Assembly (NCBI RefSeq): GCF_014644295.1
Contig: NZ_BMKK01000007.1
Coordinates: forward strand, 1-64,000
Direction: 5' to 3'
Source: Emticicia aquatilis
GTDB lineage: Bacteria > Bacteroidota > Bacteroidia > Cytophagales > Spirosomataceae
DNA length: 64,000 nucleotides
Below the pieces are notes generated by a model, which was given only the letters and a program-made list of their open reading frames with translations, searched no databases and was not told the DNA's origin. Within the stretch, counting starts at the first letter, position 1; each line of letters begins with the position of its first letter. Position numbers and translations under genes: made by a program. Positions 1 to 64,000 of the stretch are shown in pieces.

Positions 1-49
1 GTATTTTCGCTATTACAATGAAGGCATCTCATTTTTGCTCTTTTTCTTG

Positions 50-57
50 CAAAGGTA
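50..57 (-). promoter_or_regulatory. Possible -7 promoter element reading out of the window
   Basis: The minus strand reads TACCTTTG followed by C, an exact match to the Bacteroidota -7 element TAnnTTTG. I see no TTG at the right distance upstream. It would serve a minus-strand gene lying left of position 1. The rest of 1-89 holds no coding sequence I can support. Confidence 0.3.
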
Positions 58-89
58 AGAATAGCATTTAATTTTTACTTTATCATCGT

Positions 90-1718
90 TTAATTAATCA
101 CAACTTTTCTGGTAATTATTTTACCATTTACGTTGATTTTTAATAGGTATATTCCTGTTGAAATATTATTGATAGTTATATTGTCCTCTTTTTGGGTTAT
201 AGGTATGTTTTTCCCAAAACTATCAAACAAGGCGATTTCATACTTTTGATATTCATTCGGAATTTTTAGGTTAAAACCTCCTTGATTTGGATTAGGATAA
301 ACAGAAACATCTAAATCCGAATTTTCGACTGCTGAAACTACTTTAGGGCATTGAAAATTATTGGTATTGCCAATGATTGTTGTTGTCCCTGCAAGCCTTA
401 TTTGTGCATTATAATTACCAAGAGATAATGGGGGGAATTTTGCCACAAATACATGTTTTGCCGCATCAGGGTTACTTATAAGCTGTTGTAATAAATCGGT
501 CCTTTGAACATTCGCATCTAAGGTCTGCATTATTTTATCATTCAAAAGAAAATCAACTTTAAGCGTTTTCGTGAGATTATTTTTGTCATAAGCCCATCCA
601 ATAATTTCATCACATTCTGTGCTTAACCAGTCGGCAACGTAACTCGGTACTTCATTTTTGACTTCTTCTGGCTTACTACATTTTACTTCTTTACCCGACC
701 AGTTCAAATATTTAGCATCTTTCCAACATGGTCGAGCTGTAATGATGTGCTTTTGTCCATCTTTCCACCATACGCCAGCAGGTACTGTATATCTAAATCC
801 ATGATTTAGTGCCTTTGTTCCAAATACTTTCTGAACGTCAGGACGGGCTTCGTTGGCCAATAAACTTATAAATGGCTTATCATCAACTAATATATCTACT
901 TGTACAGTGCGTTCGAGATTTTGTTCATCAAATGCCCACCCCCATATTGTGTCGCAGCTTCCTTCATCAAGATAGCCAGTATGACTCCCTTCTTGGCAAT
1001 AGTTACACTTACCGTAATATTTACAAATCAAATCTTCAACATCTATTTTCATGCCTTTCCAGATGCGTTCTTCTATTGCTTTCATACCTTTATCAGAAGG
1101 ATGGCGGCTAATAAATGAATCTTTATATGTAGCTGCGGCAGTATTTTCAGAAATATCAAAAAGCCCCTTTAAGTCTATAAAACGATGACCATTATCAGAT
1201 GCGTAAGATTGGATAACATAATCACGGTAAGCATTTGTCCAAAAGCTATTGGTGAAAATTATTTTAGCATTTGGTTGATTAGTGGTTAGGTATTTCACCA
1301 ATGCTGTCATGGCTTTTGGGAAATCAACCAAATCTATCTGAAGGTCACTCATATTGTCTCCAATTCTGAATAATATGATGTCAGGTTTTTGGTTTTTTAT
1401 GTAATTAAGAGCATCATTGTTAATGTTGTAGTTTTTGTTATATCCACTTTCAAACCCTGCTATATTCAGATACGATACCTCAATACCAGTAGATATGGTC
1501 TTTAAGTCTTTTATTAATAGGTGAACATAGTCAAATTCTTCAGCTGAAGCAGCCATTCCCCAGTTTCCATTCCAACCATTGGCTGGCAAAGGGCCGTGTT
1601 GTGTAATGCTATTGCCCAGTATGGCAACTTTTAGTGGGTAATTAGGAGTTTGAGCTGATAATGAAACACTTAAAAAACTAAAAAGTACAAAAAGTGCTAT
1701 CTTAATTTTATTTTTCAT
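90..1718 (-). CDS. Secreted SGNH/GDSL-like hydrolase with duplicated beta module and T9SS sorting domain
   Basis: A 542-residue secreted protein. The start at 1718 is chosen because it gives a clean signal peptide (MKNKIKIALF..., cleavage near residue 23) and overlaps the upstream acyltransferase stop as ATGA, so the two are probably translationally coupled. Residues 31-225 look like an SGNH esterase: block I GNSIT with Ser37, a G-D-N block near 120-122 and a late His206 in SRHPSD. Two copies of a module of about 85 residues follow (about 249-335 and 362-445), each opening with C-D-x-I-x-G-W-A-x-D and containing V-D and a conserved R-x-D. The C-terminus (about 470-542) is a type A T9SS sorting domain with VYPNPNQGGF. 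Likely a cell-surface or released deacylase. The substrate is unknown; the neighbouring acyltransferase suggests acylated surface glycans (inference). Confidence 0.8.
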   Translation of the reverse strand: MKNKIKIALFVLFSFLSVSLSAQTPNYPLKVAILGNSITQHGPLPANGWNGNWGMAASAEEFDYVHLLIKDLKTISTGIEVSYLNIAGFESGYNKNYNINNDALNYIKNQKPDIILFRIGDNMSDLQIDLVDFPKAMTALVKYLTTNQPNAKIIFTNSFWTNAYRDYVIQSYASDNGHRFIDLKGLFDISENTAAATYKDSFISRHPSDKGMKAIEERIWKGMKIDVEDLICKYYGKCNYCQEGSHTGYLDEGSCDTIWGWAFDEQNLERTVQVDILVDDKPFISLLANEARPDVQKVFGTKALNHGFRYTVPAGVWWKDGQKHIITARPCWKDAKYLNWSGKEVKCSKPEEVKNEVPSYVADWLSTECDEIIGWAYDKNNLTKTLKVDFLLNDKIMQTLDANVQRTDLLQQLISNPDAAKHVFVAKFPPLSLGNYNAQIRLAGTTTIIGNTNNFQCPKVVSAVENSDLDVSVYPNPNQGGFNLKIPNEYQKYEIALFDSFGKNIPITQKEDNITINNISTGIYLLKINVNGKIITRKVVIN

Positions 1719-2812
1719 ATAATTTTTAAAGATTTGAGCTTCATGGCTCTCTCTTCTACCAAAAACCAAGATAGAATACTTAATGGGAACACAATGACCA
1801 CACTTATTAGAAACATTTTTGAGATACTAATGTTTGACCCATATAAATAAATAATCATCTGCTGTACTGGAAAGGCATAAAGGTAAATTCCGTACGAAAA
1901 ATCGCCAAGCTTCCCAAAATCATTGAGTTTGCCCTTCTGCTTAGCTAAATAAAGGACTATATACGGTAGAGCAAAAAAACTAATCACTTTAATTGTGGTA
2001 GGGTTTGTTAGGTGTAATAACCCCAATCCAAACCAAAGAAATATCATCAACAGCAACAAACCAATGTGATAGGGTACTTTATCATCAAAAAGGAAAAACA
2101 ATGTTCCTGTCATGAAATACATACTGAATTCGAGTGTCTGAACAAAGTTTAGATGTATGACGGGAATAAGTGATTGTTGGTTGTAAGTAAAAATAAAAAA
2201 AATGATGATTGGAGATAATATCCCGAAAAGAATTAACAATACATTTCGTTTTGAGAATAGATTTATGAGTTGTAAAACTGCTAAACATAAATACATCGTT
2301 ACTTCATATGGAAGCGTCCAGAGTGAGCCATTAATACCTTTTTCGGGATGATTTTCAAAAACTCCAGGTAAAATATCATCTACAAATGGGTAGAGTTTGA
2401 TAAATTTAAGATAACGATATGTTTCTGATGATTGCCAATATTCGCTTAAAGGCAAAGTGGTACAAACAGGGCCTAAAACAAATACAGTGAGTAATAAAAC
2501 TACTACTAAGGCAGGAAAAATTCTAACAACTCTTTTCCATATAAAATTAACAATAACTCTCAGATTCTGATTAAATGAAATACTTCCATCGGCTTCTTTT
2601 TTTACTTTATAAAAAGCAGTATTGTGCAAACTTTGGCTTACCAGATATCCACTGACAATAAAAAAAATACATACACCCATGTGAGCGGTTGGAAAAATTC
2701 CTTGTGAGATTTCGGTTATATAATCATAGCCACGTCCTGAAAGTGGATAACAATGCCCAAAAAGAACTAAAGTAGCTGCAATAAATCGAATAAGATGAAA
2801 ATTGTTTTGCAT
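1715..2812 (-). CDS. Acyltransferase family 3 membrane protein (OafA/YrhL-like)
   Basis: A 365-residue integral membrane protein with about ten hydrophobic segments. Near the N-terminus it has the acyltransferase-3 signature: Arg9 followed by FIAATLVLFGH with His20, the family's proposed catalytic His. I chose the ATG at 2812 over the upstream alternative at 2875 because a promoter-like -7 box lies at 2843-2850, which would place 2875 upstream of the transcript start. The family moves acetyl or other acyl groups from cytoplasmic donors onto surface polysaccharides. The stop overlaps the start of the SGNH hydrolase by 4 bp, so an O-acylation / de-acylation pair is plausible but unproven. Confidence 0.85.
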   Translation of the reverse strand: MQNNFHLIRFIAATLVLFGHCYPLSGRGYDYITEISQGIFPTAHMGVCIFFIVSGYLVSQSLHNTAFYKVKKEADGSISFNQNLRVIVNFIWKRVVRIFPALVVVLLLTVFVLGPVCTTLPLSEYWQSSETYRYLKFIKLYPFVDDILPGVFENHPEKGINGSLWTLPYEVTMYLCLAVLQLINLFSKRNVLLILFGILSPIIIFFIFTYNQQSLIPVIHLNFVQTLEFSMYFMTGTLFFLFDDKVPYHIGLLLLMIFLWFGLGLLHLTNPTTIKVISFFALPYIVLYLAKQKGKLNDFGKLGDFSYGIYLYAFPVQQMIIYLYGSNISISKMFLISVVIVFPLSILSWFLVEERAMKLKSLKII

Positions 2813-2842
2813 CAAGAAATGAGAAAATAATATATTTGGCAG

Positions 2843-2875
2843 CAAATTTACGGCTAATATCCCATATAATAACAA
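2843..2875 (-). promoter_or_regulatory. Candidate promoter for the acyltransferase-SGNH operon
   Basis: The minus strand has TAAATTTG (2850-2843), matching TAnnTTTG, with TTG at 2875-2873. The 22-bp spacing is slightly long. It would start transcription about 25 nt before the ATG at 2812. Confidence 0.45.
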
Positions 2876-2895
2876 AATGCCTTTGAGGATAGAGC

Positions 2896-3684
2896 TTAAT
2901 TAAAACCAAAAGTATAACTTCCCCAATAGCTTTGCCAGTCGGCGGTTTTTGGATCTGGGTATGGTACCATGCGTACCGTACTGACCATCCAAACGCCTTT
3001 TGGTTCAAAACTAAAGCTAATTTTACCCTCAGAATCGCTTCTGAAATTACGTTTATTTGGCTTTTCAATGCCTTTTTGCCAAACTACTACTAAAGCATTT
3101 TTGAGCGGTTTATTATCGAATAAAACTTTGAAAGTCAATGATTTATCGCTGGAATAGGGGTTTTGTTCAGGAATGATTTCGAGTTTCATACCTGTATTTA
3201 TTCGATAAGTTTCATCGTGTACATTCCCAACTTGAAGAAGTGTTTTTACACAACGTTGGTATTCTTCTCTGCCTTTTTTATTCAGTTGACCATTATTTTT
3301 ACGGAAATCGGCCACATTATTTAAACCGTCATCTTTTAGGTATTGATTAAACTCTTTTGCTTCCAGCTCAATATGTTTATTTGAATTATTGAAGGCAATC
3401 AAATGATTCCCTTCGGTTTCAAATTTCAAAAAATCGCTGAGGTTTTGTTCGGTCAAATTACCTTTTGTTGATTCTTCGCCTCTGCTAGTAAAGTGTGAAA
3501 ACTTTGTTACTTCAAACTTCGTAAAATCCACTTCTTCGCCCGTAAAGTTTTCACCGACAAAAATTCTAAAATTGATTTTTTCGCCAACTGTCAAAAGAAA
3601 CTTTTGTGGTTCGAGCCAAAATTCATGGGCGAAGACCGCAACAGTTATGAATAAAAATGATAATAAAATGACTGCTTTTTTCAT
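2896..3684 (-). CDS. DUF4198 domain periplasmic protein
   Basis: A 262-residue exported protein. The start at 3684 gives a signal peptide (MKKAVILLSFLFITVAVFA) that is cleaved just before HEFWLEP, the typical opening of DUF4198 proteins. The central part has the Ig-like strand pattern of the family, and the C-terminus contains KGVWMVSTVRM. Members are often found near metal (Ni/Co, TonB) uptake genes, but none is present here, so the role stays open. The gene starts 4 bp after the stop of the GDPD-like gene on the same strand, suggesting co-transcription. A promoter-like element inside the end of that gene (3722-3753) could also drive it alone. Confidence 0.75.
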   Translation of the reverse strand: MKKAVILLSFLFITVAVFAHEFWLEPQKFLLTVGEKINFRIFVGENFTGEEVDFTKFEVTKFSHFTSRGEESTKGNLTEQNLSDFLKFETEGNHLIAFNNSNKHIELEAKEFNQYLKDDGLNNVADFRKNNGQLNKKGREEYQRCVKTLLQVGNVHDETYRINTGMKLEIIPEQNPYSSDKSLTFKVLFDNKPLKNALVVVWQKGIEKPNKRNFRSDSEGKISFSFEPKGVWMVSTVRMVPYPDPKTADWQSYWGSYTFGFN

Positions 3685-3688
3685 GTTT

Positions 3689-4441
3689 TTACTTTTTTGA
3701 ACTATCCATAAAATTTCGGAGCAAAGGTAGGTCATCAGTTCCGATTACATCAATCCTGAGAGCTTTTAAAGTTGCAAAACCAAGTACGGTGTTTGGGGTT
3801 CCCCAGAGTCTTACTTTTTTGTTTTTGGCGTGCATTTCGTTTACAAAAACGCTGATTTTATCGGCTACTTCTTGCGAAAGTGCTTCTTTTCCTGCCCAAT
3901 ATTTCCCAAAATCAGTGAAACTGGCACTCACCATGTATATTCTTTTGAAGGCTTGCTTTGAATAAATCAAACTTTTTCGACCATCAAACGAAAACATTTT
4001 ATCGTAATTCTGAAATTCTTCGGGCTTTGGCATATCACCGCTGATGGAAATAGTCACATGACGAAGTTCTTTTTTGTAAGGTTTTAGCTGTGCATCAAGC
4101 ACTTGCATAATTTCTTTGCCCTGTTTTTTCAAGTCGAGTAATAAATGCAAGGGCTTTTTATTGGGGTATGGATAACCACCATTTTCTTTGATTTTGGCCA
4201 GTAGTGGCTCGATATATAATTTGCGGAGTGTTCGCTCGGTTGATACATCTTTTTGGTCATGGGATACACAAAGTTCGCCATCTTTGAGATACAAATCGGC
4301 TTCAATTGAGTCAAAACCTAAATTGTAGGCTGCAAAAAACGGTTCTTTCTGCTCATAATCATTGTGAGAATGAATGATTTGGGCTGAAGTGCAAAGAATA
4401 CAACCAAGCAAAAACAATAAAATTAATAAGCTTTTTTTCAT
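3689..4441 (-). CDS. Glycerophosphodiester phosphodiesterase-like / PI-PLC superfamily protein, secreted
   Basis: A 250-residue exported protein with signal peptide (MKKSLLILLFLLGCILCTSA). The mature part begins with IIHSHNDYEQ, then E-A-D (Glu47, Asp49) and V-S-H-D (His61). That is the order of metal-binding and catalytic residues in the GDPD/PI-PLC TIM-barrel superfamily. The first motif is HSHND rather than the classical HRG, which places it in the uncharacterised PI-PLC-like GDPD subgroup. It probably cleaves a phosphodiester in the periplasm or at the surface; the substrate is unknown. It is the first gene of a tight pair with the DUF4198 gene. Confidence 0.75.
   Translation of the reverse strand: MKKSLLILLFLLGCILCTSAQIIHSHNDYEQKEPFFAAYNLGFDSIEADLYLKDGELCVSHDQKDVSTERTLRKLYIEPLLAKIKENGGYPYPNKKPLHLLLDLKKQGKEIMQVLDAQLKPYKKELRHVTISISGDMPKPEEFQNYDKMFSFDGRKSLIYSKQAFKRIYMVSASFTDFGKYWAGKEALSQEVADKISVFVNEMHAKNKKVRLWGTPNTVLGFATLKALRIDVIGTDDLPLLRNFMDSSKK
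3722..3753 (-). promoter_or_regulatory. Possible internal promoter for the DUF4198 gene
   Basis: Minus-strand TACCTTTG (3729-3722) with TTG at 3753-3751, a 21-bp spacing. It lies inside the last codons of the GDPD-like gene, so chance occurrence is possible. Confidence 0.35.
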
Positions 4442-4468
4442 AGATTTATGTAAAATAGTAGTTTTGGT

Positions 4469-4969
4469 TTATTTCTTAAAAACTACACGCTGTAAATTTT
4501 CTACTGGATAGTTGACTACTTCTTGATTACCAATATCGCCTTTTTTGCCAGAAGTTACTTCAAAAATAAGCTCGTTTTCTCGTAATTCGTAAGTTGAAGT
4601 CAGAATAATATTATGGGTTTCAAACACGCAATAAAGCTTGTTATTAAACAGATAATCAGCGAGTTCAATGCCATTTCCCTCATCAGTGACATAAGCATTT
4701 TTTGAGGCATCTTTCAATCTTAATACATAGTCTTTTACCATTGGCATTTTAGCCGAAAGATATTCAGTCTTCCAACTCCATTCATCTGGTTTATTGGTTT
4801 TGCTGACAGTTAATCTAACTTCTACGGAATCTCTTAAATTACCTTTATTATAGATATACATTTTGCCTTTCCAAGTTCCTAAGCAGCCTTCTATGAAAGA
4901 ATTCTGTGCAATTCCATTTTGAATTATCCCCAAATTCAACAGAAAAATGATGAAAAATTTAGTTTTCAT
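4469..4969 (-). CDS. Secreted small protein of unknown function
   Basis: A 166-residue protein with a signal peptide (MKTKFFIIFLLNLGIIQNGIAQ). The mature part looks like an all-beta barrel: it opens with GTWKGKMYIYNKG and alternates strands up to TSTYELRENELIFEVTSGKKGD. This resembles lipocalin-like or fatty-acid-binding-like beta sheets seen in many Bacteroidota exported proteins, but I do not recognise a named family. It lies 27 bp upstream of the GDPD-like gene on the same strand and could be part of that operon. Confidence 0.6.
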   Translation of the reverse strand: MKTKFFIIFLLNLGIIQNGIAQNSFIEGCLGTWKGKMYIYNKGNLRDSVEVRLTVSKTNKPDEWSWKTEYLSAKMPMVKDYVLRLKDASKNAYVTDEGNGIELADYLFNNKLYCVFETHNIILTSTYELRENELIFEVTSGKKGDIGNQEVVNYPVENLQRVVFKK

Positions 4970-5003
4970 TGTTAAAGAAATATTTTGGTTATTTTTCTAT
5001 GTA

Positions 5004-5936
5004 CTATTTATACTTTTGCAACCAATCAAAAAGCCTTTTGGCATCTTCGGTTTTGAAGAGTTGAGTGCCTTCGTTCATAGTTGCTGCCGAGCCACAAGCC
5101 ACGCCCCAACGAAGCATTTCTTGTACACTTTTACCCTCGGATAATGCCCAAACCATACCTCCAACCATGCTGTCACCCGCACCTACGGTACTTTTTTTCG
5201 TTACTGATGGAGCAGGAATATGCTCGCAAATATCCTTCGTAACCAAAACTGCTCCCTGTGGGCCAAGCGAAACTACCACGATTTCGCAACCACCTTTGGC
5301 GATTATTTCACGAGCAGCTTCATCAACTTGGTCGATTTCTAAAGCTTCAACGCCTACCAGTTTTGCGAGTTCGCCGACGTTTGGTTTTAGCAGATACACG
5401 CCTTCGTCAATGGCTCGTTTGAGTGGTTCGCCCGATGTATCAATAACGAGTTTTGAACCGATTTTACGAGAAACTGCAGCAACTTTTTCGTAGAAATTGT
5501 CGCCCAAACCTGCCGAAAGGCTACCACTGGCTACTAAAAAATCGGGTTTTAAGGCTTCGATTTGTTGTAAAATTTCATTTGCTTCTTCGGGCAAAATTTC
5601 TGCCCCAGGCATTCCGAAACGATACTGTGCATTGGTCAACACGTCGACTGCAATAAAATTTTCACGAGTCCAGTTTTTAGTTGTAATTGCTTGAAAGTCA
5701 ATGTTTTCTTTCTTTAGCAAATCTTGTAACAAATCTCCTGTTGGCCCTCCCGTTGTGAAAACTGCTTTCGATTTTCCGCCCAGACGTGCAATGGCTTTCG
5801 AGACGTTGATTCCGCCACCGCCCGCATCGAAATGAGGGTTTTCGCAACGAATTTTCTGCTCGGCTACTAAGCCCGAAAACTTTGTACTTTTATCAACCGC
5901 TGGATTGACGGTTAGTGTGATTATTTTATTTGACAT
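5004..5936 (-). CDS. pfkB: 6-phosphofructokinase II / 1-phosphofructokinase family (PfkB)
   Basis: A 310-residue cytoplasmic kinase of the ribokinase/PfkB fold. The glycine-rich sugar site GGGGINVSKAI (39-49) and the C-terminal GAGDSMVGGM (252-261, catalytic base Asp255) are intact. It is strikingly similar throughout to E. coli PfkB as I remember it, including the YRFGMPGA, VVSLGPQGA and STVGAGDSMVG segments. It is expected to phosphorylate fructose-6-phosphate in glycolysis; tagatose-6-P or fructose-1-P activity is possible within the family. It stands alone on the minus strand, 67 bp from the small secreted protein downstream. Confidence 0.88.
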   Translation of the reverse strand: MSNKIITLTVNPAVDKSTKFSGLVAEQKIRCENPHFDAGGGGINVSKAIARLGGKSKAVFTTGGPTGDLLQDLLKKENIDFQAITTKNWTRENFIAVDVLTNAQYRFGMPGAEILPEEANEILQQIEALKPDFLVASGSLSAGLGDNFYEKVAAVSRKIGSKLVIDTSGEPLKRAIDEGVYLLKPNVGELAKLVGVEALEIDQVDEAAREIIAKGGCEIVVVSLGPQGAVLVTKDICEHIPAPSVTKKSTVGAGDSMVGGMVWALSEGKSVQEMLRWGVACGSAATMNEGTQLFKTEDAKRLFDWLQKYK

Positions 5937-5967
5937 AATGTAGATTTACGAATTACGATTGACGAAT

Positions 5968-6014
5968 AAAAAGAGTCAGACTAAAGATAATCTTTTTCAT
6001 TGGCTCTTCTTTTT
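5968..6014 (-). terminator. Terminator-like hairpin after xerD
   Basis: An imperfect inverted repeat: AAAAAGAGTCA (5968-5978) pairs with TGGCTCTTCTTTTT (6001-6014). Read on the minus strand it follows the xerD stop and ends in a U-rich arm. Just beside it (5949-5968) is a stutter word of the ACGAATTACGATTGACGAAT type. Confidence 0.5.
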
Positions 6015-6028
6015 ATTTCCCATTAGCT

Positions 6029-6973
6029 TTACTTAGAACCTGCTGACTGATATTTACTAACTGACGAAAGACGATTTTCTCTCGGATGAAAACTTCGCAT
6101 GGTTTCTTCTAAAAACACTCTATCGAGGTGTGTGTAAATCTCTGTTGTCGTAATTGACTCATGTCCGAGCATTTCTTGGACGGCTCTCAAATCGGCACCA
6201 CCTTCGATGAGATGCGTAGCAAATGAATGACGAAATGTATGCGGCGAAATGTTTTTCTGAATGCCTGCTCGCTCGGCTAAGTCTTTGATTATCAAAAATA
6301 TCATCACTCTCGAAAGTGGTTTTCCTCGACGATTCAAGAAGACAATATCTTCAGCTTCTTCCTTGACCTCTTGATGATTTCTGATAGTTTCGAGATAAAT
6401 TTTTGTGTACTTAATGGCATCTCGACCGATGGGAATAAGCCTTACCTTTCGTCCTTTTCCGAAAACTCGCACAAAACCAATATCGAAATAACAATTCGTT
6501 AGTTTTAAGTCTATCAACTCCGAAACCCGCATTCCACAGCTATACAAAACCTCCAAAATAGCTCGGTTTCGAGTGCCTTCTGGCGTTGAAACATCAACCA
6601 TTTCGAGCATCTGCTCAATTTCGGGAAAAGATAGCGTATCAGGCAGTTTTCGGCCAACTTTTGGTGATTCTATCAGATGCGTAGGGTCAGTCTGAATCAA
6701 ATTTTCGATGGCCATGTATTTATAAAACGATTTAACGCCCGACAAAATACGTGCCTGTGAAGTAGCCGAAAGCCCAAAATCATTGAGGTATTCCAGAAAA
6801 TCCATAATATCACGCTCGGTGATAGTTTCGGGTTTTGGTTGGTGTTTGGCAATTTCGGCAAATTGACTGAGTTTTTCTACATCACGCACATACGCTTCGA
6901 TAGAGTTTTCGGACATCGAACGCTCCAAGCGTAAGTAATTTTTAAAGTGCTGTATGTAGATTGGCCAATTCAA
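6029..6973 (-). CDS. xerD: Site-specific tyrosine recombinase XerD
   Basis: A 314-residue recombinase. The N-terminal SAM-like core-binding domain (about 5-95) is followed by a complete catalytic domain with Arg149 (CGMRVSEL), Lys173 (FGKGRKVR), His245 and Arg248 (HTFRH), His271 (LGHESITTT) and the nucleophile Tyr280. Length, the PHTFRHSFATHL segment and the short tail fit chromosomal XerC/XerD of Bacteroidota rather than a phage or transposon integrase. It should act at dif to resolve chromosome dimers. It is divergent from aroQ, a common neighbour arrangement in this phylum. Confidence 0.9.
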   Translation of the reverse strand: MNWPIYIQHFKNYLRLERSMSENSIEAYVRDVEKLSQFAEIAKHQPKPETITERDIMDFLEYLNDFGLSATSQARILSGVKSFYKYMAIENLIQTDPTHLIESPKVGRKLPDTLSFPEIEQMLEMVDVSTPEGTRNRAILEVLYSCGMRVSELIDLKLTNCYFDIGFVRVFGKGRKVRLIPIGRDAIKYTKIYLETIRNHQEVKEEAEDIVFLNRRGKPLSRVMIFLIIKDLAERAGIQKNISPHTFRHSFATHLIEGGADLRAVQEMLGHESITTTEIYTHLDRVFLEETMRSFHPRENRLSSVSKYQSAGSK

Positions 6974-7031
6974 AAGATATTCTGTTAATTTTACGGCAAA
7001 ATAAGTCTTTTATCTCTATACATTTTGTCGA

Positions 7032-7460
7032 ATGTCGAAAAATATCATCATAATTAACGGCCCGAACCTTAATCTGCTTGGAAAACGTGAACCACATATC
7101 TATGGAAGTCTGACTTTTGAGACTTATTTTGAAGAATTAAAGGCGATATTTCCCGATGTTACGCTGCATTATTTTCAGTCGAACCACGAGGGGGCAATCA
7201 TTGATAAAATCCACGAAGTGGGCTACGGCGAAACCGAATTTGCAGGAATTGTCATCAATGCGGGGGCATATACACATACTTCGGTAGCTATTGCCGATGC
7301 TCTTTCGGCTGTAAAAATACCTGCCGTTGAGGTACATATTTCGAATATTCATACCCGTGAGGCTTTCCGCCATCATTCGTATCTGACTCGTGTATGCAAA
7401 GGCATGATTACGGGTTTGGGCGTAAAAGGTTATGAATTTGGAGTGAGGTATTTTTTGTAA
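7032..7460 (+). CDS. aroQ: Type II 3-dehydroquinate dehydratase
   Basis: A 142-residue cytoplasmic enzyme of the shikimate pathway that converts 3-dehydroquinate to 3-dehydroshikimate. It opens with IIIINGPNLNLLGKREPHIY, which carries the catalytic Arg19 and Tyr24. Then follow FQSNHEGAIID, NAGAYTHTSVAI and EVHISNIHTREAFRHHS with the active-site His and Arg. Length and motifs are typical of the dodecameric type II enzyme. It ends 4 bp before the convergent T9SS cargo gene, leaving no room for a terminator between them. Confidence 0.93.
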   Translation: MSKNIIIINGPNLNLLGKREPHIYGSLTFETYFEELKAIFPDVTLHYFQSNHEGAIIDKIHEVGYGETEFAGIVINAGAYTHTSVAIADALSAVKIPAVEVHISNIHTREAFRHHSYLTRVCKGMITGLGVKGYEFGVRYFL

Positions 7461-7464
7461 TACC

Positions 7465-8922
7465 TCACATTTTTATGATTGCTTTGCTGCTAATCAGCTT
7501 TTTATCGTTTCCGTATAGCCTCAAAATATACTTGCCTTTGGGCAAATGTTTTACCGAAACTTGACCGTTTTCAATGCTTTGGTTTTCGATGACTTTACCT
7601 TGCAAATCCACAATTTCGGCAGTCTTTAGCTGTAACGTTGAGTTTAACTGCACAAAATCTTCGCTTGGGTTGGGGTAAATCTTGAAGCTATCTGCTTCTT
7701 TTGAGGTGCTTAGGATGGGAAGAGTAACAGAGTTTGAATAGACAATGGATGGAAATGTTCCCTCAGTAATCTTAGCTTGAATTCTGAATTTTGTGATATT
7801 ATTTGGGATGATATTCCAAACATCCAAAATATTGAAATTAGTTTTTGTAGTGGTTCCAACTTGCGTAATAAAGCTATTGTCGTCATTCAATCCTTCAATA
7901 GAATATTCGGGAATGGCTTTCGATTTAGTATCAATACTAAATGGTGTCCATTCAAGATTTGTATTATTAAGTGATAATTTTACATTACAATTTTTGTTGA
8001 TTGATAAGGCTGATTGTACACCGCAAATATCTTCATATTTATAAGCATAACAATACTGGTTTTTGCTTAAATCAACATCTTTGTCTATGTAAAAATTGTC
8101 GATTGACTCTGCCACTTTTTCAAAATTATTCCCATTTATAGACCTGTAATAAAGGTATTTTGCTTTTCTTCCTGAGGTTTCTAAAATGCTGTATTTTATA
8201 GTATTAGAATTATCAACTGAAACAGTTGATATGCTTTCTGGAGCTGGTAATTCTTTAATTACTGGAATAGGAATGCTTAATGGCTCGCTTCTACAAATAT
8301 CGTTTTGCATATTTGCTTTTCTATAACCAGATAATATGATAAGGTTTTTCGTTGGAATATTATTGTAAATATGCTCCAACGAAAATGGGAAAGAGCTTTT
8401 AGTGATTTGTTCTATAAATGTTTGGTTGTCATCACCCCAAATTATTCTATAGCTATTATGTTTTTGATTTTTAGGCGTATTAAGAAAAGTGATAGTGACA
8501 TTTTTGTCTCCACAAGTACTAATGCTTACATCAGGCTGTTCTGTCTGAATAACTTCAACAGCTTTACAAGTTATATAAACTTGTCCTTTATAATTCCCAG
8601 CTTGTAATATCCAATAAGTGCCAGGTTTTGATACTGTGGTTGAAGATGTATTTCCAAAAACAAGTGGGTCGCCGTCTTTAAAATTAAAGATATAACTAAG
8701 GTTTAATGACTGCTCGCCACTTGGCAATGTTCCATTAAATACACGAAATGTTATATTAGGACTTTGTGCGTCTATACATCCGTATTCTATGTTAGTACTA
8801 AAATCTCCTCCAACCAAAATCCCATTTCCGGGATTTGTACATATCTTAGGCATAGTTTCCTGCTGCCCAAAAACACGAAGCGATAAACAAACAATAAGCA
8901 GAAGAGTGGAGAGTTGTTTCAT
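7465..8922 (-). CDS. Secreted protein with C-terminal T9SS type A sorting domain
   Basis: A 485-residue exported protein with signal peptide (MKQLSTLLLIVCLSLRVFG). The body is made of beta-rich, fibronectin-like segments with scattered cysteines and no catalytic motif I can recognise. The last 75 residues form a T9SS sorting domain: FKIYPNPSEDFVQLN, then GKVIENQ and LPKGKYILRLYG. It is probably a surface-attached adhesin-like protein. Base composition is AT-richer than the aroQ and xerD neighbours. It is preceded by a near-perfect Bacteroidota promoter at 8953-8983. Confidence 0.75.
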   Translation of the reverse strand: MKQLSTLLLIVCLSLRVFGQQETMPKICTNPGNGILVGGDFSTNIEYGCIDAQSPNITFRVFNGTLPSGEQSLNLSYIFNFKDGDPLVFGNTSSTTVSKPGTYWILQAGNYKGQVYITCKAVEVIQTEQPDVSISTCGDKNVTITFLNTPKNQKHNSYRIIWGDDNQTFIEQITKSSFPFSLEHIYNNIPTKNLIILSGYRKANMQNDICRSEPLSIPIPVIKELPAPESISTVSVDNSNTIKYSILETSGRKAKYLYYRSINGNNFEKVAESIDNFYIDKDVDLSKNQYCYAYKYEDICGVQSALSINKNCNVKLSLNNTNLEWTPFSIDTKSKAIPEYSIEGLNDDNSFITQVGTTTKTNFNILDVWNIIPNNITKFRIQAKITEGTFPSIVYSNSVTLPILSTSKEADSFKIYPNPSEDFVQLNSTLQLKTAEIVDLQGKVIENQSIENGQVSVKHLPKGKYILRLYGNDKKLISSKAIIKM

Positions 8923-8952
8923 CTAAACAAAGTTGTATTTTATTGAAAGCCA

Positions 8953-8983
8953 CAAAGTTAGAGTCAGAAATTTTACTTTCCAA
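8953..8983 (-). promoter_or_regulatory. Promoter of the T9SS cargo gene
   Basis: The minus strand carries TTG (8983-8981), 20 bp, then TAACTTTG (8960-8953), an exact Bacteroidota -33/-7 promoter. The predicted transcript start is about 25 nt upstream of the ATG at 8922. Confidence 0.65.
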
Positions 8984-9093
8984 AAACTCACCTAAATTGC
9001 CTGTTTTTACTCCAACAGTCGTTAAAAACACCCCTTATGTCGATTATTTAATAGGAATAATACAAAAACTTTTATTATCGTAACAGTTCAATA

Positions 9094-9101
9094 TATTTTT
9101 G
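9094..9101 (+). promoter_or_regulatory. Possible -7 element of the RND operon
   Basis: TATTTTTG matches TAnnTTTG, about 65 bp before the adaptor start. No TTG is found at the expected -33 distance, so this is weak support. Confidence 0.3.
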
Positions 9102-9165
9102 TGTTTATTTTATATAACTTATTCTAATATTTCTAATAGATACTCCTCTAATCACTTAGTAAAAT

Positions 9166-10275
9166 ATGCGTACGATTCTGACTATTGTTGCTGTTGTTGC
9201 GGTCTTGGTACTTGGCAAAATTTTCTTCTTTAAAAAGCCTGATTTAGGCGAAAAAGGTCCAGGTGGTGGGCCAGGTGCTGCACCATCAGGCGGTAAAGGA
9301 GGCGAAAAAGGCAAAGACATGAAAGGTGGTGGCCCCGCCGTAGCCGTAAATGTTTTTGTGGTCAATACCGAAAGCCTTGATAATGTCATTACATCATCAG
9401 GTACGATTTTTCCGAACGAAGAAATTGAATTGAGAGCTGAGGCTTCTGGCCGTATTCTTGCACTCAATATCAAAGAAGGTAGCCGAGTTGCAGCAGGACA
9501 AGTGATTGCTCGTATCAAAGATACTGACCTTCAAGCACAGTTGAAAAAACTTAATTTCGAGATAGAATTGGCCAAACAAACCGAGGCCCGTCAGAAAAAA
9601 TTATTAGACATCAATGCCATTAGCAAAGAAGAATACGAAATTACGGCTAATAAAATCAATACCCTTAACGCCGACAAAGAACTCATCGAAGCAAATCTCG
9701 AAAAAACAGTTTTGAAAGCACCGTTTGCAGGAAAAATCGGTCTGAAAAACGTAAGTCAAGGAGCGTATGTTACGCCAACGACAAGCTTAGCAACCCTCGT
9801 ACAGACAAATCCTGTAAAAGTGGATTTTTCGATTCCAGAAAAATATTCTACGCTCATCAGAGTAGGTAGAAACGTGAAGTTTGAAGTGGAAGGTCAGCCA
9901 GATGCGTACTATGCAAATGTTGTGGCCATCGACCCAAAAATCGACCCAAATCTTCGTACCTTAAAACTCAGAGCTTTGGCTAAAAATCCAGCCGACAGAC
10001 TCGTGCCAGGTATGTTCGTAAGGGTTTCGGTTGATTTAGATATTGCTCAAGCGATTATGATTCCGACCGAAGCAGTTGTGCCAGTTTTGAAAGGTAAAAA
10101 AGTGTATGTAGTGCGTAATGGAAAAGCCGACGAAGTAATGATTGAAACGGGTGTTCGTAACGACAAGAAAATCCAAGTTACGAGCGGACTCAAAATGGGC
10201 GATTCTCTCATTGTTTCGGGTATCATGGCATTGAAAAAAGATGCCGCAGTGAAAGTAAAAGGAGGAAGTAAATAG
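9166..10275 (+). CDS. RND efflux periplasmic adaptor (HlyD/MdtA family)
   Basis: A 369-residue membrane-fusion protein. An N-terminal membrane anchor (residues 3-21) is followed by a Gly/Lys-rich linker (about 25-56), then the barrel-sandwich hybrid domain (ELRAEASGRILALNIKEGSRV and later LKAPFAGKIGLKNVSQGAYV), an alpha hairpin between them (about 120-165), the beta-barrel and the membrane-proximal domain. It links the inner-membrane pump encoded next to an outer-membrane TolC-type channel. The Gly-rich linker is longer than usual. First gene of a three-gene operon. Confidence 0.88.
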   Translation: MRTILTIVAVVAVLVLGKIFFFKKPDLGEKGPGGGPGAAPSGGKGGEKGKDMKGGGPAVAVNVFVVNTESLDNVITSSGTIFPNEEIELRAEASGRILALNIKEGSRVAAGQVIARIKDTDLQAQLKKLNFEIELAKQTEARQKKLLDINAISKEEYEITANKINTLNADKELIEANLEKTVLKAPFAGKIGLKNVSQGAYVTPTTSLATLVQTNPVKVDFSIPEKYSTLIRVGRNVKFEVEGQPDAYYANVVAIDPKIDPNLRTLKLRALAKNPADRLVPGMFVRVSVDLDIAQAIMIPTEAVVPVLKGKKVYVVRNGKADEVMIETGVRNDKKIQVTSGLKMGDSLIVSGIMALKKDAAVKVKGGSK

Positions 10276-10277
10276 TA

Positions 10278-10361
10278 TATTGGTTACTGGTTATTTGTCA
10301 TTGGTAATTTTTAACTTACTAAACCAATTTTCTGTGACGCATAACCAATAACTACCCAATA
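10278..10361. repeat. Interrupted inverted repeat of stutter words between adaptor and pump genes
   Basis: The arm around 10278-10294 (TATTGGTTACTGGTTAT) is complementary with interruptions to 10341-10361. The words are built from repeated TTGGTTA / GGTTAT units. A second word, TGACCATTGACCATCGAC (about 10397-10412), sits directly before the pump ATG. Confidence 0.55.
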
Positions 10362-10415
10362 GATTGCCAAAACCGAATAAAATTACGGTCTTTTGACCAT
10401 TGACCATCGACAAAC

Positions 10416-13400
10416 ATGTCAATCTCAACCATTTCTATCAAACGTCCAGTATTAGCCATCGTGATGAATCTACTCATCATCTTGTTTGGGGCAATTGGCT
10501 ATACTTTTTTGGGTGTACGTGAGTATCCATCCATTGACCCGCCTGTTGTTTCGGTGCGTACCAATTACGTTGGTGCCAACTCCGACATTATTGAGTCTCA
10601 AATTACCGAACCTCTCGAGAAAGCATTAAATGCCATTGAGGGGATAAAATCTATTAACTCGTCATCGAACAATGGTTCGAGCCAAATCACCATCGAATTT
10701 GAAATCGGTGTAGATATGGAAACTGCCGCTAACGACGTGCGTGACAAGGTTTCGAGTGCGGTGCGTCAGCTCCCACAAGATATTGATGGCCCGCCAACGG
10801 TTTCAAAAGCCGATGCCAACTCTGACCCAATCATGAGTATGCTTTTGCAATCAGATATCAGAAGTCACATGGAAATCAGCGATTACGCCGAAAACGTAGT
10901 TGCTCAACGCCTACAAACCATTCAGGGTATTAGCCAAGTAATGATTTGGGGACAAAAAAGATTTTCGATGCGTTTGTGGATGGACCCAAATAAATTGGCA
11001 GCACAGGGGGTAACAACACAAGACGTAAAACAAGCTCTTGACCGTGAAAACGTGGAGCTTCCAAGTGGTAAATTGGCAGGAGATAACACTGAATTAACCG
11101 TAAAAACCATTGGTCGATTCAAAGGGGAGGAAGACTTCAATAATTTGATTGTAAAAACCGTAGGCGAAAAAATCATTCGTTTCAAAGATATTGGTAGTGC
11201 CGAACTCGGAGCTGAAAACGAAGAAACGCTCATGCGTATCAACGGAGTTCCTTCGATTGGTTTAGCAATTGTACCACAACCAGGTGCAAACTATTTGGAT
11301 ATTTCGGCACAAGTGAATAAGCGTCTTGCCGAAATCAAAAAAGAACTTCCGAAAGATTATAGAATGGAGTTGATGTCGGATAACACAACTTTTATCAAAA
11401 AATCAGTAGAAGAAGTAGGAGAGACCCTCTTGATTGCTATCGGATTGGTTGTAATCATTATCTTCTTATTCTTCCGTGATTGGATTATTGCCGTTCGCCC
11501 GTTGATTGATATTCCAGTATCACTCGTGGGTACGTTCTTCTTTATGTATATTTTTGGTTTCTCGGTCAATGTTCTTACACTACTTGCTATCGTTTTAGCA
11601 ACGGGCTTAGTGGTTGATGATGGTATCGTTGTTACCGAAAATATCTATAAAAAGATTGAGGAGGGGATGAAGCCGATTGAAGCGGCAATCAAAGGTGCAA
11701 ATGAAATTATGTTTGCCGTACTTTCTACTTCAATTACGCTTGCATCGGTATTCTTGCCAGTTATTTTTATGGAAGGTTTTGTTGGTCGTCTTTTCCGTGA
11801 ATTCGGTATCGTTTTGGCCACCGCCGTATTGATTTCGGCATTCGTTTCATTGACACTTACGCCAATGTTGAATGCTTACTTGGTAAGAAAAAATCAAAAA
11901 CACAGTCGTTTCTACGAAATGACAGAACCTTTCTTTGAAAGAGTAATTGATGGATACAAAACACGTCTGACAAGTTTCATGAATATTCGTTGGGTGGCAA
12001 TTCCTTTGATTTTACTTACATTCGGTATGACTTGGTTTTTCGGAAAAGACCTTCAACAAGAATTAGCTCCCCTCGATGACCGTAGTGCCATGCGTTTGCA
12101 AATTACTGCTCCCGAAGGTTCTTCTTTTGAATTTACCGATAACTACATTCAAAAACTCGGAAAAACAATTCGTGATTCTGTGCCAGAAGCCAATGTAATC
12201 GTAACAATGACTGCCCCAGGATTTTCTGGTTCGGGTGCTGCCAATACAGGTTTTACGAGATTGGTTCTCAATGACCCACAAGACAGAAAACGTACGCAAC
12301 AACAAATTGCCGACCAGGTGGGTAAAATCACTAAAAAAATGCCAGATGCAAGAGCGTTTGTTTTGCAACAAGAAACTATCTCTTTGGATAAGAGAGGAGG
12401 TTTGCCAGTACAATACGTAATTCAAGCCCCTGATTTTGAGAAACTTCGTCAGTATGTACCGAAGTTTATGGAAGAAGTTGCCAAAGACCCAACTTTCATG
12501 GTATCGGATTTGAACTTGAAATTTAATAAACCAGAACTCGAAGTGAGTATCGACCGTGAAAAAGCTAAGAGTATGGGCGTTTCGGTAACCGACGTGGCAC
12601 AGTCGATGCAATTAGCTTTTGCAGGTCAGCGTTTCGGATATTTCACGATGAATGGTCGTCAGTATCAAGTTATCGGACAATTCGACCGTGCAAATCGTGA
12701 CGAACCATTGGATTTGAAGAATACTTACGTTAAAAATAATCGTGGTGAAATTGTCCAGCTTGATAATATCGTAAAGATTAACGAAGAAAGCAGCCCACCG
12801 CAATTATACCACTTCAATCGCTACATGAGTGCTACGGTTTCGGCTGGCTTAGCACCAGGAAAAACGATTGGCGATGGTATCAAGGCAATGGATAAAATCA
12901 GAGATAAGTTAGCCGATGATGTGATTCGTACAGCTTTGGCAGGTTCGTCGAGAGATTTCTCTGAAAGTTCGTCGAATACACTTTATATGTTCTTATTGGC
13001 ATTGGTGTTGGTATATTTGATTTTGGCTGCTCAGTTCGAGAGTTTTGTTGACCCATTCATTATCATGCTTACTGTGCCTTTAGCTATTGCTGGAGCGGTA
13101 TTCTCGTTGTGGTATTTCAATCAAACGCTTAATATTTTCAGCCAAATCGGTATGATTATGCTCATCGGCTTGGTAACTAAAAATGGTATCTTGATTGTAG
13201 AATTTGCGAATCAACTAAGAGAGAAAGGAATGGGTATTAGAGAAGCTGCCATTGAAGCTGCCTCTATGCGTTTCCGTCCAATCTTGATGACAAGTTTTGC
13301 AACAGTTTTAGGTGCTGCTCCGATTGCCTTCGCTCTCGGCTCAGCCGGAAAAAGCCGTATGGCAATGGGTATCGTAATCATGGGTGGATTGTTGTTCTCT

Positions 13401-13514
13401 TTGGTGCTTACTCTGTACGTAATTCCTGCGATTTATACTTTCTTGTCTCGTAATAAAAATTTCGAGCGTATGAAGCAAATCGAAGAAATTGCTCACGAAG
13501 CTGAAATGGCGTAA
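10416..13514 (+). CDS. RND family efflux pump, HAE-1 type (AcrB/MdtB-like)
   Basis: A 1032-residue proton-driven inner-membrane exporter. It has the usual two-fold layout: TM1 at the N-terminus (SIKRPVLAIVMNLLIILFG), a large periplasmic loop, a central TM block (about 335-490), a second periplasmic loop and a C-terminal TM block (about 850-1015). The TM4 proton-relay Asp pair is present in GLVVDDGIVVTENIY and the TM10 Lys in GLVTKNGILIVEFANQ. These charged residues mark an active hydrophobic/amphiphilic exporter rather than a metal (CusA) pump. It works with the adaptor upstream and TolC-like channel downstream. Substrates cannot be read from the sequence. Confidence 0.92.
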   Translation: MSISTISIKRPVLAIVMNLLIILFGAIGYTFLGVREYPSIDPPVVSVRTNYVGANSDIIESQITEPLEKALNAIEGIKSINSSSNNGSSQITIEFEIGVDMETAANDVRDKVSSAVRQLPQDIDGPPTVSKADANSDPIMSMLLQSDIRSHMEISDYAENVVAQRLQTIQGISQVMIWGQKRFSMRLWMDPNKLAAQGVTTQDVKQALDRENVELPSGKLAGDNTELTVKTIGRFKGEEDFNNLIVKTVGEKIIRFKDIGSAELGAENEETLMRINGVPSIGLAIVPQPGANYLDISAQVNKRLAEIKKELPKDYRMELMSDNTTFIKKSVEEVGETLLIAIGLVVIIIFLFFRDWIIAVRPLIDIPVSLVGTFFFMYIFGFSVNVLTLLAIVLATGLVVDDGIVVTENIYKKIEEGMKPIEAAIKGANEIMFAVLSTSITLASVFLPVIFMEGFVGRLFREFGIVLATAVLISAFVSLTLTPMLNAYLVRKNQKHSRFYEMTEPFFERVIDGYKTRLTSFMNIRWVAIPLILLTFGMTWFFGKDLQQELAPLDDRSAMRLQITAPEGSSFEFTDNYIQKLGKTIRDSVPEANVIVTMTAPGFSGSGAANTGFTRLVLNDPQDRKRTQQQIADQVGKITKKMPDARAFVLQQETISLDKRGGLPVQYVIQAPDFEKLRQYVPKFMEEVAKDPTFMVSDLNLKFNKPELEVSIDREKAKSMGVSVTDVAQSMQLAFAGQRFGYFTMNGRQYQVIGQFDRANRDEPLDLKNTYVKNNRGEIVQLDNIVKINEESSPPQLYHFNRYMSATVSAGLAPGKTIGDGIKAMDKIRDKLADDVIRTALAGSSRDFSESSSNTLYMFLLALVLVYLILAAQFESFVDPFIIMLTVPLAIAGAVFSLWYFNQTLNIFSQIGMIMLIGLVTKNGILIVEFANQLREKGMGIREAAIEAASMRFRPILMTSFATVLGAAPIAFALGSAGKSRMAMGIVIMGGLLFSLVLTLYVIPAIYTFLSRNKNFERMKQIEEIAHEAEMA

Positions 13515-13520
13515 AAACAT

Positions 13521-13585
13521 AGGGCGTATCGCATACGCCTACAAGCATAAATACTCGTTGTAAGGGCGTATGCGATACGCCCTTA
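13521..13585. repeat. REP-like palindrome pair (GGGCGTAT family)
   Basis: GGGCGTATCGCATACGCC at 13522-13539 recurs in inverted orientation at 13564-13582 (18 of 18 identical). Each copy is itself a palindrome with a 3-nt centre; the second has an 11-bp stem (13561-13585). The unit lies in the pump-to-TolC gap, so a transcript would carry one large hairpin or two small ones. Confidence 0.75.
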
Positions 13586-13608
13586 CCTATAGATTGAAAC
13601 TCTTAATC

Positions 13609-14901
13609 ATGAAAAAATACTTTCTGTTTATATTTTTATTGCCTGCTGTTTTACAAGCCCAAGAAATATTAACACTCGAAAATGCCGTTGGAACTGCTCT
13701 CGAAAAAAGCTACGATATAAAAGTAGCTCAAATGCAACAAGAAGCGTCAGAATTGCAAGTCTTTAAAGGAAATGCAGGAATGCTTCCGAGAGTAGATTTG
13801 AATGCAAACGTCGGAAGTGCCTTTAACGGAGTGAGCCAAAAACTATCAAATGGTAGTGAGATTAATCGTTTTGGTACCAGCCTTGCCCCAACTTCCAACG
13901 TAGCAATGGCGTGGACACTCTATGATGGAAAACGAATGTACGCCACACTCGACCGCCTAAAAGGTCAAGGTCAGTTAAGCCAGTTGCAGACTCGCCAAAT
14001 GATGGAAAATACCGTCGTGAATGTTATGCAGGCTTATTATGAAGTGATGCGTCAGAAACAAACGGTAGCATTTTTACAGACTATCATTAAATATTATGAA
14101 GAACGTCTGACAATTACACAGCAGCGTTGGGAATTTGGTAAAGGCTCAAAATTGGATTATTTACAATCAAAAACTGAGTTAAATACTCAAAATACCCAAT
14201 TAGTTCAGGCCAAAAACTCTTTGAAAAATGCCAAAGTGACCCTCAATAATCTTTTGGTAAGACCTGCTGACCAAGATTTTGATGTACAGGAAGTTGTAGG
14301 AATTATGTTTGACCCTACAACCGAGCAACTCAAAAGTCAAGCCCGTGCGGCTAATAAAAGCTTACAAGCCTTACGTAAATCAACCGATATTAGCTTGATT
14401 ACACAAAGAGAAGTGGCGGCTGCAAAACTTCCGAGAGTGACACTCAACTCTTCGTTTGGTTATTCATTGAGCAAAACAAATGCAGGTTTGTTTTTATATA
14501 ACCAAAATATTGGTCTAAACGTAGGTTTGGGAGCAACTTGGAATATCTTTAATGGTGAAATTGTTCGTCGTCAGATTCAGACTTCTAAAATCAATACTGA
14601 TATTTTGCGTAAACAAGAAGAAGACCTTTGGATTCAGATCGAGTCAGATTTGATGCGTGCTTACAATCAGTATCAAACTGATAAAGAATTATTGAAGCTC
14701 GAAGAGGAAAACAACGAAGTAGCCGAAGAAAACTTGAAGATTTCGTTGGAGAAATTTAAGTTGGGTGGGTCAACAATCTTAGAATTGAACGAAGCACAAC
14801 GCAGTTTGAATACTTCTTTGAATCGCCTTACAAATGCTCGTTATAATATCAAAATCTCAGAGCTACAAATCATGCGTTTGAGCGGAGAACTTGTTAAATA
14901 A
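13609..14901 (+). CDS. TolC family outer-membrane efflux channel
   Basis: A 430-residue outer-membrane factor. The start at 13609 is chosen because it gives a proper signal peptide (MKKYFLFIFLLPAVLQAQ); a longer reading would run through the REP palindromes. Two OEP repeats of long alpha-helices are visible (about 20-210 and 225-425), with the typical LNNLLVRP turn and a closing EAQRSLNTSLNRLTNARYN helix. It completes the tripartite efflux system with the two upstream genes. It is convergent with the Gfo/Idh/MocA gene, with a perfect hairpin between. Confidence 0.88.
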   Translation: MKKYFLFIFLLPAVLQAQEILTLENAVGTALEKSYDIKVAQMQQEASELQVFKGNAGMLPRVDLNANVGSAFNGVSQKLSNGSEINRFGTSLAPTSNVAMAWTLYDGKRMYATLDRLKGQGQLSQLQTRQMMENTVVNVMQAYYEVMRQKQTVAFLQTIIKYYEERLTITQQRWEFGKGSKLDYLQSKTELNTQNTQLVQAKNSLKNAKVTLNNLLVRPADQDFDVQEVVGIMFDPTTEQLKSQARAANKSLQALRKSTDISLITQREVAAAKLPRVTLNSSFGYSLSKTNAGLFLYNQNIGLNVGLGATWNIFNGEIVRRQIQTSKINTDILRKQEEDLWIQIESDLMRAYNQYQTDKELLKLEEENNEVAEENLKISLEKFKLGGSTILELNEAQRSLNTSLNRLTNARYNIKISELQIMRLSGELVK

Positions 14902-14904
14902 TTG

Positions 14905-14968
14905 ATAATGGAGAATTGATAATGAGTAATCACAAAATGTGTACTTTTCATTATCAATTCTCCATTAT
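14905..14968. terminator. Bidirectional terminator-like hairpin made of stutter words
   Basis: Perfect 21-bp inverted repeat: arm 14905-14925 (begins ATAATGGAGAATTG) pairs with 14948-14968, leaving a 22-nt loop. It sits between two convergent genes, so it can serve both. The arms repeat the unit ATTGATAAT internally, and a further copy (ATTATCAATT) follows at 14971-14980. Confidence 0.65.
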
Positions 14969-14985
14969 TAATTATCAATTAAATA

Positions 14986-16287
14986 TTAAACTGCTCTCGT
15001 TTTACCTGGCATTGGAATTGGGTAATAACCATCTTTATCAGGTAAAGTTTTTGGTAGAGTATCCCAAGTATAAGCATCTGGCATAAGATTAATGTCAGAG
15101 TTTAGAGCCTCTTCCCACTTCACTCTTTTGCCCGAATAAGTAGCCATACGACCCATAATGGCAGTCATTGTACTTTTAGCTCCTCTTTCTGCATCATTTA
15201 TTGGCTTATTGTTTACAATACAATCAAACAGCACATCGTGTTCAACTTGATAAGGGTCGCCATCTCCTTCACCTTTGTGTCGCCAAATATTATTTCCTTT
15301 TAGGTCAAAAATCTTGCCTTCAGTTGCTTTGCCTTTTGTTCCAATCAAATGCTCCGAAACATCTGAAACTGTACCTGGTTGATGACGGCACGAACTCGAT
15401 AAAATCATACCATCGGCGTACTTAAACTCAACATAGTGGTGGTCATAGATTTCTCCATATTTCTTGTCTGTTCTTACCTGACGACCACCCATTCCGAGTG
15501 CTTCTGTTGGGTAACCGCCTTTAAACCAGTTGATTACGTCAATGTTATGAATGTGTTGCTCATTGATGTGGTCACCGCAGAGCCATACGAAATAATACCA
15601 GTTACGCATTTGGTATTCCATTTCGGTTTGGTTAGGCTTACGCTCATTTACCCAAACACCATCATTATTCCAATAGCAACGAGCCGCTACGATGTCGCCG
15701 ATTGCACCTTCGTCAATTACTTTTTTGTAAGTTTCAAGATATGATTTTTGATAATGGCGTTGTAAACCCACAACCACTTTCAAGTTTTTCTTTTTCGATT
15801 CTTCGGCCGCGGCCAAAACTCTACGAATACCTGGGGCATCAGTAGCCACTGGTTTTTCCATGAAAACGTGTTTCCCTTGACGAACAGCCTCTTCAAAATG
15901 AATCGGGCGGAAGCCTGGGGGTGTTGTGAGAAGTACCACATCGGCCAATGCGATTGCTTGTTTGTAGCCATCAAAACCTACAAATTTGCGGTCTTCGGGT
16001 ACATCTACACGGTCTTTAACCTTCCCTTTAGTTAGGTTTTGATAGCTTGAGTCGATTCTATCACGGAAAGCATCGGCCATTGCTACCAATTTTACGTTTT
16101 GCTTCACAGAAAGAGCCTGCATGGCAGCACCCGTACCACGGCCACCACAACCAATTAGGGCAACTTTTATGGTATCTTCAACTGATGAATTTGCGAAGGT
16201 TTCGATGGGTAAAGATGCCATCGAGATACCGCCAACTGCGGCTGCCGAAGCCTTTACGAAATCACGACGAGAAAAATTTGAGTTCAT
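14986..16287 (-). CDS. Tat-exported Gfo/Idh/MocA family oxidoreductase
   Basis: A 433-residue NAD(P)-dependent oxidoreductase. The N-terminus has a twin-arginine signal (SRRDFVKASAAAVGG), so the folded, cofactor-loaded enzyme is probably exported. The Rossmann motif VALIGCGGRGTGA follows at about 42-54, then EKPVATDAPG with the conserved Lys of the E-K-P motif and a C-terminal substrate domain with HNIDVINWF. Bacteroidota encode many such periplasmic enzymes acting on sugars, inositols or carbohydrate derivatives; the substrate is unknown. It is divergent from the redoxin gene. Confidence 0.85.
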   Translation of the reverse strand: MNSNFSRRDFVKASAAAVGGISMASLPIETFANSSVEDTIKVALIGCGGRGTGAAMQALSVKQNVKLVAMADAFRDRIDSSYQNLTKGKVKDRVDVPEDRKFVGFDGYKQAIALADVVLLTTPPGFRPIHFEEAVRQGKHVFMEKPVATDAPGIRRVLAAAEESKKKNLKVVVGLQRHYQKSYLETYKKVIDEGAIGDIVAARCYWNNDGVWVNERKPNQTEMEYQMRNWYYFVWLCGDHINEQHIHNIDVINWFKGGYPTEALGMGGRQVRTDKKYGEIYDHHYVEFKYADGMILSSSCRHQPGTVSDVSEHLIGTKGKATEGKIFDLKGNNIWRHKGEGDGDPYQVEHDVLFDCIVNNKPINDAERGAKSTMTAIMGRMATYSGKRVKWEEALNSDINLMPDAYTWDTLPKTLPDKDGYYPIPMPGKTRAV

Positions 16288-16322
16288 TATGTGTATGATT
16301 ATAGAGTTGAATAATTTACCAA

Positions 16323-16330
16323 CAAATTTA
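16323..16330 (-). promoter_or_regulatory. Candidate -7 element of the Gfo/Idh/MocA gene
   Basis: Minus-strand TAAATTTG, an exact TAnnTTTG match about 36 bp before the start codon. No clear TTG at -33. Confidence 0.4.
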
Positions 16331-16396
16331 GTTTAATTCTCGAAATGATTGCTATCATTTGTTAAAAAAGTATCGTTAATTCATAAATTTTTTGCA

Positions 16397-16404
16397 TAAT
16401 TTTG
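16397..16404 (+). promoter_or_regulatory. Candidate -7 element of the redoxin gene
   Basis: TAATTTTG matches TAnnTTTG exactly and lies 43 bp before the ATG at 16448. The -33 region reads CGTTAA, a poor TTG. Confidence 0.45.
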
Positions 16405-16447
16405 ATTGTAAATAAACTCTCAATTTTCTCTATTCAACCTCATTAAA

Positions 16448-17599
16448 ATGAAACCTTTTCTCACTTTTTTATTGCTCTTGGCTGTGGTGTCAGCAATAGC
16501 CCAAACCAAATTCGTAGCTCGTCCTCTGGCAGTACCGCATCAAGAAACGCCTACTTTGGCAATTGGCTCAAAAGCTCCTGATTTCCGACTACCTAACTAC
16601 GATGGTAAATTCTATGCTCTTAAAGATTTTGCGGCTGCCAAAGTCTTGGTTATTGTTTTTACGTGTACGCACTGCCCCACTGCACAGGCTTACGAAGACC
16701 GAATCAAGAAAATCGTAGATGATTATAAAAGCAAAGGGGTGGCGGTTGTGGCTATTTCGCCTAATAGCCCCAATGGACTATTGTTAGAAGAGTTGGGTTA
16801 TACTGACCTCAACGATGATTATGACAATATGAAAATAAGAGCGAAAGAGAAGCAATTTAACTTTCCGTATCTCTACGATGGCGATAATGAGGCGGTTTCG
16901 ATAAAATATGGCCCAGTGGCTACACCTCATGCGTATGTGTTTGATAATCAACGAATTTTGAGATACAATGGCCGACTCGATGCCGTAGAAAAACCAAGCA
17001 AAGGAGCTAACGCCGAAGATTTACGCAAAGCAATTGACGAAGTTTTGGCAGGAAAAGAAGTAACAACGCCCACAACCAAGACTTTCGGTTGTTCGATAAA
17101 ATGGGCTTGGAAAACCGAATACAACGAGAAAAACGAAAAAAATTGGACATCACGCCCCGTCACGCTCGAAGAATTGGACACCGAAGGCATTAAAAAACTG
17201 GTAAAAAATGATGATTCGGACAAACTTCGCCTAATAAACGTTTGGGCAACATGGTGCGGCCCTTGTGTGATGGAATACCCCGACTTTTTGGATATTCACC
17301 GAATGTATGGAGCAAGAGATTTTGAATTTGTGTCAGTTTCGGCCGATAAATTGGATAAAAAAGAAAAAGCCTTGAAGTTTTTGAAAGAAAAACATTCGGG
17401 CGTAAAAAACTATATTTTTAAAGACGAAGACATTTACAAACTCATCGAAGCCATCGACCCAAAATGGAATGGTGCTTTACCTTATACGCTTTTGGTTGAG
17501 CCAAACGGAAAAGTAGTTTATAGCATTCAAGGAAGCATCGACAATCAAAAATTGAAGCGAATGATAGTTGACCACCCTAAGATTGGTCGTTATTTTTGA
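16448..17599 (+). CDS. Exported double-thioredoxin-fold protein (redoxin plus TlpA-like)
   Basis: A 383-residue protein with signal peptide (MKPFLTFLLLLAVVSAIA). Residues about 38-205 form an AhpC/TSA-type redoxin domain whose active site is Cys73-T-H-Cys76. Residues about 237-380 form a TlpA/ResA-like thioredoxin with the classic WATWCGPC (Cys270, Cys273). Two complete thioredoxin folds in one chain, both with CxxC, suggest internal electron relay in the periplasm, for example cytochrome or disulfide maintenance (inference). A strong terminator follows. Confidence 0.82.
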   Translation: MKPFLTFLLLLAVVSAIAQTKFVARPLAVPHQETPTLAIGSKAPDFRLPNYDGKFYALKDFAAAKVLVIVFTCTHCPTAQAYEDRIKKIVDDYKSKGVAVVAISPNSPNGLLLEELGYTDLNDDYDNMKIRAKEKQFNFPYLYDGDNEAVSIKYGPVATPHAYVFDNQRILRYNGRLDAVEKPSKGANAEDLRKAIDEVLAGKEVTTPTTKTFGCSIKWAWKTEYNEKNEKNWTSRPVTLEELDTEGIKKLVKNDDSDKLRLINVWATWCGPCVMEYPDFLDIHRMYGARDFEFVSVSADKLDKKEKALKFLKEKHSGVKNYIFKDEDIYKLIEAIDPKWNGALPYTLLVEPNGKVVYSIQGSIDNQKLKRMIVDHPKIGRYF

Positions 17600-17618
17600 T
17601 GATGTAAACATCAACTTT

Positions 17619-17658
17619 ATGGCACAATTTATTATCTTTCGATGATATTTTGTGCCAT
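17619..17658 (+). terminator. Intrinsic terminator after the redoxin gene
   Basis: ATGGCACAA (17619-17627) pairs with TTGTGCCAT (17650-17658), extended by partial pairing inside, followed by TTCTTTTTT. Confidence 0.7.
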
Positions 17659-17675
17659 TTCTTTTTTAACAAAAA

Positions 17676-18140
17676 ATGATTTTGAATTTTATCAATAAAA
17701 ATAGAGATACTATTCTTTACGGAATTTCGTTGGCTTTTCTGCTTTTCTTTCTGAAATGGATTGAGCTACGCTTCATCATAATCAATCATACGTTTGAGAT
17801 TTATGCAGGTATCATTGCAGTGTTATTTACAGCTTTAGGAATATGGTTGGCCTTGAAGCTAAACAAACCCAAAGTAGAGACTAAAATCATAGAAAAGGCC
17901 GTGTCAGTCAATGATTTTAGTTTCAATGAAGCTGCCATGACCGACCTCGGTTTAAGCAAACGAGAACTCGATGTGCTACAACTCATGGCCGAAGGACTAA
18001 GCAATCAAGAAATTGCCGAACGGCTTTTTGTTTCGCTCAATACTATCAAGACTCACACTTCAAATCTGTTTGAAAAATTAGATGTTAAACGCCGCACGCA
18101 GGCCGTAGAAAAAGCCAAAAGATTGAGTTTGATTCCATGA
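17676..18140 (+). CDS. Membrane-tethered LuxR-type transcriptional regulator
   Basis: A 154-residue protein with two N-terminal transmembrane helices (about 13-28 and 41-60), a linker of about 30 residues and a LuxR/NarL helix-turn-helix (about 91-148) with [22 protein letters not shown] and [13 protein letters not shown]. There is no receiver domain, so it cannot be a classical response regulator; it is a DNA-binding domain anchored to the inner membrane. It precedes a DUF4199 membrane protein, a frequent pairing in Bacteroidota. Either the tether senses the membrane or the protein is released by cleavage; neither can be read here. Confidence 0.8.
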
Positions 18141-18144
18141 TAGC

Positions 18145-18199
18145 CTCATACTTTTGGGTGAAAACGGGCTTTTCTGTCAAAATCACTCAAAAGTATGAG
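18145..18199. terminator. Hairpin between the LuxR-type and DUF4199 genes
   Basis: CTCATACTTTTGGGTGA (18145-18161) pairs with 18183-18199 with one mismatch. No long T-run follows, so it may be an mRNA-processing or partial termination structure rather than a full terminator. Confidence 0.5.
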
Positions 18200-18249
18200 C
18201 TAAATGTGTGGCTAAATACTCAGTTTTGTGGCCTAAACAAAACAAAAAT

Positions 18250-18762
18250 ATGAAAAGAATTGTACTTACTTACGGCCTAATTTCGGGCGTTTTGATTGCT
18301 ACTTTTACGGTGTGTTCTATTGCCTATTGCTACGCCACAAAAAGCTTTGAGGGCAATATGCTGCTTGGCTATGCGGCTATGATTTTAGCTTTTTCGCTTG
18401 TTTTTGTAGGTGTAAAAAACTTCAGAGATAAAGACGGTGGCGGGAAGATTAGTTTTGGCAACGCCTTCAAAATTGGACTTTACATCGCACTTATTGCTTC
18501 TTCGATTTATGTACTGGCTTGGCTGATTGACTACTACGTATTTATTCCTGATTTTCTGGAGAAGTTTTCGGAGTATGGTTTAGAAAAAATAAAAGCAGAC
18601 GGAGCAAGTCAAACTGAAATTGCCTCAAAAACTGCGGAAATGGAAGGTTATAAAAAGATGTACAGCAATCCATTCGGCGTAATATTTTTGACTTACATGG
18701 AGATTCTGCCAGTAGGTTTAGTTGTGTCACTAATTAGTGCTTTGATTTTGAAAAGGAAGTGA
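18250..18762 (+). CDS. DUF4199 membrane protein
   Basis: A 170-residue inner-membrane protein with four predicted transmembrane segments (about 5-28, 36-53, 74-97 and 145-167) and the GGGKISFGNAFKIGLYIALI stretch characteristic of DUF4199. The start at 18250 is chosen for its position directly before the first membrane helix. Function is unknown. It lies downstream of the membrane LuxR-type regulator and may be its sensor partner or target (inference). Confidence 0.75.
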   Translation: MKRIVLTYGLISGVLIATFTVCSIAYCYATKSFEGNMLLGYAAMILAFSLVFVGVKNFRDKDGGGKISFGNAFKIGLYIALIASSIYVLAWLIDYYVFIPDFLEKFSEYGLEKIKADGASQTEIASKTAEMEGYKKMYSNPFGVIFLTYMEILPVGLVVSLISALILKRK

Positions 18763-18786
18763 CACGTATATTTTCACCAAACGTCG

Positions 18787-18868
18787 TTTACCACAGAGGC
18801 ACAGATTACACAGATTTTCATAGATTATTCTCCGTTAAAATTCGTGTAATCCGTGCCTCCGTGGTAAA
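18787..18868. repeat. Large hairpin repeat (TTTACCAC-RGAGG family, copy 1)
   Basis: Arm 18787-18811, starting TTTACCACAGAGGCAC, pairs with 18844-18868 at 23 of 25 positions; the loop is 32 nt. It sits between the convergent DUF4199 and ROK genes and probably acts as terminator for both. A related, more diverged copy is at 36974-37056. Confidence 0.65.
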
Positions 18869-18881
18869 TGTAAGTGAAATC

Positions 18882-19796
18882 TCAATACCCCCTAACCAAC
18901 TCAATCGCACCAAAAACACCTGCACTATCGCCGAGTTTTGGTTTTAAGAAAAGCGTTTCTACTTTGCGGTTATTGAAAATCCAGTTTTTGAGTTCTTCGG
19001 GGAACGCTTCATAAATCATATCAATATTTCCCACACCGCCACCAATTACAATGGCATCGGGGTCAAGCACATTGACAATAGAAGAAATGGCACGTCCGAA
19101 AGACTTTACTAAATGGTTGAGCGTAGCGGTTGCGTGCGGGTCAGTTCCTGCTTTATGAAGTTCGTAGATTTCTTTCATTGTTAGGTCATTTCCGCTCAAT
19201 TTCTTATAATATTGCTGCAACGCTGGGCCAGAAAATACATTTTCGTTGCAGCCTGTTTTTCCGCAGTAGCATATTACACCATCATCTTCAAAGAAATTAT
19301 GTCCCCATTCACCACCGATGCCGTGCCTTCCGTTGATTACTTGACCATTTACAATAACTCCACCACCCACACCAGTGCCGAGAATTACGCCAAAAACAAC
19401 TTTTGCATCTGGTAAAACATCCTTCACAATTCCCATCGTAGCTTCGGCCAAAGCAAAACAATTGGCATCATTTGCCAACTCAACTGGCACTCCAAGAGCT
19501 TTTGCAAGGTCGGCTTTCATGGGTTTGCCATTCATCGACGTCGTATTGCAGTTTTTCATCGTCTGTGTAGTCGGGTCGGTCGTTCCTGGCGTACTAAAAC
19601 CAATAGCAGTTGGAGCGATGTTTATTTCTTCTTTGATTGAATCAATCAATCTTACGACTTGACTAATGATATGTTCGTAACCCTTACTGGCTTCGGTTGG
19701 AATTCTTTTTCTTGATAAAACTTCATTGTTTTCGGCATTCATCACCACGCCTTCGATTTTTGTGCCGCCTAAATCTACACCCCAAAGTGTCTTCAT
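18882..19796 (-). CDS. ROK family sugar kinase
   Basis: A 304-residue cytoplasmic kinase. It has the N-terminal phosphate loop DLGGTKI (Asp8), the catalytic Asp110 in LANDAN, the ROK sugar-binding E-x-x-G-H (Glu163, His166) and an intact zinc site (Cys177, Cys179, Cys184 in CYCGKTGC). Members phosphorylate glucose, fructose, N-acetylglucosamine or N-acetylmannosamine. With nagA in the same window an amino-sugar substrate is possible, but glucokinase is as likely. It has no DNA-binding domain, so it is an enzyme, not a ROK repressor. Confidence 0.85.
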   Translation of the reverse strand: MKTLWGVDLGGTKIEGVVMNAENNEVLSRKRIPTEASKGYEHIISQVVRLIDSIKEEINIAPTAIGFSTPGTTDPTTQTMKNCNTTSMNGKPMKADLAKALGVPVELANDANCFALAEATMGIVKDVLPDAKVVFGVILGTGVGGGVIVNGQVINGRHGIGGEWGHNFFEDDGVICYCGKTGCNENVFSGPALQQYYKKLSGNDLTMKEIYELHKAGTDPHATATLNHLVKSFGRAISSIVNVLDPDAIVIGGGVGNIDMIYEAFPEELKNWIFNNRKVETLFLKPKLGDSAGVFGAIELVRGY

Positions 19797-19872
19797 TTTA
19801 TAAATAAGGTTGATTATTATGAGGGAAAAATGCTGTTAACTTGTCATTAACAAATCAACGAGCAACTCCTTA

Positions 19873-19903
19873 CAAACTTATAGCATCTTATCATCAAAGA
19901 CAA
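19873..19903 (-). promoter_or_regulatory. Promoter of the ROK kinase gene
   Basis: Minus-strand TTG (19903-19901), 20 bp, TAAGTTTG (19880-19873). This is a full match to the Bacteroidota consensus, giving a leader of about 70 nt. Confidence 0.6.
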
Positions 19904-19938
19904 CAATTTTTATAAAAAGCTAAAATAGAATCATCACC

Positions 19939-20658
19939 ATGAAACGTTCATTTATCGTAATCTTCACAATCCTTTTGGGAGTATTTGGGTTGTCATCTTG
20001 TAACACTTACGAAGTTATTGATGGAAGCGGCATCGTTCAGACCGAGTACCGTCGTATGGCATATTTCAATAAAATCGAATTGTATTTTCCTGCCGAAGTA
20101 ATCATTCGTCAAGGAAATACGAAGGACATTGAAATTACCGCCGAAAGCAATATCATCAATTTGGTTTATAGCCGAGTAAGTGGTAATACCTTGATTTTAG
20201 ATGATAATGGCCGCCTTCGTAGTAGCCACAATGTGAAAATCTATGTACAAGTCCCTGACATCAACGCCATTTTTGTTTCTGGAAGCGGCCGAGTAATCAG
20301 CGATAACAAGATTTTTTCGAAAAATATGAATTTACGCTTGTCGGGCAGCGGCTTGATTGATGTAGCCTTAGACGTGAAAAATGATTTAGTAGCCAATTTG
20401 AGTGGTTCAGGGCTGATTTTCATGGAAGGAGACACCTATAATGGTATTTATGATGTGTCAGGAAGTGGAAAAATTGAGTCGTTTGGAATGCACGCTGATA
20501 ATTCGGATATTATAATCACTGGTTCGGGGCGTTGCGAAACTACCGCACTGAGCAATCTTGGTGTAACTATTTCGGGAAGTGGAAGCGTATGGTTCAGAGG
20601 AAATCCACGCATCAGCCAACGAATTTCGGGTTCAGGAAAGATTTTTGATGCTAATTGA
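19939..20658 (+). CDS. DUF2807 lipoprotein (head GIN domain)
   Basis: A 239-residue lipoprotein with lipobox LSSC (Cys21). The mature part is a repetitive parallel beta-helix with recurring Ser-Gly-Ser-Gly turns (SGSGRV, SGSGLI, SGSGKI, SGSGSV), the hallmark of DUF2807. Proteins of this family are attached to the outer membrane in Bacteroidota and have no settled function. It is followed by a strong terminator and then valS. Confidence 0.8.
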   Translation: MKRSFIVIFTILLGVFGLSSCNTYEVIDGSGIVQTEYRRMAYFNKIELYFPAEVIIRQGNTKDIEITAESNIINLVYSRVSGNTLILDDNGRLRSSHNVKIYVQVPDINAIFVSGSGRVISDNKIFSKNMNLRLSGSGLIDVALDVKNDLVANLSGSGLIFMEGDTYNGIYDVSGSGKIESFGMHADNSDIIITGSGRCETTALSNLGVTISGSGSVWFRGNPRISQRISGSGKIFDAN

Positions 20659-20678
20659 TGAAATTATTTTCTAAAACT

Positions 20679-20717
20679 AAAACCTGTAAGGCTTAAAGAG
20701 TTCTTACAGGTTTTTTT
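20679..20717 (+). terminator. Intrinsic terminator after the DUF2807 gene
   Basis: AAAACCTGTAAG (20679-20690) pairs perfectly with CTTACAGGTTTT (20703-20714) and runs into seven T residues. Confidence 0.8.
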
Positions 20718-20733
20718 ATGGCTTAAAATTCCC

Positions 20734-20741
20734 TATTTTTG
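20734..20741 (+). promoter_or_regulatory. Candidate -7 element of valS
   Basis: TATTTTTG matches TAnnTTTG, 58 bp before the start at 20800. The -33 region falls in the T-tract of the preceding terminator and lacks a TTG. A CGTCGTCCGTCGTCTATCGA stutter word follows at about 20763-20782. Confidence 0.4.
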
Positions 20742-20799
20742 CACTATTATTAACAAATAACCGTCGTCCGTCGTCTATCGACTGTTGACTCAAAGAATA

Positions 20800-23433
20800 A
20801 TGGCAGAAATCAGCAAAACGTACAATCCGAAAGAGATAGAAGACAAATGGTATAAGTATTGGGTTGATAATCAGTACTTTAAGTCGAAACCAAATCCCGA
20901 TAAAGAGCCTTATACTATCGTGATTCCTCCACCAAACGTCACGGGTGTCTTGCACATGGGCCACATGCTCAACAATACGATTCAAGATGTATTGACTCGC
21001 AAAGCACGTATGGAAGGCAAAGAGGCTTGTTGGGTGCCAGGAACTGACCATGCTTCTATTGCTACCGAAGCCAAGGTTGTGGCGATGCTGAAAGAGCAAG
21101 GAATCAATAAAGCTGACCTTACTCGTGAAGAATTCTTGAAATATTGCTGGGAATGGACCGAAAAATACGGTGGAATTATCTTGCAACAACTCCGTAAACT
21201 CGGTGCGTCGTGCGATTGGGACAGAACTCGTTTCACGATGGAGCCAAGTCTGTATGATGCCGTAATTGATGTTTTTGTTGATTTACATAATAAAGGAGAT
21301 ATTTATCGTGGACACCGCATGGTAAACTGGGACCCGCAAGCTAAAACAACGGTTTCGGACGAAGAGGTTATCATGAAAGATGTTCAACAGAAATTGTATT
21401 ATATCAGATACGATGGAGAGGAGGGAAGTGTAACGATTGCCACGACTCGCCCCGAAACCATCATGGCTGATGCTGCAATATGTGTGAATCCTGCCGATGA
21501 GCGTTTCCAAGATTTGATTGGTAAAAAAGTTAGAATTCCGTTAATTAATCGTGAGATTTCGATTATTGCCGATGAATATGTAACGATGGAATTCGGAACG
21601 GGTTGTTTGAAAGTAACACCTGCCCACGACCAAAACGACTACGCTCTCGGACAAAAACACGGTTTGGAAATCATTGATATTTTGACCGACGAAGGCAAAT
21701 TAAACGAAAAAGCCTTGATTTTGGTAGGTGAAGATAGATTTGTGGCTCGTAAGAAAATTGCTAAATTATTGGCCGAATCAGGCAATTTAGTAAAAGAAGA
21801 AGACTATAAATCGACAGTTGGAACATCCGAGCGTACAGGTGCGATTATCGAACCAAAGATTTCGTTGCAGTGGTTCTTGAAAATGAAACGAGTTTCGGAG
21901 CCTGCTTTGGAAAACGTAATGAATGATACGATTCAGTTGATTCCACCAAAATTCAAGAATACATATAACCATTGGATGGCAAATGTGAGAGATTGGTGTA
22001 TCAGTCGCCAACTTTGGTGGGGACATCGTATTCCAGCGTTTTATATGCCCGATGGCACTTGTATCGTAGCAAAAGATAAAAAAGCGGCTTTGAAAATTGC
22101 CCGTGATAAATACCAATTATTTGCTTTGAGTGAAACTGACCTTACGCAAGACGAAGACGTTTTGGATACATGGTTTAGCTCATGGTTATGGCCAATTTCG
22201 GTTTTTGATGGCTTCAAAGACCCTGATAATGAAGATATTAACTATTATTATCCGACCAATGATTTAGTAACTGCCCCTGAGATTTTGTTCTTCTGGGTAG
22301 CACGTATGATTATTGCAGGTTATGAATATAAAGGCACATATCCATTCAAAAATGTATATTTGACGGGTATCGTAAGAGACAAACAAGGCCGTAAAATGTC
22401 GAAATCATTGGGTAACTCACCTGACCCAATTGAGTTGATTGAAAAATACGGTGCAGACGGTGTTCGTACGGGTATGTTGTTTAGTTCACCCGCAGGAAAT
22501 GACTTGCCTTTTGATGAAAAACTATGCGAGCAAGGACGTAATTTTAGTAATAAAATTTGGAATGCCTTCCGCCTAATTCAAGGTTGGGAAACAAGCACCG
22601 AAGCAGCACCTGCAAGCAATAAATTGGCGGTAGCTTGGTTCAAAAGTAAAATGAATAAAGTAGTTGCCGAGACGCTTGACCATTACAATAAGTTCAGAAT
22701 GTCGGATGCCTTGATGAGCACTTACAACCTCATCTGGGATGATTTCTGTTCGTTATATTTGGAGATGATTAAGCCCGCTTACGTTGACGGAAAAGGCTTA
22801 CCAATCGACCAAGAAACGTACAATGCAACGCTCGAAATCTTTGATGAATTGATGCGTTTGATTCACCCTTGGATGCCATTTATTTCGGAAGAATTGTGGC
22901 AGTCTATTAAGGAAAGAAGTGCAGATGATTCAATTTGTTTGGCTCAATTTCCACAAGGTGGCGAAGTAAACGAAAGCCTTTTAGCAGATTTTGAGTTATT
23001 AAATGAAATCGTTTCGACGGTTCGTAATACACGAAATGCCAAGCAAATTTCACCGAAAGAAGCATTACCGTTGGCGGTAAAAACCGAGAATCAGGCACGT
23101 TACGAAACTTTATCAGGTTTAATCAAGAAAATGGCTAATATCTCTGATATTCAATATGTTAGCGACAAAGCCGAAGGTATGAGTTTCGTTATCAAAGGCG
23201 ATGAACTAACGATTGATTTAGGTAAAAATTTGGATATAGAGGAAGAAAAAGCAGCTCTACAAAAAGATTTAGATTATATCATTGGTTTCAAAAAATCGAC
23301 CGAAGCGAAATTATCGAATGAGCGTTTTGTTCAAAATGCAAAACCAGAAATCATCGAAAAAGAACGTCAAAAATTAACCGATGCTGAAACTAAGATTAAA
23401 GCTTTGGAAGAAGCTTTGGCGAAGTTGGGTTGA
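20800..23433 (+). CDS. valS: Valyl-tRNA synthetase
   Basis: An 877-residue class I aminoacyl-tRNA synthetase. The ATG at 20800 (MAEISKTYNP) is preferred over an in-frame TTG five codons upstream. Motifs in order: PNVTGVLHMGHMLN (HIGH-type signature), the CP1 editing domain with TTRPETIMAD, the WCISRQLWWGHRIP segment, and GRKMSKSLGNSPDP (KMSKS). The C-terminal anticodon-binding domain is followed by a short coiled-coil arm (about 815-877, Lys/Glu rich) typical of ValRS. It charges tRNA-Val and edits mischarged Thr. Confidence 0.95.
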   Translation: MAEISKTYNPKEIEDKWYKYWVDNQYFKSKPNPDKEPYTIVIPPPNVTGVLHMGHMLNNTIQDVLTRKARMEGKEACWVPGTDHASIATEAKVVAMLKEQGINKADLTREEFLKYCWEWTEKYGGIILQQLRKLGASCDWDRTRFTMEPSLYDAVIDVFVDLHNKGDIYRGHRMVNWDPQAKTTVSDEEVIMKDVQQKLYYIRYDGEEGSVTIATTRPETIMADAAICVNPADERFQDLIGKKVRIPLINREISIIADEYVTMEFGTGCLKVTPAHDQNDYALGQKHGLEIIDILTDEGKLNEKALILVGEDRFVARKKIAKLLAESGNLVKEEDYKSTVGTSERTGAIIEPKISLQWFLKMKRVSEPALENVMNDTIQLIPPKFKNTYNHWMANVRDWCISRQLWWGHRIPAFYMPDGTCIVAKDKKAALKIARDKYQLFALSETDLTQDEDVLDTWFSSWLWPISVFDGFKDPDNEDINYYYPTNDLVTAPEILFFWVARMIIAGYEYKGTYPFKNVYLTGIVRDKQGRKMSKSLGNSPDPIELIEKYGADGVRTGMLFSSPAGNDLPFDEKLCEQGRNFSNKIWNAFRLIQGWETSTEAAPASNKLAVAWFKSKMNKVVAETLDHYNKFRMSDALMSTYNLIWDDFCSLYLEMIKPAYVDGKGLPIDQETYNATLEIFDELMRLIHPWMPFISEELWQSIKERSADDSICLAQFPQGGEVNESLLADFELLNEIVSTVRNTRNAKQISPKEALPLAVKTENQARYETLSGLIKKMANISDIQYVSDKAEGMSFVIKGDELTIDLGKNLDIEEEKAALQKDLDYIIGFKKSTEAKLSNERFVQNAKPEIIEKERQKLTDAETKIKALEEALAKLG

Positions 23434-23450
23434 GGTTTTTAGAATCATTT

Positions 23451-23487
23451 AAAAAGGCAGTTTTGATTTTTCAAGACTGCCTTTTTT
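23451..23487 (+). terminator. Intrinsic terminator after valS
   Basis: AAAAAGGCAGTTTTGA (23451-23466) pairs with TCAAGACTGCCTTTTTT (23471-23487), with one G-T wobble, a 4-nt loop and a U-rich 3' arm. Confidence 0.8.
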
Positions 23488-23489
23488 GT

Positions 23490-23603
23490 TTGGGCTAAAG
23501 CCCAGTACTGATTTGTTTTCAGTTATCCGTCAGTTAAAACTGACGGCAATGAATAGAAAATTTGTTCTGAGGCTGTGGAGTGAGTTATTTCATTGCCGTC
23601 TGC
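23490..23603. repeat. Palindromes upstream of the REP-associated transposase
   Basis: Three structures lie in a row: TGGGCTAAAGCCCA (23490-23503); CCGTCAGTT-AA-AACTGACGG (23527-23546); and GACGGCAATGAA, continuing the second palindrome, which reappears inverted as TTCATTGCCGTC at about 23589-23600. This matches the hairpin ends that REP-associated Y1 transposases recognise. I saw no matching set after the transposase. Confidence 0.6.
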
Positions 23604-23694
23604 TACTTAGGATAAAATTACAATATTGACTTCAGTCCAAACCTTTTAAAATTACAATATTTTTCTATATTTACAAAAACAACAATGCTATAAA

Positions 23695-24132
23695 ATGTCT
23701 TATGTGAAAATTTGGGTTCATGTAGTTTTTTCTACAAAGAACCGATTCCCTTTTCTTACCAAAGATATTCGATATGAAATATTTACTCATATCATCGAAA
23801 ACTGCCGAGAGAAAGATATTTTTCTACAAGCAATCAATGGTTATACTGAGCATATTCATTGCTTGATTTCTCTGGGGAAAGACCAATCAATTGCTGCCAT
23901 TGCAAAACTCATTAAAGGCGAATCTTCATTTTGGATAAATAAACAACAGCTTACTGCACAGAAATTTGCTTGGCAAGATGATTACTTTGCAGTCTCTGTC
24001 AGTGAATCACAAGTTGAGAAAGTGGTGGATTATATCAAGAATCAGAAGATTCATCATACCAAAAAGTCTTTTGATGAAGAAGTAGAAGAGTTTATGAAAA
24101 AATATGGTTGGGAAATTATTAAAGATGAGTAA
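23695..24132 (+). CDS. REP-associated tyrosine (IS200/IS605-type Y1) transposase
   Basis: A 145-residue single-strand DNA transposase of the HUH superfamily. The HUH motif is His53-Ile-His55 (TEHIHCLIS) and the nucleophile is Tyr113 (VVDYIKNQK). The YVKIWVHVVFSTKNR opening is typical of the Bacteroidota REP-associated clade. The ORF looks intact. It sits alone, without a tnpB/IscB partner, between valS and the AAA+ ATPase gene, with palindromes upstream and its own terminator downstream. It may mobilise short palindromes elsewhere in the genome. Confidence 0.85.
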   Translation: MSYVKIWVHVVFSTKNRFPFLTKDIRYEIFTHIIENCREKDIFLQAINGYTEHIHCLISLGKDQSIAAIAKLIKGESSFWINKQQLTAQKFAWQDDYFAVSVSESQVEKVVDYIKNQKIHHTKKSFDEEVEEFMKKYGWEIIKDE

Positions 24133-24177
24133 TAACAAAGAGGGCAAATCTAAATCAAGATTTACCCTTTTTGTTAT
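24132..24177 (+). terminator. Terminator after the transposase gene
   Basis: ATAACAAAGAGGGCAAATCT pairs with AGATTTACCCTTTTTGTTAT around a 6-nt loop, with a small bulge. It is U-rich on the 3' side and probably works for both convergent genes. Confidence 0.65.
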
Positions 24178-24194
24178 CATTTATTCAAGATTTC

Positions 24195-25709
24195 TTATCT
24201 GAAATCATCTTCGTCATCATCACCGAAATTCATCTTATTGGGGTCGAACATACTATCCAATAAATCTTTGAATTGCAGACCTGTATCTAAATTTTGCTTA
24301 CTGATTAATGAATATTCAGCCAAACCATGAAGAGCAAACTCCATCATAAAAAGTTTGTCATCTTCGCCCAAACGCTCGTGGTAGCCTTCTACTAATTCTT
24401 CCAAGCCTTCGATTGTTTTTAATCTTGCACGATATTCTCGGTCGGTGAGGTCATTCGTAAAATCAATTACATTGCCTTCGCCAAACCAATTCGATACTTG
24501 TTGAAACGGATTTTTACCCGATTTCTTTTTCTTAACTGCTTCAGGATTCGGGAAATATTTCAAAAATTCCGTTCGCATGGCTTTTCCGATAAGGCTTTGA
24601 GCCACATAAACTGGGCCTTCAACCTCTCCTTCATAAACCAATTCTATTTTTCCATTGATAGCTGCAATCGCTCCGTAAATGTCTGATACCCTTGCGTTTA
24701 CGTTCTTCTCGCCGTTGATTAATGAACGTCTTTCGGCCGAACTCAATAAATTTTCATAAGCAGAAATTGTCATACGAGCCGAAACCCCACTTTTGGCATC
24801 GACGTATTCGCTTTGACGTGCTTCAACCGCAATTTGTTCAACCAAATCTTTCAGAATATCATTGACAACGATTTTCTTCTGACCATCTTTAATAATAGCT
24901 TCTTGTTCGGTAATTTTACGCCCAATTTCGATAGATTTCGGGTAGTGCGTCACAATCTGGCTATCAATACGGTCTTTGAGTGGCGTTACAATACTTCCAC
25001 GATTGGTATAATCTTCGGGGTTTGCCGTGAATACAAATTGAATATCAAGGGGCATACGAAGTTTAAAACCACGAATCTGAATATCTCCTTCTTGCAAAAT
25101 ATTGAACAGCGAAACCTGAATACGAGCCTGTAAGTCGGGTAATTCGTTAATCACAAAAATACAACGGTGCGAGCGTGGAATCATACCAAAGTGAATCACA
25201 CGTTCGTCGGAATAAGGCAAGCGTAAAGTTGCCGCTTTAATTGGGTCAACATCACCGATTAAGTCGGCAATCGAAACATCGGGCGTTGCCAATTTTTCAT
25301 TGTAACGTTCGTCACGAGGTAGCCATGTAACTGGTGTTGCGTCACCTTTTTCGGCAATCAAATCTTTGGCAAATCGTGAAAGTGGTTCGAGTGGGTCGTC
25401 GTTGAGTTCAGAACCTTCTACGATTGGCACGTATTCATCTAAAAGGTTTACCATCAAGCGAGCAATACGGGTTTTTGCTTGTCCACGCAAACCCAGTAAG
25501 TTGATGTGGTGCATCGAAAGAATCGCTTTTTCGACATCAGGAATAACGGTGTCTTCGTATCCCCAAATTCCTGGAAAAACCGACTCTTTATTTTTAAGCT
25601 TCTCAACTAAATTATCACGAAGTTCTTGTTTGATTGATTTTGGGCGGTAGCCGCTGGCTTTTAATTCGCCAAGTGTTTTTATTTTTAAAATATTCTTATC
25701 GAATGCCAT
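24195..25709 (-). CDS. MoxR/magnesium-chelatase (ChlI)-type AAA+ ATPase
   Basis: A 504-residue AAA+ protein. Walker A is GLRGQAKT (73-80, Lys79), of the MoxR form with Ala before Lys. The Walker B region reads IFVINELPDL, with Asn188-Glu189 where most relatives have Asp-Glu. Then come a sensor stretch VFTANPEDYTNRGSIVTPLKDR and a helical C-terminal region ending in an acidic tail. MoxR-type ATPases usually work with a von Willebrand A protein as a metal-insertion or complex-remodelling chaperone; no VWA gene is present beside this one in the window. Confidence 0.75.
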   Translation of the reverse strand: MAFDKNILKIKTLGELKASGYRPKSIKQELRDNLVEKLKNKESVFPGIWGYEDTVIPDVEKAILSMHHINLLGLRGQAKTRIARLMVNLLDEYVPIVEGSELNDDPLEPLSRFAKDLIAEKGDATPVTWLPRDERYNEKLATPDVSIADLIGDVDPIKAATLRLPYSDERVIHFGMIPRSHRCIFVINELPDLQARIQVSLFNILQEGDIQIRGFKLRMPLDIQFVFTANPEDYTNRGSIVTPLKDRIDSQIVTHYPKSIEIGRKITEQEAIIKDGQKKIVVNDILKDLVEQIAVEARQSEYVDAKSGVSARMTISAYENLLSSAERRSLINGEKNVNARVSDIYGAIAAINGKIELVYEGEVEGPVYVAQSLIGKAMRTEFLKYFPNPEAVKKKKSGKNPFQQVSNWFGEGNVIDFTNDLTDREYRARLKTIEGLEELVEGYHERLGEDDKLFMMEFALHGLAEYSLISKQNLDTGLQFKDLLDSMFDPNKMNFGDDDEDDFR

Positions 25710-25794
25710 GTATTTAATGGATAATGTAGAATTGAAAATGAATAATGTGCTTCTTCTGAATAACGGTTTTTAGTAAGAAATGGTTTGAGAGCTT

Positions 25795-25851
25795 GTACGA
25801 CAATTTTCCAAATTGTCAATGTGTGCGAAACAATTTGGAAAATTGTTGTAC
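25795..25851. repeat. Inverted pair of REP-like hairpins (GTAxGACAA family)
   Basis: Arm 25795-25816 (GTACGACAATTTTCC...) is complementary to 25830-25851 with one mismatch. Each arm also folds alone: GACAATTT-TCC-AAATTGTC (25799-25817). A solo copy with a compensatory base change is at 47323-47345. It lies in the gap upstream of the AAA+ ATPase gene, next to a stutter word at 25713-25746. Confidence 0.7.
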
Positions 25852-25867
25852 GATTTTTTGAAAATAC

Positions 25868-25907
25868 AAAAGCCATTTAAGCTGTGTTTAGTGCTTAAAT
25901 GGCTTTT
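25868..25907 (-). terminator. Hairpin after the 39-residue ORF
   Basis: Perfect 15-bp stem: AAAAGCCATTTAAGC (25868-25882) with 25893-25907. On the minus strand it follows the small ORF and ends in GGCTTTTGTATTTT, a moderately good terminator. Confidence 0.65.
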
Positions 25908-25922
25908 ACAAAATTTTTATTT

Positions 25923-26042
25923 TTAACTACACTGACCCAAAATTACCCAAATAATTACGAAAACGATGATTGTGCCGAAGCAGCCTCCGCCGAGTTTTTT
26001 TGCTCCGTAGCCTGCGATTAATCCTCTAAATAAGTTGTTCAT
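25923..26042 (-). CDS. 39-residue glycine-rich single-pass membrane peptide
   Basis: A short ORF read from the sequence: start MNNLFRGLIAGYGAKKLGG, a Cys21, then a hydrophobic helix (about 24-36, TIIVFVIIWVILG), ending QCS. It is preceded by nagA (30 bp) and followed by a perfect hairpin, so it has the bounds of a gene. The N-terminal half is basic with repeated Gly and a Lys pair; the C-terminal half spans the membrane. I believe similar short GYGAKK-type peptides occur in other Bacteroidota, but I cannot verify this. Function is unknown. Confidence 0.6.
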   Translation of the reverse strand: MNNLFRGLIAGYGAKKLGGGCFGTIIVFVIIWVILGQCS

Positions 26043-26072
26043 GGTAGTGAAATTTAGTTGTGAAAAGATGAA

Positions 26073-27200
26073 TTATAAAATCAATGGGGTGAAGTTAGTC
26101 AAATTTTCGTCAAAAACAACAAATTTAGCAGGAAAGCCTTCGGCAATTTGTCCGATTTTGGCATCAATACCCAAAGCTTTTGCAGGGCGAATGGTTGCCA
26201 TTTTAATGGCTTCTTCGAGCGAAATTCCAACTTTTTCAACGGCATTTTTCACGCAATCGGCCAGCGAGACTGCTGCTCCTGCCAGATTCCCTTCCGAGTT
26301 TCGGTACTGCCTATTTTCGAGGTAAGCATCAAATTCTTCCCATTGAAATTGTTTTACCTTTTCACCTACAAAAAGAGCATCCGAAATCAAGAAAAGTTTG
26401 TCTTGCTTGATTTTATAGGCAATGCGGGCGGCGGCATAATCGCAATGAAAACCGTCTAAGATAATTGGAGCGTAAACTTCTGGGCTATCGAAAGTTGCAC
26501 CCACAACCCCAGGCTCACGGTGACCCATTTGTGTCATGGCATTGTAGAGATGCGTACAAAGCGTAATGCCTTGGTTATAAGCTTGTTTTGCTTGTTTGTA
26601 GGTAGCGTTTGAATGCCCAAGTGAGATTTTTATGCCGCTTTCGAGCAGCATATCAATTTGTTTGGGCGTAAAGTTTTCGGCGGCGATGGTCATTAATTTG
26701 ATAATTCCTTTGCCGTATTTTATGATTTCTTCTAACTCGTTATTACTTGGTTTTTTGATATATCGAGCCAAATGAGCTCCACGTTTAGCAAGATTCAGAA
26801 ATGGTCCTTCGAGGTGCATACCAAGTACGCCTGAGTTTGGGTTTTTCTCTAAAAAATTGCGAGTAGCTTCGATTCCTTTCAAGATATTTTCGAGCGGCGA
26901 AGTAATGAGTGTAGGCAGGACGTGCGTAGTACCAAGTTTTAAGCTCGACTCATAGATATCTTCGATGGTTTCTTCGTTGGCGTGTTGAGTAAAATAAAAC
27001 TTTTCACCACCATTGATATGCGTGTCAACAAAGCCTGCTGAGATATGTTTGCCTGCCAGGTCCATGGTTTTTGCGTCAGAGTGGAACGCCACCCGCCTGT
27101 GGTCAGACGTTGAAATTCTCCCATTTTCGATAATAACTGATTGATTTTGAAGGACTTCCGTCCCTGTGTGAACAGTGGTGTTTATGATGATGGTTTGCAT
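26073..27200 (-). CDS. nagA: N-acetylglucosamine-6-phosphate deacetylase
   Basis: A 375-residue amidohydrolase of the amino-sugar pathway that converts GlcNAc-6-P to glucosamine-6-P. Visible motifs in order: FVDTHINGG (near 58-65), the metal ligand Glu131 in HLEGPFLN, SLGHSNATY, CTHLYNAMTQ with the REPGVVG loop, DGFHCD and the catalytic Asp in LISDAL. Length and motif order are standard. It has a very unusual leader: an intrinsic-terminator hairpin whose U-run touches the start codon (see 27201-27232). No nagB lies adjacent. Confidence 0.9.
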   Translation of the reverse strand: MQTIIINTTVHTGTEVLQNQSVIIENGRISTSDHRRVAFHSDAKTMDLAGKHISAGFVDTHINGGEKFYFTQHANEETIEDIYESSLKLGTTHVLPTLITSPLENILKGIEATRNFLEKNPNSGVLGMHLEGPFLNLAKRGAHLARYIKKPSNNELEEIIKYGKGIIKLMTIAAENFTPKQIDMLLESGIKISLGHSNATYKQAKQAYNQGITLCTHLYNAMTQMGHREPGVVGATFDSPEVYAPIILDGFHCDYAAARIAYKIKQDKLFLISDALFVGEKVKQFQWEEFDAYLENRQYRNSEGNLAGAAVSLADCVKNAVEKVGISLEEAIKMATIRPAKALGIDAKIGQIAEGFPAKFVVFDENLTNFTPLIL

Positions 27201-27232
27201 AAAAAAACTTGCTCGGGTTGAGTGAGCAAGTT
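27201..27232 (-). promoter_or_regulatory. Terminator hairpin abutting the nagA start codon (possible attenuator)
   Basis: On the minus strand AACTTGCTC (27232-27224) pairs with GAGCAAGTT (27214-27206), and a run of seven T residues (27207-27201) leads straight into the nagA ATG. It may terminate the upstream LytTR transcript. No promoter can fit after it, so nagA messages starting upstream must read through it. Confidence 0.6.
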
Positions 27233-27274
27233 AAGAAAAAACAATGAATGAATCAGAATAGGAAAGAACGTAAA

Positions 27275-27595
27275 TCATAAGCGTTTGTTTTGGTCCAAGT
27301 AGATTTGGTTTTTAACCATTGTCAGTTTTCGGCGAGAAACCTCTAAGATTTTGCCAGTTGTAAGCTGCACAGTTGCTTTTTTACCGATTTGATTGAAGTT
27401 TTTAATAAAATCGGGATTCAATAAATACGATTTATGTACACGCAAAAAACCATTCAATTGAACATCACTTTCGTATTTTTTGAGTGTAAATGATGAAACC
27501 ATCTTTTTCCCATTTTTTAGATGGAAAATAGTGTAATTAATGTCGGCTTCGAGATACGTTATCTCATTGTTTTCGGGAGTTTTGAGGGGTGTCAT
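27275..27595 (-). CDS. LytTR DNA-binding domain protein
   Basis: A 106-residue protein that is essentially one LytTR domain: ITYLEADINYTIFHLKNGKK, then LNGFLRVHKSYLLNPDFIKN and VSRRKL. It lacks a receiver domain and any membrane segment, so it is a stand-alone transcription factor whose activity cannot be controlled by phosphorylation in cis. It lies 35 bp downstream of a NarL-type regulator gene on the same strand, and the two are probably co-transcribed. The target could include nagA downstream (inference from position only). Confidence 0.8.
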   Translation of the reverse strand: MTPLKTPENNEITYLEADINYTIFHLKNGKKMVSSFTLKKYESDVQLNGFLRVHKSYLLNPDFIKNFNQIGKKATVQLTTGKILEVSRRKLTMVKNQIYLDQNKRL

Positions 27596-27630
27596 ATCGG
27601 CTAATATTTAGAAGTTTGAGCAAAGAAAAA

Positions 27631-28263
27631 TTAAACAAGCTGCCAACGGTGGGCAAAATTGACGATACTCGCAACATTGCGAGCGTTGAGTTTTCGAGTG
27701 ATATTCTTTCGATAAGTATCAACCGTAAATTCACTTACGCATAGTTTTTCGGCGATTTCGGCTGATAGAAATTCGAGAGCAATGAGCCTGATTACTTCTA
27801 ATTCACGAGTGGTGAGTGAGTAGCGAGCCACGAGTTCGTGCTGGTATTCGGTAGTAAGGCTTCCAAAAAGTGATTCTTTGGCAAGTTTGATTTTTAGTCC
27901 ATTATAGACTTTGTTGATACATTCGATGAGGTACGTCTGATTGCTACATTTTGAGACAAAACAATCAGCAAGAGCGGAGATTTTTTTTAGACAGGAAGCG
28001 GCTATCGAATCATGTAAAATCAAGATTTTACCAGTGTAAATATCTTTTAGTCTTTTTTGAAGTGTTAAATCTCCCTGAAAGAAAAAATTGGCATCAATGA
28101 TTAGAACATCAGAAGGCGATTTTGGAAGAGAATTAATTAAATCCCGATTATTGTTGGCAATTCCGACAATCTGGAAGTTATCGGATAAAGCCAACATCAT
28201 CGACAATCCCTCTGCAAAGAGTTGATAACTATCAGCAAGGAAAAGTTTGACTTTAGGGTTCAT
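27631..28263 (-). CDS. NarL-type response regulator with a degenerate receiver
   Basis: A 210-residue regulator; the start at 28263 (MNPKVKLFLAD) is chosen over an upstream ATG because it opens directly with the first receiver strand. Phospho-acceptor Asp57 (LIIDANF) and Lys105 (VSKCS) are present. However, the usual acidic pair is Asp11-Ser12 (LADSYQ), and the Thr/Ser switch position appears replaced in ILILHDS. A LuxR helix-turn-helix with SLTTRELEVIRLIALEF and YRKNITRKLNARN closes the protein. It is divergent from the TPR histidine kinase, with a perfect dyad in the shared region, and is the obvious partner candidate. Confidence 0.82.
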   Translation of the reverse strand: MNPKVKLFLADSYQLFAEGLSMMLALSDNFQIVGIANNNRDLINSLPKSPSDVLIIDANFFFQGDLTLQKRLKDIYTGKILILHDSIAASCLKKISALADCFVSKCSNQTYLIECINKVYNGLKIKLAKESLFGSLTTEYQHELVARYSLTTRELEVIRLIALEFLSAEIAEKLCVSEFTVDTYRKNITRKLNARNVASIVNFAHRWQLV

Positions 28264-28348
28264 AGCAACAGTAGTTTTGAGCATCGAAGTAACGATACAA
28301 ATCTCCGTTAAGCTACGCTACGGTTCAATACTGCCTTGCCATGATTTT

Positions 28349-28370
28349 ATCTACTGTCTGGACAGTAGAT
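28349..28370. promoter_or_regulatory. Perfect dyad in the divergent regulator/kinase intergenic region
   Basis: ATCTACTGTC (28349-28358), TG, then GACAGTAGAT (28361-28370): a perfect 10-2-10 inverted repeat without a T-run on either side. Its place between divergent regulator and kinase starts suggests an operator, perhaps for the NarL-type protein itself. Confidence 0.5.
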
Positions 28371-28437
28371 TGTGAGAAAATGTTTGATTTTTTAGATAAA
28401 TTCAAGTATTTTCAAAAGTCAATTGCCGAACCCTACC

Positions 28438-30357
28438 ATGAAACGACTGCTACTATTTTTATTACTACTTATTTCAAATCTAATTTTTGCTCAACAACAG
28501 CGAAAACTTGATAGCTTAAAGGCTGTTTTGGCCAAATTGCCAGTTGAAGGAAAATCCTTATCAACTGACACAATGAGAGTGAAGTTACTTTGTGAGATGG
28601 GAGAGATACTAATATCAAAAGATACATCAGTATTAATTTTTACTAAGGCGATCGATATTTCTCGAACTATCGATTGGCCTTATGGTTTAGTTTTGTCTCA
28701 AAATCTCTACGGGAAAAAATTAAAAAAACAGAATAACTTCTTCAAAGCGGAAGAGTTTTTTTTTAAATCTTTGACCCTATCAACTAAAAATAATTTTATT
28801 GCTCAGAAAGCATATTCACTCCAAAATATTGGCGATATTTATAGTATTTCAAAAAAACCAAGCGTTGCTTTAGGGTATTATCAGGAAGCACTAAAAATGT
28901 ATAAATCAATCAATAATAAAAATGGAGTTCTTCTGTGTTATAATAATATGGGGATTGCTTACACCCGACTTAATGATTTTGTAAAAGCATTAGATACCCA
29001 TAATTATTGTTTGAATTTAAGTATAGAGTACATTAATCGCCATTTCATGGGGCTATCACATCATAATATTGCTAATATAAACAGGCTGCAACAAAATTAT
29101 GAAGTAGCTAAAGCAAGTTATGAGAAAGCAATCGAAATTTATTTATCAGTTGGAGATACTGAGCTTGAACAACTCGCATCTGCCTATACAGGTTTGGCTG
29201 AAATATTTTTAAATCAAAAAAATATGGTACTTGCCAAGAAATTTGCGTTTTTGGCCATTAATACAAATAATTCAGCTATTACATCAACTTTTATCAAAGC
29301 AAATGATGTATTACTGAAAATATACAGAGAAGATGGTGATTATATGAATGCTTATCTTATTAGTGAGAAGATTAGAGTTAAGCAAGATAGTTTGAATAAT
29401 ATCGAGAATGAAAGGCGACTTGCAAGTGCGAAGTTTGAGTATGACCTCAATATAAAATCAGAAGAATTAAATCTTCAAAAAGAACGGCAAAAATGGTATT
29501 TAGGGATTGGACTTGCTGTATTGCTTATTTCATTGGTTGTTATAAGGGGTAATATTATTTTGAATAAAAAGAATAGATTAATTGAGGCTCAAAATGGTGA
29601 AATTGAACTTTTAAATTCTTCCTTAGAAAAGAAAGTTGAAGTACGTACAGCAGAATTGAAAGATGCAAACATTGAGTTATTAAGAAAAAATAAAGAAATC
29701 GTTGAAGCTCTTTTCAAGGGTAAAAAAATTGAAAGACAAAGGGTTGCGAGTGAACTTCACGATAATTTAGGGAGTACTTTATCGGCATTAAAGTGGCGTT
29801 TGGATGCTTTAAATATGGAAAATTTAAACCCAAAAGAGCAGAAGTTGTATAAAAGTATTCAAGATATGATGAATGATGCTTACTCAGAAGTCAGATTAAT
29901 CTCTCATAATCTTATGCCAACACAACTTCAAGAAAAAGGGTTGATTGGTGCTTTACAAAATTTTATCAGTGAAATAAGTTCAAATACTAAATTTGTGATT
30001 GATTTCGAAAGTAATTTCAATGCTTCGATTCTTGATGATAAAATTTCGCTTGAAATTTATAGTATCTGCATGGAGTTACTCAATAATGTCTTAAAACATT
30101 CAAAAGGTTCAGAGGCAAAACTTAGTATTTTAACTGACGACGATAGTTTAATAATTGAGGTGTTTGATAATGGGATTGGAATTGATATGAATAAAATTGA
30201 AAATTCTTCTATGGGTATCAACAATATCAATGCAAGGGTAAAATCGCTCAATGGAAAATTTGAAATTAAAAATCAATTTTCTGGAGGAACACAAGTTAGG
30301 GTTGTTTTTGATTATGAATTGTTAGAGAATTTTAGAGATGGGGTTGTTGAATCATAA
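28438..30357 (+). CDS. TPR-containing sensor histidine kinase (HisKA_3 family)
   Basis: A 639-residue kinase. The ATG at 28438 gives a signal peptide (MKRLLLFLLLLISNLIFA). A periplasmic TPR array (about 50-340) is followed by one transmembrane helix (about 353-375), a coiled coil (about 378-425), the HisKA_3 motif ERQRVASELHDNLG with phospho-acceptor His441, and an HATPase domain with Asn550, DNGIGID (577-583) and GGTQV. It should phosphorylate NarL-type regulators. One gene for such a regulator is divergent (27631-28263) and another heads the lanthipeptide-like operon. Its last 46 bp overlap the 3' end of the convergent HopA1-LanC gene. Confidence 0.85.
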   Translation: MKRLLLFLLLLISNLIFAQQQRKLDSLKAVLAKLPVEGKSLSTDTMRVKLLCEMGEILISKDTSVLIFTKAIDISRTIDWPYGLVLSQNLYGKKLKKQNNFFKAEEFFFKSLTLSTKNNFIAQKAYSLQNIGDIYSISKKPSVALGYYQEALKMYKSINNKNGVLLCYNNMGIAYTRLNDFVKALDTHNYCLNLSIEYINRHFMGLSHHNIANINRLQQNYEVAKASYEKAIEIYLSVGDTELEQLASAYTGLAEIFLNQKNMVLAKKFAFLAINTNNSAITSTFIKANDVLLKIYREDGDYMNAYLISEKIRVKQDSLNNIENERRLASAKFEYDLNIKSEELNLQKERQKWYLGIGLAVLLISLVVIRGNIILNKKNRLIEAQNGEIELLNSSLEKKVEVRTAELKDANIELLRKNKEIVEALFKGKKIERQRVASELHDNLGSTLSALKWRLDALNMENLNPKEQKLYKSIQDMMNDAYSEVRLISHNLMPTQLQEKGLIGALQNFISEISSNTKFVIDFESNFNASILDDKISLEIYSICMELLNNVLKHSKGSEAKLSILTDDDSLIIEVFDNGIGIDMNKIENSSMGINNINARVKSLNGKFEIKNQFSGGTQVRVVFDYELLENFRDGVVES

Positions 30358-32543
30358 AGTTGTAGTAAAAAATAACCAACCCCCGCAATACCATCATATA
30401 AACCAGGATTATAAAAATCATGGCCAAATTGAGTCGGTGGGAAGTGCCCGTAATTGAGGTATTTTTCGATAATATAGTCTGCTATTTTTTGAGACTCATC
30501 AAATCTAAAAGTCGTATTTAAATGACCCTTACTGACGAGTCGTTTAATTAGATAGACTATTTCTAAAAGTCCCAATATTCCGTATTCGTATTCTTGGGTA
30601 TCTTGGTTATAAGACATGAAATTGCATATATTGCTGTCTTTTGTATGGATAAATACGTAGTTCAGACAAAAATGCTTGATTAAAATATCTATTTTCAATA
30701 CTGCCTCAATTTTAATATCACCCCCGCCAGCAATCAAGAAATCTAATATTTCTAATCGATATTCAAGTAATTGTATAGCTTTAGAAGTACTCAATTTATC
30801 AATATTTTGGTTTTCAGAAATCAGTTGTGTTTCCAGTAGTTTATGGTAGGTTCCTAAATCATCAATATTACTTTTATATTTGAGTTTTACCAGACAAAAC
30901 AATATTTTAGTGGTATTTACAGCACCTTTTTCTTGTGCGTAAATTAGACATCCTATTAGTTGTTGCTTTATACTATAGTCAAGTTTTTTTATGAATAAGT
31001 CACATTTTAAGATTCCAATGATTTCCTCAAGTTCTTTATCAATGAGTGAGTAATTAGCTTTTTCTATGTAAAGCTCAATTTTTTTGATAAATATCTGAGC
31101 GATTTCATCTATTTTTTTACTTATTTCCTTTCCTAAGATTCGGTCAGGTGAGTCGGGTAATGTATTGATATATGAAAGAGAAGAGTAAATACCAGCTAAC
31201 CCCAAATAAAAATCTTGACTTTTATTTGAAGTGATTTGAGCATTTAATAAACTTCTTATTATACCATTACGCATTTCTATAAAAAAACTATCTGGATTAT
31301 ATACACAGAGTTGGGTATAAAACTTAACAATTCCAGCCAATCCATCAAACAGACTGCCATTACAAATTACTGCCCGAATAGATTTTTTTTGAAAAGTAGC
31401 TTTTGTCCAAGTGCATTTTTCTCCCTTTGTATCCCAGATAGCTTGATTTGCTAACTGATTGGCGATTGATTCTGCGTGGTATAATTTTGACTTATCAAGT
31501 TTCCAACTTACTAAAGTTGTCTGTGAAAAGTTAATTTTTTTTAAGTCTTTTGGTAGAATTGATTTAGGTTTTAAATGAAAATTTTCAAAATCATATTCGA
31601 TATCTATGATATCTATAACCTCTTGAGTAGTAGGAAGTTTTTTATTAGAAATAAGATAGTTGATTACTACACTTGTAACATAGTTTATCCTCGACTGTCC
31701 AAAACTATCATTATTATTAGGGTCGGAGGGTTCTTCGGCAAAGCCTATTCCTGGCCATAATTCATGAGTAAACATGGGTGTTTCATGCCTTAAAGAGGGT
31801 TTCTCCAAAACATCAATTATTTTTAAGGCTCGTAAGAGTCCACGTTTTTCAACATAAAGCACAATACTATCTGCCCTGCAAAACTTTATTTGTTTATAAA
31901 AAAGTTTAAAGTAAAAACTTACTTTTGCCTCGTTCAACTGCAAAAGTAAAGCATGAACAAACTCTAATAGTTTCTCATAAGATAAAACTTGGGCATCTAC
32001 ATTGAAATAAAACCTAACTACATCATCAACATCATTTGGGTAAGTTTTTCCGTAAAAATAAGCCCAGTCCGAATCTTTTTTAAACTGAAACCCCGAGTTT
32101 TCAAAGATATTGATGAGTGAGCCTTTCTTTAATTCCTCGTATGGTTTATTGAGCGTAATACCATTGCGGTTAAATCTTTTCGTTACGAAACCTTTGTGTG
32201 CTTGAATCACATCACTGTTTTTTACTTCCTTATCAACAATCCAATTTTCGTTGAGTGCCGCAGGATTTACACGTTTACTAATCTCCCACAGTTCGCTCGC
32301 AAAAACAGCATTGTTCGATTCATTTATGGTTTCTCTTAGTTCGGCTTTGAAAGTATATAAGTGAGCGTACCAATAGCTTCCTATTTTGGCAATTAATTCC
32401 TCTTTTTTTTCAGTAATTGAGGCTTTTTCCTTAAAACTCTTACCATAATTTATCAAACCTGTAGTTGAATCGAATTTTACATTTGCCAATAAAATTCCGA
32501 GATTTCTCTCATTAAGTTCATATTGGGTTAATCGATTATTCAT
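30312..32543 (-). CDS. HopA1-domain lyase fused to LanC-like cyclase domain
   Basis: A 743-residue two-domain protein. Residues about 130-295 match the HopA1 family: VRFYFN (Arg177), FKLF (Lys213), CRADSIVLY (Arg223, Asp225), ELWPGIGFAEEPSD and DSFGQSR. In class V lanthipeptide and thioamitide pathways the HopA1 protein eliminates phosphate from phospho-Ser/Thr. Residues about 390-731 show LanC-like repeats: GSLFDGLAG (396-404), FYLGLAG (445-451), YEYGILGLLE (652-661) and PGLYDGIAGVGYFLL (713-727). The zinc-binding W-C-x-G and C-H-G motifs of LanC are not found; the C-H-G position reads E-Y-G. It overlaps the kinase gene by 4 bp (ATGA). The DNA is visibly AT-rich, suggesting acquisition. Confidence 0.75.
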   Translation of the reverse strand: MNNRLTQYELNERNLGILLANVKFDSTTGLINYGKSFKEKASITEKKEELIAKIGSYWYAHLYTFKAELRETINESNNAVFASELWEISKRVNPAALNENWIVDKEVKNSDVIQAHKGFVTKRFNRNGITLNKPYEELKKGSLINIFENSGFQFKKDSDWAYFYGKTYPNDVDDVVRFYFNVDAQVLSYEKLLEFVHALLLQLNEAKVSFYFKLFYKQIKFCRADSIVLYVEKRGLLRALKIIDVLEKPSLRHETPMFTHELWPGIGFAEEPSDPNNNDSFGQSRINYVTSVVINYLISNKKLPTTQEVIDIIDIEYDFENFHLKPKSILPKDLKKINFSQTTLVSWKLDKSKLYHAESIANQLANQAIWDTKGEKCTWTKATFQKKSIRAVICNGSLFDGLAGIVKFYTQLCVYNPDSFFIEMRNGIIRSLLNAQITSNKSQDFYLGLAGIYSSLSYINTLPDSPDRILGKEISKKIDEIAQIFIKKIELYIEKANYSLIDKELEEIIGILKCDLFIKKLDYSIKQQLIGCLIYAQEKGAVNTTKILFCLVKLKYKSNIDDLGTYHKLLETQLISENQNIDKLSTSKAIQLLEYRLEILDFLIAGGGDIKIEAVLKIDILIKHFCLNYVFIHTKDSNICNFMSYNQDTQEYEYGILGLLEIVYLIKRLVSKGHLNTTFRFDESQKIADYIIEKYLNYGHFPPTQFGHDFYNPGLYDGIAGVGYFLLQLYDSTTPSLKFSNNS

Positions 32544-33514
32544 AATTCTTCAAAAGCTATGTTTAGATTCGATACTTTTTGGGCTTTGTTATCATCGAAA
32601 CTTCCTTCGGTTACACTTCTCAGGATTCGCTTTAGCTTCGCGAGTAGAATATATTTTTCAAGCAAAGACTTATCGCTGTCAGAAGTAACGATTTTTGATT
32701 TTAGGATTTCATTAAATTCCTGAAACTCTTGCGAAGGAAATGAGTACTCAACATCACTGATTAACCAAGCATAGTCCCACAGTGGATTACCAAATTGAGC
32801 AAATTCATAATCTAAAAAGTATAATTCTCCTTCTGTATAGACAATATTACTTAGTGAAAAATCACCATGAATAAGTACTTTATAGCCAGTTTCCTTACCC
32901 CATTTTTTATATTCCTCATTAATGAATTGTTTGAATGGTTCTCCAATGATTAACCAAAATTGCTGTATAAGCGAACTACTGACTTTGGGTTCTGGAACTG
33001 AAATCGGAAATGCTAAATTTAAACCCGAAACTGGAATGTTTTTTTCTGCATAATTATGCACTTCATTAATTTTAGAAAATATCCTATCGGCTACAGAATT
33101 GAAATTTAGACTTTTATTTTTACCTGTTTTTTGCTGAATATCTTTCAAGACTGTAAAAAAGTTATCGCCGTTTACATATTTTCTAACGTATATTAGCTTT
33201 TCTTCATCAATAGATGTCTTTAAAGTTTCGATACAATTTTGGGAACTATTCAATATGAGTTTTTCTTCAAAAATACAAGTTAAATAAGCATCTTTTTTGA
33301 GAGCTAATTTTTGTTCTTCCGCAATTTTATAGGCTTGTTTTACTACTCTACCATCATTTATTGTATTACCATTTTCATTTCTGAATCTAATCAAAAATGT
33401 ACTATTCAATGATTCTTCCTGACGAGCCTCAACAAGATTATCGAAAATCCTGCCTTCGTCAATAAAGCCATTCGAATACAGATAATAAATTACGTTTTGC
33501 AGTGTAAGTATCAT
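32540..33514 (-). CDS. APH-type Ser/Thr kinase of a class V-like lanthipeptide pathway
   Basis: A 324-residue protein of the aminoglycoside phosphotransferase fold. The catalytic loop is HGDFSLSN (Asp218, Asn223) and the metal-binding Asp235 lies in FLDYEFAQFGNPLWDYAWL. The N-lobe is short and irregular. Paired with a HopA1 protein, such a kinase phosphorylates Ser/Thr of a precursor peptide (LxmK in lexapeptide, TvaC in thioamitides). An antibiotic or small-molecule kinase would be the alternative if it stood alone, but the overlap with the HopA1-LanC gene argues for peptide modification. Confidence 0.75.
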   Translation of the reverse strand: MILTLQNVIYYLYSNGFIDEGRIFDNLVEARQEESLNSTFLIRFRNENGNTINDGRVVKQAYKIAEEQKLALKKDAYLTCIFEEKLILNSSQNCIETLKTSIDEEKLIYVRKYVNGDNFFTVLKDIQQKTGKNKSLNFNSVADRIFSKINEVHNYAEKNIPVSGLNLAFPISVPEPKVSSSLIQQFWLIIGEPFKQFINEEYKKWGKETGYKVLIHGDFSLSNIVYTEGELYFLDYEFAQFGNPLWDYAWLISDVEYSFPSQEFQEFNEILKSKIVTSDSDKSLLEKYILLAKLKRILRSVTEGSFDDNKAQKVSNLNIAFEEL

Positions 33515-33525
33515 GTTTTAGTTTC

Positions 33526-34107
33526 TCAGCCGATGATTACACCATTGTCGATAGGTCTTTGAGTAGATGCACCTGAGCATACAGGAGGCAAAATCTGTGA
33601 TGAAGACTCTTCTTGACCATCAATTGTTATTATCATTTCTTTAACAGTTTGAGCTATTGGAGTGAATATATAATTACCACTTTTCACGTAGGTCACCCTT
33701 CTTATTTCTGTTTTTTTTGCAAGGCAAAGGTTGATTACTTTAATATTATTCTCGTTGCTTTCAACCAAGGTTTCGATACCATCAATTTCCCACGAGTTAT
33801 TGAGAATATAAACAAAGTGAGTACTCGTAGGCTTTTCTATTTGTGGATTAATATATTTTTCGATAAATCCTTTGACTGGCCCAATAGACGAAGGCTCACG
33901 CTCTTGTTGTGGGGCGAAAGTTAATCTCAACCATTTGTTGCCATCATTAAGCATCGGATTTGCTTTTTCTGCGTCAGTAAGTTCAAAAAGTGCTACTCCT
34001 TTAAGTTGCACGTGGGTCCCTGCATCAATTAAAGCTCTAATTTCAGGCTTTTTAGTGAAGACGTTTTTCTTTTTGTCAATAACATTGGCTTTGTTCACAA
34101 ATCCCAT
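33526..34107 (-). CDS. Unknown 193-residue protein, candidate lanthipeptide precursor with long leader
   Basis: I do not recognise a family. The protein has no signal peptide and no membrane helix. Residues 1-160 look folded (mixed strands, e.g. THFVYILNNSWEIDG). The last 30 residues change character: Ser168-Ser170, Pro174-Pro175, Cys177, Ser178, Ser181, Thr182 and a small polar end (DNGVIIG). Cys177 with the preceding Ser triplet or the following Ser/Thr would allow one or two lanthionine rings. The gene lies 11 bp upstream of the kinase gene and 29 bp downstream of the response-regulator gene. Alternatives are an accessory or immunity protein; the precursor role is inferred from position and tail only. 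Confidence 0.5.
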   Translation of the reverse strand: MGFVNKANVIDKKKNVFTKKPEIRALIDAGTHVQLKGVALFELTDAEKANPMLNDGNKWLRLTFAPQQEREPSSIGPVKGFIEKYINPQIEKPTSTHFVYILNNSWEIDGIETLVESNENNIKVINLCLAKKTEIRRVTYVKSGNYIFTPIAQTVKEMIITIDGQEESSSQILPPVCSGASTQRPIDNGVIIG

Positions 34108-34136
34108 TTCAGGTATAAATTTAAATTGTTAAAAAA

Positions 34137-34784
34137 TCACTTCAAAAATCCATTCTTCATTGCCCAACGCATCAGTCCAAGTGCAGAATTTACACCTACT
34201 TTCTTCATCAAATTGCGGCGATGAGTTTCAACCGTCGTGACGTTGATGAAAATCCGTTCAGCAATTTCGATGTTGCTTAGGTCTTGTATGACGAGCTGCA
34301 TTACTTCAATTTCTCGTGGTGTAAGAGGTATATTCTCCGAAATCTCGTCTTTTCCACTTGGCGTATTCTGATTGGGTAACTGAGCCAATCGCATTACTAC
34401 CGCCTCACTAAAATACCGCTGACCATTTGCTACTGTTTTTAGTGCCAGTTCAAGTTCTTTTCGTTCGGTTCGCTTCATGATATAGCCGTCAACTCCTGCA
34501 ACCAGAGCTTCTTTGATAACCGCTGGTTCTTCCGACATCGTTAGTAGCATCACTCGCACCTTCGAGTATTTCTCTCGTACTCTGATGGTAGTTTCAATAC
34601 CGTTCATGAGCGGCATGTGTAAATCAGCCAGTACAATATCTACTTCGTTGGTTTCCAAAAATGTTAGTACTTGCCAACCATTATTGGCTGTGCCTACAAC
34701 CTCAATGCCATCCATTGTATCAATTAAAATACTCAAACTTTCGGCTACAATCACATGGTCGTCGGCAATCAGAACTCTAATCAT
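34137..34784 (-). CDS. NarL/FixJ-type response regulator heading the lanthipeptide-like operon
   Basis: A 215-residue regulator with a complete receiver: acidic pair Asp8-Asp9 (IADDH), phospho-acceptor Asp54 (VLADLHMP), Thr82 and Lys104. The LuxR helix-turn-helix (about 150-210) has LTPREIEVMQLVIQDLSN and VETHRRNLMKKVGV. It ends only 29 bp before the candidate precursor and I see no promoter between, so it is probably co-transcribed with the biosynthetic genes and may control them by feedback. The TPR histidine kinase at the far end of the locus is a possible partner. Confidence 0.85.
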   Translation of the reverse strand: MIRVLIADDHVIVAESLSILIDTMDGIEVVGTANNGWQVLTFLETNEVDIVLADLHMPLMNGIETTIRVREKYSKVRVMLLTMSEEPAVIKEALVAGVDGYIMKRTERKELELALKTVANGQRYFSEAVVMRLAQLPNQNTPSGKDEISENIPLTPREIEVMQLVIQDLSNIEIAERIFINVTTVETHRRNLMKKVGVNSALGLMRWAMKNGFLK

Positions 34785-35125
34785 AAAGTTTGGTGAACCA
34801 TAAATTATTTTACAATTCGGCTATGCTTAATTTTGGATAATTTTTTGAGAAATGTGTGGGTAAAACGGTCAATGAAACAAAACCTGTAGGATTGGGACAT
34901 CTTTATGAGGTTAGGTTGATAGTGCTTATTGTTTGATTCTGCTATACTATAAAAAACCTTCTTCAAAAACAAACACTTTAGTTTTATTTTTATTCTGCAA
35001 CAAAAGTATGGTACTGATTAATTATAAAAAATACCTACTTGTAGTGAATTTTTATCTTCGACGTATAAAATACCGTGCTATGATTGTCTATAAAATCGAA
35101 AAAACCTTACCCATTAATATTTTGC

Positions 35126-35155
35126 TTGTTTTTTCAATTCCGTTTATTATCTTTG
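35126..35155 (+). promoter_or_regulatory. Promoter of the alpha-E / Anbu / transglutaminase genes
   Basis: TTG (35126-35128), 19 bp, TATCTTTG (35148-35155): an exact consensus, 30 bp before the alpha-E ATG. The -7 box lies inside the left arm of the inverted repeat at 35146-35183. Confidence 0.65.
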
Positions 35156-35183
35156 GTTTTCGTCAATAAAAACCAAAGATAAT
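35146..35183. repeat. Perfect 15-bp inverted repeat carrying a -7 box on each strand
   Basis: ATTATCTTTGGTTTT (35146-35160) and its exact complement (35169-35183) are separated by 8 bp and end next to the alpha-E ATG at 35185. Both strands read TATCTTTG. On the minus strand a TTG lies 20 bp upstream of the box, so a reverse promoter towards the regulator operon is possible. Confidence 0.7.
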
Positions 35184-35184
35184 T

Positions 35185-36147
35185 ATGTTGAGTCGTGTCG
35201 CCAATTCTATTTATTGGATTAATCGCTATATTGAGCGAGCCGAAAATTATGCCCGTTTTGTAAGCGTAAACCTTAATCTAACCCTCGATGCTCCCGGAAT
35301 TATGACCGCCCAGTGGGAGCCGCTTCTCATCGCTACGGCCGATAACTATGGTTTTTTTGAGCATTATTCAGTAGCCGACCGTGATACTGTAATTGATTAC
35401 ATGACTTTCGATAAACGTAATCCGAATTCGATTTATAGTTGTTTGGCCAACGCCCGTGAGAATGCCCGCACCATTCGTGAGAGCATCACGAAAGAAATGT
35501 GGGAACACATTAATATTTTCTATTTAAAAATCTCTGAAACTCAGTCGGCAAGAAACTGGGAGGTAGAGCAATTATTGCAGTTTTTTGAAGAAATCAAAGA
35601 AGGTTGCCAGTTGTTTTTTGGTATCATTGATTCGACCGTAACTCGTAATGAGGGTTTTCATTTTGGTCGTTTAGGACGCCTGCTCGAACGAGCCGATAAA
35701 ACTTCTCGTTTCTTAGATGTGCGTTATTTTACACTTCTACCCGACGACCAAGCGATGGGTTCTCCACAAGAACTACTTATCTGGACATCAGTACTGAAGT
35801 CGGTAAGTGCTTTCAATATGTATCGCCAGCAGCACCGTGTCATTAATCCTTCGCATATTGTAGATTTCTTGGTGCTTGATAAAAGCTTTCCTCGATCAAT
35901 ATTCTACTGTGTGCGTCAAGCAGAGCTTTCTTTGTATCAAATTTCGGGTCGAGATTTAACCAGTGGTTATTCAAATTTAGCCGAAAAAGAAATGACACGT
36001 TTGCGTCATGAAATCGAATTCACCGAGGTAGGAGATATTTTCAAGAAGGGACTTCACCCGTATTTAGATGAGTTTCAGATAAAAAATAATACAGCAGCGG
36101 CCGAAATTTTCAATACCTATTTCGACCTAAAACCTGTTGAAGCATAA
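35185..36147 (+). CDS. Alpha-E domain protein (DUF403)
   Basis: A 320-residue, almost all-helical protein. It opens with the diagnostic MLSRVANSIYWINRYIERAENYARF and has WEHINIFYLKI, the GRLLERADKTSRFLDVRY segment and FLVLDKSFPRSIFYCVRQAE. Alpha-E proteins occur with circularly permuted ATP-grasp ligases, transglutaminases and Anbu proteases in a conserved cluster thought to make or process a small peptide. The Anbu and transglutaminase genes follow, but the ATP-grasp gene is not next to it in this window. Confidence 0.88.
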   Translation: MLSRVANSIYWINRYIERAENYARFVSVNLNLTLDAPGIMTAQWEPLLIATADNYGFFEHYSVADRDTVIDYMTFDKRNPNSIYSCLANARENARTIRESITKEMWEHINIFYLKISETQSARNWEVEQLLQFFEEIKEGCQLFFGIIDSTVTRNEGFHFGRLGRLLERADKTSRFLDVRYFTLLPDDQAMGSPQELLIWTSVLKSVSAFNMYRQQHRVINPSHIVDFLVLDKSFPRSIFYCVRQAELSLYQISGRDLTSGYSNLAEKEMTRLRHEIEFTEVGDIFKKGLHPYLDEFQIKNNTAAAEIFNTYFDLKPVEA

Positions 36148-36180
36148 AATCGGAAAGAACTAAGGACAACTGAGAAGGAA

Positions 36181-36214
36181 AATTATCAATTTTTAATTCC
36201 CAATTATCAATTAG
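36181..36214. repeat. Stutter word before the Anbu start
   Basis: AATTATCAATTTTTAATTCC followed by CAATTATCAATTAG: a repeated AATTATCAATT unit right before the start codon at 36220. The same unit forms the hairpin at 14905-14980. Confidence 0.5.
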
Positions 36215-36219
36215 AAAGA

Positions 36220-36951
36220 ATGACTTTTTGTCTTGGAGTAAAAGTAGCTAAAGGAATTGTGGCCATTGCCGACACGCGCATCACATCGGGAAGCGAGGTT
36301 TCGAGCAATAAAAAAGTTTTTGTGCATCAATCGCAGCATCATTCGTTGTTTATCATGACAGCTGGCTTACGTTCGGTGCGTGATAAAGCCATTACTTATT
36401 TCAAAGAAGTTTTGGAAGAACAAGATACCAAATTCGATAAGTTATACAAAGCCGTAAATGCCTTTGGTGATATGGTGAAGCGTGTGGCTGCCGAAGATAA
36501 GGCATCACTGCGAGAAGCTGGTTTATCGTTCAACTTGTCGGCTGTTATTGGCGGACAACTCGAAAAAGACGACGAACACAAATTGTATATGTTGTATCCC
36601 GAAGGAAATTGGATTGAAGTAACCGAGGGTTCGCCGTTTATCATCATTGGTCAACCAAATTATGGAAAACCGATTTTATATCGAAACCTAAAGTACAATA
36701 CTTCATTGCAGGAAGTGCTGAAACTCGGCTTTTTGGCATTTGATTCTACTCGTGTGAGTGCCAATGATGTCGATTTTCCGATTGATGTGATTTTGTGTGA
36801 AAAAGATAGCTTTAAAATCAACGAGCAACGTTACGAAAAAGCCGATTTAGAACAGATTTCGTATCAATGGAATGCCTTGCTGAATGCTTCCGTGCAGAAA
36901 CTCCCAACCGATTGGATGGAACCAATTTTCTCGAAATCGCTTGAAATTTAA
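36220..36951 (+). CDS. Anbu-type proteasome-like peptidase
   Basis: A 243-residue Ntn-hydrolase of the proteasome/HslV superfamily. The N-terminus is MTFCLGVKV, so Thr2 becomes the nucleophile after Met removal. GIVAIADTRITSGSEVSSNKKVFV carries the Asp and Lys of the active site, and IMTAGLRSVRD follows. Length and neighbours (alpha-E, transglutaminase) fit Anbu, the ancestral beta-subunit, rather than HslV; no hslU-type ATPase is nearby. It assembles into spirals or rings in other bacteria and its substrates are unknown. Confidence 0.85.
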   Translation: MTFCLGVKVAKGIVAIADTRITSGSEVSSNKKVFVHQSQHHSLFIMTAGLRSVRDKAITYFKEVLEEQDTKFDKLYKAVNAFGDMVKRVAAEDKASLREAGLSFNLSAVIGGQLEKDDEHKLYMLYPEGNWIEVTEGSPFIIIGQPNYGKPILYRNLKYNTSLQEVLKLGFLAFDSTRVSANDVDFPIDVILCEKDSFKINEQRYEKADLEQISYQWNALLNASVQKLPTDWMEPIFSKSLEI

Positions 36952-36973
36952 GTTGAAATATTCATAAGTTTAG

Positions 36974-37056
36974 TTTATCACGGAGGTTGCAAGTGTATAA
37001 GTTTTCATAGAGTTTTCTCTGTGAAACTTCGTGCTGTTCTGTGTCTCCGTGGTAAA
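36974..37056. repeat. Hairpin repeat (TTTAYCAC-GGAGG family, copy 2)
   Basis: TTTATCACGGAG (36974-36985) pairs with CTCCGTGGTAAA (37045-37056), with partial inner pairing. It is related to copy 1 at 18787-18868, but here lies between two co-directional genes of the Anbu cluster. Confidence 0.55.
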
Positions 37057-37105
37057 TTTACAAAATCATTTTTAAGATTAATTCTTCCCATCTCACTCAA
37101 CAAAA

Positions 37106-37945
37106 ATGATTTTAAACGTCGAACATACCCTTTATTACAGCTATTCCAACTCAGTTTCGCTTACGCCTCACACAATCTATCTTACGCCAAAAGCTTCGCC
37201 CAATCAGGAAATTGTGTCTTTTCAGCTTGAGATTTTACCTACTCCAAACATTCTTTATAAAAATATTGATGTAGAAGGTAATGCTCAATCGGTGGCGTTT
37301 TTTAATACACCAACTGATAGACTGAGTTTTCGGGCGAAGGTTGAAATTGTTTCGGAAGAAGTAAATCCATTTCATTTTATTTATTATCCATTTGGAGCTG
37401 AAACACTGCCTTTTAAGTACCCCGAAAAAGAATTGGTACTTTTACAGCCTTATTTGACCGACGATGGCATCACAACGCTCATCGACCAGTTTGCTCGACA
37501 AATTGCCGCCGAAGCTAACTGGAAAACAACCGATTTTCTGACCCGCATTTCAAAATATATTCGATATAATTTTTTGTATGAAAAACGTCTCGAAGGTGCT
37601 GCTCACTCGCCCGAAGCAACGTTGATTTCTCGAAAAGGCACTTGTCGAGACTATGCCGTTTTGATGATTGCGGCCTGCAAAGCATTGGGTTTGGCGGCTC
37701 GATTTGTGAGTGGCTATTGCTACGGAAGCGAACTGCAAGCCCACGAACTTCATGCGTGGGTAGAGGTTTATTTACCAGGTGCAGGTTGGCGAGGTTTCGA
37801 CCCGACCGAAGGCCGAATTACTGATTTTCACTATATTGCATTGGCTTCTTCGGCCCAAGCAGAGTTGATAAATCCGATTCGAGGTGGTTTCAGAGGAAAT
37901 GCCGTTTCGTCATTAAATGCTTTTGTTGATATTCGGCAGAAATAA
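37106..37945 (+). CDS. Transglutaminase-like protein of the Anbu cluster
   Basis: A 279-residue cytoplasmic protein. An N-terminal bacterial transglutaminase-associated domain (about 1-110) precedes the papain-like core with Cys180 (SRKGTCRDYA), His216 (HELHAWVEVY) and Asp232 (GFDPTEG): a complete catalytic triad. It probably acts as a peptidase or transamidase on the product of the alpha-E/ATP-grasp pathway. It has no signal peptide, in line with a cytoplasmic cluster. Confidence 0.87.
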   Translation: MILNVEHTLYYSYSNSVSLTPHTIYLTPKASPNQEIVSFQLEILPTPNILYKNIDVEGNAQSVAFFNTPTDRLSFRAKVEIVSEEVNPFHFIYYPFGAETLPFKYPEKELVLLQPYLTDDGITTLIDQFARQIAAEANWKTTDFLTRISKYIRYNFLYEKRLEGAAHSPEATLISRKGTCRDYAVLMIAACKALGLAARFVSGYCYGSELQAHELHAWVEVYLPGAGWRGFDPTEGRITDFHYIALASSAQAELINPIRGGFRGNAVSSLNAFVDIRQK

Positions 37946-38048
37946 AAAATCAGAATTTTTATTTACTTTAGCAGAAAAATGGCGTTTTCTGCCAAACATA
38001 ACACTAACATCACTAAAATAACCTAAACTAATTACCAAATCTTTGATT

Positions 38049-39305
38049 ATGGGCATCAAGAACAGACTAATTGTAATGAATTTTCTCCAGTTTTTTATTT
38101 GGGCATGTTGGCTCATTACGATTGGAGCGTACTGGTTTCAAAATAAAGGTTGGTCAGGGGCTGAATTTGGAGCTATTTTTTCGACGATGGGAATTGCCTC
38201 ATTGTTTATGCCAACCCTCGCTGGTATCATTGCCGATAAATATATCAACGCCGAACGACTCTACGCTATTTTGCATTTGCTCGGAGCTTTGGTGTTAGTT
38301 TATATTCCACAAGTCGATAATCCGAATGATTTCTTTTGGGCAATTTTGCTTTGTGTGATATTTTATATGCCTACTTTGGCACTCTCTAACTCAATTGCTT
38401 ATACGATTCTGAAAAACAATAATACCACAGACCTCGTGAAAGATTTTCCACCGATTAGGGTTTGGGGAACGGTCGGTTTTGTGGTGGCTTTGTGGGTGAT
38501 TAGCCTTACTCACAACGAAACTTCAGCCAATCAATTTTATATTGCAGCGGCTTCGGCGGTTGTCTTGGCGATTTACTCACTTACCTTGCCTAAATGTCCG
38601 CCTTTGGCTGGTACGCCTGACAAAAGAAGTTTTGTTCAGATATTGGGTTTAGATGCTTTCAAGCTATTTAAAGACCCGAAAATTGCGATTTTCTTTATTT
38701 TTGCGATGTTTTTAGGTGCTTCGTTGCAGCTAACCAATGCCTATGGCGATACCTTCTTGCATGATTTTGCGAATGTTGATATTTATAAAGATTCCATTGC
38801 CGTAAAATATCCTGCCATTATTATGTCAATCTCTCAGATTTCTGAGACGCTATTTATCTTGGCGATTCCATTCTTTTTGAAGCGTTTTGGTATCAAGCAA
38901 GTAATGCTAATCAGTATGGTTGCGTGGGTGTTGCGTTTCGGGCTTTTTGCTTACGGAAACCCAAGTGATGGACTTTGGATGATTATTTTATCGTGTATTG
39001 TCTATGGAATGGCTTTTGACTTCTTCAATATTTCGGGTTCGTTATTTATTGAAACTTATACTGACCCTAAAATTCGTTCGTCGGCTCAAGGTTTGTTTAT
39101 GATGATGGTAAATGGTTTTGGAGCAGTTTCGGGAAGTTTGATTAGCGGATTCGTGATTCAGAAATACTTCACATTGGCCGATGGTACAAAAACTTGGACT
39201 GGTATTTGGCTTACATTTGCTATTTATTCTTTAGTTGTAGCCATTCTTTTTGCCATCTTGTTTAAACACAAACACGAAGAAGGAGTAGAGGTGAAAGGAC
39301 ACTAA
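38049..39305 (+). CDS. Nucleoside:H+ symporter-type MFS transporter
   Basis: A 418-residue inner-membrane transporter with 12 predicted helices. The ATG at 38049 is used rather than an in-frame TTG two codons upstream. WACWLITIGAYW in TM1 and the KDFPPIRVWGTVGFVVALW segment between TM4 and TM5 are characteristic of the NupG/XapB nucleoside symporter family (PF03825). In Bacteroidota such proteins may also carry other small metabolites. It is convergent with the M16 peptidase gene across a perfect hairpin. Confidence 0.82.
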   Translation: MGIKNRLIVMNFLQFFIWACWLITIGAYWFQNKGWSGAEFGAIFSTMGIASLFMPTLAGIIADKYINAERLYAILHLLGALVLVYIPQVDNPNDFFWAILLCVIFYMPTLALSNSIAYTILKNNNTTDLVKDFPPIRVWGTVGFVVALWVISLTHNETSANQFYIAAASAVVLAIYSLTLPKCPPLAGTPDKRSFVQILGLDAFKLFKDPKIAIFFIFAMFLGASLQLTNAYGDTFLHDFANVDIYKDSIAVKYPAIIMSISQISETLFILAIPFFLKRFGIKQVMLISMVAWVLRFGLFAYGNPSDGLWMIILSCIVYGMAFDFFNISGSLFIETYTDPKIRSSAQGLFMMMVNGFGAVSGSLISGFVIQKYFTLADGTKTWTGIWLTFAIYSLVVAILFAILFKHKHEEGVEVKGH

Positions 39306-39310
39306 TAATG

Positions 39311-39394
39311 AATTTTGAATGATAGAATGAGTGACTGATAGAATAAATGTATGTTTTATTATTCACTCATTCTATCATTCACTCACTCAAAATT
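39311..39394. terminator. Bidirectional hairpin of stutter words
   Basis: GAATGATAGAATGAGTGA (39317-39334) is exactly complementary to 39363-39380, with AATTTT/AAAATT pairing outside. The arms repeat GAATGA internally. It lies between convergent MFS and M16 genes, reaching the M16 stop codon. Confidence 0.65.
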
Positions 39395-40631
39395 ACTTCT
39401 CCGCCCTATAATACATCGTTGAGCAGTTTTCTTTTCTGAATATTCTTTTTGCCATTGCTTGTAAACTTTGTGGGTTTACCTTAGCAATTTTTTCGGCATC
39501 ATCATTGCACCAATCGGCGTTGCCTGCATTGGCAGCAAAAGCCAAATTCATGGCACGGTTCAATAGTTCTACTTCAGCAAAAGCCAATGTCGATTCCGCT
39601 TGATTTTTTACTTTCTGTAATTCACTTTCTGACAGCGTATTATCTCGTAATTCGGCAACAACTTCTTCAATTGCTGCATCTGCTTCTTCAATACTTACTC
39701 CTTCGTTGAGGTTTCCTTGAATCATTAATAAACCTGGGTCGAGCGAAGCTGTTACATAGCCCGAAACATTATTGAATAGTTGCTTTTCTTTAACCAATGT
39801 TGTGTAAAGTCTCGATGATTTTCCACGACCTAAAATATCACTCAATAAATCGGCATCATAAAACTGTTCGTCGAATCTCCCCGGCATATTATATGCTTTA
39901 TAAATAGCATTTAAAGGCACTTTTGCCGAAGTTTCTAAGAATTTCGGGGCTGTTTGTGGGGCTTCTTGTGGAAGATTTCGTACGTATTTCTCACCTGCCG
40001 GAATCGGCTCAAACCATTTCTTACATAGGTCTTTTACTTGCTCAACTGTTACATCGCCCGCAACTACCAAAATAGCGTTGTTTGGTAAATAATATTTATA
40101 GAAAAAGTGCTTCACATCGTCCATTGTGGCTTCTTCGATATGGCTGATTTCTTTACCAATCGTTGCCCAACGGTAAGGGTGTTTTTCGTAAATTAATGGA
40201 CGAAGTTTTAACCAAACATCACCATAAGGTTGATTCAGGTAACGTTGCTTAAACTCCTCGATTACTACTTTTCGTTGTACTTCAAGCACTTTTGGGTCGA
40301 ATGATAAACTCATCATACGGTCAGATTCGAGCCAAAAAGCAGTTTCGATATTCTGAGCGGGAAGCGTGATATAATAATTGGTAATATCGGGCGAGGTAAA
40401 AGCATTGTTTTCGCCACCTACTTTTTGCAGAGGTTCGTCGTAAGACGGGATATTTTTTGAGCCACCAAACATCAAATGTTCAAAAAGGTGGGCGAAACCT
40501 GTTTTATTTTCATCTTCGTCACGTGAGCCGACATTATATAGAATATTAAATGCCGCCATTGGGGTTGTATGGTCTTCGTGGACGTAAACTTCTAAGCCGT
40601 TTTTTAAAGTAAAATGTTGGTAGTTAATCAT
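39393..40631 (-). CDS. M16 family zinc peptidase (pitrilysin-like)
   Basis: A 412-residue single-unit M16 peptidase. The inverted zinc motif is His48-L-F-Glu51-His52 (GFAHLFEHLMFGG), with the distal Glu in VVIEEFKQR at 125/126. The C-terminal half-domain contains the GRGKSSRLYTTLVKE segment of active M16B proteins, with the Arg-Tyr pair typical of catalytic subunits. There is no signal peptide, so it acts in the cytoplasm or leaves by another route. It resembles bacterial processing proteases that work as homodimers. Confidence 0.88.
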   Translation of the reverse strand: MINYQHFTLKNGLEVYVHEDHTTPMAAFNILYNVGSRDEDENKTGFAHLFEHLMFGGSKNIPSYDEPLQKVGGENNAFTSPDITNYYITLPAQNIETAFWLESDRMMSLSFDPKVLEVQRKVVIEEFKQRYLNQPYGDVWLKLRPLIYEKHPYRWATIGKEISHIEEATMDDVKHFFYKYYLPNNAILVVAGDVTVEQVKDLCKKWFEPIPAGEKYVRNLPQEAPQTAPKFLETSAKVPLNAIYKAYNMPGRFDEQFYDADLLSDILGRGKSSRLYTTLVKEKQLFNNVSGYVTASLDPGLLMIQGNLNEGVSIEEADAAIEEVVAELRDNTLSESELQKVKNQAESTLAFAEVELLNRAMNLAFAANAGNADWCNDDAEKIAKVNPQSLQAMAKRIFRKENCSTMYYRAEK

Positions 40632-40721
40632 TTCTAATCCTTGAGTTTTTCTAATTCATTCTTCCCATGCAAAAACTGCTTTGGCGAATGACACTTTTGT
40701 CTATTTTCTTAACAAGAATTA

Positions 40722-40729
40722 CAAATGTA
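40722..40729 (-). promoter_or_regulatory. Candidate -7 element of the M16 peptidase gene
   Basis: Minus-strand TACATTTG matches TAnnTTTG, about 90 nt upstream of the ATG at 40631. No TTG at the right distance. Confidence 0.35.
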
Positions 40730-40744
40730 AGGTTTCTAAATAAT

Positions 40745-43507
40745 TTACTTCATAAAAAAACTAAATATTCTTCGGCGAATACTCCATGCAAGAATAACTA
40801 TCACAACACTAACACCCACAATGGTATAAATAAATAAATTGGAGGGCAAGTCGATGCTTGTTGACTGACCTATCAGAATAAAGTTGGACCAATAGAACGG
40901 ATGGTCGGAATATGTACGAATTAAGTCAATTTTTGAGAGCCGAATGGCTTCATCGGTTGGAAATCCTTTTTGCAAATAATAGTAAAAACGCTGCGATAAT
41001 TTAGCCATACTTTCGTCGTGGGCGTTCCAGATGGTTGTAATAACCGATGGGCAACCTGCAAATTGAAAGGCCCTTGCCAAACTAATAATTCCTTCACCTT
41101 TACGAATTTTTCCTTTGCCTGTTTCGCAGGCACTTAGCACGACCAACTGGGTGTTTTTTAGCGAAAGGTTATATAATTCGAGTGTATAAAGCCTAAAATC
41201 TTTGCCATCAGGAAAGAGAGCAATAAACGATTTTGCTGGGTCTTGGTCATCTACTTGGGCGTGGGTGGCGAAGTGAATAATACCTTTGTTTTGATAGCTT
41301 TCTTGAAAATTTATTTTGGTTGCTTGTTTATCATGGAGAATCTGGCCATTGATACCAGCAATTTCGTTGACCGAAGCAGGCAACGCCTTGAATCCTTGGT
41401 CTCGAAAACGCCCTGTTTCCGCACCATTGCTAAAAGGAGCATAGGCAATGACATCAGTATTTTGCCCCGCATGATTAGAATCGAAGTGTAAAGTTGCAGA
41501 GTTTGCATAAGAAAAGGTGTATTTATAGACCAAATAATCGGCTTGAGCTTTGGGTTCTAAGACCTCGAAAGGCAGAAAACCGATGATTTCGTGGCGTGAA
41601 ACAATGATTTTAGTGATGTTTTGAAGTGTTTTTTCGATTGGTTGGACTAAAATATTATAGGATTTCTGAGCTAAAATATGGCCTTTGTAAGCATCAATTC
41701 CTGGTGGAGTATTGATGCTTTTATAGGTTTCAGTTAAAATTTTTGAAATATTTGCTGCGTCGTTTAGTTTGATTATTTGATAACCAGTTTTGTACAAAGC
41801 GACGTAATAAAGGCTATTTTCTCCTAAAAAGTAACTCAAAAATGCCGAGTTCTCTGCCAGTTTCTGTTGTACTTCTCGAAGTCCGATTTGTCGGTTTTCG
41901 TATTTAAGTTTGTAGTATTCCTTTGAGGATGCCTCAATTTTATTTACCAAATGATTGAGTTTTATTTTCGCATCAGAAAGGTCGGCGAGGGTTTTCTCAT
42001 TGCCCGCATCTAAGAGTTTTACTTGTAGCTTAACTATCTTCTGCCGCAAAGTTGCTTCTTCGGCCAGCAGGTTTTGGTCGAGATTGGCTGGTCTGATGTA
42101 GTTTTCTCTGACAACATCGCCCAAAGTAGCCGCTTTGCTGGCTTCGAGTACATAAAAGAACGCCTTTGCCCAAACTTCTGACTTTGTTTTTTGCCAGAGT
42201 TGATACACACTTTCGAGGGCTTTTTCATAGACTGGATATACCTTTTCGCTATAAAAAAGTTTTGACTCGGGCATATCGAATGTTTGGCGAAGCTTAGCTA
42301 CAAAATCAATCGTTTCGAGGTAGGTCTGGGCTGAAAGCTTTGGGTTTGTTGTGGCCAACAGTTCTGCTTTTTGTGTTAAAGCCACAAAATATTCTTGTGG
42401 AGCAATGACACGCTCAAACGCAAAAGTTGTTTTTTGATGGGTTGTATCGGAGGCTTTAAGAGCTTGTTCGCAATGAAACAGAGCTTCTTTTGTATTATTT
42501 TTTAGTTCATAAACCTCACTTAGCCCATTTTCGATGCGTGCTACTTGCACACCTTTTTGGTGGTGGAAGTTTTGGGTAAACTCTTTTAGTGCTTGTTTGT
42601 AAAACTTTTCGGCAAGGTCTGGTTTTTGTAATGATAAATAAGCTTCGGCTCGTAGCGTCAGAATATTTATCCATTGCCGTGGCTGTGCTTCTTTCGATTT
42701 TCTATAAAAACTTTCGGCTGATGATAAGGCTTTTAGTGTTTCGGTAGGTTGTTTCATTTGCTGAAAACAACGCCCCATTGCCAGATATACAACCGATGTT
42801 TTATCATCGCTTTCTGCCAGCGGAAGGGCCTCTTTGAGTAATTTTAGGGCGTTTCCGTATTCCTTTTTTTCTCGGTAATATTTGGCCATATTACTCAAAA
42901 CTGCATACTGATTAAGGCTTACATGCTCTTGCTTCCCAATCTGATGAGCTTCTTGAAAATAATTGAAAGCTTGTTCAGCATCACCGAGGTCATCGACCAA
43001 ACGTCCGTAATTGCTTAAAAAAGTAATCACAAAAGCCGACATTTTTTGCTCCAACCATTTCTTTTTTAGTAGAAAATCGTAGCATATTTTGAAGTGCTTT
43101 TCGGCTAAGTTTAGCTTATTAGGTGTTCGGCGGTAATATTCGGCAAGCTCAGCATTGAGTTGAAAAAACAAGGTGTCATAAGAAATACCTTTGACATTTT
43201 TTAGGTTTTTCAGCCCTTCTGAAACACACTGTGAAGCCTTCTCGTAATCATCGTTTGTAACATAAAAATCTACGGCTTTAAACAAATACATTTGAATATA
43301 AAACGGATATTTCTGCTGTTCAAAAAGCCTTTTTTGTTCGTTTTTATAGATAATTTCTGCTTTTTCGGTCGAAATTTGGTGGTTTTGGAGTTTAGAATAG
43401 ACATCATCTCTAAGGCTATTGATTTGGGCAATAGTCGGGTCAGGCTGTGCCGATGCAGATAGCCAAACTAACAAAGTCAGAGATAAGAAAAGTAAAAGTC
43501 TATTCAT
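40745..43507 (-). CDS. Exported TPR-CHAT (caspase-like) protein with C-terminal membrane anchor
   Basis: A 920-residue protein. Signal peptide (MNRLLLFLSLTLLVWLSASA), tetratricopeptide repeats (about 25-420), a coiled-coil stretch (about 480-545), then a CHAT domain (about 620-870) with the caspase-type dyad His749 (HFATHAQ) and Cys794 (LSACETGKG) and the following GEGIISLARAFQFAGCPSVI. A C-terminal helix (about 888-908) with basic residues behind it anchors it in the membrane, leaving the peptidase on the periplasmic side. It is a cysteine peptidase in architecture; the trigger and targets are unknown. A secreted protein gene lies 36 bp upstream on the same strand. Confidence 0.85.
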   Translation of the reverse strand: MNRLLLFLSLTLLVWLSASAQPDPTIAQINSLRDDVYSKLQNHQISTEKAEIIYKNEQKRLFEQQKYPFYIQMYLFKAVDFYVTNDDYEKASQCVSEGLKNLKNVKGISYDTLFFQLNAELAEYYRRTPNKLNLAEKHFKICYDFLLKKKWLEQKMSAFVITFLSNYGRLVDDLGDAEQAFNYFQEAHQIGKQEHVSLNQYAVLSNMAKYYREKKEYGNALKLLKEALPLAESDDKTSVVYLAMGRCFQQMKQPTETLKALSSAESFYRKSKEAQPRQWINILTLRAEAYLSLQKPDLAEKFYKQALKEFTQNFHHQKGVQVARIENGLSEVYELKNNTKEALFHCEQALKASDTTHQKTTFAFERVIAPQEYFVALTQKAELLATTNPKLSAQTYLETIDFVAKLRQTFDMPESKLFYSEKVYPVYEKALESVYQLWQKTKSEVWAKAFFYVLEASKAATLGDVVRENYIRPANLDQNLLAEEATLRQKIVKLQVKLLDAGNEKTLADLSDAKIKLNHLVNKIEASSKEYYKLKYENRQIGLREVQQKLAENSAFLSYFLGENSLYYVALYKTGYQIIKLNDAANISKILTETYKSINTPPGIDAYKGHILAQKSYNILVQPIEKTLQNITKIIVSRHEIIGFLPFEVLEPKAQADYLVYKYTFSYANSATLHFDSNHAGQNTDVIAYAPFSNGAETGRFRDQGFKALPASVNEIAGINGQILHDKQATKINFQESYQNKGIIHFATHAQVDDQDPAKSFIALFPDGKDFRLYTLELYNLSLKNTQLVVLSACETGKGKIRKGEGIISLARAFQFAGCPSVITTIWNAHDESMAKLSQRFYYYLQKGFPTDEAIRLSKIDLIRTYSDHPFYWSNFILIGQSTSIDLPSNLFIYTIVGVSVVIVILAWSIRRRIFSFFMK

Positions 43508-43543
43508 CGTTTTGGTTCACTCGTAATGGTCACTCTTTCCCAA

Positions 43544-44653
43544 TTATTCTTCAGTTCCTGCAGTTGGTGGTGGTACACGTACAGCGTTGATAGACCGTAA
43601 GTTTGTACCACCAGCGAGATATAGTACAAATGGTACATTTGAACTGATAACATTTGTAAAATAACTATCTAAGTAATTAGTACGGTTAATGACATTGCCG
43701 TTTGAATCAAAATACTGAGCAATCGTATTCGCTGAGGCCTTGTGTGTAAATATTCTCATACGATAAGTTGGCAGATTACTTGATTTAGGTAAAAAATAAA
43801 TAATGCCATAGTTATGTTGTGGCTTATTGGTACCAGTCGGAAAAGTTAGTACACCATTTGTAATGACAAACCACTGAGAAGAGCTAATAATATTGTAACT
43901 CTCGGCATTGGTTATGCTCATTCCCGAAAGTAAATTAATCGATGTTGTATTTTTAATAATTCGGTCAGTTACCGTTATAAAAGATGCGTATTTTTCGGTA
44001 AAAATCTTATTAGTAAATCTAAAGGCCTTTACACCCAAAATACTCCCTTCTCGACGTTCAAAACTACCCGCTTCTCTGCTTAAATAGATATAATTTGCAT
44101 CATCTGACCTCACTACGACATCAATTGGCTGATTATAAATACTCGGATTTGACCATTGTGATTGAGAAACAAGCCTCAGTATTTCCTGAGTTGTTAAGTT
44201 TTGCATCGTCGAACTCAATGTATTTTCGAAAACAATTACTTCTTGGTTATCTAACAAAAAGCCATTGGGCGATGAGCCTCCGAGCGAAGTTTTTACGTCG
44301 CCGATGGCATTATCGGCTGCTTTAAAATCTCTCATACCACTTGCTGTATAACTGTTATTAGTACCCATGCTGAGTGTAAATGACTTAATATTAGCAATTT
44401 GTGCAGTATTAAATGTTTGCTCGGTGCAAGTCAAACAAACCCAATTAGTACCGTTATAAACTCGAACTACGTTATAGGTTTTATCAAAAACCATCATGCC
44501 CACCTGTGGATTTGTAAAATTGGTGATTTGAGCATTGGATAGTGTAGGCAATTGGACATTGCCCGAACCACCAGCCGAAATAGTGACCGACTGAGCAATA
44601 GATGCAAAAACGACCATCAATAGCAGAGCAATAACACTGAAAAATTTTTTCAT
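43544..44653 (-). CDS. Secreted protein of unknown function
   Basis: A 369-residue protein; the start at 44653 gives a signal peptide (MKKFFSVIALLLMVVFASIA). The mature N-terminus (SVTISAGGSGNVQLPTLSN, then MMVFDKTYNVVRVYNGTNWVCL) is like the tail-fibre-type surface proteins of Bacteroidota, where a VYNGTNW motif recurs. The remainder is beta-rich with no catalytic residues I can identify. It is the gene just before the CHAT-TPR gene (36 bp apart), so the two are likely co-transcribed. Confidence 0.6.
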   Translation of the reverse strand: MKKFFSVIALLLMVVFASIAQSVTISAGGSGNVQLPTLSNAQITNFTNPQVGMMVFDKTYNVVRVYNGTNWVCLTCTEQTFNTAQIANIKSFTLSMGTNNSYTASGMRDFKAADNAIGDVKTSLGGSSPNGFLLDNQEVIVFENTLSSTMQNLTTQEILRLVSQSQWSNPSIYNQPIDVVVRSDDANYIYLSREAGSFERREGSILGVKAFRFTNKIFTEKYASFITVTDRIIKNTTSINLLSGMSITNAESYNIISSSQWFVITNGVLTFPTGTNKPQHNYGIIYFLPKSSNLPTYRMRIFTHKASANTIAQYFDSNGNVINRTNYLDSYFTNVISSNVPFVLYLAGGTNLRSINAVRVPPPTAGTEE

Positions 44654-44747
44654 TTCAACAGTTTTTAATAAATGACTGAATTTGAAAACTTCGTGGAACC
44701 TCATAATCATTTGTACGAATTTAGTCATAAATTTTGCAAAAACATAC

Positions 44748-44787
44748 ACTCCCCACATCATCAATCTTTGATACGGAGAGTGTAGAT
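44748..44787 (-). terminator. Hairpin between lipoprotein and secreted-protein genes
   Basis: TACACTC pairs with GAGTGTA around a long loop that includes ATCTTTGATACGG. A weak terminator after the lipoprotein gene at 44816-45787. Confidence 0.35.
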
Positions 44788-44815
44788 TATTTCGGATTAT
44801 AAGTGCATTTCAGTT

Positions 44816-45787
44816 TTATTTTTTTGCATAATCATAAGTCGGTTTTATTTGTCCCGCTCCAATCAAGGTAGGCAAAGCAGGGCAAAGAGTGAGGTTGTTT
44901 GAAAGTATGCCCATGGCACTACCTACCACAAAGTTGCGTGGTACACAACCTGTGTTTGCATTGAAATCTAAACCTAATTCTTTATTGGTCCATAGTACAT
45001 TTGCGGCATTGTAATTATTGGTACTTATCAATGTTCCATTCAAGGCGAGTTCCCACATATTTCCAAAATTTGCACCACAGAAAGTATTGCCTGCCCCTGC
45101 TATCACCCAAACTCTGGTTATATTTCCTACTGTTCTGAATGTCAAACCATTCAATTGAACACTGGTAGGAATTACAGTCGGTACATTTACCCAAGAGAGT
45201 CCGTTGAGGGAAGAAACTATTCTATTTGTACCTTCTACGATAGCATAGTATCTATTATTGGCGAGGCAATATTCAATATCTTGTAAATAGATTTGATTAT
45301 TTCCTATCATTGTCGGCCCAACATTTACGGCTGCTCCTGTTGCTGGATTTATTTTTAATAATCTTCCTGGAAAATTTGAATTGATACCCGTAACCCCAAA
45401 AATTGTTGGCGGAGTTGTAGCCGAAGTTGGAGCTTTGGTGATACCAGTTACACTTTTTACTGCAACTGCACCAATCATAATTTGGCTGGCTGCCGTAGTG
45501 TTTCCTGTAACCATATCGACGTTTACTAAATAAGAATCAAGTCCGCCTATGTGTGGCGTACCAGAGTTGCCTGCCAAAACCAACGAATAAATTTCGCAAC
45601 CAACGGCTAAAACTTTATCGGGTGAAATGTTTTTCAAAGACTCATCTGATGATAAATCTGTATGGGTTTGAATAGCAGATTTTTGAGCGTTTCCAACAGC
45701 AGGTGTTAAGTCCTGATTTTTTTCACAGGCAAATAATAGAGCGGTAGAAACAGTAATGGCAGCTAATAATCTGTAAGAAGTTTTCAT
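44816..45787 (-). CDS. Lipoprotein of unknown function, paralogue 1
   Basis: A 323-residue lipoprotein with lipobox LFAC (Cys21). It shares most of its length with the product of the next gene upstream (46015-47001). Both contain GLDSYLVNVDMVTG or GLDSYLANVDMVTG, VKSVTGITK, a RLLKINPATG or RLLRVNPATG motif, LQDIEYC, YYAI-EGTNRI and ELGLDF, and both end in TYDYAKK/TYDFAKR. The repeated L-D-x-x-N-P-A-T-G and D-x-x-T-G words look like beta-propeller blades. Function is unknown. Probably an outer-membrane protein. Confidence 0.65.
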   Translation of the reverse strand: MKTSYRLLAAITVSTALLFACEKNQDLTPAVGNAQKSAIQTHTDLSSDESLKNISPDKVLAVGCEIYSLVLAGNSGTPHIGGLDSYLVNVDMVTGNTTAASQIMIGAVAVKSVTGITKAPTSATTPPTIFGVTGINSNFPGRLLKINPATGAAVNVGPTMIGNNQIYLQDIEYCLANNRYYAIVEGTNRIVSSLNGLSWVNVPTVIPTSVQLNGLTFRTVGNITRVWVIAGAGNTFCGANFGNMWELALNGTLISTNNYNAANVLWTNKELGLDFNANTGCVPRNFVVGSAMGILSNNLTLCPALPTLIGAGQIKPTYDYAKK

Positions 45788-45887
45788 AGGAGTAATGTTT
45801 TAATATTATAGATTCGTATTTTTCAAATGCTCGTTTTATACTTTAATATCAGTAGTTGTGTGGTTTGTAACTTTCATGGAAAAAATA

Positions 45888-46014
45888 TTTTAGACAAGAG
45901 ATAAAAGACAAGAGAAGTGTTTTGCACAAAAAGTGTACGTCTTTTTCGGTTTGTTTCTCCTAAAATCTTTTGTCTCTTGTCTAAAATCTCTTGTCTAAAA
46001 TCTCTTGTCTAAAA
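45888..46014. repeat. 14-nt tandem repeats forming a long hairpin
   Basis: TCTCTTGTCTAAAA occurs three times head-to-tail (45973-45986, 45987-46000, 46001-46014). Its complement occurs at 45888-45901, with a one-base variant (TAAAAGACAAGAGA) at 45902-45915. The right end touches the stop codon of the 46015-47001 gene, so the structure likely terminates that gene. Confidence 0.75.
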
Positions 46015-47001
46015 TTATCTCTTAGCAAAATCATAAGTAGCTTTTATACCGCTGCCACCGATTGGAGCAGGAATACCACCGCCCGAACACAATGTCATAT
46101 TATGCGATAAAAAGCCCGATGCACTTCCCACTACAAAATTGCGAATGACACAAGCAGTATTTTGGTAAAAATCTAAACCTAATTCGGGCGTAACTGGGCC
46201 AGCAGTAGCAGCATTGTAAGAATTATTAGCTATGAAAGCTCCTCCCAAAGTATAATTAAACATATCGCCAAATTTCCCTCCACATAGGGTGTTAGCTTGT
46301 CCTGCAATCACCCAAAGCGTTTCAACGCCAGCTGCATTTTTTTGAAACGTCAGACCATTTAAGCGGAAATTGGTCGGAGCAACCGCTAAAAGCGTCCAGT
46401 TGAGAGCATCAGGCGATATCATAATTCGATTTGTACCTTCCATGATAGCATAGTAGCGGGCATTAGTAGTGCAATACTCGATGTCTTGCAGAGCTATCAC
46501 CGCTCCTGCCGATACTGTTGCTCCTACATTCACACTTACACCCGTAGCTGGATTTACTCTTAATAATCGACGTGGAATGCTTGAATTCATGCCCGTAACT
46601 GCATAAAGTGTTGGAGCTGCAGCAGGAATCTTAGTAATACCTGTAACTGATTTCACGATTAAACCACCAACTGTGATAGCACTCGCAGCTGTTGTAGCTC
46701 CCGTAACCATATCAACGTTAGCCAAGTAAGAGTCCAACCCACCTGCGTGTGGTGTAGCCGTAACACCCGATAGCACCAACGAGTAGTTTTCGCAGGCAGC
46801 AGCTAAGATTTTGTCGCTCCCGACGTTTTGTAATGATTCGTTTACAAAAGGTGAAGTTGTGTGAGATTTGGTAACATCAAAAGTTGTTGTTTGATTGGTA
46901 GTTGAATTGGGTACAAGGCTTTCGTTTTTTTCGCAACTCAATAGACCTAAAGTCGTTAATGAAAGAACTAATGCACCCGTACGATAAAATGATGTTTTCA
47001 T
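46015..47001 (-). CDS. Lipoprotein of unknown function, paralogue 2
   Basis: A 328-residue lipoprotein with lipobox LLSC (Cys23), a tandem paralogue of the 44816-45787 product with the same order of motifs. Differences lie in the N-terminal 60 residues and in surface loops. A gene duplication is the simple explanation; the hairpin of 14-nt repeats separates the two copies. No enzyme motif is seen. Confidence 0.65.
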   Translation of the reverse strand: MKTSFYRTGALVLSLTTLGLLSCEKNESLVPNSTTNQTTTFDVTKSHTTSPFVNESLQNVGSDKILAAACENYSLVLSGVTATPHAGGLDSYLANVDMVTGATTAASAITVGGLIVKSVTGITKIPAAAPTLYAVTGMNSSIPRRLLRVNPATGVSVNVGATVSAGAVIALQDIEYCTTNARYYAIMEGTNRIMISPDALNWTLLAVAPTNFRLNGLTFQKNAAGVETLWVIAGQANTLCGGKFGDMFNYTLGGAFIANNSYNAATAGPVTPELGLDFYQNTACVIRNFVVGSASGFLSHNMTLCSGGGIPAPIGGSGIKATYDFAKR

Positions 47002-47476
47002 GGCTGTAAAATTGTTTAGTGTATGTTTTTAAATTTCCTTACTCTTTTGACGGATTTTCAGGGAAACCTCCTTCGTTATAATTAGTTTTCATTCATTAAT
47101 ATCAGACACCCTACTTGATGTAACCTTCGTAAACTAAATTTTTTAAAATATTTTTTCTTAGCATTGTTTTTGATATGTAAATAATTGATAGTCAGCGTTT
47201 TGGTTATATGTAAAAAACTAAAAAAATTACACCGCCAAATAAAAAAGAAAAAGATTTTGCGAAATAATATTGATTATAAGGCTTAGAGAATCGACTTTTG
47301 TTGGGGTAATTTTATGTAACATGTAGGACAAGTTTTCAACTTGTCAATTTTAGCAGAGTTTTACTGCCTAAATTCCACCGCTCAGTATATTTTCCTATTA
47401 TATATTAAACCTTTTCAAAAAAAAATATCAAAGCGAGGTTACATTTATTGGGTTCGCTGATATTAAATAAAAGAAG
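47002..47476. other. 475-bp divergent intergenic region
   Basis: AT-rich DNA between the lipoprotein and sigma-factor genes. I see one REP-like hairpin (47323-47345), but no RNA gene, no ORF worth calling and no convincing TTG/TAnnTTTG promoter on either strand. The sigma-factor gene may use a non-housekeeping promoter. Confidence 0.5.
47323..47345. repeat. Solo REP-like hairpin (GTAxGACAA family)
   Basis: GTAG followed by GACAAGTT-TTC-AACTTGTC. Compared with the copy at 25795-25817, the sixth stem pair is G-C here and T-A there, a compensatory change that keeps the hairpin. Confidence 0.65.
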
Positions 47477-48079
47477 ATGAATTTTAGTTTATCAAAACAA
47501 TGGACTGATGAGGCAATCGTGGAAGGAATCCTGACAGGAGGACGCCGAGAACACGAAGCTTTGGTAGCCCTTTACAAGAAATTCCATGTTTCACTGGAGC
47601 GTTTTATTACGCACCGTAGCTCAGACCGAGACTACGCCAAACAACCCGAAGATATTATTTGGGAAGCAATTGAGGCGTTTGTGGTGAACGTAAAAAAGCA
47701 GTCTTATAGCCTAAAAGATGCTGCCTTGGAAACATACCTAAAAAGTATTTGCAAGAATTTGTGGTTTCGATATATTTCTTCGGAAGCATCACGTGACGAA
47801 CGCCAAACCAAGTATATGGCAGATTGGGACGAACTCGACGATGATGTAAGCGAAACCCTGATTGAGAAAGAAAACTGGGCGTATTATATTGATATTGTTA
47901 GTAAAGCAGGCAAAAACTGCCGACAAATACTGGATATGCGATTGATTGATGGCTTTTCGATGCAAGAAATCTCGCAGAAACTCGTAGCTGACGGAGTCTT
48001 TGAAAGCGACCAGACCGTGCGAAATACCAAAAGCAAGTGCCTAAAGAAAATTATGGAAATGATAAACGTGAACTTTTAA
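47477..48079 (+). CDS. RNA polymerase sigma-70 family (ECF-like) sigma factor
   Basis: A 200-residue protein. Region 2 (about 25-100) contains LVALYKKFHVSLERFITHR and DIIWEAIEAFVVNV. Region 4 (about 140-195) has CRQILDMRLIDGFSMQEISQKL followed by a recognition helix SDQTVRNTKSKCLKKI. It is divergent from classical ECF factors, as many Bacteroidota ones are. The next gene (13 bp) encodes a single-pass membrane protein with a cytoplasmic N-terminal part, the usual anti-sigma arrangement. Confidence 0.8.
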   Translation: MNFSLSKQWTDEAIVEGILTGGRREHEALVALYKKFHVSLERFITHRSSDRDYAKQPEDIIWEAIEAFVVNVKKQSYSLKDAALETYLKSICKNLWFRYISSEASRDERQTKYMADWDELDDDVSETLIEKENWAYYIDIVSKAGKNCRQILDMRLIDGFSMQEISQKLVADGVFESDQTVRNTKSKCLKKIMEMINVNF

Positions 48080-48091
48080 TAAATAACCGCC

Positions 48092-48721
48092 ATGACTGAC
48101 CTTTTACAAGAACAAATCGAAGATTACGTGGCAGGCGTGATGTCCGAAACCGATAAAGTCAGCTTTGAAGAAAAAATAAAATCCGATGCACAGCTTCTTC
48201 AACAAGTAAACGAAACTCAGCGTTTACGAGAAATTTTGTTGCGTAGCCGTGTACGTAGGCAAGTAGATGCTGCTCGTGCCGAAATCAATCAACCTCGAAA
48301 AGGTAAAGGATTGATATTTATGCTTGGTGGTTTTGCGGCAGCCGCCAGTGTTCTATTGTTCATGCTGTCGTCGCCGATGATGCTTACTTCACAAGAGTTT
48401 AATTATCGAGGAGAAACCACCATCAACCAAGCAAGCGAAGCACGGGCTAATGATTTTGAAAAAGCCAAAGCAATTATCAATAAAGGCGAAAACCCACAAG
48501 ATGCCATAATGATTTTAGAGAAACTGGCCTACAACCCCGAAATTAGCTCAAACTACCAACGAAACTCAAAATGGATGCTGGTAATTGCTTATTTGCAAGC
48601 CGACAAAGCCGATAAAGCCGAAGAAACTTTCAATAAAATCAATTGTGAAGGCATCGAATGCCCATATTCAACATGGGAAAAAACTAAGATTAAATGGCAG
48701 ATATTCTGGGGAAAGAATTGA
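48092..48721 (+). CDS. Putative anti-sigma factor / single-pass membrane protein with TPR-like tail
   Basis: A 209-residue protein. The N-terminal cytoplasmic part (about 1-70, DLLQEQIEDYVAGVMSETDKVSFEEKI) resembles the anti-sigma leader found in Bacteroidota, without the zinc HxxxCxxC site. One transmembrane helix (about 72-93, FMLGGFAAAASVLLFML) follows, and the periplasmic tail (about 110-205) is TPR-like (AIMILEKLAYNPEIS, WMLVIAYLQADKADKA). It is 13 bp downstream of the sigma-factor gene, so anti-sigma function is inferred from context. Confidence 0.65.
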   Translation: MTDLLQEQIEDYVAGVMSETDKVSFEEKIKSDAQLLQQVNETQRLREILLRSRVRRQVDAARAEINQPRKGKGLIFMLGGFAAAASVLLFMLSSPMMLTSQEFNYRGETTINQASEARANDFEKAKAIINKGENPQDAIMILEKLAYNPEISSNYQRNSKWMLVIAYLQADKADKAEETFNKINCEGIECPYSTWEKTKIKWQIFWGKN

Positions 48722-48729
48722 AAAATACC

Positions 48730-48737
48730 TACTTTTG
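48730..48737 (+). promoter_or_regulatory. Candidate -7 element of ispF
   Basis: TACTTTTG matches TAnnTTTG, 21 bp before the ATG at 48759, giving a very short leader. No TTG at the proper -33 distance. Confidence 0.35.
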
Positions 48738-48758
48738 CCAAAAAGAAATCTGTAATTT

Positions 48759-49235
48759 ATGAATATTAGAATAGGGCAAGGCTACGACGTACACCAACTC
48801 GGCGAAGGCTATGATTTATGGTTGGGTGGCGTAAAGATTCCGCACACAGTTGGTTCGGTTGGTCATTCAGATGCTGATGTGCTACTGCACGCCATGTGTG
48901 ATGCACTTCTCGGAGCCGCCGCCATGGGCGATATTGGTAAGCACTTCAAAAACACCGACCCACGTTGGAAAGGCATCGACAGCAAGATTTTATTGAAAAT
49001 TGTAGTAGAAATGCTCGAAAAAGAAGGCTATAAAATCGGGAATATTGATTCGACGGTTTGCTTGCAAGAACCCAAAATCGGCAAATATATTCCAGAAATG
49101 ATAAAAGCGATTTCGGAAGTAACTGGCTTACCCGAAAACTGCATCTCAATAAAAGCTACAACCACCGAAGAAATGGGTTTTGTTGGCCGAAAGGAAGGTT
49201 TAGATGCTCATGCTATTGCATTGATTTATAAATAA
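48759..49235 (+). CDS. ispF: 2-C-methyl-D-erythritol 2,4-cyclodiphosphate synthase
   Basis: A 158-residue enzyme of the MEP isoprenoid pathway. Metal ligands Asp10 and His12 (GYDVHQL) and His44 (DVLLHAMCDALLGAA) are present, with HSDADV before them and KATTTEEMGFVGRKEG at the C-terminus. The family forms trimers with active sites at subunit interfaces. The gene is not beside ispD here. It is followed by a strong intrinsic terminator. Confidence 0.93.
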   Translation: MNIRIGQGYDVHQLGEGYDLWLGGVKIPHTVGSVGHSDADVLLHAMCDALLGAAAMGDIGKHFKNTDPRWKGIDSKILLKIVVEMLEKEGYKIGNIDSTVCLQEPKIGKYIPEMIKAISEVTGLPENCISIKATTTEEMGFVGRKEGLDAHAIALIYK

Positions 49236-49238
49236 TTA

Positions 49239-49268
49239 CAAACGTCTGTACCGCAGTTCTGACGTTTT
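49239..49268. repeat. REP-like element (AAACGTC...GACGTTT), copy 1
   Basis: 30-nt element with 7-bp terminal stem AAACGTC/GACGTTT. Read on the minus strand it matches copy 2 at 49423-49452 in 24 of 30 positions. Confidence 0.6.
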
Positions 49269-49279
49269 ATTTTGTTTCT

Positions 49280-49317
49280 AAGGAAGTCTTCGCTCTGAGC
49301 GAAGACTTCCTTTTTTT
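49280..49317 (+). terminator. Strong intrinsic terminator after ispF
   Basis: AAGGAAGTCTTCGCT (49280-49294), loop CTG, perfect complement (49298-49312), then T-run to 49317. Confidence 0.88.
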
Positions 49318-49422
49318 GTCGTTACATCGCCAATTTCAAGTAGATTGTCGAAAACACCTAATTGACTATATGAGTTTAGCGGTTTTTCATTAAATTGCAT
49401 AAAACATTTTCATAATCTCGCT

Positions 49423-49452
49423 CAAACGTCAGACTTGTGGTGCCGACGTTTG
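49423..49452. repeat. REP-like element (AAACGTC...GACGTTT), copy 2
   Basis: CAAACGTCAGACTTG...GACGTTTG, in inverted orientation to copy 1. The two flank the ispF terminator and end 20 bp before the amidohydrolase start. Confidence 0.6.
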
Positions 49453-49472
49453 TAAAAACCTACCATTATTTA

Positions 49473-50615
49473 ATGAAAAAACTTGCTTTTACAGTTGGTG
49501 CAATGCTGACCATCAGTTCTCTACAAGCCCAACAAATCAAAATTGGTGATAATGCTGGTACAGTAACTTTCGAAGAATACGAACCAAAATCGACTCTTGT
49601 AGTACCCGGAAAAGTTATTAATCGTGCCAAATTTCCGTTTATTGATGTGCATAATCATCAATGGGAAATGAACTCGAAAGAAAATCTTACGAAGCTCATC
49701 ACCGAAATGGACAAGATGAATATGGGCTTGATGGTAAACCTTAGCGGACGTGGATTCAATCAGGACGAAGCTAAAAGTACGGCTGGTTTAGTTGATATGA
49801 TTAGTGCCGTAAAAGCTAACTATCCAACTCGTTTTGCCGTTTTTACGAATATCGATTTCTCGAAAATCAACGAACCAGATTGGACAGCCAAAGCCGTGAA
49901 AACGCTCGAAGAAGATGTAAAACTTCGTGGAGCAAAAGGCCTAAAGATTTATAAAAGTCTTGGGTTTAGTGTGAAAGATAACGGAAAAATCGTACCAGTT
50001 GATGATGCTCGCATCGACCCGATTTGGGCAAAAGCTGGCGAATTGGGTATTCCAGTTTTGATTCACACCGCCGACCCTGCTTCTTTCTGGGACCCACTCA
50101 ATGCTCAAAACGAACGCTGGCTCGAACTCAAAACCCACCCTGGACGTAAGCGTGATGCTGCCGCTGGAAAAGACTATTCGTGGGAGCAACTCATTGAACA
50201 GCAGCATAGTGTATTCAGAAAACACCCAAAAACTACGTTTATTAATGCTCACATGGGCTGGTATCCGAATAATTTGGCTAAACTCGATAGTCTAATGGAT
50301 GCGTTCCCGAATATGTATGCCGAAATCGGGGCGGTAATTGCCGAGTTAGGTCGCCAACCACGTATGGCTAAGAAATTCTTTGAAAAACGACAAGACCGCA
50401 TTCTTTTTGGAAAAGATTCGTGGGTTCCTGACGAATACCAAACTTATTTCAGAGTTTTGGAAAGTGAAGATGAGTATTTTCCATACCACAAAAAATACCA
50501 CGCTTACTGGCGTATGTATGGCTTAGGTCTTTCGGATGAGGTTTTGAAAAAAGTTTACTACAAAAATGCCCTAAAAATTATTCCAGGTTTGGATAAAAGT
50601 AAATTTCCTCAGTGA
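49473..50615 (+). CDS. Exported amidohydrolase family (PF04909-type) metal-dependent hydrolase
   Basis: A 380-residue TIM-barrel hydrolase. The start at 49473 gives a signal peptide (MKKLAFTVGAMLTISSLQA). The metal-site motifs are FIDVHNHQW near the N-terminus, then VLIHTADP, INAHMGWYP and ILFGKDSWVPD, the last with the catalytic Asp. This matches the PF04909 amidohydrolase group, which contains decarboxylases and lactonases. Periplasmic location and absence of catabolic neighbours leave the substrate open. Confidence 0.8.
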   Translation: MKKLAFTVGAMLTISSLQAQQIKIGDNAGTVTFEEYEPKSTLVVPGKVINRAKFPFIDVHNHQWEMNSKENLTKLITEMDKMNMGLMVNLSGRGFNQDEAKSTAGLVDMISAVKANYPTRFAVFTNIDFSKINEPDWTAKAVKTLEEDVKLRGAKGLKIYKSLGFSVKDNGKIVPVDDARIDPIWAKAGELGIPVLIHTADPASFWDPLNAQNERWLELKTHPGRKRDAAAGKDYSWEQLIEQQHSVFRKHPKTTFINAHMGWYPNNLAKLDSLMDAFPNMYAEIGAVIAELGRQPRMAKKFFEKRQDRILFGKDSWVPDEYQTYFRVLESEDEYFPYHKKYHAYWRMYGLGLSDEVLKKVYYKNALKIIPGLDKSKFPQ

Positions 50616-50621
50616 TAGATA

Positions 50622-50673
50622 ATGTTGTTCGAGTAATAGTGATTCATCTTAATCTATTGCTCGCACAACTTGA
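50622..50673 (+). terminator. Hairpin after the amidohydrolase gene
   Basis: GTTGTTCGAGTAATAGTGATT pairs, with regularly spaced mismatches, with AATCTATTGCTCGCACAAC. No U-run follows, so termination efficiency is uncertain. Confidence 0.5.
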
Positions 50674-50716
50674 TGTGCTTATGTAATAAAGCAAGTCTTT
50701 TATCAAAAACACAAAA

Positions 50717-52300
50717 ATGAAGAAGACATTTTTAGCTTTAATATTATTGACGTTTGCATTGGCGTGTACAAAGCCCGATGCAGGTCTACAATCTGTGTCT
50801 TCTATAAGCTTAAAAATTTCAGAGTCCGCAGGTGTTTATTGGATAGGAGAGTCTGAACCAATTTCTCTTAATGCTGAGCTTATAGATAATAAAGGAAACA
50901 TAATTTCAAATTATGCAGGTGAAATAACATATTTTGCCAATGATAAAGAGCTATCTTCAAATATTTATCGCTTTGAAGACGAAGGTAGTTTTACATTCAA
51001 GGCAAAATTAGGTAATAGGCTAAGTTCCGAATCAAACATTTTTACAGTTAAGAATCCTAAAAAAGAATTAAATAAAATCGTTATCGAAAGTGGTTTTGTC
51101 AATAAATATGCTGTAACGCAAACTATCCTTAACTCAGTTCCAGAGTTGAGGGTTAAAGGCTTTGATAATAAAGGAAATGAAATACCGATAAAAAAGGGTC
51201 TAAAAGCAAAAAATAATAATGAGGCAATTGATTTAAACAACTTAATTTTTAGTAAGAAAGGAACTCAAGATATTTCTGTAAATGCGTATGGTAAAGAGAC
51301 AAATATCAAGTTTGAAGTTCGGTCTCCTCGTACTTTTGATTTAATAAAAATCCCTATCATTTTTCATTTTTGCCCACCATACTCAAAAACTGATGAAATT
51401 GCTTATAAAAAAGCCTTAGAAACCTTACAAAATGATTACATTAATTATGTAAATCAAATATTTAGAAATCAATATGAGACAGATATACGACAACATGACC
51501 CTAACGCACAAGATACATTTATAGAGTTTTTTCTTGCCGAAACTGACCCAGATGGAAATAAACTTGAACAAAAAGGCGTAAATATCTTGCCCTTTTCAAG
51601 ACCTCAACAAACATCAATAATATATGACTGGTCAAGTCAAGAAGCAGCTGAATATTTTCAAAAAAGAGATAATTTAATAAGAAGGTGGAATCCTAATTTA
51701 TACTTAAATGTCATTTTAGAGCCGTTTAATAATAATTATGGCTATGCTGGAATTGCCTTTGATGCTGCATTTGATAAAAGTAGAGAAAAGCTAATTCCAA
51801 CCGAGTTTTTTGATTTACCATTAGCTAATTATAATGGTTTCTTTGGTTATCATAGCATTTATATCAAAGAAACCGATATGCCTTTTATTGCTTTAAATGG
51901 ATATTTACATATAAGTCCTTTGAGTACTGAAAATACGCTTATACATGAGATTGGACATATCTTAGGTTTGCCACACATATTTGGTAATTCGACCGAATGC
52001 AGAGATGCTATCCACTCAGATGGTTTACTTGACACTCCCACAGTTTCAAATGGCAAAGTTGTCACTAACTGCGACGGAATTGCATTTACACAAAGAAATG
52101 TGATGGGGTATTTCCCTACTGACAAAAAGTTTTACTTCACTTACGACCAAGTCACTGTAATGAGAGCAAGAATTATAGCAGGATTAAATCTTCCTACGCC
52201 TAACAATAAGGCCAAAGCAGGACGTAAAATTGGTTTGGATGCCAATGCTTCATATTTCAAACAGAGAAATATGATAAAATGTAATGGTTTTGCCAATTAA
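50717..52300 (+). CDS. Zinc metalloprotease lipoprotein (pappalysin M43-like)
   Basis: A 527-residue lipoprotein with lipobox LAC (Cys17 in ALAC). Residues about 25-200 form Ig-like domains (ISLNAELIDNKGN, then LRVKGFDNKGNEI). The catalytic part (about 210-505) has the metzincin motif His410-Glu411-x-x-His414-x-x-Gly417-x-x-His420 in HEIGHILGLPHIF, and a Met-turn NVMGY about 50 residues later. This fits M43B pappalysin-like proteases, which are usually secreted. The gene is AT-rich compared with its neighbours. Confidence 0.78.
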   Translation: MKKTFLALILLTFALACTKPDAGLQSVSSISLKISESAGVYWIGESEPISLNAELIDNKGNIISNYAGEITYFANDKELSSNIYRFEDEGSFTFKAKLGNRLSSESNIFTVKNPKKELNKIVIESGFVNKYAVTQTILNSVPELRVKGFDNKGNEIPIKKGLKAKNNNEAIDLNNLIFSKKGTQDISVNAYGKETNIKFEVRSPRTFDLIKIPIIFHFCPPYSKTDEIAYKKALETLQNDYINYVNQIFRNQYETDIRQHDPNAQDTFIEFFLAETDPDGNKLEQKGVNILPFSRPQQTSIIYDWSSQEAAEYFQKRDNLIRRWNPNLYLNVILEPFNNNYGYAGIAFDAAFDKSREKLIPTEFFDLPLANYNGFFGYHSIYIKETDMPFIALNGYLHISPLSTENTLIHEIGHILGLPHIFGNSTECRDAIHSDGLLDTPTVSNGKVVTNCDGIAFTQRNVMGYFPTDKKFYFTYDQVTVMRARIIAGLNLPTPNNKAKAGRKIGLDANASYFKQRNMIKCNGFAN

Positions 52301-52392
52301 AGATGTGAAGTATTTTATCTTTAGCAAAAGGTTTTAATGTGCATATTTTCAATTTATTAAACATAGAGTTCAAAATTTACCTAAACCAAATC

Positions 52393-54006
52393 ATGAAAAA
52401 AACTTACATCTTCATCACTACAATGTTGATTGTGAGTAACTTAGCTTTTTCGCAAAAGAAAAAAGCCGTAGCTGCTCCAGTTCCCGACAAGCTCGAATTG
52501 CTCAAACAAGAGGTTATCAAAAAAATTGACGACCGTCAAAAGTTTACGCAAGAAGTAAACGACCAAATTTTTAGTTTTGGCGAACTTGGTTTTCAAGAAT
52601 ACGAAACCTCAAAGTATTTAACCAATCTTCTCGAAAAAAATGGCTTCACAGTTGAGCGTGGCGTGGCAGGAATGCCCACCGCTTGGATTGCTAAGTGGGG
52701 TTCGGGCAAGCCTGTAATTGCTATCGGTAGCGATATCGACTGTATTCCAAAAGCATCGCAAAAACCGGGTGTGGCTTACAAAGACCCAATCGTTGAAGGA
52801 GCCCCAGGACATGGAGAAGGTCATAATTCGGGTCAGGCTCTCAATATTACCGCAGTATTAGCCTTGAAAGAAGTCATGGAGCGTGATAAAATTCCGGGAA
52901 CATTAATGTTATGGCCGGGTGTAGCCGAAGAGCAAGTAGGAGCGAAGGCGATTTTCGTGCGTGAAGGTTACTTCAAAGATGTTGACGCTTGTATTTTTAC
53001 GCACGTGGGTGATAATTTGGGCGTATCGTGGGGAGATGCAGGAAACAATGGTTTAGTGTCGGTTAAATTTCATTTTGAAGGTGAAGCTGCTCACGCAGCA
53101 GGAGCTCCGTGGCGTGGACGCAGTGCTTTAGATGCCGTAGAGTTGATGGATATTGGTTGGAATTTTAAGCGTGAACACTTAGAAACTACGCAGCGTTCGC
53201 ACTACGTAATTTCGGATGGTGGCGACCAACCTAACGTTGTGCCATCGAAGGCTACGGTTTGGTATTATTTCCGTGACCGTACCTATCCACGCATCAGAAA
53301 ACTATTTGAAAGTGGTTTGAAAATTGCCGAAGGTGCTGCCATGATGACCGATACGAAGTTTACTTATGAGATTTTGGGTAGTGCATGGCCGGGGCATTTT
53401 AATAAGCCAATCGCCGATGCGATGTATCAGAATATCAAGCGTGTAGGTTTGCCACAATGGTCAGAAGAAGACCAAATGTTGGCCAAAGCTGCTCAAAAAG
53501 AGCTAAAAGCTCCAAAAGTTGAGGGCTTAGCCATGAAACTCGATACCATGAGTGAGCCAGTTTACTCGCCAAATATTGTTCGTCAAGGTGGCTCCGATGA
53601 TATTGCCGATATTTCGTGGTCTTTGCCAACGGTGGTTTTGCGTTACCCATCAAATATGCCAGGAATGCCAGGGCATCACTGGGCAAATGCCATCACGATG
53701 GCCACTCCGATTGCCCATAAAGGTTGTACAGCAGGAGCAAAAGCCGAGGCACTAACGATTTTGGATATGCTTTTCAAGCCAGAAATTATCAAGAATGCTT
53801 GGGAATATTATAATAAAGAGCAAACGAAAGAAATCAAATACACGCCACTTATCTCGAAAGATGATAAACCAGCGATTCAGTTGAATAAGGAAATCATGGA
53901 GAAATTTCGCCCAGAGATGAGCAAATATTACTATGATTCGACAAAATATAAAACCTATTTGGAGCAACTCGGAATTAAATATCCGACTGTGAGAGCAGAA
54001 AAGTAG
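52393..54006 (+). CDS. Exported M20 family amidohydrolase/peptidase (AbgB-like)
   Basis: A 537-residue protein; the ATG at 52393 gives a signal peptide (MKKTYIFITTMLIVSNLAFS). It follows the E. coli AbgB plan: IAIGSDIDCIP, a metal motif, VAEEQVGAKAIFVREGYF, the dimerisation domain with GRSALDAVELMDIG, QPNVVPSKA, AEGAAMMTDT and DIADISWSLP. The usual HACGH metal motif reads HGEGHNSG, so the Cys ligand is missing. Export and substitution suggest a substrate other than p-aminobenzoyl-glutamate. It is convergent with a small gene across a perfect hairpin. Confidence 0.82.
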   Translation: MKKTYIFITTMLIVSNLAFSQKKKAVAAPVPDKLELLKQEVIKKIDDRQKFTQEVNDQIFSFGELGFQEYETSKYLTNLLEKNGFTVERGVAGMPTAWIAKWGSGKPVIAIGSDIDCIPKASQKPGVAYKDPIVEGAPGHGEGHNSGQALNITAVLALKEVMERDKIPGTLMLWPGVAEEQVGAKAIFVREGYFKDVDACIFTHVGDNLGVSWGDAGNNGLVSVKFHFEGEAAHAAGAPWRGRSALDAVELMDIGWNFKREHLETTQRSHYVISDGGDQPNVVPSKATVWYYFRDRTYPRIRKLFESGLKIAEGAAMMTDTKFTYEILGSAWPGHFNKPIADAMYQNIKRVGLPQWSEEDQMLAKAAQKELKAPKVEGLAMKLDTMSEPVYSPNIVRQGGSDDIADISWSLPTVVLRYPSNMPGMPGHHWANAITMATPIAHKGCTAGAKAEALTILDMLFKPEIIKNAWEYYNKEQTKEIKYTPLISKDDKPAIQLNKEIMEKFRPEMSKYYYDSTKYKTYLEQLGIKYPTVRAEK

Positions 54007-54014
54007 GGGTTGGT

Positions 54015-54096
54015 AGTTTTCAATTTGCAGTCTTCAATTTATCGGTAAATAGTCGTTTGACTAAAACTGTAAATTGTGGACTGCAAATTGAAAACT
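54015..54096. terminator. Bidirectional hairpin of stutter words
   Basis: AGTTTTCAATTTGCAGTC (54015-54032) is exactly complementary to 54079-54096. TTCAATTT is repeated inside the left arm region. It lies between convergent M20 and unknown genes. Confidence 0.65.
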
Positions 54097-54102
54097 TTTC
54101 TA

Positions 54103-54507
54103 TCAATCTTCTGGAAAAGGAATAAAAATAAATCCTGCAAATTCGGCTTCGATTACGAACAAGCAACAGTATTCATCGGCATTTTTGTAGTTTTCTTTGA
54201 AAAGCTCAATAGATTCTTCGCCAATGAGTTTACGCTGTACGAATTCATCCAAAAACGATGCTTTATAATCGAATTGTGTATCGAAATCAAGTCTTGTAAA
54301 AAGCATTTGTCCAACCTCAACCAATGTGCGATTGACCACAAAAATCGGATAATCCGAAAAACCACGTTTACGGATTTGATAAGATGCTTCTTTCAGATGG
54401 TCAGATACTTTTATAAAATCACCTGCAACCTGACTCATAATTTTTTGGTCGAGTTCGGGCGAGTTTACATCATCTAAAATTGTATTTTCGTTTGAGTGTG
54501 AAGTCAT
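54103..54507 (-). CDS. Conserved-looking cytoplasmic protein of unknown function
   Basis: A 134-residue soluble protein, mostly helical in the first two thirds (DFIKVSDHLKEASYQIRKRGFSDYPIFVV) and ending in a strand-rich hydrophobic C-terminus (CCLFVIEAEFAGFIFIPFPED). There is no signal peptide. I do not recognise a domain, but the gene has an exact promoter and a terminator, so it is real. Single-gene unit. Confidence 0.7.
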   Translation of the reverse strand: MTSHSNENTILDDVNSPELDQKIMSQVAGDFIKVSDHLKEASYQIRKRGFSDYPIFVVNRTLVEVGQMLFTRLDFDTQFDYKASFLDEFVQRKLIGEESIELFKENYKNADEYCCLFVIEAEFAGFIFIPFPED

Positions 54508-54823
54508 TTTATTTTATATTTGTAAATGTCTGATAATTAATGAATTATAGTTGACTCGAATAGCTAATTATAATTCTTTTGCAAAGTTAAATACTTCCTA
54601 AATTAAAGTCAAAATTCCATTTCTTTCTAACCATAAATTTACCCGATTAATTCATTTTTAGTGAAAGTAAAGAATTAAACAAGGCCTTTTTTCGTTATAA
54701 AATCTCAAACGTTAGTGGTTTTCGGCCAATCTACGAATCCTCACACACAGGATTTTACTTCAAGTTTTTATCATTTTTCTGTCTCGAAAACCTAAAATTA
54801 TTTTTCACTTTAACCCTACACAC
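54508..54823. other. 316-bp divergent intergenic region
   Basis: Contains the promoter for the minus-strand gene (54582-54612) and AT-rich DNA; nothing else I can name. No exact TAnnTTTG box for the antiporter pair was found on the plus strand. Confidence 0.5.
54582..54612 (-). promoter_or_regulatory. Promoter of the 134-residue protein gene
   Basis: Minus-strand TTG (54612-54610), 20 bp, TAACTTTG (54589-54582): an exact match to the Bacteroidota consensus, giving a leader of about 70 nt. Confidence 0.65.
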
Positions 54824-56026
54824 ATGACTACAACAATTATAATAACCATTTGTACATTACTACTTTTAGCTTACGTTTTTGATATTACTTCGGCCAAAAC
54901 CAAAATACCTTCGGTTATTTTACTACTCGTTTTGGGGTGGATTGTGCGGCAAGGTGTCGATTTTTTTGAGTTACGAGTACCAAATCTGACAGCCATTTTG
55001 CCAATTTTGGGCACTGTTGGTTTGATTCTGATTGTCTTGGAAGGCTCATTGGAATTAGAACTAAACAAATCCAAATTTCCGATGATTGGTAAATCTTCAA
55101 TAGTGGCTTTCTTTCCGATATTGCTTTTTAGCCTTGCTTTGGCTTGGGCGTTTCAGTATTTTGGCAATGTTTCGTTCAAGATAGCTTTAGCAAATGCCAT
55201 TCCGTTGGCTATTATTAGTAGTGCTATTGCTATTCCGAGTGCCAAAAACCTGTCGCCCGAAAACCGAGAATTCATCACTTATGAAAGTAGCCTATCCGAT
55301 ATTTTTGGAGTAATTTTCTTTAATTTTATTACACTCAATGATAGCATAGGCTCAGATTCGGTTTGGCATTTTTTGCTCGAACTTGTGCTAATCATTATTG
55401 TTTCGTTTGTGGCTACGCTCGGGCTTGCCTTTTTGCTGAGCCGAATCAAGCACCACGTAAAATATGTACCGATAATTCTGCTTATTGTTTTGATTTATAG
55501 CATTTCAAAAATCTACCATTTGCCTGCGTTGATTTTTATTTTGCTTTTTGGATTGTTTTTGGGAAATCTTGATGAACTAAAAGGCTTCAAACTAATCAAT
55601 AAACTTCACCCCGAAATTCTTGATAAAGAGGTACACAAGTTTGGTGAACTAACTACCGAAATCGCTTTTCTGATTCGTGCTTTGTTCTTTTTATTATTCG
55701 GTTTTTTGATTGAAACCACCGAAATCTTGAACCTCGACACAATCCTTTGGGCGGTACTCATAACACTTGGAATCTACTCGCTAAGAATAGCTTTTTTAAA
55801 GTTTGTGAAAATAGAATTCTTGCCGATTCTGTTTATTGCACCTCGCGGGCTAATTACAATTTTGTTATTTTTATCAATTCCACTCGGACAAACCATTACT
55901 TTGGCCAATAAATCATTAATAATTCAAGTCATAATTCTAACCGCACTCGTGATGATGTTTGGTTTGATGCAAACAAAAGAAAATGAAAAACACACTGAAG
56001 AAACTAAAACCGACGAAGTTATTTAA
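54824..56026 (+). CDS. Cation:proton antiporter (CPA1/NhaP-like)
   Basis: A 400-residue inner-membrane protein with 11-12 helices. TM1 is followed by KIPSVILLLVLGWIVRQG; the transport core has YESSLSDIFGVIFFNF, with an Ser-Asp pair where CPA1 proteins usually have Asn-Asp. Another hallmark is FIAPRGLITILLFLSIPLG, the Arg-Gly-Leu helix typical of NhaP-type exchangers. A short charged cytoplasmic tail replaces the TrkA-C/RCK domains found in larger relatives. It overlaps nhaA by 44 bp. Confidence 0.82.
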   Translation: MTTTIIITICTLLLLAYVFDITSAKTKIPSVILLLVLGWIVRQGVDFFELRVPNLTAILPILGTVGLILIVLEGSLELELNKSKFPMIGKSSIVAFFPILLFSLALAWAFQYFGNVSFKIALANAIPLAIISSAIAIPSAKNLSPENREFITYESSLSDIFGVIFFNFITLNDSIGSDSVWHFLLELVLIIIVSFVATLGLAFLLSRIKHHVKYVPIILLIVLIYSISKIYHLPALIFILLFGLFLGNLDELKGFKLINKLHPEILDKEVHKFGELTTEIAFLIRALFFLLFGFLIETTEILNLDTILWAVLITLGIYSLRIAFLKFVKIEFLPILFIAPRGLITILLFLSIPLGQTITLANKSLIIQVIILTALVMMFGLMQTKENEKHTEETKTDEVI

Positions 56027-57155
56027 GGATTTTTTTGAAAGCGAGAAATCGGGCGGGCTTACCTTAATTGTCTGTACGGCCGTTTCGCTGATTATTGCTA
56101 ACTCGACTTGGGCAAGTAGCTACGAGCATTTTTGGCATACAGATTTCGCAGGGCATGGTATTGCTCACTGGATAAACGATGGACTAATGACAATCTTTTT
56201 TTTGTTGATTGGGTTGGAATTAGAGCGTGAAATTTACCAAGGCGAACTCTCAAATATCAAAGATGCTCTTTTACCCATTTTTGCTGCTATCGGTGGAATG
56301 TTACTACCAGCTGGAATATTTTATCTGCTTACTTACGGAACAGAAGGGCAAGCAGGAATTGGCATTCCGATGGCTACCGATATTGCTTTTGCACTCGGCA
56401 TCCTGTCGTTGCTCGGAAGTAGAGTGCCAACTTCACTCAAAGTTTTCCTGACAGCATTGGCAGTTATTGATGATTTAGGAGCGATTTTCGTGATTGCGAT
56501 TTTTTACACAAAAACCATTTTGTGGATGAATCTTTTTATCGCTTTAAGCATTTTTGTTGTGTTGTTAATCTTCAATCGACTAAAAATACGAAACTTGATT
56601 CCGTATTTAATTGGCGGTGTTGCGATGTGGTATTTTATGCTCAATTCGGGTGTTCATGCAACAATCACGGGCGTACTATTGGCTTTTGCCGTTCCGTTTG
56701 GCAATGGCGATGAAAAATCGACTTCGTATATTTTGCAACATTTTCTTCATCGACCAGTGGCATTTATTATACTGCCGCTTTTTGCGTTGGCCAATACAGC
56801 CATTGCCATTGATGGGAATATCGTAGAAACACTGACTCAAAATTACAGTTTGGGTATTGCCTTTGGCTTAATCGTGGGAAAACCTTTGGGTATATTTTTG
56901 ATAAGTTTTGTAGTAGTTTCGTTGGGAATTTGTAAACTTCCTTTCGATTTAGATTGGAAATCTATCATCGGAGCAGGGCTTTTGGGTGGAATTGGCTTTA
57001 CAATGTCTATATTTATTACACTATTGGCTTTTGAAGATGCGATTGTCATCAACAACGCTAAATTTATGATACTGACGGCCTCGTTGCTTGCGGGAATGTT
57101 AGGATATTTCTACTTGAAATTTACGCTGAAAAATGAAGTTGTGGAGGTTGAATAA
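55983..57155 (+). CDS. nhaA: Na+/H+ antiporter NhaA
   Basis: A 390-residue inner-membrane antiporter that expels Na+ or Li+ in exchange for protons and maintains pH. The ion-binding residues keep E. coli numbering: Asp133 (MATDIAFALGIL) and Asp163-Asp164 (VIDDLGAIFV). GGLTLIVCTAVSLIIANS at the start and LLGGIGFTMSIFITLLAF near the end are standard. The start lies inside the last 44 bp of the upstream antiporter gene, in a different frame, so translational coupling is likely. Confidence 0.94.
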   Translation: MKNTLKKLKPTKLFKDFFESEKSGGLTLIVCTAVSLIIANSTWASSYEHFWHTDFAGHGIAHWINDGLMTIFFLLIGLELEREIYQGELSNIKDALLPIFAAIGGMLLPAGIFYLLTYGTEGQAGIGIPMATDIAFALGILSLLGSRVPTSLKVFLTALAVIDDLGAIFVIAIFYTKTILWMNLFIALSIFVVLLIFNRLKIRNLIPYLIGGVAMWYFMLNSGVHATITGVLLAFAVPFGNGDEKSTSYILQHFLHRPVAFIILPLFALANTAIAIDGNIVETLTQNYSLGIAFGLIVGKPLGIFLISFVVVSLGICKLPFDLDWKSIIGAGLLGGIGFTMSIFITLLAFEDAIVINNAKFMILTASLLAGMLGYFYLKFTLKNEVVEVE

Positions 57156-57180
57156 ATGAAAACGTAGAAAGTGTAGGACC

Positions 57181-57213
57181 AACGCTGACAGGGTTCAAAA
57201 CCCTGCCAGCGTT
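57181..57213. repeat. REP-like hairpin (AACGCTG family)
   Basis: AACGCTGACAGGGTT (57181-57195), loop CAA, then AACCCTGCCAGCGTT (57199-57213): a 15-bp stem with one mismatch, preceded by GTAGGAC as in the hairpin at 47323. It can serve as the nhaA terminator, although no U-run follows. Confidence 0.65.
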
Positions 57214-57253
57214 CATTTTCGTACAAAGCAGAGTTGAACCAAGATTTAATTGC

Positions 57254-57317
57254 GGTGTGATGCACCTTTTAGGAATATGTAAATTTTTGTACTAAAAATA
57301 TTATGGTGCTATGCACC
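57254..57317. repeat. REP-like pair (GGTG...GCACC)
   Basis: GGTGTGATGCACC (57254-57266) and GGTGCTATGCACC (57305-57317) are 13-nt palindromic words 38 bp apart. Between them CTTTTAG and CTAAAAA also pair, so the whole forms one larger hairpin. Confidence 0.6.
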
Positions 57318-57389
57318 TATTTTTATAAAATGTCTGAATAGTACTACAAAACATTCGTAAATCGAATTATTCGTAAATCGTCATTCCAC

Positions 57390-58607
57390 TTACATTCTCG
57401 CTGCAATCAGTAAACTCAAATCTTTATATCGAAGATTAAAACGTTGGGCAATCGAAAGGTTTGTGAGGCTACCTTTGAAGCAGTAAACACCTTTTGTAAA
57501 CCATTGCTTGGCAAAAATCATATCTTCTATTCCGCCAACATGACCAGTTTTTAGAAGGAATGGTGTAAATACATTGCTCAAAGCAATACTTGCAGTATGT
57601 GCTACCCTTGATGCAATATTTGGTACACAATAATGCGTAATACCGTATTTCTGAAAGGTCGGATGCTTGTGTGTTGTCATTTCCGAAGTTTCAAAACAGC
57701 CACCTTGGTCAATTGACACATCAATGATTATCGAATTATTTTTCATTTTCGATACCATTTCTTCGGTAACTACCATCGGAGCCACACCATCTTCGGCACG
57801 CATTGCTCCGATAACTACATCAGCACGAGCGAGTGCGTCTCCGAGTGTATCAGAATCTATAATTGAAGTATAAATATGTTGCCCGACTGCATACTTTAGG
57901 CGTTGAAGTCGATAAATGTGTTGGTCAAAAACCTTGATTTCTGCTCCTAAACCGAGTGCTGTTCGGGCTGCGTATTCGCCTACTGTACCCGCTCCGATAA
58001 TCACGATTTTGGTGGGTGGCACGCCTGTAATTCCACCCAAAATCATTCCACGACCATCATGAACGCTGCTCAGGTATTCGGCCGCTATAAGCATCACGGT
58101 GCTTCCTGCAATTTCGCTCATGGTTCTGATAATCGGGAAGTTACCCACTTTATCTTGAATTAACTCAAAACCAATACCTGTCACTCGTTTTTCGTTGAGT
58201 TGCTCAAAATATGAGCGAGAAAGATTCGGTACGTTCAACGTCGAAATAACCGTCTGTCCAGTTTTCAGATAAGCCATTTCTGCTTCAACCAACGGTTCGA
58301 TTTTTACAATCAAATCAGCCTCAAAAACTTCTTCAGGACTATAAACAATCTTTGCACCCGCTTCGCTGTAATCATTATCTGAGAATTTCGCACCTTCGCC
58401 AGCACCTTTTTCTATGATTACCTCATGACCATTTCTGACCAACAAAGTAACCGATTCGGGCGTAAGTGCAATGCGATTTTCCTGCAACGAAACTTCACGT
58501 GGAAGACCAATAAAAAGGCTTTTCTTTCCTCTTTTTATCATCTCTGGCGACTCTTGTGGATAGAGTGTCGATTGTCGTGCTAATTCTGAAAGTGATTGTC
58601 CTGTCAT
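57390..58607 (-). CDS. ald: Alanine dehydrogenase / PNT family
   Basis: A 405-residue NAD-dependent enzyme that interconverts L-alanine with pyruvate and ammonia. It has the N-terminal family signature GLPREVSLQENRIALTPESV, KIEPLVEAEM in the middle, the Rossmann motif VVIIGAGTVGEYAARTALGLG, and IIDVSIDQGGCFETS near the active site. The first 25 residues form an extension before GLPREVSLQ, as in other Bacteroidota members. Related to transhydrogenase alpha subunits, but full-length and without partner genes, so alanine dehydrogenase is preferred. Confidence 0.85.
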   Translation of the reverse strand: MTGQSLSELARQSTLYPQESPEMIKRGKKSLFIGLPREVSLQENRIALTPESVTLLVRNGHEVIIEKGAGEGAKFSDNDYSEAGAKIVYSPEEVFEADLIVKIEPLVEAEMAYLKTGQTVISTLNVPNLSRSYFEQLNEKRVTGIGFELIQDKVGNFPIIRTMSEIAGSTVMLIAAEYLSSVHDGRGMILGGITGVPPTKIVIIGAGTVGEYAARTALGLGAEIKVFDQHIYRLQRLKYAVGQHIYTSIIDSDTLGDALARADVVIGAMRAEDGVAPMVVTEEMVSKMKNNSIIIDVSIDQGGCFETSEMTTHKHPTFQKYGITHYCVPNIASRVAHTASIALSNVFTPFLLKTGHVGGIEDMIFAKQWFTKGVYCFKGSLTNLSIAQRFNLRYKDLSLLIAARM

Positions 58608-58691
58608 TGTTTAGTTACTTGGGGACTTGTTTACTGGAAAACTTGTTATTAAGAAATTGACTGGTGAGTTTGGTTATTCTTAACGGGTATT

Positions 58692-59135
58692 TTAGCTAAA
58701 CTCGATATTTCTACCTAAGTCATCGGCTAAGCTAATATTTATTTTAAAACAATTTTCGGGTAAAAGCGATTCTACTTTTTCGGCCCATTCGAGCAAGCAA
58801 ATATTGCCCGAGTCGAAGTATTCTTCTACGCCAAAATCAAGAGCTTCGGTTTCGTTTTTTAGGCGATAAAAATCAAAATGATAAATCGTTTCTCCTGCTG
58901 AAGTTATATACTCATTTACAATCGAAAATGTTGGACTTTGAATATGCCCAAAAACTCCCAGAGCGTTGCAGATTGCCTTGATGAGTGTAGTTTTTCCTGC
59001 CCCCATTTCGGCCTCAAAAATCCAAATTTTACGCTCTTTGGCAGCCTCAATCACTTGTTGGGCAATTGTAGGCAAATCCGCAATTTTATAAATCATTTTA
59101 CCCTCATTATTAGAAATTTCCTGCAAAAATCGCAT
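58692..59135 (-). CDS. tsaE: tRNA threonylcarbamoyladenosine biosynthesis ATPase TsaE
   Basis: A 147-residue ATPase of the t6A tRNA-modification pathway, partner of TsaB and TsaD. Walker A is EAEMGAGKTTLIK; the switch region SPTFSIVNEY and the IYHFDFYRLK stretch are typical, as is CLLEWAEKVESLLP near the end. The start is uncertain: the ATG at 59135 gives 147 residues, that at 59096 (MIYKIADLPT) gives 134. Both fit the family. Downstream on the same strand lies ald, separated by 84 bp. Confidence 0.9.
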   Translation of the reverse strand: MRFLQEISNNEGKMIYKIADLPTIAQQVIEAAKERKIWIFEAEMGAGKTTLIKAICNALGVFGHIQSPTFSIVNEYITSAGETIYHFDFYRLKNETEALDFGVEEYFDSGNICLLEWAEKVESLLPENCFKINISLADDLGRNIEFS

Positions 59136-59399
59136 AAATACTTAAAATAATTTCAATCTTATTTCGGAAATTTAGTTTTTAAGAAAAAATCAAATTTTCT
59201 TAGGCAATATATGCAGAAATCTGTTGATTTTTCAAGAACTTTGTTAGACGAAATAAAAAACGCACCTATAATAGAATACCTGTTAGTTTAGTAGCGATTA
59301 GTATTTAGCTTCATTGAGCAAGCCCATATCGCTTAAGAGCTAAAGATTAATTGCTGTGACCTATATTTTTAGCCAAACCCAATAGATTTTATAAGTAGA
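59136..59399. other. 264-bp divergent region between tsaE and mrdA
   Basis: AT-rich, with no ORF, RNA gene or exact TAnnTTTG box on either strand that I can support. Confidence 0.4.
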
Positions 59400-61391
59400 A
59401 TGTTCCAAGACAGAAAGCAAATCATTCTTAGTTTCTTCTTTTTAGTTTGTGGTATCTACATACTTAGGTTGTTATACCTACAAGTAATCGACGATACCTA
59501 CCACACAATCGGCTCCACTGGAGCTTTAAAGAAAGAGGTTCAGATTCCTCTTAGAGGGCAAATCTATGACCGAAATGGAAAACTTTTGGTGGCAAATGTA
59601 GATGTTTATGACATGTACGTAACGCCCTATAAAGTAAAGCAGATGGATACTACTACTTTCTGCCGTTTATTCAATATTACACGTAGCTATTTTGATAGTA
59701 CAATGGCCATTGCGAAGAGTTATTCACGCAATCGTGCTACGTTGTTTCTGCGTCAATTATCGAAAGAGGATTATGCTCGTGTGGCCGATGCAATGGTGAG
59801 TTTTCCTGGGTTTACATTTGAATTATCGTTCTTCCGTACGTATCCTGCTCGTACGATGGCTAACGCTTTAGGATATATCGGTGAGATTAGTAAAAAAGCC
59901 TACGAAGCCCAAGAGGTAGAATATTATAGAAGTGGTGATTACATTGGCATCACTGGCCTCGAAAAACAATACGAAATGGAGCTTCGGGGTAGGCGGGGTG
60001 TGAAGTTTACGATGATGAACGTTCACGGAGAAAATAAGGGTTCGTATTCAAATGGAGAGTATGATACATTGGCTGTTATTGGCAAAAATCTTTTTACCAC
60101 AGTTGATGTAGAGGTTCAGCAGTTGGCAGATAGCCTTTTTCAAGGAAAAACTGGTTGTGCAGTAGCGATTGAACCAAAAACTGGCGAAATTTTGGCTATG
60201 GGTTCGTATCCTTATTATGACCCAAATATGCTTTCAGGTAAGCAATTTAGTAAGTATTTTAAAGAATTATATAAAAATCCAGATAAGCCACTCAATGACC
60301 GAGTAGCTACTGGTTTCTTCCGTCCGGGTTCAACATTCAAATTGGTGCAGGCGTTGGTTGCCTTACAATTGGGGGCAATTACACCTTCTACTGCTTTCCC
60401 GTTGGGTGGGGCTCCCGTAAAATGTCATAATCACCCAGGTTCACCCAATGACCTTCATAACGCTGTACGTTTCTCGTGTAACCCGTATTTTTATAATGTT
60501 TTTCGTAAAACAATGAGTTTGGGCGGAGAAACCAACCCGTTTAAAGAAGCACCAGTAATGCTCTCTAAATGGCATGATATGGTCGAAAAATTTGGTTATG
60601 GACAAAAACTTGGTATTGATTTACCTTCAGAGTCGTCAGGTTTATTGCCAAGCGTAAAATATTATGATAAGCGTTATGGCTCGTTCCAATGGAAATTCTC
60701 AAACATCTATTCATTAAGTATCGGTGAAGGTGAGGTTTCTGTAAATATGTTGAAAATGGCCAATTTGGCAGCAACGATTGCTAATAGAGGTTATTGGGTA
60801 ACACCACATTTAGTACGTGGAGTTGGTCAGAACGGAAAAGGTGTTAATCCTGACCTCCGTACTGTACATCGTACAGGCATTGACCCACAACATTTTGAGG
60901 CTATCATCGGTGGTATGCAAGATGCGGTTGAGCGTGGAACCGTAGGTGGTGGTGCTGGTATCGTTGAAGGTATTGCTATTTGTGGTAAAACGGGTACTTC
61001 TCAAAACAAAAAAGGTAAAGATAACTCAGTATTTATTGCTTTTGCTCCTCGTTATAATCCTAAGATTGCCATTGCCGTAATGGTTCAGAATGCAGGTTTT
61101 GGTGGTTCGGTAGCTGCTCCTATTGCTACTTTGATGATAGAAAAGTATCTGAAACGCAAAATTGAGCGTACGGCTATCAAGGAAAGGATGTTGAATTTGA
61201 GCATCAAAACTGTTGAAGCAATGGCTGCTGGTGCGGCGGCAAAACCGATTCCGACACTTACGCCAGAGTCAACAAGCAAACCTACGCCTGCTGCTCCTGT
61301 TGCTCCAACAAAGCCTCAGAAAGAATCAGAGAAACCAGTAAAAACGACATTCATAAAACCAAAAGACGAAAACCTTAATAAAACTAAATAG
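59400..61391 (+). CDS. mrdA: Penicillin-binding protein 2 (elongasome transpeptidase)
   Basis: A 663-residue class B PBP. A single N-terminal membrane anchor (about 7-28) is followed by the dimerisation domain with LRGQIYDRNGKLLVAN and ITGLEKQYEMELRGRRG. The transpeptidase domain has Ser311-T-F-Lys314 (RPGSTFK), S-x-N in RFSCNPYF and K-T-G in CGKTGTSQNK. The C-terminus is extended by a Pro/Thr/Lys-rich low-complexity tail (about 615-663). It cross-links side-wall peptidoglycan with RodA, whose gene starts 1 bp after its stop. mreBCD are not upstream here. Confidence 0.93.
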   Translation: MFQDRKQIILSFFFLVCGIYILRLLYLQVIDDTYHTIGSTGALKKEVQIPLRGQIYDRNGKLLVANVDVYDMYVTPYKVKQMDTTTFCRLFNITRSYFDSTMAIAKSYSRNRATLFLRQLSKEDYARVADAMVSFPGFTFELSFFRTYPARTMANALGYIGEISKKAYEAQEVEYYRSGDYIGITGLEKQYEMELRGRRGVKFTMMNVHGENKGSYSNGEYDTLAVIGKNLFTTVDVEVQQLADSLFQGKTGCAVAIEPKTGEILAMGSYPYYDPNMLSGKQFSKYFKELYKNPDKPLNDRVATGFFRPGSTFKLVQALVALQLGAITPSTAFPLGGAPVKCHNHPGSPNDLHNAVRFSCNPYFYNVFRKTMSLGGETNPFKEAPVMLSKWHDMVEKFGYGQKLGIDLPSESSGLLPSVKYYDKRYGSFQWKFSNIYSLSIGEGEVSVNMLKMANLAATIANRGYWVTPHLVRGVGQNGKGVNPDLRTVHRTGIDPQHFEAIIGGMQDAVERGTVGGGAGIVEGIAICGKTGTSQNKKGKDNSVFIAFAPRYNPKIAIAVMVQNAGFGGSVAAPIATLMIEKYLKRKIERTAIKERMLNLSIKTVEAMAAGAAAKPIPTLTPESTSKPTPAAPVAPTKPQKESEKPVKTTFIKPKDENLNKTK

Positions 61392-61392
61392 T

Positions 61393-62670
61393 ATGGCACG
61401 TGATATTGATATTAGAGAAGGCATTGACTGGACAACCGTTTGGCTATATGCTGCATTGGTGTTTTTTGGTTGGTTGAATATTTATGCGGCGGTTTACAAC
61501 CCTGAAAACCCAATCACGATTTTTTCTACTTCTCATAATGCTGGGAAGCAGTTGCTCTTTATTTCATCAACATTCGTATTGATTCTGATAATCCTCTTTG
61601 TTGATTATAAAGTCTATGATTCATTTGCCTACATATTTTATGGTTTTGTAATCTTATTATTGATTGCAACCATATTTCTGGCAACCGAAATCAAAGGTTC
61701 GAGGTCTTGGATAAAATTAGGAAGCACATTTTCCTTGCAACCCGCCGAGTTTTCCAAAATCTTTACGGCTTTGGCATTGGCGAGGTTTCTGAGTACACAA
61801 GGGGTAAATATCTCGAAAGTTAGAGATGCAATCGTAGCAGGCTTATTGGTTTTTGTGCCGCCAATCATCATTATTTTGCAGAAAGAAACAGGTTCGGCCT
61901 TGACTTTCGCTGCATTTATTGCGGTTTTCTACCGTGAAGGCCTTCCTGGTATCTATCCTGCTCTTGGTATAGCCTTAGCAATTCTCTTTGTATTAGTATT
62001 ATTCTTCAATAAGTTTTATGTGGTGGCTGGTTTGGCGGTAGCTTGTGGTTTGTTTTGGTATATGTTTTTGAAACGCTACGAACGTACTCGTCAGAACCTC
62101 ATTCGTCTGGGTGGCGTATTTGTCATTGCTTCAGCATTTGTATTCGGTGTGAAGTTTTTCACAACGAATGTATTGCAACCACACCAGCAAAAACGTATTC
62201 AAGTATTAGTAAATCCCGATTCTGACCCACTTGGAGCAGGTTGGAACGTTACACAATCGAGGGTGGCGATTAGTTCGGGAGGTATTATCGGAAAAGGGTA
62301 TTTACAAGGTACCCAAACTAAATTCGACTTCGTACCTGAACAATCAACTGACTTCATCTTTTGTACGGTAGGCGAGGAGTGGGGTTTTGTGGGAAGTGTG
62401 GTTGTGATTTTGATATTTGCGGCATTATTGAATAGAATTATCAATTTAGCCGAAAAGCAACGAAGCAAGTTTTCTCGTATTTACGGTTATTGCGTAGCTT
62501 CCATTCTGTTTTTTCACTTGTTTGTGAATATTGGTATGACTATTGGTTTAATGCCCGTAATCGGTATTCCTTTGCCATTCTTGAGCTATGGTGGTTCGTC
62601 ACTTTGGTCATTTACAATCTTGTTGTTTATATTTTTGAAGTTAGATGCTCACCGTAGTTATAAAGTGTAA
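61393..62670 (+). CDS. rodA: Rod-shape peptidoglycan glycosyltransferase RodA
   Basis: A 425-residue SEDS-family membrane protein with about ten helices. Family marks are KGSRSWIKLGSTFSLQPAEFSKI, the catalytic-loop region around FVPEQSTDFIFCTVGEEWGFVGS and the closing IGIPLPFLSYGGSSLWSF. It polymerises lipid II together with the PBP2 encoded 1 bp upstream. The gene order mrdA-rodA and tight spacing confirm RodA rather than FtsW. Confidence 0.93.
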   Translation: MARDIDIREGIDWTTVWLYAALVFFGWLNIYAAVYNPENPITIFSTSHNAGKQLLFISSTFVLILIILFVDYKVYDSFAYIFYGFVILLLIATIFLATEIKGSRSWIKLGSTFSLQPAEFSKIFTALALARFLSTQGVNISKVRDAIVAGLLVFVPPIIIILQKETGSALTFAAFIAVFYREGLPGIYPALGIALAILFVLVLFFNKFYVVAGLAVACGLFWYMFLKRYERTRQNLIRLGGVFVIASAFVFGVKFFTTNVLQPHQQKRIQVLVNPDSDPLGAGWNVTQSRVAISSGGIIGKGYLQGTQTKFDFVPEQSTDFIFCTVGEEWGFVGSVVVILIFAALLNRIINLAEKQRSKFSRIYGYCVASILFFHLFVNIGMTIGLMPVIGIPLPFLSYGGSSLWSFTILLFIFLKLDAHRSYKV

Positions 62671-62754
62671 AAGGACTGATAAAAATTATTTTGAAAAATT
62701 CAGAATTATCATTTAATTGCTTTATCTATTAAAACCTAAAACCAACAATTATCT

Positions 62755-63477
62755 ATGGCAAATCCAGCATTTTCAGAAAAAACATTCACAAATATTGATT
62801 ATACCTACGACCGCAACGAGGTCATGACGGTAGAATCAACCCTTACTAAAGTCGGAATTTTGTTATTTATCCTAATGACATCTTCGGCTGTTTCTTGGAT
62901 AGGTCTTATGCAAGGTTGGAGTATCGCTCCAATGCTTATTCCTGCTGGTTGTATCGGTGGACTCCTTTGTGCAGTAGTTTTAGCATTTAAGAAAGAATGG
63001 GCTCCACAATTAGCACCCACTTATGCGTTGCTCGAAGGTTTGGCAATTGGTGCAATCTCGGCCATTTTTCAAGAATTTGCATTGATTGCAGCTGGGCTTA
63101 CATTCGGAGTAGTATTTGTGATGTGGATGCTTTATAAAACAAAAGTATTGCAAGCAACTCAAGGCTTTATGTTTGGCGTAGCAGCCGCAACTGGAGCGGT
63201 TTTCTTATTATATATGCTTACTTGGATTTTGGGAATGTTTGGTATAAACGTGCCATATATCCACGAAGGAGGTATTATCGGGATAATTTTCTCATTAGTA
63301 GTAATCACAATTGCTGCTATGAATTTAATCATAGATTTTCATTTGATTGAGCAAGGTGCCGAAATGCAAGCCCCTAAATACATGGAGTGGTATGCCGCTT
63401 TTGGTTTGATGGTTACAATCATTTGGTTGTATCTCGAAATCTTAAAATTATTAGCAAAATTAGCATCACGTCGATAG
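62755..63477 (+). CDS. Bax inhibitor-1/YccA family membrane protein
   Basis: A 240-residue membrane protein with seven hydrophobic helices and the PF12811-type opening (NPAFSEKTF, then VMTVESTLTKVGILLFILM). The segment QLAPTYALLEGLAIGAISAIFQ and the final helices with the acidic IIDFHLIEQGAE are conserved. It is likely a cation (Ca2+) leak channel or stress-related membrane protein; the function in bacteria is not settled. It is followed by a strong bidirectional terminator. Confidence 0.85.
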   Translation: MANPAFSEKTFTNIDYTYDRNEVMTVESTLTKVGILLFILMTSSAVSWIGLMQGWSIAPMLIPAGCIGGLLCAVVLAFKKEWAPQLAPTYALLEGLAIGAISAIFQEFALIAAGLTFGVVFVMWMLYKTKVLQATQGFMFGVAAATGAVFLLYMLTWILGMFGINVPYIHEGGIIGIIFSLVVITIAAMNLIIDFHLIEQGAEMQAPKYMEWYAAFGLMVTIIWLYLEILKLLAKLASRR

Positions 63478-63487
63478 AAATAATTAA

Positions 63488-63532
63488 GCATAAAAAACGC
63501 CGCTTTGAGCTTCAAAGCGGCGTTTTTTATGC
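63488..63532. terminator. Bidirectional intrinsic terminator
   Basis: Perfect 21-bp stem (63488-63508 with 63512-63532) with a GC-rich core CGCCGCTTTGA and A/T runs on both outer sides, serving the convergent BI-1 and DUF3471 genes. Confidence 0.9.
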
Positions 63533-63544
63533 CCAAATTGTCAT

Positions 63545-63907
63545 TTAAGGTTGTTTTTCGCTCTCAATTACGTTTCCCTGTATGGAGAGTTTCGCTTTTA
63601 CAACAACTTTTGAATCGTTTCTGACGAATTCGATTTTTCCATCATAACCCACGACTTCAAAAATATCAGCCTCTTTGGTCGGAGCAAGTACAGCCGAACC
63701 TTGACCTACTGCTTCACCAAAAAGTTTACCATTCTGAATACTTACAATTAATTCTTCAAAAGGTCCTTCTTTTACCTTATATTTACCTACATAAGCCTTT
63801 GCCGCAACTGTATCAATTGCTGCCGTTGTGGTGGGAGTAGTTTGTGCCGAAACATCAAAACTAAAGGCAAAAATGCCCAAGATTAGTAATAAAGAAAGTT
63901 TTTTCAT
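63545..63907 (-). CDS. Small exported DUF3471-like protein
   Basis: A 120-residue protein with signal peptide (MKKLSLLLILGIFAFSFDVSA) and a Thr/Ala-rich linker. The mature part (AKAYVGKYKVKEGPFEELIVSIQNGKLFGEA) is a single beta-rich DUF3471 domain, which elsewhere follows beta-lactamase-like enzymes; here it stands alone. No catalytic residues. Probably periplasmic. Confidence 0.7.
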   Translation of the reverse strand: MKKLSLLLILGIFAFSFDVSAQTTPTTTAAIDTVAAKAYVGKYKVKEGPFEELIVSIQNGKLFGEAVGQGSAVLAPTKEADIFEVVGYDGKIEFVRNDSKVVVKAKLSIQGNVIESEKQP

Positions 63908-64000
63908 TGATAGATAATAAAAGTTTAATAATGATTCTAATGCCTAAACGTGAATGCTTAGTAATTAGTTTGCTTTGGTAAATATAATTATTTTTATATT

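What the first reader, a model, noticed from the sequence alone, without database searches (positions are those of the whole stretch)
30312..34784. Two-enzyme lanthipeptide-like operon (APH kinase + HopA1-LanC fusion) in a Bacteroidota genome
Seen: an APH-fold kinase (32540-33514) overlaps by 4 bp a protein with HopA1 motifs and LanC-like repeats (30312-32543), with a 193-residue protein 11 bp upstream and a response regulator 29 bp before that, all on one strand. Known: kinase + HopA1 pairs dehydrate Ser/Thr in class V lanthipeptides (LxmK/LxmY) and thioamitides (TvaC/TvaD). Inference: this is a complete dehydration-cyclisation pathway packed in two enzymes. I know of no described class V-type system from Bacteroidota with the cyclase fused to the HopA1 lyase. 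The region is AT-richer than its surroundings, and no transporter or protease gene is present.
Basis: partly seen in the sequence, partly recalled or inferred. Interest (0 to 1): 0.87.

Follow-up and report, generated by a model that had tools for sequence, protein, structure and literature searches.

The report
Swappable modified-protein signalling cassette in Bacteroidota
A Bacteroidota bacterium carries an exchangeable gene cassette in which two lanthipeptide-type enzymes probably alter the tail of a small protein, and the cassette varies between relatives the way known bacterial pheromone systems do, which suggests a new kind of cell-to-cell signal.

Summary
The gene observations are right: an APH-fold kinase overlaps a HopA1-LanC protein, behind a 193-aa protein and a response regulator (RR1). 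The reading as a complete dehydration-cyclisation pathway is only half right: HopA1 catalytic residues are kept, but the LanC part has none of the zinc-site motifs. A profile finds relatives in 45 of 222 family genomes, 33 of them (my tally) with one layout: small protein > kinase > HopA1(-LanC) > < TPR histidine kinase (HK), usually behind RR1. Small-protein tails carry [ST]x(2,3)[HC] in 28 of 32 loci (shuffles 12.6), 21 with His and 7 with Cys; the window's own protein is one of four exceptions. In a sister species DNA is about 85% identical up to the last base of RR1 and again from 50 bp before the HK; what lies between is exchanged. Over 11 pairs conservation falls RR1 > HK > HopA1-LanC > kinase > small protein, like the published ComA > ComP > ComQ > ComX. 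Best explanation: a polymorphic signalling cassette whose product is a small protein dehydrated, perhaps His/Cys-crosslinked, near its C-terminus. Chemistry and signalling are inferred, not shown.

The parts
34137..34784 (-). RR1: LuxR-type response regulator, first gene of the operon; the constant part of the system
   Evidence: PF00072 + PF00196; 95% identical in the sister species where the cassette is exchanged; RR upstream by the script's rule in 27 of 39 loci
33526..34107 (-). 193-aa small protein, predicted substrate (signal precursor)
   Evidence: no Pfam hit; homologue in 1 other of 222 family genomes, but a small ORF precedes the kinase in 32 of 32 loci
33529..33606 (-). predicted modified tail, residues 168-193: SSSQILPPVCSGASTQRPIDNGVIIG
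   Evidence: Ser/Thr-rich end with one Cys; ILPPV is kept in the L032 homologue, which has His in place of Cys; lacks the [ST]x(2,3)[HC] motif of 28 of 32 loci
32540..33514 (-). APH-fold kinase (LanK-like)
   Evidence: PF01636 4e-8; catalytic motif HGDFSLSN...DYE; the pattern HxDxxxxN..DxE is matched in 27 of 32 loci
31641..32057 (-). HopA1 (LanY-like phospho-Ser/Thr lyase) domain; R177, K213, R223, Y230
   Evidence: PF17914; best PDB folds are LxmY 9dk3/9dk1/9dk2; R177 and K213 in 32 of 32 loci
30312..31496 (-). LanC-derived C-terminal domain, residues 350-743, without zinc-site motifs
   Evidence: profile match to the first LanC repeats at 350-467 and to a repeat at 711-734; no CHG/WC/[SAG]HG string in the C-terminal 320 residues
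28423..30357 (+). TPR histidine kinase: hydrophobic N-terminus, TPR part, one hydrophobic segment about 356-382, HisKA_3 + HATPase; the start may be the ATG five codons later
   Evidence: Pfam; hydropathy; convergent and directly downstream in 33 of 39 loci; one clade with 30 other cassette HKs
28374..34136 (.). exchanged cassette (HK, HopA1-LanC, kinase, small protein)
   Evidence: blastn against L080: 84.7% identity for 36148-34137 and 84.6% for 28373-26000; between them only two HK pieces of 516 and 100 bp at 65-71%
27631..28284 (-). second response regulator in the constant flank
   Evidence: PF00196/PF00072; 86% identical in L080
27275..27595 (-). small LytTR DNA-binding protein in the constant flank
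   Evidence: PF04397; LytTR-like gene within 5 genes after the HopA1 gene in 11 of 32 loci
26073..27200 (-). left boundary of the site: NagA-like amidohydrolase (backbone gene)
   Evidence: Pfam; found in 11 of 11 genomes of the genus
35185..36147 (+). right boundary of the site: Alpha-E protein (backbone gene)
   Evidence: PF04168; found in 11 of 11 genomes of the genus

Best explanation
This is a polymorphic signalling cassette built on class V-type lanthipeptide dehydratases. The kinase phosphorylates Ser/Thr in the C-terminal tail of the small protein and the HopA1 domain eliminates the phosphate, giving Dha/Dhb (inferred from family and catalytic residues). In most relatives a His, or sometimes Cys, 3-4 residues further on would then add to the alkene and close a small ring: histidinobutyrine/histidinoalanine or (methyl)lanthionine (inferred from the tail motif). 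The zinc-less LanC remnant would be a docking or folding module rather than a zinc cyclase (inferred). The modified protein or its tail leaves the cell by an unknown route and is recognised by the TPR sensor of the neighbouring histidine kinase, which signals to the constant regulator RR1 (inferred from the cassette exchange). Shown: gene layout, catalytic residues, motif enrichment, HK clade, exchange boundaries. Rough odds: small protein is the substrate 0.85; dehydration 0.8; His/Cys crosslink in the family 0.5, in the window member 0.35; pheromone-like signal 0.5.
For: Catalysis: R177 and K213, which match CaoY R187 and K219 (loss of either all but stops elimination, PMC9486802 section 6), in 32 of 32 loci; Tyr at 230 in 28, Arg at 223 in 25 of 32. 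Best folds are LxmY chains. Layout: HK convergent next door in 33 of 39 loci, between small gene and kinase in 5, contig end in 1. The 31 cassette HKs and 3 of 25 other HKs of the own genome form one clade, support 100/100. L062/L063 have kinase, HopA1 and LanC remnant in one protein. Tails: [ST]x(2,3)[HC] in 28 of 32, shuffles 12.6 +- 2.6, 0 of 5000 as high; control ORFs 11 of 147; cluster-weighted 15.0 of 18 against 7.3 +- 1.7. The motif was noticed on the first 18 loci (14 of 18) and written down before 14 further loci were fetched, where it holds in 14 of 14. His and Cys stand at one place in similar tails: [ST]xPP[HC], H in L059, L075, L079, C in L081, L082. Exchange: sharp boundaries against L080; the RR1-side boundary also in L086/L088, L075/L079, L081/L082, L059/L075, the HK-side one in three of these four. 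Mean identity over 11 pairs: RR1 87, HK catalytic 61, HK sensor 46, HopA1-LanC 42, kinase 35, small 31; RR1 highest in 11 of 11, small lowest in 9 of 11, the order reported for ComA>ComP>ComQ>ComX (PMC4008528 passages). Precedent for His-Dhb: noursin (PMC10206099 abstract and passages).
Against: The window's own tail lacks the [ST]x(2,3)[HC] motif (nearest preceding Ser 7 back; Ser/Thr 1, 4 and 5 after the Cys), as do L032, L033, L036. In L088 and L089 I chose, after seeing the tails, the small ORF next to RR1; with the other ORF the count would be 27 of 32. No transporter or protease gene lies inside the cassette and a crude hydropathy test shows no secretion signal in any of the 32 small proteins, so export is unexplained. 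The HK could answer to another cue: in the own genome, HKs of the same clade sit by an RR with a DUF6169 protein (L149), two other proteins (L148) or nothing (L150) between, and G493 has RR and HK with nothing between (L154). In L044/L074 the HK sensor (79%) is more alike than the catalytic part (66%), against the ComP pattern. HK tails carry the motif in 10 of 39, so it is not rare by itself. Pairs share members; identities of 20-25% are near the floor of global alignment. The ortholog control with two other HKs failed. The motif could also mean metal binding or recognition.
Confidence: 0.5

Rival explanations
1. One reading: an ordinary lanthipeptide pathway in which the HopA1-LanC fusion both dehydrates and cyclises the 193-aa precursor, giving (methyl)lanthionine, probably an antimicrobial.
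For: Family hits and folds; Cys in the window tail; zinc-type LanC in related class Vb-like loci; class III cyclase domains work without zinc (PMC10604976 passages).
Against: No match to the LanC catalytic core in any of 32 loci; 23 of 32 tails without Cys; HopA1 proteins of 292 and 263 aa in L088/L089 leave no room for LanC; no immunity or export gene in the cassette; HK exchanged together with the cassette.
Confidence: 0.15
2. Dehydration only: Dha/Dhb in the tail are the end product (a reactive or stiffened tail, or an irreversible phospho-switch), with His/Cys serving recognition or metal binding.
For: Zinc site absent; versions with HopA1 but hardly any LanC exist (L088, L089); HopAI1/OspF-type lyases act alone on phosphorylated kinases (PMC9486802 section 6).
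Against: The fixed 3-4 residue spacing of Ser/Thr before His/Cys and the His/Cys interchange are what a ring would need.
Confidence: 0.15
3. A polymorphic weapon: the modified small protein is a bacteriocin-like or kin-discrimination effector whose diversity comes from competition, with HK-RR only timing its production.
For: Hypervariability at one chromosomal site, with empty and alternative occupants.
Against: No immunity gene candidate in the cassette; no PADLOC hit for enzymes or small protein; HK sensor varies with the cassette while RR1 does not, as expected of a receptor.
Confidence: 0.15
4. Noursin-like metallophore: the His/Cys ring binds copper and the HK senses metal status.
For: Noursin with a His-butyrine ring binds copper (PMC10206099 abstract).
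Against: Few ligand residues per tail; no metal transporter in the cassette; does not explain hypervariability.
Confidence: 0.05

Closest known systems
Class V lanthipeptide dehydratase LanK/LanY (CaoK/CaoY, LxmK/LxmY)
   Same: APH kinase + PF17914 lyase, catalytic Arg/Lys/Tyr spacing, LxmY fold
   Different: lyase fused to a LanC remnant; no LanD/LanX in the operon; substrate of 106-193 aa; HK-RR unit
Class Vb lanthipeptide systems (LanK + LanY + separate LanC; mSmoA; seen as passages of PMC12291118; the original paper is not held)
   Same: same three enzyme families; the LanC part is homologous to that of 14 class Vb-like loci: L047-L051, L053, L056, L061, L067, L068, L070, L073, L090, L091
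   Different: zinc ligands lost, LanC fused and reduced, Cys mostly replaced by His in the tails
LanKC-Hbt enzymes of noursin (class III, Streptomyces)
   Same: unusual cyclase-type domain; Dhb8 and His11 are named in the paper, three apart (that these two are the linked pair is my reading)
   Different: other kinase and lyase families in one polypeptide; no HK mentioned in what I saw; product of the window system unknown
comQXPA quorum sensing (Bacillus)
   Same: modifying enzyme + variable precursor modified near its C-terminus + HisKA_3 HK + RR; same order of conservation
   Different: no prenyl transferase, no ComX homologue, TPR sensor with one membrane segment, other phylum, HK on the opposite strand

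Membership tests
Class V lanthipeptide synthetase (LanK/LanY) | adjacent PF01636 kinase and PF17914 lyase | tested here: met
   adjacent in 29, fused in 2, one ORF between in 1 of 32 loci
Class V lanthipeptide synthetase (LanK/LanY) | catalytic residues equivalent to CaoY R187, K219, R229, Y236 | tested here: met
   window has R177, K213, R223, Y230; loci 32, 32, 25, 28 of 32
Class V lanthipeptide synthetase (LanK/LanY) | kinase passes NCBIfam LxmK equivalog NF038156 | tested here: not met
   13.7 bits against a cut-off of 315
Class V lanthipeptide synthetase (LanK/LanY) | precursor under 110 residues with Cys and Ser/Thr in its C-terminal region (search criterion in PMC9486802) | tested here: not met
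   193 aa here (with Cys and Ser/Thr in the tail); 106-193 aa over 32 loci, 23 tails without Cys
Class V lanthipeptide synthetase (LanK/LanY) | makes lanthionine | not testable with these tools
   needs mass spectrometry
Class Vb (LanC-dependent) | LanC with zinc ligands | tested here: not met
   no CHG or WC string in the C-terminal 320 residues; 14 of 14 standalone LanC have WC[HN]G at profile position 294 and 13 of 14 LCHG at 347
Class Va (AviMeCys) | LanD decarboxylase and LanX in the cluster | tested here: not met
   no such gene among the operon's ORFs
Histidinobutyrine lanthipeptides | Thr/Ser followed by His at +3 in the core | tested here: not met
   window tail has no His; 21 of 32 loci do have [ST]x(2,3)H
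comQXPA-type quorum sensing (works like) | variable precursor, enzyme and sensor; constant regulator | tested here: met
comQXPA-type quorum sensing (works like) | homologues of ComQ and ComX | tested here: not met
   Pfam scan at E up to 1 gives no prenyl transferase or ComX family for kinase, HopA1-LanC or small protein
comQXPA-type quorum sensing (works like) | secreted product activates the cognate HK | not testable with these tools
   needs experiment

The most novel reading that the evidence does not exclude
A new family of small-protein pheromone systems in Bacteroidota: class V-type dehydratases with a catalytically dead LanC part install a single dehydroamino-acid-derived ring, mostly to His instead of Cys, near the C-terminus of a hypervariable small protein, and each allele is read by its own TPR histidine kinase while the output regulator stays constant. 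The cassette moves between species as one specificity unit at a fixed chromosomal site.
Probability: 0.4. Interest if true: 0.93.

Novelty: new variant of a known kind. Interest (0 to 1): 0.8.

Why it matters
If true, it would give this phylum a modified-protein signalling system, show lanthipeptide-type enzymes turned to signal specificity, and show His replacing Cys as ring nucleophile in a class V-type pathway. I saw no description of it in paper searches for HopA1 with LanC, with class V and Bacteroidota, with RiPP kinase/lyase, for class Vb, for histidinobutyrine and for RiPP pheromones in Bacteroidota. That library holds only open-licence papers, and for I saw only the listed top rows (30 of 234, 20 of 124, 20 of 785, 12 of 81). 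A survey of Bacteroidales RiPP clusters (PMC10352776, passages) does propose signalling roles for some clusters, one with an HK and RR, but does not contain the word HopA1. The idea is directly testable: sister alleles at one site make a ready-made specificity experiment.

Tried and rejected
Anti-phage defence: no PADLOC match for the enzymes or small protein; weak hits of RR and HK to CARF and TPR models look generic. Mobile element: a viral-contig scan for close relatives confirmed none (6 pattern matches); plasmid matches are distant (9 records, none covering 80%). RNA families were not searched. A structure of the 193-aa protein failed: pLDDT 33, so nothing is claimed about its fold. Profile comparison links few of the 18 small-protein clusters (best probabilities 96% and 93%; only 6 of 153 pairs above 10%), so common descent of all small proteins is not shown. 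An identity control with two other HKs of the own genome failed for want of orthologs. The early idea of a plain class Vb lanthipeptide was dropped after the zinc-site and Cys checks. Loci used for the tail count: 32, window included. Of the 39 loci tabulated I dropped five with the HK between small gene and kinase (L034, L035, L042, L045, L052) and two near-copies (L043, L060). L071 is the same place as L082, and L064, L065, L066, L069 the same places as L041, L033, L036, L059; none is counted twice. The class Vb-like loci (L039, L047-L051, L053, L056, L061, L090, L091) and the broken L084 were not in that table. Control ORFs come from a mechanical ORF caller and need not all be genes. In HK identities and in the HK tree the last 245 residues stand for the catalytic part.
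Full report
WHAT IS THERE. Pfam gives HopA1 + LANC_like for the 743-aa protein, APH for the 324-aa protein, response regulator + LuxR HTH for the 215-aa protein, nothing for the 193-aa protein. The AlphaFold model of the 743-aa protein (pLDDT 70.6 overall, under 50 for much of residues 557-681; 13 aligned sequences) finds LxmY chains of the lexapeptide dehydratase complex first (E 5e-11 to 1e-9), then LicM2, HopA1, CylM and LanCL proteins.

HOW COMMON. PF17914 was found in 1 of 395 genomes drawn across the phylum, the window's own. Inside the window's family a profile of 14 relatives matches in 45 of 222 genomes. By my tally of the fetched regions, 33 of these 45 have the layout described below (34 loci, one genome having two), 1 has a broken copy (G438), 2 have only the HK-between form, 8 have class Vb-like loci, and 1 (G518, weak match) was not fetched. 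In the order 18 of 390 genomes match, 16 of them of the own family. A named scan returned 10 loci: Arcicella, a Cytophagales MAG, Runella zeae, Flectobacillus longus and Runella limosa have this layout; Saprospiraceae, Pirellulaceae, Paenihalocynthiibacter and Thalassobius loci are class Vb-like; a Calothrix locus has a kinase and HopA1 gene but no LanC in the stretch.

THE UNIT. I fetched 50 regions. In 39 tabulated loci, window included, the HK is convergent and directly downstream in 33; in 5 it sits between small gene and kinase; in 1 the contig ends. RR1 is upstream by the script's rule in 27 of 39. In the 18 unfused loci the small gene overlaps the kinase gene or ends within 20 bp of it. 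In L062 and L063 kinase, HopA1 and LanC remnant are one protein of about 975 aa. The 31 cassette HKs form one clade (support 100/100) with 3 of 25 other HKs of the own genome; the HopA1 domains of the 32 loci are one side of a branch against class Vb-like and HK-between loci (84/87).

CATALYSIS. PMC9486802 (sections 6 and 7 read) shows that CaoY needs K219 and R187 for phosphate elimination and works less well without R229; Y236 is conserved. The window has K213, R177, R223 and Y230, with 10 and 17 residues from Lys to Arg and Tyr in both proteins. Over 32 loci: R177 32, K213 32, R223 25, Y230 28. The kinase pattern HxDxxxxN..DxE is matched in 27 of 32; in L054, L055, L057 Asn stands for His, and the fused pair L062/L063 did not match.

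THE LANC PART. A profile from 14 LanC proteins of class Vb-like loci (8 from the own family, the rest from L067, L073, L068, L070 and two order relatives, L090, L091) has 437 positions. WC[HN]G lies at position 294 in 14 of 14, LCHG at 347 in 13 of 14. Of the 32 loci, 24 match this profile at E up to 1e-3, window included; every match with i-E up to 0.1 lies before position 154 or after 370. No locus has CHG in its last 320 residues; one (L089) has an isolated WC. The window protein is longer than its relatives and keeps a helical region there, but without zinc-site strings. LanKC enzymes cyclise without zinc (PMC10604976 passages), so a zinc-free role cannot be excluded for the window protein; for the shortened relatives it is hard to imagine.

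THE TAILS. In the last 30 residues, 28 of 32 small proteins have Ser/Thr 3 or 4 before a His or Cys; shuffled tails give 12.6 +- 2.6, none of 5000 reaching 28; 147 other ORFs of like size in these loci give 11. Weighted by 18 sequence clusters: 15.0 against 7.3 +- 1.7, none of 5000. The motif came from looking at the first 18 loci (14 of 18) and was noted before the other 14 were fetched (14 of 14); in two of these, L088 and L089, the ORF next to RR1 was chosen after seeing the tails, and the other choice would give 27 of 32. Other tails of the unit: kinase 8 of 32, HopA1 7 of 32, HK 10 of 39, RR 1 of 31; internal 30-mers of the same small proteins 12 of 120. All 32 tails hold a His or Cys. 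Of the 28, 21 use His and 7 Cys, none both. Recurrent forms: T[FY][ST]x(1,4)H (6 tails) and [ST]xPP[HC] (5 tails, 3 with His, 2 with Cys). The window protein is an exception: Cys177 has no Ser/Thr at -3/-4, though its homologue L032 keeps ILPPV and then has His followed by Thr-Thr. Noursin gives precedent for a His-to-butyrine ring made by a lanthipeptide synthetase with an unusual cyclase domain (PMC10206099, abstract and passages).

THE EXCHANGE. Against G502 (L080) the same site is kept: Alpha-E (96%), RR1 (95%), second RR (86%), LytTR (78%) and NagA-like (90%) proteins. DNA is 84.7% identical from 36148 to 34137, the last base of the RR1 gene, and 84.6% from 28373 to 26000, starting 50 bp before the HK start; between lie only HK pieces of 516 and 100 bp at 65-71%. 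Proteins in between: small 23%, kinase 24%, HopA1-LanC 28%, HK sensor 28%, HK catalytic 45%. In L086/L088, L075/L079, L081/L082 and L059/L075 high similarity also ends at RR1 or within the first tens of bases of the small gene; on the HK side it resumes near the HK start in three of the four, while in L081/L082 the HK matches throughout at 72%; L076/L077 is a graded case. Over 11 pairs with RR1 at least 75% identical, RR1 is the most conserved in 11 and the small protein the least in 9. PMC4008528 (passages) reports ComA>ComP>ComQ>ComX, with ComX and the N-terminal part of ComP most variable. In the same genus G494 has an empty site, G493 an RR and HK with no payload next to the Alpha-E gene, G495 and G497 other HK/RR genes.

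READING. Exchange of HK together with substrate and enzymes, while the regulator stays, is what a ligand-receptor pair needs and what a plain antibiotic pathway does not. Hence a signalling cassette is my first choice, at about even odds; that the enzymes act on the small protein is much safer. Open points: export, the ring, and the window's own tail.

LIMITS. Everything is by sequence. The 11 pairs share members and are not 11 independent events. Statements on comQXPA beyond the cited passages are recalled.

Noticed in passing
L047-L051, L053, L056, L061: Class Vb-like loci in the same family: kinase, HopA1 and zinc-type LanC as separate genes; where read (L048-L051, L053, L056, L061) a 250-278-aa precursor-like ORF with a conserved N-terminus and a Cys-rich core lies upstream; subtilase and PAP2 genes near some.
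   Followed up: partly
L070:4979-5239 (Pirellulaceae MAG): ORF with repeated units such as EPPTTGGRCS just before kinase, HopA1 and LanC genes: a likely multi-core lanthipeptide precursor.
   Followed up: no
L068:2-280 (Saprospiraceae MAG): Open-ended ORF of PTTHHGQANTGKNCP-type repeats before kinase, HopA1 and LanC genes; a possible multi-core precursor rich in His and Cys.
   Followed up: no
L148, L149, L150 (own genome): HKs of the cassette clade near RRs elsewhere, with other contents between them: two proteins with secretion-like starts (by eye), a DUF6169 protein, or nothing. HK-payload-RR may be a general module in this genome.
   Followed up: partly
window 35185-37945: Alpha-E, proteasome-type and transglutaminase-like genes in a row (backbone). 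Such neighbours have been proposed as a peptide-modification system (recalled, not checked).
   Followed up: no
window 38043-40631: A permease-like protein (by eye) and an M16 peptidase about 5 kb from the operon; the peptidase is also in the L080 flank, so probably backbone. M16B peptidases occur in the rosin class V cluster (PMC12291118 passage).
   Followed up: no
L059, L074, L075, L078, L081, L082, L085: A similar 68-88-aa ORF (Y[TN].GW...G[YF]) just past the HK start, in the constant flank.
   Followed up: no
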